Part shown: positions 1 through 34,091 of the stretch, piece by piece
Layout: every line of letters starts with the position of its first letter
How positions within the stretch are numbered: position 1 is the stretch's first letter
Notes under the pieces: model-generated
The model's database searches: none
Told to the model about the DNA's origin: nothing
What the model saw: only the letters and a program-made list of their open reading frames with translations
Program-made: the position numbers and the translations under genes
Assembly: GCA_025358725.1 (NCBI GenBank)
Contig: JANYIT010000133.1
Location: 1-34,091 of the forward strand
Length of the DNA: 34,091 bases
Reading direction: 5' to 3'
Source: Chamaesiphon sp. GL140_3_metabinner_129_sub
GTDB lineage: Bacteria > Cyanobacteriota > Cyanobacteriia > Cyanobacteriales > Chamaesiphonaceae

Positions 1-38
1 TTCTCTGATACTTCTTTCCACAGATTCAGAACATTACC
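1..38. mobile_element. Terminal inverted repeat of an IS1-family element, interior lies off the left edge
   Basis: The first 38 bases are one end of an insertion sequence. Read on the minus strand the end starts GGTAATGTTCTGAATCTG, and the same sequence reappears in the opposite orientation at 33952-33989, where an InsA-like reading frame follows. GGTAATG is the usual outer end of IS1-family elements. The inner boundary falls between bases 38 and 39, exactly where the reading frame of an IS5-family transposase is broken. Only the tip is visible, so it cannot be told whether this is the left or right end of its copy. Confidence 0.8.
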
Positions 39-92
39 CAATGGTTCGATGATTTCCCACTCTCTGTCTGTCAAGCTGCTTGCATACACCAT
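39..92 (-). pseudogene. IS5-family transposase, N-terminal fragment cut by the IS1 element
   Basis: Reading on the minus strand from the ATG at 92-90 gives MVYASSLTDREWEIIEPL, which I recognise as the usual N-terminus of cyanobacterial IS5-family transposases of the DUF4096 type. After 18 codons the frame runs into the IS1-family end at base 38 and homology stops. The rest of this transposase, if it survives, lies beyond the IS1 copy off the left edge. The intact gene would encode the DNA cleavage and strand-transfer enzyme of its own element; this copy is inactivated. The outer end of the IS5-family element probably lies near 122-141, but I cannot fix it from one side. Confidence 0.72.
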
Positions 93-161
93 TTATTTCT
101 CATTTTAGCTCCTTCTAAAAAGATCCCAAATGGGTTCTATAAACTGATCGTTTCCATTCAA

Positions 162-587
162 TCATCCACATTCTACCGATCGATCTGGGCGTTGGCGTAG
201 CCGACTGTCGGTAATCGCCACTGTCACAAATCCAGATTCAGGATTGAGCCGAAACTTTTGCTTGGGTACTAATAGCATATCGGTCTGTGCCGCACATAGA
301 GCCGCTGCTTCGGCGACACTAGCAGTCCCAACTAATCCTGATACCAATTGAGAAGATCGATCTACGGTAACGGAATTCAGCCGTTCTGGGCTGTAAATTT
401 TTAAAAACCAACCTGAATCGCGACAATATTTGACCAATCCTAGCTCATTTGCCTTGCGATCGAGTGTCGCAATCCCCGCAATTGTGGCAAGATCTAGATC
501 GTACTCGGTGAATACTGACTCGATCGCTCGTTGGATAACTAGTTTTGAGACACCCCGCTGACATCCTATTCCTACCCATAAACACAT
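162..587 (-). CDS. Cobalamin biosynthesis protein, CobE/CbiG C-terminal domain
   Basis: A small stand-alone protein matching the C-terminal domain of CbiG, called CobE when alone. It has the opening WVGIGCQRG, then a helix, the segment GIATLDRKANELGL, and near the end the ASVAEAAAL and LLVPKQKF motifs. CbiG opens ring A of cobalt-precorrin-5A in corrin synthesis; the exact role of the isolated domain is less clear. I chose the ATG at 587, which starts MCLWVGIGCQRG as in the family, over the GTG at 602. With that start, its ATG overlaps the divergent rsmI ATG by two bases. The N-terminal CbiG domain is absent and no other cobalamin gene is in the window. It ends about 20 bases from the probable IS5-family end, but the C-terminus looks complete. 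Confidence 0.8.
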   Translation of the reverse strand: MCLWVGIGCQRGVSKLVIQRAIESVFTEYDLDLATIAGIATLDRKANELGLVKYCRDSGWFLKIYSPERLNSVTVDRSSQLVSGLVGTASVAEAAALCAAQTDMLLVPKQKFRLNPESGFVTVAITDSRLRQRPDRSVECG

Positions 588-1437
588 GTCGAATGAAGTC
601 ACTGGTAAAACTCTATATCTAGTTGGTACGCCGATCGGTAACTTGGGTGATATGACAATGCGGGGAATTCAGGTATTGCAAGATGTCGATACAATCGCGG
701 CCGAAGATACCCGCCATACTGGTAAATTACTCCATCATTTTCAGATTAAGACACCCCAAATTAGCTATCACCAGCATAACGAACAACAACGAATTCCCGA
801 ACTAATTAGTCAATTAGAATCAGGTAAATCGATCGCACTTGTCACCGATGCGGGGATGCCTGGAATTTCCGATCCTGGTTATCTGATTGTCTCAGCTTGT
901 GTCGCTGCTGGAATTCGGGTGATTCCGATTCCGGGCGTAACAGCCGTAATTACCGCTGTAAGTACGTCGGGATTACCGAGCGACAGGTTTGCATTTGAAG
1001 GCTTTTTACCAGCCAAAGGACAGGAACGTAAAGACCGATTAGAATCTGTTTCGGGTGATGCTCGTACCCTCGTTTTTTATGAATCTCCCCACCGTTTGCG
1101 TCAGACTTTAGCAGATTTTGCGACGACATTTGGAGCGGAGCGACAGATTGTGATCGGGAGAGAATTAACCAAGTTACATGAAGAATTTTGGCGGGGAAAT
1201 GTCGGTGAATCGATCGAACACTATATCCAAACCGAACCGCAAGGGGAATATGTACTCGTCCTAGCTGGTGCCCCTGTCAGCCATCCTACCCTCTCAGATG
1301 AAGCAATCGATCGAGCCTTAATTGAATTGATGATCAATGGGACATCGCGTTCTCAAGCCAGTCGAATTGTCGCCGAACAAATCTCTCAATCGCGCCGATA
1401 TGTTTATCAATTAGCACTCGCGATCAATCTTGATTAG
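586..1437 (+). CDS. rsmI: 16S rRNA (cytidine(1402)-2'-O)-methyltransferase RsmI
   Basis: Transfers a methyl group from S-adenosylmethionine to the 2'-OH of C1402 in the decoding centre of 16S rRNA. The 283-residue length is normal. The N-terminus has the family signature LYLVGTPIGNLGDMT, followed by AAEDTRHT, ALVTDAGMPGISDPG and FEGFLPAKG, which form the SAM-binding tetrapyrrole-methylase fold. The C-terminal part (about residues 235-283) is the helical RsmI tail, with SRSQASRIVAEQ. No Shine-Dalgarno sequence is visible, because the upstream bases code for the divergent CobE-like protein. The stop lies one base from the stop of the convergent antitoxin-like gene, so there is no room for a terminator between them. 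Confidence 0.96.
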   Translation: MSNEVTGKTLYLVGTPIGNLGDMTMRGIQVLQDVDTIAAEDTRHTGKLLHHFQIKTPQISYHQHNEQQRIPELISQLESGKSIALVTDAGMPGISDPGYLIVSACVAAGIRVIPIPGVTAVITAVSTSGLPSDRFAFEGFLPAKGQERKDRLESVSGDARTLVFYESPHRLRQTLADFATTFGAERQIVIGRELTKLHEEFWRGNVGESIEHYIQTEPQGEYVLVLAGAPVSHPTLSDEAIDRALIELMINGTSRSQASRIVAEQISQSRRYVYQLALAINLD

Positions 1438-1438
1438 G

Positions 1439-1642
1439 TCATAGGTTGATTTCTGATTTCAGATCGTTCCAAGCTACAGTGCCTTCCGTTCTGACAGTTG
1501 CTATTGCAACACGAGCATCTTGCAGATCTTCATGTTCTTCTTCTTGTTTGGCTTTGAGAAACTGGAGAAAATCCAAGACTTCACCAATTAGTGGATCGGG
1601 TACGTTATCTAACTCTTGAATTAATAGTTCTTTAAAGGTCAT
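1439..1642 (-). CDS. DUF2281-type antitoxin-like small protein, no toxin partner
   Basis: A 67-residue acidic protein. The opening LIQELDNVPDPLIGEVLDFLQFLK matches the DUF2281 family, which in cyanobacteria is usually the first gene of a VapB-like toxin-antitoxin pair. A charged linker (KQEEEHEDLQDAR) and a short C-terminal segment follow. A toxin gene would be expected directly downstream, but the stop is one base from the rsmI stop and no PIN or RelE reading frame is present. It is therefore an orphan, perhaps a remnant of a lost pair or a regulator acting elsewhere. It is divergent from the monooxygenase gene, with about 75 bases between them. The family call rests on the N-terminal 25 residues. 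Confidence 0.7.
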   Translation of the reverse strand: MTFKELLIQELDNVPDPLIGEVLDFLQFLKAKQEEEHEDLQDARVAIATVRTEGTVAWNDLKSEINL

Positions 1643-1717
1643 AGTTTTTAGATCATGGATAGAATTTGAGTAACTAAGTATATTTTATCAGGCGAACATT
1701 ATTGTTTGTCACAACAG

Positions 1718-2926
1718 ATGAACCAGGTGGTGATTATTGGTGCGGGACCTACGGGTTTGACTCTGGCGATGTTGCTGGCACAGCGAGGTATTGCGGTTAA
1801 GTTGATTGAAGCTTCCCGTAGCTTTCGACGGACTTTTCGGGGTGAGGCGTTGATGCCTAGTGGTTTAGATGCAATTTTCCAAATGGGTTTAGCAGATCTA
1901 GTCGCAGGTATTCCTCATTGCGCTCTCGATGCTTGGGAGTTTATCATTGAGCGTCGCCCCATTTTTCGAGTTGATGAGCCGCTAGAGACTGGTGGAAAAG
2001 CTTGTACGTTGATCTCCCAGCCTGCTTTGCTAGAGCAGGTTTTGGCGAAGGCGAATGATTGTCCTAGCTTTGAATTTATCCAAGGCTCTGCTGTAAAAGA
2101 TTTATTATGGCAAGATGGGCGAATAGCAGGCGTAACCCTGGGCGATCATCGTGAAATCGCCGCAGATCTGGTAATTGGGGCAGATGGACGAAATTCGATC
2201 GTGCGTCAGAAGGCAAATTTATCGCTCCAGGAAGAAGCGACCAGTTTTAATATTCTCTGGTTTAAACTGGCAAGCAGTCCCCGATTTGAAGCAGAGAATG
2301 TGTTTTACTCGATCGTGTGTGGTGACGATGCCTTTGGTTTATTCCGCAGCTCGGAAGGCAATCTTCAGATTGGATGGTCACTGCATGGAAATTCTGCGAA
2401 TAGTTGGCAGCAGATCGATTGGGTGGAAAGGATTGCAGCAGCTTCACCTGATTGGTTAGCGGCACATATTCGGTCTCAATCAGACTCAATTGAGCGACCA
2501 GTTTTATTATCAGTTACCGTTGGACGTTGCCCACAATGGTATGCGCCGGGGTTATTACTCTTGGGCGACGCGGCACATCCGATGTCACCAATTCGCGCTC
2601 AAGGTATCAATATGGCATTACGGGATGCTATAATTGCTACCAATTATTTAGCCCCAGCATTGCAAAAAAATTCTAGTCTCGCAGAAATCGATGCATTACT
2701 CCCGCAAATTCAAGCGGAGCGAGAACCAGAAATTATTCAGATTCAAAAGCTCCAAAGAGCAGAAATAGCCCAAGCTGAACTACTCCGAAATTATCCATTG
2801 ATTCGACATGGAGTAAGTCGTCTAGCATCGACAATCCCGTCAATCAGCAACCGGATTCGTCAATCTTGGGTCGATCGACAATTTCAATTACGGCGCGGAT
2901 TTGCTAACGTTTGTTTGAAAGTATAG
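1718..2926 (+). CDS. FAD-dependent monooxygenase (PHBH-like)
   Basis: A flavoprotein of the p-hydroxybenzoate hydroxylase class, about 402 residues. The N-terminus has the dinucleotide-binding motif VVIIGAGPTGLTLA followed by an acidic strand end (LIEAS). The segment FRGEALMPSG is typical of the cyanobacterial subgroup, VIGADGRNSIVR is the DG motif, and LLLGDAAHPMSPIRAQGIN is the second FAD-contacting motif. Such enzymes use NAD(P)H and oxygen to hydroxylate a small aromatic or isoprenoid substrate, but the substrate cannot be read from the sequence. The ATG at 1718 is preferred; an in-frame TTG at 1706 would add four residues. There is no clear ribosome binding site. It converges on fabD across a hairpin at 2947-2970. 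Confidence 0.9.
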   Translation: MNQVVIIGAGPTGLTLAMLLAQRGIAVKLIEASRSFRRTFRGEALMPSGLDAIFQMGLADLVAGIPHCALDAWEFIIERRPIFRVDEPLETGGKACTLISQPALLEQVLAKANDCPSFEFIQGSAVKDLLWQDGRIAGVTLGDHREIAADLVIGADGRNSIVRQKANLSLQEEATSFNILWFKLASSPRFEAENVFYSIVCGDDAFGLFRSSEGNLQIGWSLHGNSANSWQQIDWVERIAAASPDWLAAHIRSQSDSIERPVLLSVTVGRCPQWYAPGLLLLGDAAHPMSPIRAQGINMALRDAIIATNYLAPALQKNSSLAEIDALLPQIQAEREPEIIQIQKLQRAEIAQAELLRNYPLIRHGVSRLASTIPSISNRIRQSWVDRQFQLRRGFANVCLKV

Positions 2927-2946
2927 AGACGTTGGCGCGTTACTAA

Positions 2947-2970
2947 ACCTCCCCCTTTCTAAGGGGAGGT
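2947..2970. terminator. Hairpin between convergent monooxygenase and fabD genes
   Basis: ACCTCCCC and GGGGAGGT form a perfect 8-bp stem around an 8-base loop. They are followed by GCCGCAGGCGGTGGGG, a tail that accompanies this hairpin in a widely scattered bacterial intergenic repeat. It lies about 20 bases after the monooxygenase stop and just past the fabD stop, so it could end both transcripts, but it has no U tract. Confidence 0.5.
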
Positions 2971-2991
2971 GCCGCAGGCGGTGGGGTAAAT

Positions 2992-3876
2992 CTACGCTAT
3001 TGCGTCCAACTCCGATCGAGTCCCCACTTGCGCCGTTAAAATGCCCTCACAGGTACGTTTAATCAATCCACCCAGCACTTTACCAGGACCGACCTCGATC
3101 GACCGTTGAATGCCTAATTCGGGCAACTGGAGTGATATTTCGCGCCACCGCACCGAACCGGTAATTTGTCTGTCGAGACGTTCTTTTAATTCACCCCCAT
3201 CAGTAGCAGCGATTGGGGAAACATTTGATAAGACGGGGATTTGAGCATCGTGGAACGTGACAGGAGCCAATAACTTCCCAAACTCGGTGGCGGCTGTCGC
3301 CATCATGGGTGAATGGAATGCACCAGAGACTTTCAGCGGAATTGCCCGTTTAAGCTTAATTTTTGCCAATACAGCCGCGATCCCTTCTGCAGTTCCCGAA
3401 ATAACAGCTTGCACGGCACTATTGTCATTGGCCAAGACGACACCTTCAGTATCGGCGATCACAGCTTCTAATTGCGCTCGATCGAAACCTAATAATGCTG
3501 TCATACCACCTTCTGAGGCTAGAGCCATCAACTCGGCACGACGCTTGACTAGTTGCAATCCTGTCTCAAAGTCGAATACATTAGCAGCATAAAGAGCGAC
3601 AAATTCACCCAAACTATGTCCAGCGACGGCATGAGGATTCAATCCTTTGAATTTGAGTTGGTCTACTAAAATACATTCAATCACATATAAACAGGGTTGC
3701 GTATATTGAGTATTTGCCAATTTTACTTCATCATTTTGGCAGATATCAACTACTGACCAACCGAGAATTTCAGCGGATCGATCGAATGTCGTTTTTGCTG
3801 AATCGATTGCTAATAAATCTACTCCCATACCGAGGATTTGTGAGCCTTGTCCGGGAAATACCCATGCAGTTTTCAT
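2992..3876 (-). CDS. fabD: Malonyl CoA-acyl carrier protein transacylase FabD
   Basis: Loads malonyl units from CoA onto acyl carrier protein for fatty acid synthesis in the cytoplasm. The 294-residue length is normal. The N-terminus has the oxyanion-hole signature WVFPGQGSQ, the nucleophile elbow GHSLG gives Ser88, VKRRAELM carries the malonate-binding arginine, and GAFHSPMM gives the catalytic histidine (about residue 187). The C-terminal region carries the GPGKVLGGLIKR motif. It is the last gene of the minus-strand plsX-fabH-(AAA/M41)-fabD group and follows the AAA/M41 gene after a 51-base gap that contains a short inverted repeat. The ATG start is the obvious one and has no clear Shine-Dalgarno sequence. 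Confidence 0.97.
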   Translation of the reverse strand: MKTAWVFPGQGSQILGMGVDLLAIDSAKTTFDRSAEILGWSVVDICQNDEVKLANTQYTQPCLYVIECILVDQLKFKGLNPHAVAGHSLGEFVALYAANVFDFETGLQLVKRRAELMALASEGGMTALLGFDRAQLEAVIADTEGVVLANDNSAVQAVISGTAEGIAAVLAKIKLKRAIPLKVSGAFHSPMMATAATEFGKLLAPVTFHDAQIPVLSNVSPIAATDGGELKERLDRQITGSVRWREISLQLPELGIQRSIEVGPGKVLGGLIKRTCEGILTAQVGTRSELDAIA

Positions 3877-3882
3877 AATTAG

Positions 3883-3922
3883 TTGGGAGTTAGGAGTTGG
3901 GAGATGAGAATTAAACTCCCAA
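3883..3922. repeat. Degenerate short tandem repeat with inverted arms upstream of fabD
   Basis: GTTGGGAGTTAGGAGTTGGG is a run of near-identical TTGGGAG/TTAGGAG units. It is followed by AAACTCCCAATT, which can pair with the first unit as a hairpin. It fills the 51-base gap between the AAA/M41 gene and fabD. Such low-complexity runs are common in cyanobacterial gene gaps, and no regulatory role can be claimed. Confidence 0.5.
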
Positions 3923-3927
3923 TTTGA

Positions 3928-5808
3928 TTAAAGTTTTACGTTTGAATCTGATTTTGGCAAAAATTGATCGTATTCTGGAATTTTCAGGAAGCCTTCAGTT
4001 TCAACTATTGCTGGTATACCATATTTTATCCCGATCGCGGCAACTTCTGCCGCTGCTAAATTACCAGTTGCAGCTAATCGCACGGATAGTTCTTGTAGTA
4101 GTGACTTGTGGGAAGATAATAATTCTCTGGTTTCCGATACCAGTCGAGTAATCATTTTTTCGATGTCGATGTCTGTAGTTTTCATCTCCATGCTATGCCC
4201 ATATTCGAGGGTATAGTTGGCTTGAAATTCATCATCGAAACCATAGCGGCGAATATAATCAATTGTGATTTTAGTAGCTTGTTCTCGATCGTGAATTCGT
4301 CCAACTGATGCTAATTTATCTCCAAAAATAATCTCTTCGGCAAGTCCACCTGCGAGATAAATTTTGACTTGGCGAATTAAGTTCTCCTTGGTTTCATAAA
4401 TCTGGTGTGGAAAAGTAAACCCACCAGCATAACTACTAGCTAACTTGGATTTTAGTTGCAATGGTGCTAGCCCGAATAACACCATGTAAGCCACTGCATG
4501 GCCGGATTCATGTACGCTAATATTAGCGATTGTCGCTTCTAAATTACTCTCGCGAATTTTATCAATTCGTCCGACAAAGAGAATTTCTTCTAATTGATAT
4601 CCAATTTGAGCAGTGATTTGGGACTTACCAAAATTATAGGCAATATCGATATACTTCTCGCTGCGTAATAGTGCTGTGAATAAAAACTTCGATAGATTAG
4701 TTTCGAGAATATCAATCAAACTAGAAAATACTGGACGGACCCCTTGAACTGGAAATACTCCATTGCGGTAGACTAATTCGTGGATTGATTGATCGATCTT
4801 AACATTCACGTCAAATTTAGCTTTAGTCGTGGTAATAACTCGATCGATCTCATGTGCGATTAATTTTTCAAAATCACATTTTTTTAGACTAGCATAAATG
4901 AGGTGAATATTTCCAAATCTGGCAACTTGTTCGGGACGGAAACTTTTACTGAGGGCATTTTTGATATCCACCATCGTAATCTTCTTGGTGAATGCATGAA
5001 AGATATCTGCATCGACATCCGATTCAGCAATTTGAGTTGCCATTGCAAAAGCTTCATCCAGATTACCACTAATAATTAGTAACGTCTTGGAATGATCGAT
5101 CGGTTCGTAAACTTTTTTCTTCTGTTTAGCTTGACGAATCTGTTCAATCATTTGCATCTGCGACATATCAGCGATATCCGATATCTCGCCATCTAATTGC
5201 AGCATTGTCTTGAGATTCTGCGCTTCGTAAAAACCCATCGTCGGATTTTCATCTACATCATCTTCGCCACGCTCCTTGCGCTTCTTGATATTTTTCTGTT
5301 GATATAAATAGTCCTGAATATAATAATCTAAATCATCTTTTACTCGTTTAGATAATTTACCATCACTCAACAGTTCCCAGAAGTCAGTAAACTTCGAGGA
5401 TTGAACTGGACTACCATCAGGATTAATCGTATTAAAACGTTGAATTTCATCGAACAAAACTATTGCTGGTTTGCCATCGCTAATACTATTTCGACTTAGC
5501 GCAGATCCTACCGAACTATCCCAAGAACCTCCCTCTGTGTGGCTAAGTTCGATTTCAACAAACCGATCCTGAAAATTGAGACATTTAACCAGTCGCCGAA
5601 CCAGATCGGTTTTACCTACTCCTGTCATCCCCCACAAATTGACGATGATTGGACGGCTCAAAATCTCTGGCATCAAATACCAAATCTGAATATAGTTGAG
5701 CAAATCGTCGATCGTTTCATCGATACCAACAAAGTGAGTTTTAAGTTCGATTCGCGTAGTTTCTAATATCTGCTTCCGCGCTTCAATCTGCTGAAAATCA
5801 ACTTCCAT
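3928..5808 (-). CDS. AAA+ ATPase (Clp/HslU-like) fused to FtsH-type M41 zinc metalloprotease
   Basis: A 626-residue protein that appears to carry unfoldase and protease in one chain. The first half is AAA+: Walker A GMTGVGKT (60-67), Walker B IVLFDE (116-121), sensor 1 LLIISGN (243-249), a probable arginine finger near Arg297 in RPEQVARFGNI, and a sensor-2-like GVRP (356-359). The small domain (about 300-392) resembles ClpX/ClpB D2, not FtsH. A charged insert of about 90 residues (151-240) separates Walker B from sensor 1. The second half is peptidase M41: HESGH zinc site (433-437), GGLAEEIIFG, and HDREQAT with Asp507 as likely third zinc ligand. No membrane helix is visible, unlike FtsH. It probably degrades proteins in the cytosol; substrates are unknown. 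It sits between fabH and fabD, same strand. I recall no characterised protein with this architecture. Confidence 0.85.
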   Translation of the reverse strand: MEVDFQQIEARKQILETTRIELKTHFVGIDETIDDLLNYIQIWYLMPEILSRPIIVNLWGMTGVGKTDLVRRLVKCLNFQDRFVEIELSHTEGGSWDSSVGSALSRNSISDGKPAIVLFDEIQRFNTINPDGSPVQSSKFTDFWELLSDGKLSKRVKDDLDYYIQDYLYQQKNIKKRKERGEDDVDENPTMGFYEAQNLKTMLQLDGEISDIADMSQMQMIEQIRQAKQKKKVYEPIDHSKTLLIISGNLDEAFAMATQIAESDVDADIFHAFTKKITMVDIKNALSKSFRPEQVARFGNIHLIYASLKKCDFEKLIAHEIDRVITTTKAKFDVNVKIDQSIHELVYRNGVFPVQGVRPVFSSLIDILETNLSKFLFTALLRSEKYIDIAYNFGKSQITAQIGYQLEEILFVGRIDKIRESNLEATIANISVHESGHAVAYMVLFGLAPLQLKSKLASSYAGGFTFPHQIYETKENLIRQVKIYLAGGLAEEIIFGDKLASVGRIHDREQATKITIDYIRRYGFDDEFQANYTLEYGHSMEMKTTDIDIEKMITRLVSETRELLSSHKSLLQELSVRLAATGNLAAAEVAAIGIKYGIPAIVETEGFLKIPEYDQFLPKSDSNVKL

Positions 5809-5811
5809 AGT

Positions 5812-5846
5812 TTAGGTATTAGGTATTAGGTGTTAGGCTTTAGGTT
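5812..5846. repeat. Five tandem TTAGGNN heptamers
   Basis: The units are TTAGGTA, TTAGGTA, TTAGGTG, TTAGGCT and TTAGGTT in direct succession. They lie in the 111-base gap between fabH and the AAA/M41 gene, ending four bases before its start codon as read on the minus strand. They resemble the heptanucleotide short tandem repeats known from cyanobacterial genomes. Confidence 0.75.
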
Positions 5847-5919
5847 GTAAATCCTAAAATTTGGTTGAACAAGTGATGAATCACACAATTCAGCCAGTCG
5901 CTTTCAACTTTTAACTTAA

Positions 5920-6924
5920 CTACCCCCATTTAAATATTGCAGCACCCCAACTTAAACCTGCACCAAAACCAGAAGTAGCAATCGTATCACCAGCTTGGAT
6001 TTTACCAGATCTCACAGATTCATTGAGTGCGATCGGAATTGAAGCCGCTGAAGTATTTCCATACTTAGCCACATTACTAACTACTTTCTCCGCCGAAATG
6101 TGTAGACGTTCGGCGACAGCATCCATAATTCTTTGATTGGCTTGGTGTAAAATTAACCAATCAATATGATCGCTGGTAAGATTAGCTTGATGAATGACTT
6201 TATCGATCGCTTCTGGTACGCGATTGATCGCAAAACGATAGACTTCCTTACCATTCATCGTCACGTATTGATACTTACCTTGAGTCAGGATCACCCCAGG
6301 AATTAATTCACTCAATTCAGGTTGAAAAGCGAGATTCAGACAACAATTTTGAGAGCCATCGCTGCGAATTTCAAAGCCTAATAATTGATCGACATCTTCT
6401 GTACCTTGCATGAGTACAGCACCTGCACCGTCACCAAATAATACACAAGTATTTCGATCGCTCCAATTTACCCACCGCGATAATAAATCGGCTCCAATTA
6501 CTAGAATATTCCGATAGACACCCGATCTTAGGTATTGCGCCGCAGTCACCACTCCAAATACAAATCCCGAACAAGCCGCAGTCAAATCAAAAGCTACCGC
6601 CTTAGTCGCCCCCAACTGTGCCTGAATCTGACAAGCAGTTCCAAATAAGTCTTCCGCAGAAGAAGTCGCCAAAATTATCATATCGACATCTGTCGCAACA
6701 ACTCCAGCCATGTCTAGAGCCTGCTGTGCCGCTTGAGTCGCAAACCCAGCCAATGACTCTCGATCGTTGCTAATGTGCCGTTGACGAATCCCTGTGCGGC
6801 TAGCAATCCACTCATCGGAGGTATCTACCACTTGTGCCAGTGCCTCATTGAGAACGACAGTCTCTGGGGCAGCCGCACCGCATCCGATAAAAGTGACTCC
6901 CATTCGTGAGTGATTTGATGGCAT
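5920..6924 (-). CDS. fabH: 3-oxoacyl-ACP synthase III (KAS III) FabH
   Basis: Starts fatty acid synthesis by condensing acetyl-CoA with malonyl-ACP. The protein is 334 residues with the thiolase fold. The catalytic triad is visible as Cys118 in TAACSGF, His260 in LILHQANQR and Asn290 in KYGNTSAAS. DEWIASRTGIRQRH near the N-terminus and GFGAGLSWGA at the C-terminus are family signatures. The start used is the ATG at 6924; the ATG seven codons inside (MGVTFIGCG) is also possible. The gene follows plsX after a gap of about 215 bases occupied by a large nested palindrome and is followed by the AAA/M41 gene. The plsX-fabH-fabD order is usual in bacteria; the inserted protease gene is not. Confidence 0.97.
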   Translation of the reverse strand: MPSNHSRMGVTFIGCGAAAPETVVLNEALAQVVDTSDEWIASRTGIRQRHISNDRESLAGFATQAAQQALDMAGVVATDVDMIILATSSAEDLFGTACQIQAQLGATKAVAFDLTAACSGFVFGVVTAAQYLRSGVYRNILVIGADLLSRWVNWSDRNTCVLFGDGAGAVLMQGTEDVDQLLGFEIRSDGSQNCCLNLAFQPELSELIPGVILTQGKYQYVTMNGKEVYRFAINRVPEAIDKVIHQANLTSDHIDWLILHQANQRIMDAVAERLHISAEKVVSNVAKYGNTSAASIPIALNESVRSGKIQAGDTIATSGFGAGLSWGAAIFKWG

Positions 6925-6973
6925 TTAGAGTTGGGGATAGGTGATGGAATAGTGAGGTAGCGGAGGCTATGGA

Positions 6974-7083
6974 GGGTACCCATAAAGGGCACCCCTACAG
7001 GCTAATTGTGTAGGGGTGCCCCTGTCTTGTCGTTTTTTTATTCAGGGGGAACCCCCGAATAAAAACGCCGCTTATGGGTACCC
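6974..7083. repeat. 110-bp nested palindromic element (MITE-like) between plsX and fabH
   Basis: The outer arms GGGTACCCATAA (6974-6985) and TTATGGGTACCC (7072-7083) are perfect 12-bp inverted repeats. Inside, GGGCACCCCTACA (6987-6999) pairs perfectly with TGTAGGGGTGCCC (7009-7021). A third hairpin, TTTTTATTC..GGGGG with CCCCC..GAATAAAAA, spans 7035-7065. The DNA can fold as a cruciform with three stems. A decayed relative lies at 11291-11341. No reading frame is present, so it would have to be moved in trans if it is mobile. Confidence 0.75.
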
Positions 7084-7140
7084 AAAGATTGTGGCAGTAA
7101 CCATAGATATGTATAGGAACAAGACTATGATTATCAACAT

Positions 7141-8184
7141 TTAGTCACTAGCAACAGGCTCCTCTTTAGGTGACTTATCGCGAGTCGAAGACTTAATTTG
7201 CTCGATCACGTTTTTATCTACAGCACTTTTAGCCGATCGAATGGCATTGGCGATCGAGAACGCATCCGAACTACCATGACTGATAATGCAAACCCCATCT
7301 ACTCCTAATAGTAAACCACCACCATGTTCGGCGGCATCGATTCTCTTCTTTAGTCGTTGGAGATTTGGTTTGAGCAGGGCTGTACCTACTTTGCCATTTA
7401 TTCCGCGTGGTAGCTCTTCCTTGAGCATCTGCACCACAATATTACCGACTGCTTCAGCAAACTTGAGCAAGATATTACCCACAAAACCATCGCAGACAAT
7501 TACATCAAAATTACCAGACAGGACATCGCGTCCTTCAGCATTGCCAACAAAATTAAGATGCTGATTCTGTTGCAAGATCTCATGCGCCTTAACGGCAACT
7601 TCATTACCCTTGGACTCTTCTTCGCCGATATTGAGCAAGCCAACTTTAGGTACTGCCACACCCAACACATATTGACTATAGACAGCACCCATCACCGCAA
7701 ACTGTTCGAGATACTTGGGGCGACAATCGACATTCGCGCCGACATCTAGAATTAATACCGATTTATCCGCGCGATTAGTCGGAAATACTGCCGCAATTGC
7801 CGGACGATCGATCCCTCGCAACCGTCCTAATCTGAGTAATGCTGCTGCCATTGCTGCGCCAGAATGTCCCGCCGAAACTACTGCATCGGCTTTACCCTCC
7901 TTGACAAGCTGCATCGCAACATTGATCGAAGCCTTGGGTTTGCGCCGCAATGCACCTAGGGGTTCTTCATGCATTTCGATCGTTCCTTCTGCTGGCACGA
8001 TCTCCAGCTTGGGAGCATTGGGATGCTGGTTCAGACAAGCCTGAATTTGCTCAGGATCGCCTACCAACAATACGTCTACGTCTGTTAATTCTGTTTGGGC
8101 TTGGATCGCACCCGCTACTATAGCGGCAGGTGCATCATCCCCACCCATTGCGTCAAGTGCGATGCGTGCGCGAGTTGAAGCCAT
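7141..8184 (-). CDS. plsX: Phosphate acyltransferase PlsX
   Basis: Converts acyl-ACP to acyl-phosphate, the donor used by PlsY in the first acylation of glycerol-3-phosphate, linking fatty acid to phospholipid synthesis at the membrane. About 347 residues with the signatures RIALDAMGGDDAP, MHEEPLGALRRKP, VSAGHSGAAMAAALL, LDVGANVDCRP, LNIGEEESKGNE and CDGFVGNILLK. The C-terminal tail of about 25 residues is charged. The ATG at 8184 is preferred to a GTG three codons upstream. It leads the minus-strand lipid cluster with fabH and fabD downstream. Confidence 0.97.
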   Translation of the reverse strand: MASTRARIALDAMGGDDAPAAIVAGAIQAQTELTDVDVLLVGDPEQIQACLNQHPNAPKLEIVPAEGTIEMHEEPLGALRRKPKASINVAMQLVKEGKADAVVSAGHSGAAMAAALLRLGRLRGIDRPAIAAVFPTNRADKSVLILDVGANVDCRPKYLEQFAVMGAVYSQYVLGVAVPKVGLLNIGEEESKGNEVAVKAHEILQQNQHLNFVGNAEGRDVLSGNFDVIVCDGFVGNILLKFAEAVGNIVVQMLKEELPRGINGKVGTALLKPNLQRLKKRIDAAEHGGGLLLGVDGVCIISHGSSDAFSIANAIRSAKSAVDKNVIEQIKSSTRDKSPKEEPVASD

Positions 8185-8307
8185 TGATGCCACTGATAGA
8201 AACCATCAAAATTTTACCAGAATATGGCGAGTCGGATCTCGATCGCACCAGATTCGGATCTCGCTGGCGTACTTTGGCTTTGTGTCACAACGGGCGATCG
8301 AGCTAGG

Positions 8308-10986
8308 CTAACTAGTTTTAGATTTAGTAGTAGTTTTTTTAGCCGTAGTGGTTTTCTTCGCTGCGGTAGTTTTCGCTTTAGTAGTAGTGGCTGTTGCTTT
8401 AGTCGCGGTGGTTTTCTTCGTAGTTGTAGTCTTCTGCTTGGTAGTAGTTTTCTTCGCGGCTCCACCCTTAGCCACTAACAAACTGAGCGCGGTTTCAAGG
8501 CTAATTCCTTCGACTGTCTCGCCTTCAGGGATTCCAGCATTGATTTTGCCATGCTTGATGTATTTACCATAAGGGCCAGCATAGATCGCTACCGGCTCAT
8601 TATCATCGGGATGATTGCCGATCGTGCGTAAGGGTTCTTTCTTACCGCCACGGGTAGCTTTGGGTTCGGCGAGGATCGCCACAGCACGCTCTAATGTGAC
8701 GGTGAGGACATCATCGGGGGCTTTGATCGATCGATACTCTTTGCCTTCTTTACCGCGATCGTACAGGATATACGGGCCAAATCTACCGAGGTTGGTTTGG
8801 AGTTTGCCACCTGTTTCGGGGTGAACACCTAGACTACGGGGGAGTTTGAGGAGTTCTACGGCGATTTCGAGGGTGACATCTTCGAGTTTCATCCCTTTGG
8901 GCAAGGAAGATTGCTTGGGTTTTTTCTTGCTATCTTCTACTTTGTCACCAAGTTGGACATATGGCCCAAAGGGACCTAGTTTGGGATAGATTGGTTCGCC
9001 AGTTTCGGGGTGATTGCCGAGAGTATCGGGGGTGCTGCTCTTTTGTTTGAGCAACATTTCGATCGTTTCTGGGGCTAAGTCGGCGGGGGTGAGATCTTTG
9101 GGAATGGAGGCGTTACCAGCTTCGGTTTCGATGAATGCGCCAAATTTACCGATGCGGATTTTTACATCGAGATTATCTAGATCGATCGTCCGTGCTAATG
9201 TGGCATCAATATCTGTAAAACCGAGTTTGACTTGATTTTCTAACCCCTTTTCACCTAAGTAGAATTTCTCTAAATAGGGCAGCCATTGAGTCGTTCCCGT
9301 CGAGATATCATCGAGTGTTTGTTCCATCCGGGCGGTGAAACTCGGATCGACGAGATCTTGGAAGTGCTTTTCGAGTAGGGCTGTGACGGCAAAAGCCGTA
9401 AAACTGGGCACTAGGGCGTTGCTCTGGAGTTGGGCGTAGCCGCGATCGATAATCGTCCCAATAATACTCGCATAAGTACTCGGACGACCGATCCCTTCAC
9501 TTTCGAGCATCTTGACTAGAGATGCTTCGGTATAACGGGCGGGGGGCTGGGTTTCGTGGTCGATCGCGTTGAGCTTTTGGCAATGAGGTTGATCGCCCTT
9601 GACTAATGCGGGGAGAATGATTTCTTGGTCTTCGATCGCTGCATTAGGATCGTCTGAGCCTTCGACATACGCCCTCAGGTAGCCTGGGAAATCAATCCGC
9701 TTACCGGAAGACCTAAATCCAGCATTCTCTACCTGTAAATCGACGCTGAGTTGGGTTTGACGAGCATCAGCCATCTGACTGGCGACTGTCCGTTTCCATA
9801 CTAGATCGTAAAGTTGTAACTCTTTTGCGGCTAATCCGGTTTCTTTGGGCGTGCGGAAGCTGCTCCCAGCAGGGCGAATTGCTTCGTGGGCTTCTTGAGC
9901 ACCTTTAGCTTTAGTAGTATATTGACGCGGTTTGGGGCTGAGATATTCTTGCCCATATTTTTCTAGTACGCACGATCGAGCTGCTTCGATCGCTTGTTCG
10001 GAGAGATGCACTGAATCCGTCCGCATGTAGGTGATATAGCCTTGCTCGTACAAGCTTTGAGCGACGCGCATGGTTTCCCGTGCCGAGAGGCGCAGTTTGC
10101 GGTTAGCTTCTTGTTGGAGAGTGGAAGTGGTAAATGGTGGGGCGGGTTTGCGCGTAACGGGTTTTTCTTCCAATCCTGTCACTGTCCAGGTTTTACCCTG
10201 GAGATTTTCGACTAAAGCTTGGGCTTCTACCCCATTGAGAACTTTAACTTTTTTACCCGCTAACAGATTTCCAGTATTCGGATCGAAATCTGCACCCGTG
10301 GCAATTTTTGCCCCATCGACTGTTACCAGTCTTGAATCAAATTCGGTCTTATTGTGCGCCAATAATGCCTTCAGATCCCAATATTGAGCCGACTTAAACG
10401 CCCGCCGTTGGCGTTCTTTCATGACCAATAATCTGACAGCTACCGACTGTACCCGCCCAGCCGACAAGCCCCCCGCAATTTTGCGCCAGAGTAAGGGTGA
10501 GAGCGTATAACCTACCAATCGATCGAGAATTCGCCGCGTTTCCTGAGCGTGAACGATTTGTTCGTCAATCTCACGGCAATTTTTCAATGCCTTCTGAATT
10601 GCTTCCTTGGTAATCTCGTGGAATACCATCCGTTTCGTTGGTACCTTGGGATTGAGGAGCTGCAAGAGGTGCCAACTGATACTTTCACCCTCGCGATCTT
10701 CGTCCGTCGCTAGAATCAACTCCTGGCAACCTTTGAGCGCGGCTTTCAATTCCTGAACGATCTTCTTCTTATCTTTGGGGATAATATACAGCGGCGCGAA
10801 TCCAGCTTCGACATTGATGCCCAGGTTTGCCCACTTTTCCGCTTTATATTCAGCGGGAATTTCTTCTGCTGAAGGTGGCAAATCGCGGACGTGTCCCATC
10901 GAAGCTTTGACGATATAACTAGATGGCAAAAACTTACTAATGGTACGGGCTTTAGTGGGGGATTCGACGATGACGAGAGTTGACAT
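8308..10986 (-). CDS. topA: DNA topoisomerase I (type IA) with Lys/Thr-rich C-terminal tail
   Basis: Relaxes negative supercoils by single-strand passage. Length 892 residues. The Toprim domain starts [10 protein letters not shown] and carries the acidic metal site TDEDREGE (about 93-100). The catalytic tyrosine is in [11 protein letters not shown] (near residue 320). Instead of zinc fingers, the C-terminal third has four topo_C repeats of the form [20 protein letters not shown], as is usual in cyanobacteria. The last 50 or so residues are almost only Lys, Thr and Ala (for example [18 protein letters not shown]), a basic low-complexity tail that probably adds non-specific DNA contact. Codons in the tail are repetitive, so its length may vary between strains. 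A 12-bp palindrome lies 63 bases upstream of the start. Confidence 0.97.
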
Positions 10987-11348
10987 AGTGGCGTTTTGAG
11001 GTCGTCGGGAGGGATTGGGAAAATCGGGGTGGGGTGAGTTCTATTCTATAGTAGCTACTACTCAGCCAACTTCAGGTATATTTGTCATTTTGTCAAGGAG
11101 TCGATCTTGTGTGAAGCACAATTGGGGATGTATTTAGTCTAGATTTAATAGCCCTATCGATTACAACGCATCTGTTTACTACGATTACATTCAAATCCAG
11201 TAGCGCGATCGGGACCTTGATAAAACTCTACATGCTGAGCAGCGAATACTTAATTTGGGTACATTTTTATTATTACTGTCACAATCTTGCTGAGGGTACC
11301 CATCAAGGGCACTCTTGCACAATCATCTGTGTAGATACCCTGATCAAA
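10987..11348. other. Intergenic region between topA and the sucrose-phosphatase gene
   Basis: About 360 bases without a convincing gene. It should hold the topA promoter on the minus strand. TAGTAGCTACTA at 11049-11060 is a perfect 12-bp palindrome 63 bases upstream of topA and could be an operator. The part next to the phosphatase stop holds a decayed copy of the repeat found at 6974-7083. Confidence 0.5.
11291..11341. repeat. Degenerate copy of the 6974-7083 palindromic repeat
   Basis: The segment begins TGAGGGTACCCATCAAGGGC, which matches the left arm of the element at 6974 with one change (CATC for CATA). It continues ACTCTTGCAC in place of ACCCCTACAG and ends near GTGTAGATACCCTG. The outer right arm and the third hairpin are missing. 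It sits directly after the phosphatase stop on the minus strand. Confidence 0.55.
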
Positions 11349-12110
11349 CTACTCTGCAAATCGAAAATATTTTAGTCCCTCTAGAATACCTGCGGCGTAA
11401 TCGGCAACAGCCAGGTAATGATAGTTAACAGGATGAAGTTCGTGCCATAACCGTAACTCAGATTGGGCATTTCCAACAATGATGCCGCGTTCGATTCCAT
11501 ATTTAAAGAGGGAAATATCATTACCAGAATCCCCACACACCACTGTCTGAATCGAATCGATCTGCCATCGATTTCGCAAAAATTGGACTGCGGTACCTTT
11601 ATCCCCACCGCGTGGGAGAATGTCTAAATCCTTATTTCCACTATAAATAATTTCAACATCCAATCCTTGCTGAGATAACAATTCCTGTAACTGCGGCACG
11701 ACGGCGGCAACCACACTCGGAGAGAGATAATAGCTAACTTTAAAAGGACGTTGTTCGGATTGAGGTTGAGATTCTAAATCAGCGAATCTGCTAGCGATAG
11801 TCACAACTTTTTCACGGTGCCAATTGATGCTTAATTTATTTACCCACTCTGGATCTAGAGTCTCAGCCGCGCCTAGATAAATTTCGGTACCCACCGCCGC
11901 AATTAGTGCGTCGGGAGCGAGTAGCCGTTGAGTTGTGACCAAATCTTGATAAGACTCTTTCGATCGACCTGTAGCGTAAACTATTTTAGTGCCCCAAGTC
12001 TGACGATATCGATCGAGCACCTGATTGAGTCGATCGAGTGCTTCATCATTGCCAACTAGAGTATGGTCGAGGTCTGTAATCAATAATGATAGATGTGTTA
12101 AAAGACCCAT
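11349..12110 (-). CDS. spp: Sucrose-6-phosphate phosphatase (HAD superfamily)
   Basis: Removes phosphate from sucrose-6-phosphate, the last step of sucrose synthesis, a compatible-solute pathway in cyanobacteria. About 253 residues. HAD motif I is LLITDLDHTLVG with two aspartates, motif II is the YATGRS segment, a lysine is present in GGDKGTAVQFL, and motif III is VVCGDSGNDISLF. The cap region between motifs is of the sucrose-phosphatase type. The ATG at 12110 is preferred; a TTG at 12122 adds four residues. Sucrose-phosphate synthase is not in the window. A related glucosylglycerol- or mannosylglycerate-phosphate phosphatase is a less likely alternative. Confidence 0.88.
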   Translation of the reverse strand: MGLLTHLSLLITDLDHTLVGNDEALDRLNQVLDRYRQTWGTKIVYATGRSKESYQDLVTTQRLLAPDALIAAVGTEIYLGAAETLDPEWVNKLSINWHREKVVTIASRFADLESQPQSEQRPFKVSYYLSPSVVAAVVPQLQELLSQQGLDVEIIYSGNKDLDILPRGGDKGTAVQFLRNRWQIDSIQTVVCGDSGNDISLFKYGIERGIIVGNAQSELRLWHELHPVNYHYLAVADYAAGILEGLKYFRFAE

Positions 12111-12273
12111 GCTAACTGACAATTCTGAATTTTGTAATAATTAATTGTGTCCACAGATGATGTCCCTGAAGAGACTCAGTTCTTAGCGACATTTTCCAGG
12201 CTAACATTTTTGTTGTAGAGTCAACATCTAAGTCTAGATAACTTATCAAAATCTATCAATAGCTGTCTATCAC

Positions 12274-12289
12274 AGATTGTAAACAATCT
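12274..12289. promoter_or_regulatory. 16-bp palindrome upstream of the 2-Cys peroxiredoxin gene
   Basis: AGATTGT-AA-ACAATCT is a perfect inverted repeat with 7-bp arms, centred about 52 bases upstream of the peroxiredoxin ATG. The size, symmetry and position fit an operator for a dimeric regulator. It does not match the PerR consensus as I know it, so the regulator is unknown. Confidence 0.45.
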
Positions 12290-12333
12290 TCAATTTTTAT
12301 TTTAACCATCTAAAATATCTCCAAATTAACTGT

Positions 12334-12909
12334 ATGAACAATTACCCTGAAGGCTGCCTGAGAGTCGGCCAAATTGCCCCAGATTTTACGGCGACTGCGG
12401 TTGTCGATCGCCAGTTTCAGAAGATTCAATTGTCTAGATGCCGCAAATATGTGGTGCTATTTTTCTATCCGCTAGATTTTACCTTTGTTTGCCCTACTGA
12501 AATTATTGCTTTTAGCGATCGCTATGCAGAATTTGCAGCTCTCAATACTGAAATCTTGGCAATATCTGTTGATAGTGAATTTGCTCACTTAGCCTGGATT
12601 GAAACCGATCGCAAAATGGGTGGTTTAGGTGATATTAATTATCCCTTAATTTCCGATCTCAAAAAAGAGATTAGTATGGCTTATAATGTTTTAGATCCAG
12701 ATTTAGGTGCTGCACTACGCGGTTTGTTTATCATCGATCGATCTGGTATCATTCAATACGCTACTATCAATAATCTATCATTTGGTCGCAGTGTCGATGA
12801 AACCCTGCGCGTGCTGCAAGCAATTCAACACGTTCAAGCCCATCCTGATCAAGTTTGTCCGGTAGATTGGCAACCAGGGGGGAAAACAATTAAGCCAGTT
12901 GGTAGTTGA
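12334..12909 (+). CDS. Typical 2-Cys peroxiredoxin (AhpC/Prx1 type)
   Basis: Reduces hydrogen peroxide and alkyl hydroperoxides with thioredoxin as electron donor. Length 191 residues. The peroxidatic cysteine is Cys53 in [13 protein letters not shown], and the resolving cysteine is Cys175 in [10 protein letters not shown]. Both are present, so it is a typical 2-Cys enzyme. [14 protein letters not shown] and [14 protein letters not shown] are also family motifs. A GGLGD segment lies in the usual floppy-peroxiredoxin position, but the YF motif after the resolving cysteine is not evident. The gene stands alone behind a possible operator and is followed by a second thioredoxin-fold gene on the same strand. 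Confidence 0.93.
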
Positions 12910-12939
12910 AAGTTGAAAGTAAATAGGTAGGATTCGTAG

Positions 12940-12997
12940 GGGCGGGTTTATACTAGAAAATTTCGCTATCACTAAAAATGTTTGTACAAACCCGCCC
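12940..12997. repeat. Inverted repeat with GGGCGGGTTT arms
   Basis: GGGCGGGTTTATAC (12940-12953) pairs with GTACAAACCCGCCC (12984-12997) with one mismatch. It lies between the two peroxiredoxin-type genes, about 30 bases after the first stop. This GGGCGGGTTT hairpin is a familiar scattered repeat in cyanobacterial genomes. It could end the first transcript. A looser relative may lie at 30568-30638. Confidence 0.6.
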
Positions 12998-13137
12998 AAC
13001 CCAACTAGAGAGGCTGGTATGTTACGCTTCTCGTTGGCGTAACCCCTGTGACAGCAGAACAATAGTACACCTTACAATTTAGTAAATTATTTTGCAGCAT
13101 CTCCCTGTCAACAAAATCTCTGATACAGGAAATAATT

Positions 13138-13683
13138 ATGGCTTACGCTAATACTAATAAGTTTAAAGGGTTAATAAATCGGCGGTTCTTTCAGAACTTG
13201 TTGCCGATTCCGGCGGAGAATGAATTAGAGTTGGGATCGATCGCGCCAGAAATTCAGATTCATGATATTCGCAATGATAGACAGATTAAACTATCCGACT
13301 ATCGCGGCATTCAACCTGTAATTTTGGATTTTACCCGCATTTTTACCGAACAGCAATATTGCCCATTTTGCTATCCACATATTCAGGAAATAAACGAACG
13401 CTATGCAGAATTTGTCGATCGAGGAGTAGAGGTACTCATGATTAGTAGTACTGACGCACAACAGAGTAAAAACGTAGTGCGTGACTTGGATTTAAAAATG
13501 CCCTTATTGAGCGATCCTAGTTGTGCAAGGTTTCGTCGCTACCATGTTGGACAAGCTCTAGGGGCACCTCTTCCAGCTCAGTTCATTGTGGATAAAGATG
13601 GAAGAATTATCTTCAAACATTTGTTTTCTTTCTTCCATCACAATGCTGAGATTGATACATTACTATCATCAACTATCAGCTAA
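13138..13683 (+). CDS. Peroxiredoxin-like AhpC/TSA-family protein with CPFC motif
   Basis: A 181-residue thioredoxin-fold protein. Two cysteines lie in QYCPFCYPHIQEINERY (Cys75 and Cys78), a CxxC arrangement typical of a cyanobacterial peroxiredoxin-like group and different from the TxxC site of true peroxiredoxins. VLMISSTDAQQSKNVV, PLLSDPSCARFRRYHVGQ and QFIVDKDGRIIFKH are AhpC/TSA-like. It probably acts as a thiol oxidoreductase in redox defence; the substrate is unknown. AGGAAATAATTATG gives a good ribosome binding site eight bases before the start. The 228-base gap from the preceding peroxiredoxin holds an inverted repeat, so the two genes may be transcribed separately. Confidence 0.85.
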   Translation: MAYANTNKFKGLINRRFFQNLLPIPAENELELGSIAPEIQIHDIRNDRQIKLSDYRGIQPVILDFTRIFTEQQYCPFCYPHIQEINERYAEFVDRGVEVLMISSTDAQQSKNVVRDLDLKMPLLSDPSCARFRRYHVGQALGAPLPAQFIVDKDGRIIFKHLFSFFHHNAEIDTLLSSTIS

Positions 13684-13688
13684 TTTAG

Positions 13689-16067
13689 TTAAACTTCGAC
13701 CCCTTGTTGTTCAGGATTCAGAGCCTTTGGCTTGGCAGGATCTTCGTATAATTCATGAGAGGATTGATAATATTGGTAAAAATTATTATATCCAGAATGA
13801 TGATTTTCAACTCGGTTGATTGCCAAACCTAATACTGGAGTTTTAAGTAAGGAAATAATATCAATACCTCGATCGATGATCTGTTTCTGAGCAACATTCA
13901 GACTAACAATATATATTAATCCGTCAACCAAACTTGATAGCAGACGTGTGTCGCTTACCCCAACGATTGGTGGCGTATCAAAAATCACATAATCATATTC
14001 TTCCCGCCATTCATTCATCAGTTTCAGCAATCGGGGTGAATTGAATAAAACGATCGAACTAACTGTTTGTTTTCCAGAAAACAGTACATGTAATTTAGAT
14101 TCGGGACTTATTTTAATCAAATCTTTCCATTCATAACTGCCTACGATAGCATCGCTTAATCCATTTGCATCATCACAATCTTCTCGTTTAAACAATGGTG
14201 AATTAGCGCAGAGTTTAGCAATACTAGATTTGTGTAAATCGGCATCAACTAATAAAACACGATAACCTAATTCAGCTAGTGTATTGCTAGTATGAAAGGT
14301 AATAGTTGATTTTCCTTCCTTCGGTAATGATGAAGTCATCGCGATGATTTTACCAGCTCGCTTATCCTCTCGATTCTCCAAGGGAGAGGCTGCCCCAACG
14401 GCTGTTAGCCCAATACCCAAAGCGAGAGTTCTGATTGACTCAATAAAGCTCCAGTAAGAATAATCTTTGCTCTTACCTTTAGCTGTTTGGAGAAAAGTGC
14501 CACCGCGCATCGACGAAGATTGATCTAAGTCTTCCACCTTGGGAATTAGCGACAAAATCGGCATTCCGGTCATAGCTTTAACACTATCTGGATTGTCAAC
14601 TCGATTATCAAGTTTATTCAAGCCAACTGACACCAAGACACCAGCTAACAAACTACCAATCGCACCCAATGCCATTTGGCGGGGGACATCAGGTGAAACT
14701 GGAAAATTGGGAAATTCTGGTGGATCTAATAATTTCCACGGTACAACCTGTTCGGCGTTAACAATTTTCAACTCTTGGACTTTTTGCAGGAATGCTGTCA
14801 ATTCCTGGGAAGCAATTTGATATTCCCGCTGCAACTCGGTATATTGCTTTTGGAGTCCTGGCAATTGGGCAATTTGAGTTTGAACTTGTGCGTATACAGC
14901 CTCTAAACTTTGAGATTGAGCTGTTTGTGCGACTAAGCTAGTTTCAATTTCGGCTTGTCGATTAGCCAAATTTTGAGCCAGATTGTTGCCAAAATTAGCA
15001 ATTCCACCTTGAGTCAGTTCACTATCTGCTACTTGTCGTTTGAGTACCTGCTGCGCTCGCTCTCTCAGCAGTACTAATACTGCATCACGTTTTTCCTTTA
15101 AGCTGACAATCAGGGGATTTTCTGGGCTAAAGCGGACGCTTTCCTGATTGTATTTTAATTCCAGCTCTTTCAGTTGTTTGAATAATTCTTGGTAGCCACT
15201 ATCCTGCGTCAACATTGTCGTGCTCAAATTACCATTTGATGATAATCCGACTGCACTAAGTTGTTTCTTTAATTCCGCATACTGTTGTTGGGTTTGATAA
15301 TAAGTAGATCGCGCCTCGTTGATCTTGGCAACAATACTTTGACGATAACCATCTAAGGCAGTAGCCGAAGTTGCTGGATCTACAAATCGATATTTAATCC
15401 GAAACTGTTCAATCTGTGCGGCTGAAGTTGCTAATCGTTTGCGCGAAGGGGGCAATTGTGACTCGATAAATTCGATCGAATTATTCGTGCGAGCTTTTTT
15501 GGTCTTGATACTGTAATCGACGTAAACTTTACTTAAGGCATTTAGCACTGCCATAATTTCGCTAGGCGAAACAGCAGTGTAGCTGACAGTTAAAATATTG
15601 CTGTCAGGCCGCGATTGAATTGCTAATCCTCGCAAAACCTGGATCACGGATGGGCGCAATTTGGGATCGGGAATCGTCGCAATTGCTTGCTCCAGCATGC
15701 TTTTACTTTTTAATGATTGCGTAATCGTGTCAATCGCAATCAGTCGATCTTCAGATTGTTCACCACTCCCGTCACCACCATGAGTTAACTTATCGGCAAC
15801 ACTAGTACCACTTTTTAGCTCGATCGCGATTTGCACGGAAGATCTGTAGATCCGGGTTTGCTTCCAAGTTAAATAGCCAACTACCCCCATCAGCAGTGCC
15901 GTGGTGAAGACAGAAGCATACCAGTATTTGCGTAAGCCACTTAGAATTGCGTTTAAACTAATTCCCTCTTCTTGCCGTGCTTCTGAGAAGCCACTTGGCC
16001 GAGTTTTCACTGACTCTGGGGACTGCATTAGTCTAGGATTAGTAAACTCAGGAAAGCTCTCTTTCAT
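13689..16067 (-). CDS. Wzc-type polysaccharide co-polymerase / bacterial tyrosine kinase
   Basis: A 792-residue inner-membrane protein controlling polymerisation and export of exopolysaccharide. After a cytoplasmic tail, TM1 lies at about 51-68 and a Wzz domain follows. A long coiled-coil periplasmic region (about 200-440) comes next, then a proline-rich segment and TM2 (about 464-483). The C-terminal BY-kinase domain has Walker A SSLPKEGKST (579-588), Walker A' VLLVDAD (604-610) and Walker B YVIFDTPP (693-700). The tail carries a tyrosine cluster (Y760, 764, 766, 767, 774) expected to be autophosphorylated. It stands with UDP-sugar genes on the same strand. Wza-like and flippase partners are not in the window. 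Confidence 0.94.
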   Translation of the reverse strand: MKESFPEFTNPRLMQSPESVKTRPSGFSEARQEEGISLNAILSGLRKYWYASVFTTALLMGVVGYLTWKQTRIYRSSVQIAIELKSGTSVADKLTHGGDGSGEQSEDRLIAIDTITQSLKSKSMLEQAIATIPDPKLRPSVIQVLRGLAIQSRPDSNILTVSYTAVSPSEIMAVLNALSKVYVDYSIKTKKARTNNSIEFIESQLPPSRKRLATSAAQIEQFRIKYRFVDPATSATALDGYRQSIVAKINEARSTYYQTQQQYAELKKQLSAVGLSSNGNLSTTMLTQDSGYQELFKQLKELELKYNQESVRFSPENPLIVSLKEKRDAVLVLLRERAQQVLKRQVADSELTQGGIANFGNNLAQNLANRQAEIETSLVAQTAQSQSLEAVYAQVQTQIAQLPGLQKQYTELQREYQIASQELTAFLQKVQELKIVNAEQVVPWKLLDPPEFPNFPVSPDVPRQMALGAIGSLLAGVLVSVGLNKLDNRVDNPDSVKAMTGMPILSLIPKVEDLDQSSSMRGGTFLQTAKGKSKDYSYWSFIESIRTLALGIGLTAVGAASPLENREDKRAGKIIAMTSSLPKEGKSTITFHTSNTLAELGYRVLLVDADLHKSSIAKLCANSPLFKREDCDDANGLSDAIVGSYEWKDLIKISPESKLHVLFSGKQTVSSIVLFNSPRLLKLMNEWREEYDYVIFDTPPIVGVSDTRLLSSLVDGLIYIVSLNVAQKQIIDRGIDIISLLKTPVLGLAINRVENHHSGYNNFYQYYQSSHELYEDPAKPKALNPEQQGVEV

Positions 16068-16248
16068 GTTGGAGGACTATTTATAGAACAAGTGGGCAAT
16101 GAACCGCCAAATGGCTGAAGTAATGCAGATCGAATGGTCGTATTATCTACAAGGTGTCACGGTTGACTAAATTAAAAATCTATTTGTGGCACTATCCAGA
16201 AGTATGCAGGATTTATAAGCTGTCAGTAATCAAACATCATTTAAGATA

Positions 16249-16276
16249 CCCAGTACGTGAAAACTTTTGTACTGGG
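16249..16276 (-). terminator. Hairpin after the UDP-glucose dehydrogenase gene
   Basis: CCCAGTAC and GTACTGGG form a perfect 8-bp stem around a 12-base loop, starting 15 bases after the ugd stop on the minus strand. The bases that follow on that strand are T-rich but not a clean T run. Confidence 0.5.
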
Positions 16277-16290
16277 CAATCTACAACTAA

Positions 16291-17682
16291 TTAACAACCA
16301 ATGCCAATGTGTTGAAATCCTGCTGCAGTTAGTTTTGCTGGTGACAGAAAGTTTCGGCAATCGATCATGATCGGAGAACGCATCAGCTTAGCCAATTGCT
16401 GATAATCTATCTGCTGGAACTCTGACCACTCTGTCATTAGAATGATAGCATCACTATTAGCGGCTAACAGTGTTGGACTATCAACTAAGTCAACATTGGC
16501 TAAGCATTGGTGTGTTGATGATTGAGGCGAGACAATTGGGTCGTATGCCTTAACCTTAGCCCCAAGCTCGATCAATATTTGAATTATATCAAGTGCGGGT
16601 GCATCTCGCAAATCATCTGTATCAGGTTTGAAGGTTAAACCAAATAAACCAATCGTTTTGCCTTTGAGAATTTTCAAAGAGGTTTGCAGCTTTTGAATCA
16701 CTAGCGCGCGTTGCTGTTGATTGACGCTTACCGCTGCTTTGAGTAGTTGAGCATCATAGCCATAATCTGCTCCGGTATGAATCAGGGCGGCTAAGTCTTT
16801 AGGGAAACAAGATCCACCCCAACCAATTCCGGCATTCAAAAACTTATTGCCAATCCGCGAGTCTAAACCGATGCCCTTCGACACCTGGGTGACATCAGCA
16901 CCTACTCGTTCGCAAATATTGGCAATCTCATTAATAAAACTAATTTTTGTGGCTAAGAAAGCATTTGCGGCATACTTAATCATTTCTGCCGAACCCAAGT
17001 CTGTGCTTAGCACTGCGACAGGTGCTACTGTTGCATCTTCAGCATATTGCCGATCGATAATTGGTGCATATAGTTTGAGCATCAGATCGATCGCTTGCTG
17101 ATTATTACTACCCAAAACAATTCGATCGGGATTGAGCGTATCATATATTGCTGAACCCTCACGCAAAAATTCTGGGTTACTAACGACATCAAATTGGGGT
17201 GCCAGCCGACTAGTTTGAGGGTTGTCTCCAGCCCCAACTAAACTGGGCTGTTTGTTCCGTTCAGCTACACCATCTAGTACCAGCATTTTCACCCAGTCGC
17301 CTGAGCCGATCGGGACGGTAGATTTATTGACGATAACTTTATAATCACTATTGAGATGTTGGCCGATCCCTTTAGCTACTGCTTCTACATATTGGGTATC
17401 GCTAGAACCATTGGGTAATGGCGGAGTACCCACGGCAATAAATAAAATTTCCCCATGCTCAACGCCAACGGCTAGATCGGTTGTAAACTGCAATCGACCG
17501 CTAGACATCGCTGCTTTCATGATTTCTGACAACCCTGGTTCATAGATGGGTGAATGTCCAGATTTCATCAACTCCACTTTCGCAGGATTATTATCTACAC
17601 AAATCACATCATGACCAATATGTGCTAGACAAGCTCCTGTCACCAATCCAACGTAACCAGTACCAATAGTACAAACACGCAT
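16291..17682 (-). CDS. ugd: UDP-glucose 6-dehydrogenase
   Basis: Oxidises UDP-glucose to UDP-glucuronate with two NAD+. About 463 residues. The N-terminal Rossmann motif is MRVCTIGTGYVGLVTG. The catalytic cysteine is in GIGWGGSCFPKD, and the segment GLTFKPDTDDLRDAP marks the C-terminal UDP-binding domain. I chose the ATG at 17682 because GGGAG lies about 10 bases upstream and the Rossmann motif then starts at residue 1; a GTG six codons earlier is possible. The next upstream gene on the same strand encodes the enzyme that uses its product, so the pair probably makes UDP-xylose for surface glycans. Confidence 0.95.
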   Translation of the reverse strand: MRVCTIGTGYVGLVTGACLAHIGHDVICVDNNPAKVELMKSGHSPIYEPGLSEIMKAAMSSGRLQFTTDLAVGVEHGEILFIAVGTPPLPNGSSDTQYVEAVAKGIGQHLNSDYKVIVNKSTVPIGSGDWVKMLVLDGVAERNKQPSLVGAGDNPQTSRLAPQFDVVSNPEFLREGSAIYDTLNPDRIVLGSNNQQAIDLMLKLYAPIIDRQYAEDATVAPVAVLSTDLGSAEMIKYAANAFLATKISFINEIANICERVGADVTQVSKGIGLDSRIGNKFLNAGIGWGGSCFPKDLAALIHTGADYGYDAQLLKAAVSVNQQQRALVIQKLQTSLKILKGKTIGLFGLTFKPDTDDLRDAPALDIIQILIELGAKVKAYDPIVSPQSSTHQCLANVDLVDSPTLLAANSDAIILMTEWSEFQQIDYQQLAKLMRSPIMIDCRNFLSPAKLTAAGFQHIGIGC

Positions 17683-17859
17683 CTTAAAATTCACTCCCAC
17701 TTTTATACTGACTCAGTAAACATTTAAATTTGCTGGCGTAATTTGAATCCGCCGATCTCAAGTAGCCTGTTGGTAATGAGCATCGAGCGGGAGCAGAAAT
17801 GAACAATAATTCAGTTCTAACTCAGCTCTGCAATCTTACCCGCACTGTGAAATCAATAA

Positions 17860-18801
17860 TTAACAGCCTTTCTCAACCAATAGCCGCTGTTTAAATTCAG
17901 CGATTGTTTCAGTTAATCCTGTCTCCAAAGAAATAGTAGGCTGCCAATTTAGTCGGGTTTTCGCCTTGGTAATATCTGGCTTGCGCTGCTTAGGATCGTC
18001 TTGGGGTAGAGGCTTAAAGCTGATTTCTTGACCGGGATTTATTCTATCTCGGATTTTTTCGGCAAGTTGGAGAATCGTATATTCTTCAGGATTACCAATA
18101 TTGATTGGTCCAATTTGGTCGCTATTCATCAATTTCATCAAGCCATCAACTTGATCGGTAACATAGCAAAAGCTGCGAGTTTGGCTACCATCTCCATAGA
18201 CGGTTAATGGATTTCCTTTTAAGGATTGAGCGATAAAATTACTGACTACCCGACCATCATTTTCCAACATTCGCGGTCCATAGGTGTTGAAAATTCTCGC
18301 GACCCGAATTTCGACATTGTGTTGGCGATGGTAATCAAAGCTAAGAGTTTCAGCGATACGTTTACCTTCGTCATAGCAGGATCTAATCCCAATTGTATTG
18401 ACATTGCCATGATATTCTTCTGGTTGAGGATGAACATCTGGATCTCCATAAACCTCAGAAGTTGAAGCCAGTAAAAACCGGGCTTTAACCCGTTTTGCAA
18501 GTCCGAGCATATTCGATGTGCCGAGAAAACTCACCTTGGTAGTTTTAATCGGGTTGTACTGATAGTGAACAGGAGATGCTGGACAGGCTAGATGATAGAT
18601 TTGGTCTACTTCTAACCGAATTGGCTCAGTAATATCATGACGAATCCACTCAAAATTGGGATGATCGAACCATTTACTGATGTTACGTTTAGTCCCAGTA
18701 TAAAAATTGTCTAGGCAAATTACTTCATGCTGCTCTTGCATCAGTCGATCGAGTAGATGAGAACCAATAAACCCAGCACCACCTGTAACTAGAATTCGCA
18801 T
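17860..18801 (-). CDS. UDP-glucuronate decarboxylase (UDP-xylose synthase, extended SDR)
   Basis: Converts UDP-glucuronate to UDP-xylose with bound NAD+. Length 313 residues, as in soluble bacterial enzymes without a membrane anchor. NAD-binding motif [14 protein letters not shown] (3-16). [14 protein letters not shown] (about 93-106) is diagnostic of this family. The catalytic YxxxK is in SCYDEGKR, and [11 protein letters not shown] and [12 protein letters not shown] bind the nucleotide sugar. It precedes ugd on the minus strand with a gap of about 175 bases. dTDP-glucose dehydratases are related, but the ACPASP motif argues against them. Confidence 0.93.
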
Positions 18802-18963
18802 AATTTAAAATGTTGACAATTAACTTGTTTTAAAAATTCAAAGGTAGTCTCTTCAGTATGATTATTCCCTAATATCGATAGATCAGCAACAACGATCGCA
18901 ATTTTTGGTGATTTTCATCCGGATTAGCTGCTGGTGTTGACTGGTAACGAACTTCCAACTCTT

Positions 18964-20619
18964 TTAAATCCGTTGCCAAAGTTGGATTGTACCATCAGCA
19001 CCACCAATAGCGACAGTATTTCCTGCCGAATCGATCGCCACAGACATGACCGAACGACCCGGATCGCCTTTGAGAATACTTCTGGCTCGATCTCGGAACC
19101 GGAGATCTTCTCCTCTGTACCATACTTTCGCTTTACCATCGACACTACCCGTAATCAAATACTGACCATCGGGGCTGAAGACGCAAGCATTGATTTGTCC
19201 AGCATGGGCTTTAATCGTCTGAGCTAGCTCAATTTGCGGTGGTTGACCATTTTCGATGTTTCCTAGTTGCCACAAGACGATATAGCCATTAACTGTACCT
19301 GCGGCGATCGTTCGTGAATCAGGGCTGATCGCTAAGGAGCCAATACAATTTTTATTATTGATCGACTCGACAATCATTGCCCCCGAACTCAACGACCAGA
19401 TCTTGACAGTTCCATCATCGCCAGTACTAACCAAAAATTTACCATCAGTACTCAAAGCGATTGCGGCAACTGGTTCGAGCGCGGGAATCGTTTTGGTCAC
19501 GGCACCATCAGGCAGACTCCACAGCACGATCGTTTGGTCAAAACTACCACTGACCAAAGTTTTGCTGTCAGGACTAATTGCCAGAGATCTGACTGAAGCT
19601 TGATGCTGGGTCAAATTTTGAATGAGCGAACCAGTCGCTAAATTCCACAATTTGATCGTATCATCCCAACTACCACTAGCTAGTAGCTTGCCATCAGGAC
19701 TTACCGCTAGTGCAAATACACCTTTGAGGTGATCTACCAGGGTATGAATTGTAGTGCCCGTCTCTAGTTGCCACAATTTAATCGTCTTATCAAAACTGCC
19801 ACTTACGAGCTTGCCACCATCAGGAGTGAAACTCAGGCATCGCACCCAATCGTCGTGAGCACTAATTGTCTGCCACAGATTCCAGGTCGGTTTAGACCAC
19901 AGATCGCCACTCAATTCTCCAGAAATGAGATTTTCAGGCATCAAGTTGTTGGACATCAAGTCCTCAGAAATCATATCTAGCAAGGGTGTAATATCAATTT
20001 CTGGTTCATCATCGCCGAAACTAAAGACGCTACTAGCTGTCGATTGAGTCAACTCGGTTGAACCGAGACCTAACTGCTGAGACATCTGCATCAGATGGCA
20101 TTCGAGATACTCTACTCGATCGGTTAGTGCGTTACTCTCCAGTAGATCGATGACATCTTTGAGACTTCCTTCAACCCCAGTGACATGAGCTTGCATCGAC
20201 TGCATTAGCTGCTGGTGCAGGTCGAATTTCTGTGCTAAGGCAATCACATCTTGTCGATTCTCTAACGGCAAAGCTGTGCCAATGGCCGCAGTTAACACAG
20301 CGGGTTCGGATTTTTTCTGAACAGCCATCGTCTGTTTGACTAGAGCTGTCGCAAAACTCCGCGCTTGGGCGATTTCCTGCTGAAGCACTTCACCTTGTTG
20401 TTGAAGTTCTCGATCGAGCTTGCGTTCTAAAGATCGATCGTGGATGTGGAGGTTTTTCGTCAATCGCCATCGATTGATTGCGCTGAGTACCAGGCTAATC
20501 AGAATTGGCACTAGTGCATAAATCCACTGCGAGGATGCGGCTGCGGCAATTGCCCCTACTACTGCGACAGCGATGGCGAGATATTCACTCAGGTCCAACC
20601 AATGGAGAGAATTTGACAT
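18964..20619 (-). CDS. Membrane-anchored seven-bladed WD40 protein
   Basis: A 551-residue protein of unknown function. The N-terminus has two hydrophobic stretches (about 11-30 and 33-46), then a charged helical region (55-200) likely to form a coiled coil. The linker is acidic, and seven WD40 repeats follow from about residue 245 to the end, for example LVSGSFDKTIKLWQ, LASGSWDDTIKLWN and AIGGADGTIQLWQ. The last blade ends at the C-terminus, so the propeller closes without an added domain. The propeller is probably a cytoplasmic protein-binding platform tethered to a membrane. The upstream neighbours on its strand are unrelated, and proximity to the polysaccharide genes is suggestive only. 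Confidence 0.88.
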   Translation of the reverse strand: MSNSLHWLDLSEYLAIAVAVVGAIAAAASSQWIYALVPILISLVLSAINRWRLTKNLHIHDRSLERKLDRELQQQGEVLQQEIAQARSFATALVKQTMAVQKKSEPAVLTAAIGTALPLENRQDVIALAQKFDLHQQLMQSMQAHVTGVEGSLKDVIDLLESNALTDRVEYLECHLMQMSQQLGLGSTELTQSTASSVFSFGDDEPEIDITPLLDMISEDLMSNNLMPENLISGELSGDLWSKPTWNLWQTISAHDDWVRCLSFTPDGGKLVSGSFDKTIKLWQLETGTTIHTLVDHLKGVFALAVSPDGKLLASGSWDDTIKLWNLATGSLIQNLTQHQASVRSLAISPDSKTLVSGSFDQTIVLWSLPDGAVTKTIPALEPVAAIALSTDGKFLVSTGDDGTVKIWSLSSGAMIVESINNKNCIGSLAISPDSRTIAAGTVNGYIVLWQLGNIENGQPPQIELAQTIKAHAGQINACVFSPDGQYLITGSVDGKAKVWYRGEDLRFRDRARSILKGDPGRSVMSVAIDSAGNTVAIGGADGTIQLWQRI

Positions 20620-21132
20620 TACAGTTAGCAGTTATGGATGGTGGATAGTAGAAATTATGACAACCTTACCCAACTGCACGCTAATAATGCCATAAACTGT
20701 ACGGTGCAGCAAGTATGTATAACCCAATGTATATCAATTTTTTTGTCAAGCGGTTTTCCTAATTTCTAGCTTGATACCTGCTCAGCGATCACAACAGATG
20801 CCTGCCCATATTGTTATTCCCGATTATCAAAATTCGTGTTATCGTTAATGAATTGTTAAGCATTGCTTAATAATATTCAAAGTAAGCACTTTAAATATTG
20901 AAATACACGACTTAATTGTGATTTGTTAGTGTAACACTGACCCAAACGAGATTAAGGATACTTATCTTTGTCTACAGTATTTACTATGTATATTTGGCTA
21001 TGGGTGTACGTTATGATTTAGCTAACGGCCGATCGTCAGATATTATATAGAGTAAATAATTACCTTGAAAATACCTAATTAAAGCATCGACCATTTCCAT
21101 AACTTAGCCACCCTTCCCCACTGTAGCCGTTC
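20620..21132. other. Long AT-rich region between the WD40 gene and purF
   Basis: About 510 bases between divergent genes with no convincing reading frame. It must hold both promoters. Two compact palindromes stand out: TTAAGCATTGCTTAA (20856-20870, 7-bp arms, one central base) and AGTGTAACACT (20928-20938, 5-bp arms). They lie 263 and 195 bases before purF. CTGCAC and GTGCAG near 20680-20710 can also pair. No known riboswitch was recognised. Confidence 0.5.
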
Positions 21133-22602
21133 ATGATTCCTGATTGCGATTTACACCTCGATCTCTACGATGACAACGCTGTTGATAAACCTGAAGAAGC
21201 CTGTGGGGTGTTTGGGATCTATGCTCCGGGGCAAGAGGTGGCGAAGCTCACGTATTTTGGTTTGTATGCCCTGCAGCATCGGGGACAAGAATCGGCGGGA
21301 ATCGCCACTTTTGATGGGCAGCAGCTATACGAACATCGGGATATGGGGCTAGTCTCTCATGTCTTTAATCCAGATATTTTACAGAAATTACCAGGGCAAC
21401 TGGCGATCGGACATACCCGCTATTCAACGACTGGAGCGAGCCGTCGTTGCAATGCTCAACCAGTAATCGTGGACACTAGGCTAGGAAAACTTGCTCTTGC
21501 ACATAATGGCAATCTTGTCAATACCGCGGAGCTTCAGGCGTATTTATTAGCAAAGGGCTGCGAACTAACCACGACGATCGATTCAGAAGCGATCGCTTTG
21601 ATCATTCGGGATGAAGTCAATGCTGGTAAAGGCTGGGTTGATGCAACTGTCAGCGCGTGTCGGCGATGCGTGGGTGCATTTAGTTTGACGATCGCCACTC
21701 CAGATGGAATTATGGCAATCCGCGATCCGTATGGGATTCGTCCACTAGTATTAGGGATCATGCCCGATCATGTCAGCCACTATGTAGTGGCTTCAGAAAC
21801 CTGTGCTTTAGATATCATTGGTGCCGACTACGAACGAGATGTCAAACCCGGCGAACTGTTATGGATTACGGCGGAAGGAGTAACAGCTATTGATTGGGCA
21901 CCGAAAACGGCACCGAAGCTGTGCATCTTTGAGATGATTTATTTCGCCCGCCCTGATAGCTGGGTACACGAAGAAAGCTTGTATAGCTACCGGATGCGAT
22001 TGGGCAAGCAATTGGCACAGGAATCATTACATGATGCCGATATCGTCATTGGCGTACCTGATTCAGGAATACCTGCGGCAATTGGATTTTCAGAGGCATC
22101 GGGGATCCCTTATGCCGAAGGCTTGATCAAAAATCGTTATGTAGGGCGCACATTTATTCAGCCCACCCAAGAAATGCGAGAGGCAGGGATTCGGATGAAA
22201 TTAAACCCGCTCAAAGATGTTTTGAAGGGGAAACGGGTGATTGTAATTGATGACTCGATCGTGCGTGGAACTACTAGCCGTAAACTAGTCAAAGCTTTGC
22301 GGGATGCTGGAGCAACTGAAGTCCACATGCGGATTTCTTCACCACCAGTTACTCATCCTTGCTTCTATGGCATTGATACTGATACTCAAGATCAATTAAT
22401 TGCTGCAACCAAATCTGTGGCAGAGATTGCCGCGCAAATTGGGGTAGACACCTTGGCATATTTATCCTGGGAAGGGATGCTATCTGCAACCAATCAAAAT
22501 CCTGAGAATTTCTGCTCAGCTTGTTTTACGGGTGACTATCCAGTGGAGATTCCCGATGGAGTCAAGCGTTCTAAATTAATGCTCGAAGGCACCAGAGGCT
22601 AG
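21133..22602 (+). CDS. purF: Amidophosphoribosyltransferase PurF
   Basis: Commits PRPP to purine synthesis: it releases ammonia from glutamine and forms phosphoribosylamine. Length 489 residues. A 23-residue propeptide ends before Cys24 in EEACGVFGIY, the N-terminal nucleophile; removal of the propeptide is expected. LQHRGQESAGIA and GHTRYSTTG belong to the glutaminase domain, and VIVIDDSIVRGTTS is the PRPP site. Cysteines in THPCFYGID and NFCSACFTGDYP fit the iron-sulphur-containing Bacillus-type enzyme. It stands alone on the plus strand behind a long leader and ahead of a strong hairpin. Confidence 0.97.
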   Translation: MIPDCDLHLDLYDDNAVDKPEEACGVFGIYAPGQEVAKLTYFGLYALQHRGQESAGIATFDGQQLYEHRDMGLVSHVFNPDILQKLPGQLAIGHTRYSTTGASRRCNAQPVIVDTRLGKLALAHNGNLVNTAELQAYLLAKGCELTTTIDSEAIALIIRDEVNAGKGWVDATVSACRRCVGAFSLTIATPDGIMAIRDPYGIRPLVLGIMPDHVSHYVVASETCALDIIGADYERDVKPGELLWITAEGVTAIDWAPKTAPKLCIFEMIYFARPDSWVHEESLYSYRMRLGKQLAQESLHDADIVIGVPDSGIPAAIGFSEASGIPYAEGLIKNRYVGRTFIQPTQEMREAGIRMKLNPLKDVLKGKRVIVIDDSIVRGTTSRKLVKALRDAGATEVHMRISSPPVTHPCFYGIDTDTQDQLIAATKSVAEIAAQIGVDTLAYLSWEGMLSATNQNPENFCSACFTGDYPVEIPDGVKRSKLMLEGTRG

Positions 22603-22667
22603 GTTGAGAGGATGTTGTCCGCGCAGGATCACACATCCTCAAGTTAGATAGAATGGTTAAAACTCCA

Positions 22668-22700
22668 ATATCCCTGACTTCTTCAAGAAGTCGGGGATAT
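22668..22700. terminator. Palindromic hairpin between purF and the 1-Cys peroxiredoxin gene
   Basis: ATATCCC-T-GACTTCTT and AAGAAGTC-G-GGGATAT pair over 16 positions with one T.G pair around a one-base centre. The two genes converge here, so it can serve both as a terminator. The same kind of GACTTCTT/AAGAAGTC palindrome occurs between genes in many cyanobacteria. Confidence 0.65.
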
Positions 22701-22708
22701 GTCTTTGC

Positions 22709-23344
22709 TTACTTATTTGGTTGAGGAGTCATCCGCAGATAAGGCTTCAGTTCGGTAATTCCTTTGGGAAATTTCACCTTAGCATCTGCAGTAGAGATAG
22801 TTGGTACGACTACGCAGTCACCACCATCAACCCAGTTTGCTGGAGTTGCAACACTATAGTTATCGGTGAGTTGGAGGGAGTCGATTACCCGCAAGATCTC
22901 ATCAAAGTTGCGTCCAGTGCTTGGCGGGTAAGTAATCGTCAGGCGCAACTTTTTGCTAGGATCGATCACAAATACCGATCGAACAGTCACCATTGCATTA
23001 GCATTGGGGTGAATCATGTCGTAGAGATCGGATACTTTTTTATCTGGATCGGCAATAATTGGATAATTTAGTGCAGAACCTTGAGTTTCGAGAATATCAC
23101 CAACCCAACCCTTGTGAGATTCTACATCATCAACACTCAAGGCAATCGGTTTAACGTTGCGCTTGTCAAATTCTGGTTTTAATTTAGCGACTTCGCCAAG
23201 CTCTGTCGTACAAACTGGCGTAAAATCTTTGGGATGGGAGAATAGAACCACCCAGCTAGTTCCAGCCCATTCAAAAAAATCGATCTCACCATCGGTGGTG
23301 GCTTGTGTGAAGTTGGGTACGATATCCCCTAGTCTTAATTGCAT
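22709..23344 (-). CDS. 1-Cys peroxiredoxin (Prx6 type)
   Basis: A thiol peroxidase of 211 residues. The only peroxidatic cysteine is Cys45 in SHPKDFTPVCTTELG, the Prx6 signature. The long C-terminal extension with PPSTGRNFDEILRVIDSLQ and the motif TPANWVDGGDCVVVP is typical of Prx6. Cys near residue 181 (GGDCVV) lies in the extension and is not a normal resolving cysteine. It reduces hydrogen peroxide and lipid peroxides using a low-molecular thiol or glutaredoxin-type donor. It stands alone on the minus strand. Three peroxiredoxin-type genes in one window fits an oxygenic phototroph. Confidence 0.94.
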   Translation of the reverse strand: MQLRLGDIVPNFTQATTDGEIDFFEWAGTSWVVLFSHPKDFTPVCTTELGEVAKLKPEFDKRNVKPIALSVDDVESHKGWVGDILETQGSALNYPIIADPDKKVSDLYDMIHPNANAMVTVRSVFVIDPSKKLRLTITYPPSTGRNFDEILRVIDSLQLTDNYSVATPANWVDGGDCVVVPTISTADAKVKFPKGITELKPYLRMTPQPNK

Positions 23345-23509
23345 AATCTATCTAGATAAAATAAGTGGAAAGGCGCAACATTTGATTGTTTCACAAAGTT
23401 GTCTGAATCTCCTATTACTATACATATTTATTTAGGATTGAGGTCGGAACACAGCCACTATGTAAGTAGGATGGCACAAATTAAGTGTCAGAATAGAAGT
23501 ACCTTAAAC

Positions 23510-23538
23510 CTATCGGGTGGTAACTACCCACCCGATAG
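23510..23538 (-). terminator. Strong hairpin downstream of murA
   Basis: CTATCGGGTGG (23510-23520) and CCACCCGATAG (23528-23538) form a perfect 11-bp stem with a 7-base loop. It lies 34 bases past the murA stop on the minus strand, separated from it by the heptamer repeat at 23544-23567. No U run follows, so it may be an RNA stabiliser or a repeat instead of a simple terminator. Confidence 0.55.
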
Positions 23539-23543
23539 CTATT

Positions 23544-23567
23544 CACTTTCAACTTTCAACTTTCAAC
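23544..23567. repeat. Three tandem CTTTCAA heptamers after murA
   Basis: ACTTTCAACTTTCAACTTTCAAC is a perfect heptamer run at the 3' side of murA. Related scraps occur at 5900-5912 and, on the other strand, at 12903-12919 (GTTGAAAGTTGAAAG), each next to a gene end. Confidence 0.7.
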
Positions 23568-23571
23568 TAAT

Positions 23572-24906
23572 TTACACCCGAACTGTTTCAGCCGCGTAGC
23601 GATGGATCACTTCACCATCAGCATTGACTCGAACACGCTCGATTTTGGCTCCCAGATTTCGCATTTTTGCTTCAAGGTTATCATAACCCCGATCGAGGTG
23701 ATGCAAGCCTTGGATGACTGTTTTGCCCTGAGCGGCTAAACCAGCGAGTACCAATGCTGCCGAAGCGCGGAGATCTGTGGCTGTCACGGTTGCACCAGAG
23801 AGTTTGGCGACACCCTCAACGATCGCATGATTGCCTTTGACTTTGATATTGGCACCCATCCGTTTGAGTTCGGCGACGTGTTGGAGCCGATTTTCAAACA
23901 CGGTTTCGGTAATCACACTATTACCATCGCTCACAGCTAGCATTGCCATAAATTGCGCTTGCATATCTGTCGGAAAAGCTGGGTAAGGCAGTGTCTCAAT
24001 ATCTGTTCCTCTGAGGATACCAGTCGGAATCACCCGCATTCGATCGGGTGCATCCATCACTACTTTGGCACCAATTTGCTCTAACTTAGCAATTGCCGCA
24101 GTGAGATGATCAGGAATCACTGGGAACATGCTAATTTCCGAATTGGTAATCGCACCAGCAACTAGAAAGGTAGCCACTTCGACCCGATCGGGAATGATAC
24201 TATAATCTGTTGAGTGTAGTTCTTTGACCCCAACGATCGTAATCCGATCTGTGCCTGCGCCAGTAATCTTGGCACCCATCGAAATACAGAAATTTGCCAA
24301 ATCGACAACTTCTGGTTCCTTTGCCGCATTCTCCAAAATTGTCTCACCATCAGCTAGCGTCGCCGCCATCATCAATGTTTCCGTTGCACCGACACTGGGG
24401 TAGTCTAGATAGATTTTCGCCCCTTGGAGGCGTTTACTCGAACCAGTTACATAAGCATTGACAATCCCATGCTCGATTTCGACATGAGCACCCATGGCTT
24501 GTAGTCCACGCACATGTAGCTCTACAGGTCTAGCACCGATCGAACAACCACCAGGTAATGGTACCTTGGCCACACCTAACCTTGCCAAAATTGGACCGAT
24601 CGAGAAAAATGCTGCTCGCAACTTAGAAACCAGTTCAAACGGTGGTGTATGGCAGTTAAAGTCCGTCGTATCAAAATCGATAACTTCGCCATTGCGCTGG
24701 ATCTTGACTCCCAATGCTTCAATAATCTGGCACATCTTATCGACATCTACCAGCCCCGGAATATTTTGGAGCCGACATTCGCTTGAACACAGTAGTGCTC
24801 CAGCCATCACAACTAATGCGGAATTCTTGGCACCACTAATTTTTACTTCCCCTGACAATGGGTTCTGACCCCAGATGTGAATGACAGGCTCTTCTGTTGC
24901 TAACAT
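23572..24906 (-). CDS. murA: UDP-N-acetylglucosamine 1-carboxyvinyltransferase MurA
   Basis: Transfers enolpyruvate from PEP to UDP-GlcNAc, the first committed step of peptidoglycan synthesis. About 444 residues. [18 protein letters not shown] is the N-terminal substrate-binding segment with the conserved Lys-Asn pair. The PEP-reactive cysteine lies in [28 protein letters not shown] and [18 protein letters not shown] are also invariant regions. I chose the ATG at 24906 because the conserved domain starts soon after; a TTG at 24948 would add 14 unconserved residues. It is monocistronic as far as can be seen. Confidence 0.96.
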
Positions 24907-24948
24907 ATTTTGGGTGGTAGTTATGCTACTGATGGGTTTTTCCTCCAA

Positions 24949-25262
24949 GTTCCAAGAGATTGCTCGGGATTATTTATTTTTGATTAGATTTTACAGGAAT
25001 TATGTAATAAATACGATCGATCTTCAGTAATTTAATCAGCGACTCGATCGCTATTGGTAAAATTTGTTACTAAATTCTTATCTGTCGAACAATATTAAAC
25101 ATCCTCGGCGTTCATCAAAAAGGTGCTGTTGGCTACAGCTTGACAAACTCACGCTCAATTTGGATACTTTGGTGCTTAATTATATTGTTCCCATCTCAAA
25201 GATGGTAGTTGATGACCAACTAAACAATCTAGATATCATCGTCTGTGCAAAGATCATGATCT
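24949..25262. other. Gap between crtR and murA
   Basis: About 310 AT-rich bases without a supported gene. It should carry the murA promoter on the minus strand. A plus-strand frame from a TTG at 25064 runs into the 3' end of crtR but has no family resemblance and no ribosome binding site. I see no strong hairpin or repeat here. Confidence 0.4.
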
Positions 25263-26171
25263 TTAGTGTTCTCTATTTACTGAATCCACTGGATCGGATT
25301 TGTGGTGAAATCTAATCCCCAAAAATATGTCATAGACAAAATGGAGAAAATCTTTACCCTGTAATAATCCTAGAGATTGATGACATCCCTTTGATTCTAA
25401 TAATGGCTTGGTTGCCCTGTAAGCGGATTGGTACTTATACCAAGGAATTGATGGCCACAGGTGATGGATTAGATGATAATTTTGGCCAAAGATCAGTATA
25501 TTGAGGATCGGACCAGGATAAACGCGGGCATTTTTCAAGCGATTGCGATCCTTGAATGGACGATGTGGCAGATAGTCAAAAAATAGCCCTAATGCTAGCC
25601 CAACTACTAATGCGGGTGAAAACCAATAATTTAAAATATATTGGGTAAAACCATATTGACAGGCAAAATAAATAACTAATGCGACTACCAACCTACTGAG
25701 AAACCATTCTAGTAGCTCGTAGTTCCGCCACAATCTACGCTGGAAAAAATAGATCTCATGATAAAAAAATCTGGCAGCAATCAGCCAGAGTGGACCACCC
25801 GTAGATACAAAATGATCAGGATCGTTATCGGGATCGTTAACGTTGGCATGATGCTGGATGTGTACACGAGTAAACACTGGAAATGCAAACCCTAGCATGA
25901 GAGCACTCACATGACCCATAATTGCATTCACTGCTCGATCGGGATGAGCGGCATTGTGTGAAGCGTCATGAATCACCGTACCTGCCATCTGTAAAGCCAA
26001 GACATTGAAACCGAAGCAACACCAACCGGGTAACTGCCATTGCCAATAGCCGATTGTAGAAACCGTTACCAAGACAATCGCGCCCAAGAACATGAAGACA
26101 TTGGGATTCAATTCTTCAGGAGGTCCCAAAAATTCCCTGGGGACTCTGAGGGGCTGCTGCGCCTCCGACAT
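25263..26171 (-). CDS. crtR: Beta-carotene hydroxylase CrtR (fatty acid desaturase superfamily)
   Basis: A membrane di-iron enzyme that adds 3-hydroxyl groups to beta-ionone rings, giving zeaxanthin and related xanthophylls. Length 302 residues. Histidine clusters: HDASH (68-72), HIQHH (104-108), LPHRP (201-205) and HLIHH (233-237). Hydrophobic stretches at about 25-42, 50-66, 88-100, 160-176 and 184-200 span the membrane. The N-terminal REFLGPPEELNPN segment and the HANVNDPDNDPDHF sequence match cyanobacterial CrtR more than acyl-lipid desaturases. It stands alone on the minus strand, and the upstream region of about 370 bases should carry its promoter. Confidence 0.92.
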   Translation of the reverse strand: MSEAQQPLRVPREFLGPPEELNPNVFMFLGAIVLVTVSTIGYWQWQLPGWCCFGFNVLALQMAGTVIHDASHNAAHPDRAVNAIMGHVSALMLGFAFPVFTRVHIQHHANVNDPDNDPDHFVSTGGPLWLIAARFFYHEIYFFQRRLWRNYELLEWFLSRLVVALVIYFACQYGFTQYILNYWFSPALVVGLALGLFFDYLPHRPFKDRNRLKNARVYPGPILNILIFGQNYHLIHHLWPSIPWYKYQSAYRATKPLLESKGCHQSLGLLQGKDFLHFVYDIFLGIRFHHKSDPVDSVNREH

Positions 26172-26541
26172 TAGATTTTTGCTCCTGTAAACATGAGGAT
26201 TAAGCTTTGCTTTCGTAGTATACGCTAATCCCAGCAGATGATAAAGATTTGTGAAATTTTTTAAGCTTATGTAAATGCCTCGATCGACTCAAAATTGCCA
26301 GTTGAGTGGCCTTGAATTGCATCTGAGTTACATACTACGCAAGCAGTCTACCGATCGACTGATCGCAACCAAAACCGCTCCCTGTGGCATAATCTCAATT
26401 ACAACAGCTCAATAGTAATAACCCTAGCTAATCGATTGTACCCAAACGCTGAGGATTTATTATCTGTCAACAATTATTAAAAATTCTCACATTCTGGCAT
26501 CTTCAACACAGCGAAAATCCCTAGCAACCTCAAGCCTAAAA
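26172..26541. other. Gap between tRNA-Lys and crtR
   Basis: About 370 AT-rich bases with no supported gene on either strand. It should contain the crtR promoter (minus strand) and the 3' trailer of the tRNA. I saw no strong inverted repeat. Confidence 0.4.
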
Positions 26542-26613
26542 TGGGTGACTGGGGAGTCGAACCCCAAACCAACGGATTAAGAGTCCGATGCTCTACCATT
26601 GAGCTAGTTACCC
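26542..26613 (-). tRNA. tRNA-Lys (anticodon CUU)
   Basis: The minus strand folds as a 72-base tRNA: acceptor GGGTAAC/GTCACCC, D stem GCTC/GAGC with loop AATGGTA, anticodon stem TCGGA/TCCGT with loop CTCTTAA, and T stem TGGGG/CCCCA with loop TTCGACT. The anticodon CTT (26581-26579) reads AAG lysine codons. The discriminator is A and CCA is not encoded, so the nucleotidyltransferase must add it. Two imperfect pairs are visible: A5 with C68 in the acceptor stem and T27 with T43 in the anticodon stem. Confidence 0.9.
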
Positions 26614-26646
26614 TAGTTACTAGTTCATTCTACCAGAAACCAATTA

Positions 26647-26790
26647 CTAATTATTAATAAAGCTCTGAAGTTCCGTAACATCAGCGACAACCTCGTCTAT
26701 GATGGAGACTGGAGCTACATCTGAGCGCACTCGATTGGAATTTTCCTCAATCAGAGGCGATGCCAACGACTCTACAAAAGATATTCTCAC
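26647..26790 (-). CDS. Possible 47-residue protein upstream of tRNA-Lys
   Basis: An open frame from a GTG (26790) to a TAG at 26647, starting MRISFVESLASPLIEENS and ending TELQSFINN, rich in acidic and hydrophobic residues. An in-frame TAG lies directly before the GTG, so it cannot extend upstream. Codon choice looks protein-like. It ends 33 bases before the tRNA on the same strand, so the two might share a transcript. I do not recognise the family; it could be a small gene, a decayed gene end or chance. Confidence 0.3.
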   Translation of the reverse strand: MRISFVESLASPLIEENSNRVRSDVAPVSIIDEVVADVTELQSFINN

Positions 26791-26991
26791 CTAAATGTAA
26801 TTATTAAAAATTAGCCTCAAAGTCTTAACTGTATTTCGGTGTTCGCGCTTATCATTCCAATATCAGCAACAACAAATTTAACTTACAGTCAAGGGTTTGA
26901 TGGCTTTACATTGTAAACTACCGTTTGACTTATTTCTATTCGATCGATCGAAGCCCACACTTCGCCAACGATTCTGCCACATAGCTGCTAT
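26791..26991. other. Promoter region of metG
   Basis: About 200 bases between the possible small ORF and metG. It should contain the metG promoter. No clear -35/-10 pair, operator or T-box-like structure was recognised. Confidence 0.35.
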
Positions 26992-28629
26992 ATGAACTAT
27001 CCCGTGAGAAACCAACAGTCTTTTACCGTCACTACCCCATTGTACTACGTCAATGATGTCCCCCATATCGGACACGCTTACACTACGATGGCAGCCGATA
27101 CGATTGCCAGATGGCAAAGACTCCAACATCGCAATGTATTGCTAATTACCGGAACTGACGAACATGGACAGAAAATTGAACGCACAGCAATTGCGGCGGG
27201 CGTAGATCCACAAGTACACTGCGATCGGATTGTGGCGCGGTTTGACTCTTTGTGGAGCAAGCTGAATATTCAATATGACAGGTTTAGTCGGACGACAGCA
27301 CCCAATCATCAAATTATCGTCAAGGAGTTTTTCCAACGGGTTTGGGATCGGGGGGATATTTATCAAGGGACTCAACAGGGTTGGTATTGTGTCTCCTGCG
27401 AGGAGTTTAAGGAGGAGCGAGATCTGCTGGCTGACCATCATTGCCCCTTGCATCCCAGCAAGCAGGTAGAATGGCGAGATGAAAGTAATTACTTTTTCAG
27501 ACTATCTAAATATCAACAGCAACTAGAAGCTTTATATACAGAATGTCCTGATTTTATTCTCCCAAATAGTCGGCGGAATGAAGTATTAAAATTTGTGGCT
27601 CAGGGGTTGCAAGATTTTTCAATTTCTCGGATCAATGTTGACTGGGGAATCCCCTTGCCAACCGATCCGCAGCAAACGATTTATGTCTGGTTTGATGCAT
27701 TGTTGGGATACATGACAGCATTGCTCGATCCCGATGTTGAGCCTAGCCTAGAAAATGCATTACAGCAGCGATGGCCGATTAATTTGCATTTAATTGGCAA
27801 AGATATCTTACGCTTTCATGCTATTTACTGGCCAGCAATGTTGATGTCAGCAGGATTGCCGATTCCCGATCGAGTCTTCGCACATGGCTACTTTACTAAA
27901 GACGGTAAAAAGATTAGTAAAAGTGAGGGAAATGCGATCGATCCGATCGATTTAGTCGATCGATATGGGGCCGAACCATTACGTTATTATTTTCTCAAGG
28001 GGATTGAATTTGGTCAGGATGGCGATTTTAACGAGACACGCTTTGTTGAAATTGTTAATGCCGATCTTGCCAACAATTTAGGGAACTTAGTCAACCGCAC
28101 CCTAAATATGGCTAAAAAATATTGTCAGGGTCGAGTACCAAATTGTAATGCTGAAGATATCTCCGCTGATAATCCGCTCAAAATACTAGGCCAAAAGTTA
28201 GGAACTCAAGTAAGTGTTGCCTACAATAATTTAGCATTCAAAGAAGCTTGTGAATCAATTATAACTTTGGCACATTCTAGTAATAAGTATATAGATGATC
28301 TCGCTCCTTGGGCATTGTTTAAACAAGATAAACATGCAGAATTAGCGGAGGTTTTATACTCTGCTCTAGAGTCAGCTCGCTTAGCGGCGTACCTTCTAGC
28401 ACCGATCATTCCAAAAATCAGTACGGATATTTATCGTCAATTAGGCTTAGAGATAGACTTCGATCTTATTGGTAGCAATAATATTTCCAAATTAAATGCA
28501 GATGCATCAGAGCCACCAGGTGATTGGGATCGTCATCTAGAATGGGGGATTCTGAAAGCTAATCACCTGCTAGGTGAACCACATCCGATTTTTGCCAAGT
28601 TGGAACCACCGATTAGCGTCAGCATTTAA
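26992..28629 (+). CDS. metG: Methionyl-tRNA synthetase
   Basis: Charges tRNA-Met with methionine. Length 545 residues. The class I motif HIGH is at 25-28 and the second motif is KISKS (307-311), a variant of KMSKS. A single zinc-knuckle-like set of ligands appears at Cys133, Cys136, Cys151 and His154 (CVSC, CPLH). VWFDALLGY belongs to the active site. The helical anticodon-binding domain occupies about 370-500. There is no C-terminal tRNA-binding (Trbp111-like) domain, so this is the short form. The ATG has no Shine-Dalgarno sequence. It is the first of five plus-strand genes. Confidence 0.97.
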   Translation: MNYPVRNQQSFTVTTPLYYVNDVPHIGHAYTTMAADTIARWQRLQHRNVLLITGTDEHGQKIERTAIAAGVDPQVHCDRIVARFDSLWSKLNIQYDRFSRTTAPNHQIIVKEFFQRVWDRGDIYQGTQQGWYCVSCEEFKEERDLLADHHCPLHPSKQVEWRDESNYFFRLSKYQQQLEALYTECPDFILPNSRRNEVLKFVAQGLQDFSISRINVDWGIPLPTDPQQTIYVWFDALLGYMTALLDPDVEPSLENALQQRWPINLHLIGKDILRFHAIYWPAMLMSAGLPIPDRVFAHGYFTKDGKKISKSEGNAIDPIDLVDRYGAEPLRYYFLKGIEFGQDGDFNETRFVEIVNADLANNLGNLVNRTLNMAKKYCQGRVPNCNAEDISADNPLKILGQKLGTQVSVAYNNLAFKEACESIITLAHSSNKYIDDLAPWALFKQDKHAELAEVLYSALESARLAAYLLAPIIPKISTDIYRQLGLEIDFDLIGSNNISKLNADASEPPGDWDRHLEWGILKANHLLGEPHPIFAKLEPPISVSI

Positions 28630-28752
28630 TCATTCTGAATCTGTTATGATGAAGATAGTGAGTCAATAATAATTAATTGCCTCCAACATAATAAAGCAAC
28701 TTTTTTAAACTTTTCAAAACTTTTTTAAAATTTCAAATTAACCTCAATAACG

Positions 28753-29340
28753 ATGAATAGTTTTAATCATGATGAAAATTCAATATTTTCAGCACAGCAA
28801 GTCTTAGAAAACCGTGGGAGAGTCGCAATCTTTGTTGATGGGTCTAATTTATTCTACGCAGCACTGCAACTGAATATTGAAATTGACTATACAAAACTAT
28901 TAGCTCGGCTGACAGGTGGTTCTCGATTGCTCCGGTCTTTTTTCTATACTGGAGTCGATCGAACCAATGAGAAACAGCAGGGATTTTTGCTCTGGATGAG
29001 GCGCAATGGTTATCGAGTAATTGCCAAAGATTTGATCCAACTACCAGATGGCTCCAAAAAAGCGAATCTTGATGTAGAAATTGCCGTCGATATGATGGCA
29101 TTAGTCGGATCTTACGACACAGCAGTGCTCGTCAGTGGCGATGGAGATCTTGCCTATGCAGTGGATGCAGTAAGCTATCGCGGTGTTCGGGTCGAAGTAG
29201 TTAGTTTGCGATCGATGACTAGTGATAGTCTGATTAATGTTTCTGATCGATATATTGACCTTGAAAATGTCAAAGAAGAGATCCAAAAAACACCTAGAAA
29301 TAATGTCAGTTTATCTGTAACTCCTGATATCTGGACTTGA
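28753..29340 (+). CDS. LabA-like NYN domain protein
   Basis: A 195-residue protein with the PIN-like NYN fold. Conserved acidic residues are Asp29 in VAIFVDGSNLF, Asp107 and Asp113 in ANLDVEIAVDMM, and Asp130 and Asp132 in LVSGDGDLAYAVDAV; in this fold they bind a metal and may cut RNA. The arrangement matches LabA, a circadian output factor of Synechococcus acting in the KaiC/RpaA pathway, and its many paralogues. Which paralogue this is cannot be decided here. It lies 123 bases after metG, behind a T- and A-rich leader, and 40 bases before the LptC-like gene. Confidence 0.85.
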   Translation: MNSFNHDENSIFSAQQVLENRGRVAIFVDGSNLFYAALQLNIEIDYTKLLARLTGGSRLLRSFFYTGVDRTNEKQQGFLLWMRRNGYRVIAKDLIQLPDGSKKANLDVEIAVDMMALVGSYDTAVLVSGDGDLAYAVDAVSYRGVRVEVVSLRSMTSDSLINVSDRYIDLENVKEEIQKTPRNNVSLSVTPDIWT

Positions 29341-29380
29341 AGATAGCCAACAGTTATCAGTTGCATTACTTGATCGAAGC

Positions 29381-30502
29381 ATGAAATCATACCGCTGCAT
29401 GAGTATTGTCTGGACAATCGCGATTGTGGGGATCGGTGGTTGTCAAATGACAACCAAACCTCAAGCTAGTCCGACTCCATCACCGATCGAAGCTAAACTA
29501 GAGCTAGATAATCTCAGCTTTGAGCAAGTAGATAAACAGGGTAAACCCTGGTGGAAAGTTCGAGCGCAACACGGAGTCTACTCTCCTGATAAAAAACGTG
29601 CTAAAGTCACCAACTTAGAGGGAGATCTCTATCAAGATGGTCGGGTGATTTTACATGTCACGGCGAAGACGGGCGAAGTAGAACAAGAAGGCGAAAAAGT
29701 GGTTCTACGTGGCGATGTCGTCACCAAAGAAACTCGTAACAATTTGATCCTGATTGGACAAGAGGTAGAATGGCAACCAAAGGTAGATTTACTGACCATC
29801 CGCGATCGGGTTCAAGCAAATCAGCCCAAATTTCAAGCTAATGCTAATGAGGGAAAATATCTCAGCCGGAAACAACAGATGGATCTGTACGGCAAAATTA
29901 CCACATTTTCTCAAGATCCTCGATTGGCAATGCAAACAGAGCATCTCACCTGGTTCGTCAAAGACCAAAAAGTGATTGGAGATCGACCGACACAGATTCA
30001 ACGCTATCAAGGCAAGCAAATTACTGCAAATGTTGTGGCAAATGGCTTCTCTACAGTGATCGATCGCAAAATCATTAATTTACAGGGCAAGGTGCAATTA
30101 AACGCCACCAAGCCACTAATTCAGGCAAATGGTGAATCATTTAGCTGGAATCTCGATCGAGAATTAGTTACCGCCGATCGACCGTTGACCATCGTTCATC
30201 AACAAGAAGCCGTTACCTTTAATGCTAATAGTGGCGAACTAGATCTGAAGGCATCAACGGCTACGCTGACTGGAAATGCGCGGGGATTAGCCACTCGCAA
30301 TCAAGCAAAACTCCGCGCAGATCGATTAATCTGGGAAATTACTTCCCAACAGCTCGTCGGAACTGGTAATGTAGTCTATCAACAAATCAATCCACTCATC
30401 AAATTTACTGGTACTCGCAGCATCGGCAAATTGCAAGACCAATCGATCGTGGTTAGCAGTGACGGTAAACAACAAGTTCAGACAGAATTTATCCCCAAGT
30501 AG
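29381..30502 (+). CDS. lptC: LptC-like lipoprotein (LPS export component)
   Basis: A 373-residue predicted lipoprotein. The N-terminus is a signal peptide ending in the lipobox-like VGIGGC with Cys21, then a Pro/Ser/Thr linker. From about residue 40 a run of beta-rich repeats (LELDNLSFEQ, VTNLEGDLYQDGR, VVLRGDVVTKE, DLYGKITTF, INLQGKVQLNA, ATLTGNARGLA) fits the beta-jellyroll of LptC/OstA proteins. These bridge lipopolysaccharide from the inner-membrane LptBFG transporter to LptA/LptD. E. coli LptC is about 190 residues; this one is roughly twice that and may combine LptC- and LptA-like units. Start choice is uncertain; an ATG six codons inside also keeps the signal peptide. Confidence 0.8.
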   Translation: MKSYRCMSIVWTIAIVGIGGCQMTTKPQASPTPSPIEAKLELDNLSFEQVDKQGKPWWKVRAQHGVYSPDKKRAKVTNLEGDLYQDGRVILHVTAKTGEVEQEGEKVVLRGDVVTKETRNNLILIGQEVEWQPKVDLLTIRDRVQANQPKFQANANEGKYLSRKQQMDLYGKITTFSQDPRLAMQTEHLTWFVKDQKVIGDRPTQIQRYQGKQITANVVANGFSTVIDRKIINLQGKVQLNATKPLIQANGESFSWNLDRELVTADRPLTIVHQQEAVTFNANSGELDLKASTATLTGNARGLATRNQAKLRADRLIWEITSQQLVGTGNVVYQQINPLIKFTGTRSIGKLQDQSIVVSSDGKQQVQTEFIPK

Positions 30503-30567
30503 TCATGAGCAGTGAGTAAGGAGGATTAAGCACTGCTCAAAATCAATTAATCCAAACTCTCCATCTC

Positions 30568-30638
30568 CTGTAGGAGCGGGTTTGAAACTCAATTTAGAGC
30601 TTTAGTTCTCGTCAACATTGGTCAACCCGTCCCTCTGC
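30568..30638. repeat. Degraded GGGTT inverted repeat overlapping the ftsQ 5' end
   Basis: AGGAGCGGGTTTG (30572-30584) and CAACCCGTCCCT (about 30624-30635) form imperfect arms related to the GGGCGGGTTT repeat at 12940-12997. The right arm contains the TTG start and first codons of the longest ftsQ-like frame. Confidence 0.4.
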
Positions 30639-31478
30639 ATCTCAACTCACCCTTCTGTGTATAAACCTGTATCTAAAGACCAGCTAAAACAACGTCGCCG
30701 TCAATTAAGACAGCAGCGGCGAGTTAGAGTCGTCAAATCTTTATGGCGATTTGTATGTATGAGTGGGATTTTAGTTGGGGTGGTGTGGGCAGTGAGTCAG
30801 CCTGACTGGACAATTTCTAAACCAGAGCAGGTGCGGATTCAGGGCAACCAATATCTGAGTGATCTGACGATTCGATCAATGTTGGCAATTCCCTATCCAA
30901 AACCAATTCTGGAGTTAGCACCAGAGCAATTGACCACACAATTGATGGAGCAGGGTTCGATTGCTGAGGTGAAGATCGATCGAGGATTATTGCCGCCTCA
31001 TTTAACTGTTGAGATTCAGGATTTTCCGCCCGTTGCTCGGATCATGCAAGATGAAAGTACTGAATCACAACTATTTGTAGATGAGCGTGGTCAGCAATTA
31101 CCACTGTCTAGCTATCGTTCTACCGTCTTGTTACCCAAGTTAAGATTAAGACAGCCTGCACAAGGAGGTTGCCCCGACTGGACTCAGATTTATCAGGCTA
31201 TTCAGGCTAGCCCAGTTGCGATTGGGATCGTTGATTGTCGCAATCCCCAAAATTTAATCTTGCAAACTGAATTAGGTAAGGTCCGGATCGGTGCTACTGG
31301 GGATCGAACTCGGTTAAACAATCAAATGCATCAGCTCGATCGACTTCGCGATTGGCAGAAACAGATCGACCCAAACCAGATCAATCCTGCTGATGTTGAC
31401 TACCTAGATTTAGAAAATCCGGACTTTCTCAAGTTCCAACTCAAGCGATCTGGAACGATCGCACCCAAAGCAAAGTGA
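30618..31478 (+). CDS. ftsQ: FtsQ-type cell division protein with POTRA domain
   Basis: A bitopic membrane protein of the divisome. After a very basic cytoplasmic stretch (QLKQRRRQLRQQRRVRVVK) there is one transmembrane helix (about 43-60). A POTRA domain begins at ISKPEQVRIQGNQYLS and continues through the segment ILELAPEQLTTQLMEQG. The FtsQ/DivIB-type domain with LTVEIQDFPPVARI follows. It links septal peptidoglycan synthesis to the FtsZ ring and lies directly before ftsZ, as in many cyanobacteria. The start is doubtful: the longest frame uses TTG at 30618, inside a repeat arm, while GTG at 30657 gives a protein starting MYKPVSKDQLKQRRR that looks more natural. Neither has a good ribosome binding site. 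Confidence 0.83.
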   Translation: MVNPSLCISTHPSVYKPVSKDQLKQRRRQLRQQRRVRVVKSLWRFVCMSGILVGVVWAVSQPDWTISKPEQVRIQGNQYLSDLTIRSMLAIPYPKPILELAPEQLTTQLMEQGSIAEVKIDRGLLPPHLTVEIQDFPPVARIMQDESTESQLFVDERGQQLPLSSYRSTVLLPKLRLRQPAQGGCPDWTQIYQAIQASPVAIGIVDCRNPQNLILQTELGKVRIGATGDRTRLNNQMHQLDRLRDWQKQIDPNQINPADVDYLDLENPDFLKFQLKRSGTIAPKAK

Positions 31479-31593
31479 GACATGTTGCTACATCAATAGC
31501 ATTGCTGCAAATATATTTAGAATCTAGAATTACTCTTCTATAATCTCTATATCCTAGCCTAATAATTGACTACCTAGCAAGCAAAATTTAGCT

Positions 31594-31636
31594 AGATCTA
31601 ACTTAGATTTAATTGGAGGTCTGTTAAATTAGATCT
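31594..31636. promoter_or_regulatory. Inverted repeat in the ftsZ leader
   Basis: AGATCTAACTTA (31594-31605) and TAAATTAGATCT (31625-31636) pair over 11 of 12 positions around a 19-base loop, about 92-134 bases before the ftsZ ATG. It lies within the 249-base gap after the ftsQ-like gene. It could be an operator or an RNA hairpin; no U run follows, so a simple terminator is less likely. Confidence 0.4.
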
Positions 31637-31727
31637 GAATTGGATACACTACTTATCTAAAGTAATCTTAAAAATACCCATAATGCAGGTTACTATGCTG
31701 TAAAAGGTTCAAAGAATAAGTTAGTGC

Positions 31728-32948
31728 ATGAATAATTCCAGTTTACCTTCCTATCCAGGATTCACAAACCACTCAATCCGAGATGGTTACACCATACCAA
31801 GGGATGAACGAATGTCTGATGATATCACTTTTAGCAGTGCAGCCCGCATCAAAGTAATTGGTGTTGGCGGTGGCGGCAGTAATGCGGTAAACCGAATGAT
31901 TGCCAGCGATATCGAAGGAATCGAATTTTGGACAATGAATACTGATGCCCAAGCTCTATCGCACTCAGATGCGACGCGGCGCATTCAGTTAGGTCAAAAA
32001 CTCACTCGGGGACTCGGTGCTGGGGGAAATCCCGCCATCGGCCAAAAAGCCGCTGAAGAATCTCGTGAAGAAATCGCGCATGCTCTAGAAGGAGCAGATC
32101 TCGTTTTTATCACTGCTGGGATGGGAGGTGGAACTGGAACTGGTGCAGCCCGAATCGTGGCTGAAGTTGCCAAGGAAATGGGTGCCTTAACGGTGGGTGT
32201 TGTCACTCGTCCGTTCACTTTTGAAGGGCGACGACGGACAAACCAAGCGGAGGAAGGCATTAGTGGATTGCAAAGTCAGGTTGACACCTTGATTATCATC
32301 CCTAATGATAAACTGCTACAGGCAATCAACGAACAAACTCCAGTCCAAGAAGCATTTCGGATCGCCGACGATGTTCTGCGTTCAGGGGTGCAAGGGATCT
32401 CTGATATCATCACAATCCCTGGATTAATTAACGTTGACTTTGCTGATGTCCGCACAGTGATGGCAGATGCTGGTTCGGCCTTGATGGGAATTGGCGAAGG
32501 ATCTGGCAAATCACGAGCGCGGGAAGCAGCTATCCAGGCAATCACTTCACCGCTATTGGAATCAAGCATCGAAGGTGCGCGAGGTGTCGTCCTGAATATC
32601 ACTGGCGGTGCAGATATGACTCTCATCGAAGTAAATACTGCTGCGGAAACGATTTATGAAGTCGTAGATCCAAATGCAAATATTATCTTTGGTGCAGTGA
32701 TCGATCCGCAAATGCAGGGTGAGATGCGAATTACAGTAATTGCAACTGGATTCACAGGTGAGATTTCGGAGCCAATCAATCGTTCTCGGCCGACTGGGGC
32801 GACAACTTCACGTCCTGCCCCACCGTCTGACCCACAAGTCCGCAAACAGCAATCAGGGGCATCTAACGATAGTTTCCCCCGACCTCAGCCACCCCAAAAT
32901 GCTGGTGCTGATTTACCTGCTTTTTTGCAAAATCGTCGTCCTAAATAA
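31728..32948 (+). CDS. ftsZ: Cell division GTPase FtsZ
   Basis: The tubulin-like GTPase that forms the division ring. Length 406 residues. An N-terminal extension of about 38 residues precedes [17 protein letters not shown]. The tubulin signature GGGTGTG is at 133-139, and the catalytic T7 loop is in [11 protein letters not shown]. After a Pro/Ser-rich linker the C-terminal peptide [10 protein letters not shown] ends the protein; this conserved tail binds partners such as SepF/ZipN in cyanobacteria. The start at 31728 gives [12 protein letters not shown]; an internal ATG at codon 29 (MSDDITF) would remove most of the extension. There is no strong Shine-Dalgarno sequence. Confidence 0.97.
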
Positions 32949-32973
32949 ATCTGCTTTAGGTGATAGTTTTGGA

Positions 32974-33007
32974 GTAGCAGTCACTCAAATAATTGGGTTA
33001 CTGCTAC
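32974..33007 (+). terminator. Hairpin after ftsZ
   Basis: GTAGCAGT (32974-32981) and ACTGCTAC (33000-33007) form a perfect 8-bp stem around an 18-base loop that is itself partly self-complementary. It begins 25 bases after the ftsZ stop. There is no T run, so the terminator call is tentative. Confidence 0.45.
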
Positions 33008-33273
33008 CACATCAAAGTAGTGGACGTTGAAATCGACTTACCTAGGTTAATTTCGATGCGAACGATTCTAACAGCAGCACCAGCCCACATAAAACTTAGT
33101 AACTGCCAATCCCTGTCTATATTTGATGTATTAGCTGAATATTTTAGTTGTAACTAACGTCGCAATTTAGATCGATCGCTAATCTCAATTTTATAGGGGT
33201 TAAAGTCGGCTACTGATTATTCCATTGCATCCACATCAACAACGCCGTGTCGGTCTAAATTGATACTAAAACC
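33008..33273. other. Gap between the ftsZ hairpin and the ribbon-helix-helix gene
   Basis: With the hairpin, the full gene-free gap after ftsZ is about 325 bases. Apart from the hairpin I see no gene, strong palindrome or repeat; it presumably carries the promoter of the small ribbon-helix-helix gene. Confidence 0.4.
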
Positions 33274-33453
33274 ATGACCCAATTTACACACAATAGCACC
33301 CATTCAGGTACACGTACTATGTCATTAAAGCAGTTAAATGTGAAGATTCCTGAACAAGAACTCCGAATTCTCGAAGCTTTCGCGGAGAAAACCGAGAGAA
33401 CGAAGACTGATATTATTAGGGAATTTATTAGAGCACTACAAGCTAAAATTTGA
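33274..33453 (+). CDS. Small ribbon-helix-helix (CopG/MetJ-like) protein
   Basis: A 59-residue protein. From residue 16 it reads MSLKQLNVKIPEQELRILE, then AFAEKTERTKTDIIREFIRAL. This is one beta strand with alternating residues (LNVKI) followed by two helices, the pattern of ribbon-helix-helix DNA-binding dimers and toxin-antitoxin antitoxins. The first 15 residues are polar and unconserved, so the true start may be the second ATG at 33319, giving 44 residues. No toxin gene follows: eight bases later comes the stop of the convergent hydrolase remnant. It could regulate distant genes or be a leftover antitoxin. Confidence 0.7.
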   Translation: MTQFTHNSTHSGTRTMSLKQLNVKIPEQELRILEAFAEKTERTKTDIIREFIRALQAKI

Positions 33454-33461
33454 CGATTAGC

Positions 33462-33950
33462 CTAGAGTGCCACAGTTTCACCTGATTGTGCTGTGAGCAA
33501 CTGGGTTGACAGTTGCGATCGAGCTAACAGTTCGGAAAATTCAGCCATCGTACCATCCGATCGAGTAAGTTGAGGTAAGATGCCGCTGGCTTGAATTTTC
33601 CCCACTCCAGTGGGCAGATACCACTGAGGTTGCAAAACCGAAGCGAGATAGAAAGCATCTTGTGGATTCATAATTACTTTTCCCAACAGTGGGAATATTT
33701 GACCGACAATCGGGGCAATAATTGTTTCAACATTACCCAGTTTGTGGATGCGATCGATCGTCGCGGGATCGGTGGCTAAATGCGGTTCGTAGTAGAGTGT
33801 TTTGTCAGTTACCAGGGCATGTACCAAAAAACCATTTTCCCACTGTCCCTGAATCTTTGCGCCTGGAGTAGCGGTGATCTCTACTCGTTGATCAAATATA
33901 TAGGTTTGCCAGGGAGATAGCGAGATGACTCGATCGTAACCCAAATTTTC
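33462..33950 (-). pseudogene. Metallo-beta-lactamase-fold hydrolase, N-terminal part removed by IS1
   Basis: The C-terminal 163 or so residues of an MBL-fold hydrolase of the UlaG-like type, starting at ENLGYDRVISLSPWQTY and including ITATPGAKIQGQWENGF, LYYEPHL and the PTGVGKI segment. The frame runs unbroken into the IS1-family end at 33951-33952, so the N-terminal half, with the expected HxHxDH zinc motif, is missing. Full-length relatives are about 260-290 residues. Without the first zinc ligands the remnant cannot be a working enzyme. A TTG at 33944 is only an apparent start. The missing part may lie beyond the IS1 copy, if the element simply inserted. Confidence 0.8.
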
Positions 33951-33951
33951 G

Positions 33952-34091
33952 GGTAATGTTCTGAATCTGTGGAAAGAAGTATCAGAGAAGCAAGATATAG
34001 CAGAGAGAAAGAAAAATGGTATTAGAACCTGTTCTGTGCCCAGCTTGTCAAAGTAGCGATGTCGTCAGACACGGATACTCAGGAGAAGGAA
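33952..34091 (+). mobile_element. IS1-family element, left end with start of insA
   Basis: The element starts GGTAATG at 33952 and its first 38 bases are repeated exactly, in inverse orientation, at window bases 1-38. The insA-like frame begins 64 bases in. The sequence is cut by the window end. The bases flanking the two ends (AATTTTCG on this side, CAATGGTT on the left) do not match, so they are not the two target duplicates of a single insertion. Confidence 0.8.
34016..34091 (+). CDS. insA: IS1-family transposase InsA, N-terminal fragment (runs off the window)
   Basis: Twenty-five codons are visible, starting MVLEPVLCPACQSSDVVRHG. The CPxC pair (Cys8 and Cys11) begins the zinc-finger domain with which InsA binds the IS ends. 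In IS1-family elements insA is followed by insB, and the active DDE transposase is made by a programmed -1 frameshift; that part is outside the window. AGAAAGAAAA just upstream may serve as a weak ribosome binding site. Confidence 0.78.
   Translation, partial: MVLEPVLCPACQSSDVVRHGYSGEG

Follow-up and report, generated by a model that had tools for sequence, protein, structure and literature searches.

The gene at positions 3928-5808 of the window (the whole 34,091-nucleotide stretch of Chamaesiphon DNA that was analysed) encodes a protein of 626 amino acids in which an AAA+ module resembling the second ATPase (D2) of ClpA, ClpB and ClpC is joined in one chain to an M41 zinc peptidase domain. 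Sequence comparison suggests that the product is probably a soluble, hexameric, ATP-dependent zinc metalloprotease, in which a motor of the Clp D2 type would feed an M41 ring. The new part is the domain pairing, which lies within the known AAA+ proteases. A sequence-only reading of this DNA had proposed a Clp-type AAA+ module linked to an M41 peptidase in one chain, and the pairing has been borne out by Pfam and NCBIfam matches, by phylogeny and by orthologues.

Domain architecture

The gene and the features assigned within it, with the basis of each assignment in brackets, are as follows.

3928..5808, minus strand: whole gene, 626 aa, predicted one-chain protease of Clp-type AAA+ plus M41 (ORF, Pfam and NCBIfam matches, orthologues)
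4594..5781, minus strand: Clp D2-like AAA+ module, core plus C-terminal small domain, residues ~10-405 (family profiles, alignment, tree, model)
5608..5631, minus strand: Walker A, GMTGVGKT, residues 60-67 (alignment)
5521..5523, minus strand: W96, conserved aromatic close to where Clp proteins have the pore-1 loop (alignment)
5446..5451, minus strand: Walker B, D120 and E121 (alignment)
5095..5346, minus strand: insert of ~85 residues, ~155-238, at the pore-2-loop position (alignment, selection, model)
5062..5064, minus strand: sensor 1, N249 (alignment)
4918..4920, minus strand: arginine finger R297, in RPEQVARFGN (alignment)
4735..4737, minus strand: sensor 2, R358, in GVRP (alignment)
4009..4569, minus strand: M41 zinc peptidase domain, residues ~414-600 (Pfam, alignment)
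4498..4512, minus strand: zinc site HESGH, residues 433-437 (alignment)
4288..4290, minus strand: predicted third zinc ligand D507, in HDREQAT (alignment)

The open reading frame begins with ATG, and its translation contains all four motifs to which attention had been drawn from the sequence (RPEQVARFGNI, GVRP, HESGH and HDREQAT). When the window copy was compared with Pfam, Peptidase_M41 (PF01434) was matched at residues 429-590 (E 9.7e-14; 52.1 bits, cut-off 29.9) and AAA at residues 58-130 (E 3.3e-5, above cut-off), whereas the two Clp-type models that the sequence-only reading had singled out, AAA_2 (23.9 bits, cut-off 27) and ClpB_D2-small (14.9 bits, cut-off 21.9), fell short in this copy, yet were matched across the family, each in 10 of 11 aligned rows with best E values of 2.4e-9 and 5.2e-5, respectively. 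Peptidase_M41 was matched in eight of the 11 rows, the others being partial. Matches to NCBIfam models in the window copy, namely the C-terminal half of FtsH over residues 428-585 and the D2 part of ClpB over residues 237-393, were both far below cut-off; the FtsH equivalog TIGR01241 scored 46.2 bits against a cut-off of 600 and matched the C-terminal part only. Among the Pfam and NCBIfam matches there was no curated family model spanning the whole chain. No membrane helix was detected in the 626 residues, where the highest 19-residue hydropathy is 1.57 compared with 2.3 for both transmembrane helices of Escherichia coli FtsH, which agrees with the earlier suggestion that a membrane anchor is missing.

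In an alignment of the motor half of the family with ClpB, ClpA, ClpX, HslU, Lon and FtsH, residues K66, D120/E121, N249, R297 and R358 coincide with the catalytic positions of Clp D2, in register with ClpB D2. Phylogenetically, the module groups with the D2 modules of ClpA, ClpB and ClpC (support 97/96.9) and not with FtsH AAA domains; constraining it to FtsH lowers the likelihood (AU p 0.0499), as does constraining it to ClpX/HslU (AU p 0.0487). Given the long branches, a Clp D2 placement over FtsH or ClpX/HslU is favoured by these data but not beyond doubt. The tree and the structure matches described below do not sustain two labels attached to the motor beforehand: 'HslU-like' gives way to the D2 modules of ClpA, ClpB and ClpC as the closest relatives, and the small domain, described as ClpX-like, is better called Clp D2-like.

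The motor departs from Clp proteins around its pore. The GYVG pore-1 motif is absent from the protein sequence and the pore-1 region is shorter than in Clp proteins; an aromatic residue at position 96 is conserved across the family, being W in all members except one (G285), where it is Y. Walker A and Walker B are ~52 residues apart, and the ~85 extra residues, rich in charged residues and glutamine, sit after Walker B and before sensor 1, where pore-loop 2 of Clp proteins lies. The insert is helical in the predicted structure, with moderate confidence.

The HExxH site and Asp ligand of the peptidase half occupy the same alignment columns as in 25 FtsH sequences taken from viral contigs. Every family copy that covers H433, E434, H437 and D507 has these four residues unchanged, some members having HEAGH. 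Alignment with Clp D2 and FtsH thus upholds the earlier claim that the catalytic residues are retained. The PRGRALG stretch that follows the HExxH helix in FtsH is replaced. As judged from the tree, the M41 domain is no recent copy of a cyanobacterial FtsH, since it is very divergent and sits on a long stem branch outside the FtsH sequences compared. The host genome contains three ordinary M41 matches besides the fused protein.

An AlphaFold2 model of the chain (mean pLDDT 71, pTM 0.52) was built from an alignment that combined family members with Clp D2 and FtsH sequences, and its fold matches therefore serve as a consistency check and not as independent proof; an earlier model from six near-identical rows (pLDDT 41) was not used. 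Residues 3-405 of the model match the second modules of Skd3, ClpC, ClpA and ClpB (Z 20-22), Clp rows being present in the alignment, and FtsH structures head the Foldseek list for the whole chain, FtsH rows likewise being present. How the two halves sit relative to each other is uncertain, the rmsd against FtsH chains being ~12-19 angstrom.

Orthologues and selection

The same chain is found in 13 cyanobacterial genomes from four families, at 62-92% identity, the carriers comprising six of nine Chamaesiphon genomes and seven genomes in three other orders. A scan of close relatives yielded the five further Chamaesiphon copies (87-92% identity), and a profile built from the Chamaesiphon copies and applied to 390 genomes belonging to the class detected the two-part protein in the seven genomes, which belong to three further families. 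With this profile, complete family members score ~1000 bits and ordinary FtsH or Clp proteins at most 44 bits. Searches at the level of the order found the gene in 6/391 genomes of the window's own order, in Chamaesiphon only, and in 3/42, 3/6 and 1/29 genomes of the three other orders. The possibility that the join is an assembly artefact, raised with the original proposal, has been ruled out because the same two-part protein recurs in independent genomes, on separate contigs of the six Chamaesiphon genomes and in the other orders.

Nine of the 13 copies are free of frameshifts to their end, one of these missing its start at a contig edge, and another copy is a contig-edge fragment. The remaining three carry a single frameshift each, in a homopolymer run, and all belong to lineages other than Chamaesiphon (L069 near 7430, L070 near 7420 and L071 near 3505), with breaks near residues 312, 467 and 480 within the runs TTTTT, CCCCC and AAAA. 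Since the breaks sit at different places, each in a one-base run, a programmed frameshift has been ruled out and sequencing error or decay is indicated; homopolymer sites are typical of the former, and these lineages may be able to do without the gene or be losing it.

Selection was estimated as dN/dS by simple counting between Chamaesiphon copies, synonymous sites being near saturation in most pairs, and gave values of ~0.03 for the motor (residues 1-405), 0.01-0.03 for the insert and 0.04-0.08 for the M41 domain. Within Chamaesiphon, purifying selection is strong on both halves, which is what a functional enzyme of two parts would be expected to show, and the insert is as strongly conserved there as the remaining protein.

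Proposed mode of action and alternatives

In the mechanism proposed here, six chains would form a ring whose Clp D2-type AAA+ modules grip and unfold a protein substrate via the pore aromatic W96. The substrate would then be threaded along the axial channel, passing the pore-2 insert peculiar to the family, into the ring of M41 peptidase domains at the C-terminal end; there zinc would be held by H433, H437 and D507, with E434 as general base. The action would be like that of FtsH, but cytoplasmic and with a Clp-derived motor. Hexamer formation, ATP hydrolysis, threading, zinc binding, proteolysis and the cytosolic location are all features that we infer. A role in general or regulatory protein turnover would be a guess. 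The main reserve concerns the missing GYVG motif, because of which, together with the shorter pore-1 region, threading is not assured.

These departures, with the large insert at the pore-2 position and the replaced PRGRALG stretch, would also fit an AAA+ half that serves as a regulatory or assembly switch, ATP assembling or gating an M41 ring that cleaves exposed loops or short peptides but does not unfold proteins processively. However, every residue for ATP hydrolysis is kept and the conserved aromatic lies near the pore-1 place, and we consider such a switch rather unlikely. The peptidase half might instead be catalytically dead, the protein acting as a chaperone or ATPase in the manner of the plant FtsHi proteins, for which the long M41 branch and the somewhat higher dN/dS of M41 relative to the AAA half could be cited. 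Inactive proteins of the FtsHi type are not expected to keep HExxH and the Asp ligand, whereas here both are invariant in all covering copies from several lineages, making a dead peptidase very improbable.

It could further be argued that the protein is a divergent ordinary FtsH that lacks its membrane anchor and owes its Clp likeness to convergence or long-branch attraction, given that its domain order equals that of FtsH, that the stem branches are long in both trees and that the AU test against the FtsH grouping is marginal (p 0.0499). The small domain and sensor 2 are nevertheless matched by the ClpB/ClpA D2 models, the protein has a sensor 2 of the GxRP type, the FRPE..R box and a small domain of the Clp type, and the FtsH AAA region scores almost nothing against the module in profile comparison, so that this origin seems highly unlikely.

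Known systems and genomic setting

In the literature, two ATP-dependent proteases, Lon and FtsH, are credited with a motor and a peptidase on the same chain, while motors of the Clp type pair with peptidases that are separate proteins (PMC6722904). As in FtsH, an AAA+ motor here precedes an M41 zinc peptidase in a single chain, with HExxH and an Asp as third ligand. FtsH, however, has its own classic AAA subtype where a Clp D2-like motor is found here, and is described as membrane anchored (PMC9020784), whereas the present protein has no membrane helix and reaches 46 bits against the cut-off of 600 on the FtsH family model. Walker A and B, sensor 1, the FRPE..R arginine finger, GxRP and the small domain are all in register with the D2 modules of ClpA, ClpB and ClpC (and Skd3), but the protein has a single module without an N domain or GYVG, carries the ~85-aa insert before sensor 1 and has its peptidase fused at the C-terminus, Clp proteins having a separate ClpP or none. 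HslU and ClpX are likewise single-module ATPases of ATP-dependent proteases, although their peptidases (HslV and ClpP) are separate and the tree does not unite them with this module; moreover, the HslU insert (I domain) separates Walker A from Walker B, unlike the insert of this protein, which follows Walker B. Lon, too, is a soluble single chain that is both ATPase and protease, but its peptidase is a Ser-Lys enzyme and not an M41 zinc peptidase.

No description of a Clp-type AAA+ module paired with M41 was found in the searchable literature, which omits most subscription journals, and the passages of the FtsH review (PMC9020784) matched by term search contain no soluble variant with a Clp motor. 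On balance we lean towards regarding the protein as an independent type of one-chain AAA+ protease, the third after Lon and FtsH. It would be a Clp D2-M41 enzyme of the cytosol whose pore-2 insert acts as gate or substrate selector, and it would have reached a few lineages of cyanobacteria sporadically, probably through gene transfer. The covalent joining of a Clp D2 motor to M41 would mean that parts of two kinds of protease are exchangeable; as a naturally soluble M41 protease the protein would lend itself to structural work, and it would allow a test of whether motor or peptidase sets how symmetric and how processive such machines are.

In the six Chamaesiphon carriers the gene adjoins fabD, and it lies between fabH and fabD wherever the contig extends far enough. 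Two Chamaesiphon genomes without the gene at this locus (G006 and G007) have fabH followed directly by fabD, with gaps of 185 and 43 bases, stop codon included. The neighbours in other lineages, annotated by eye, include asnS, tpiA with ttcA, a Tex-like gene, coaX and glycolate oxidase genes; they vary between lineages and give no pointer to a substrate. The G+C content of the gene is 0.39, compared with 0.46-0.49 for its neighbours, and this low value, the differing neighbours and the patchy distribution together suggest gain by transfer and frequent loss.

Plasmid or phage origin was considered and rejected: tblastn matched only one half or the other, the six plasmid matches inspected were FtsH-type proteins, the viral contigs held no relative of the family and PHROGs gave half-matches only. 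Membership of a known defence family was also rejected, the PADLOC DolB match (1.1e-7) covering only residues 11-127, the shared start of the ATPase.

Heptamer tandem repeats border the gene in the window (AGTTGGG x3.3 at 3881-3903 and TTAGGTA x4.9 at 5812-5845), and similar short repeats flank some, not all, of the Chamaesiphon orthologues. The fabH-plsX intergenic region (window 6970-7080) contains repeated motifs resembling GTAGGGGTGCCC and TATGGGTACCC that look, by eye, like an inverted repeat, and in L035 a GAATAAAAACGCCGC element resembling these intergenic motifs adjoins the gene. Elsewhere in the window, three genes of the AhpC/TSA peroxiredoxin type occur within ~11 kb (12334-13683 and 22709-23344), and a WD40 beta-propeller protein of 551 aa is encoded at 18964-20619, beside sugar-nucleotide genes.
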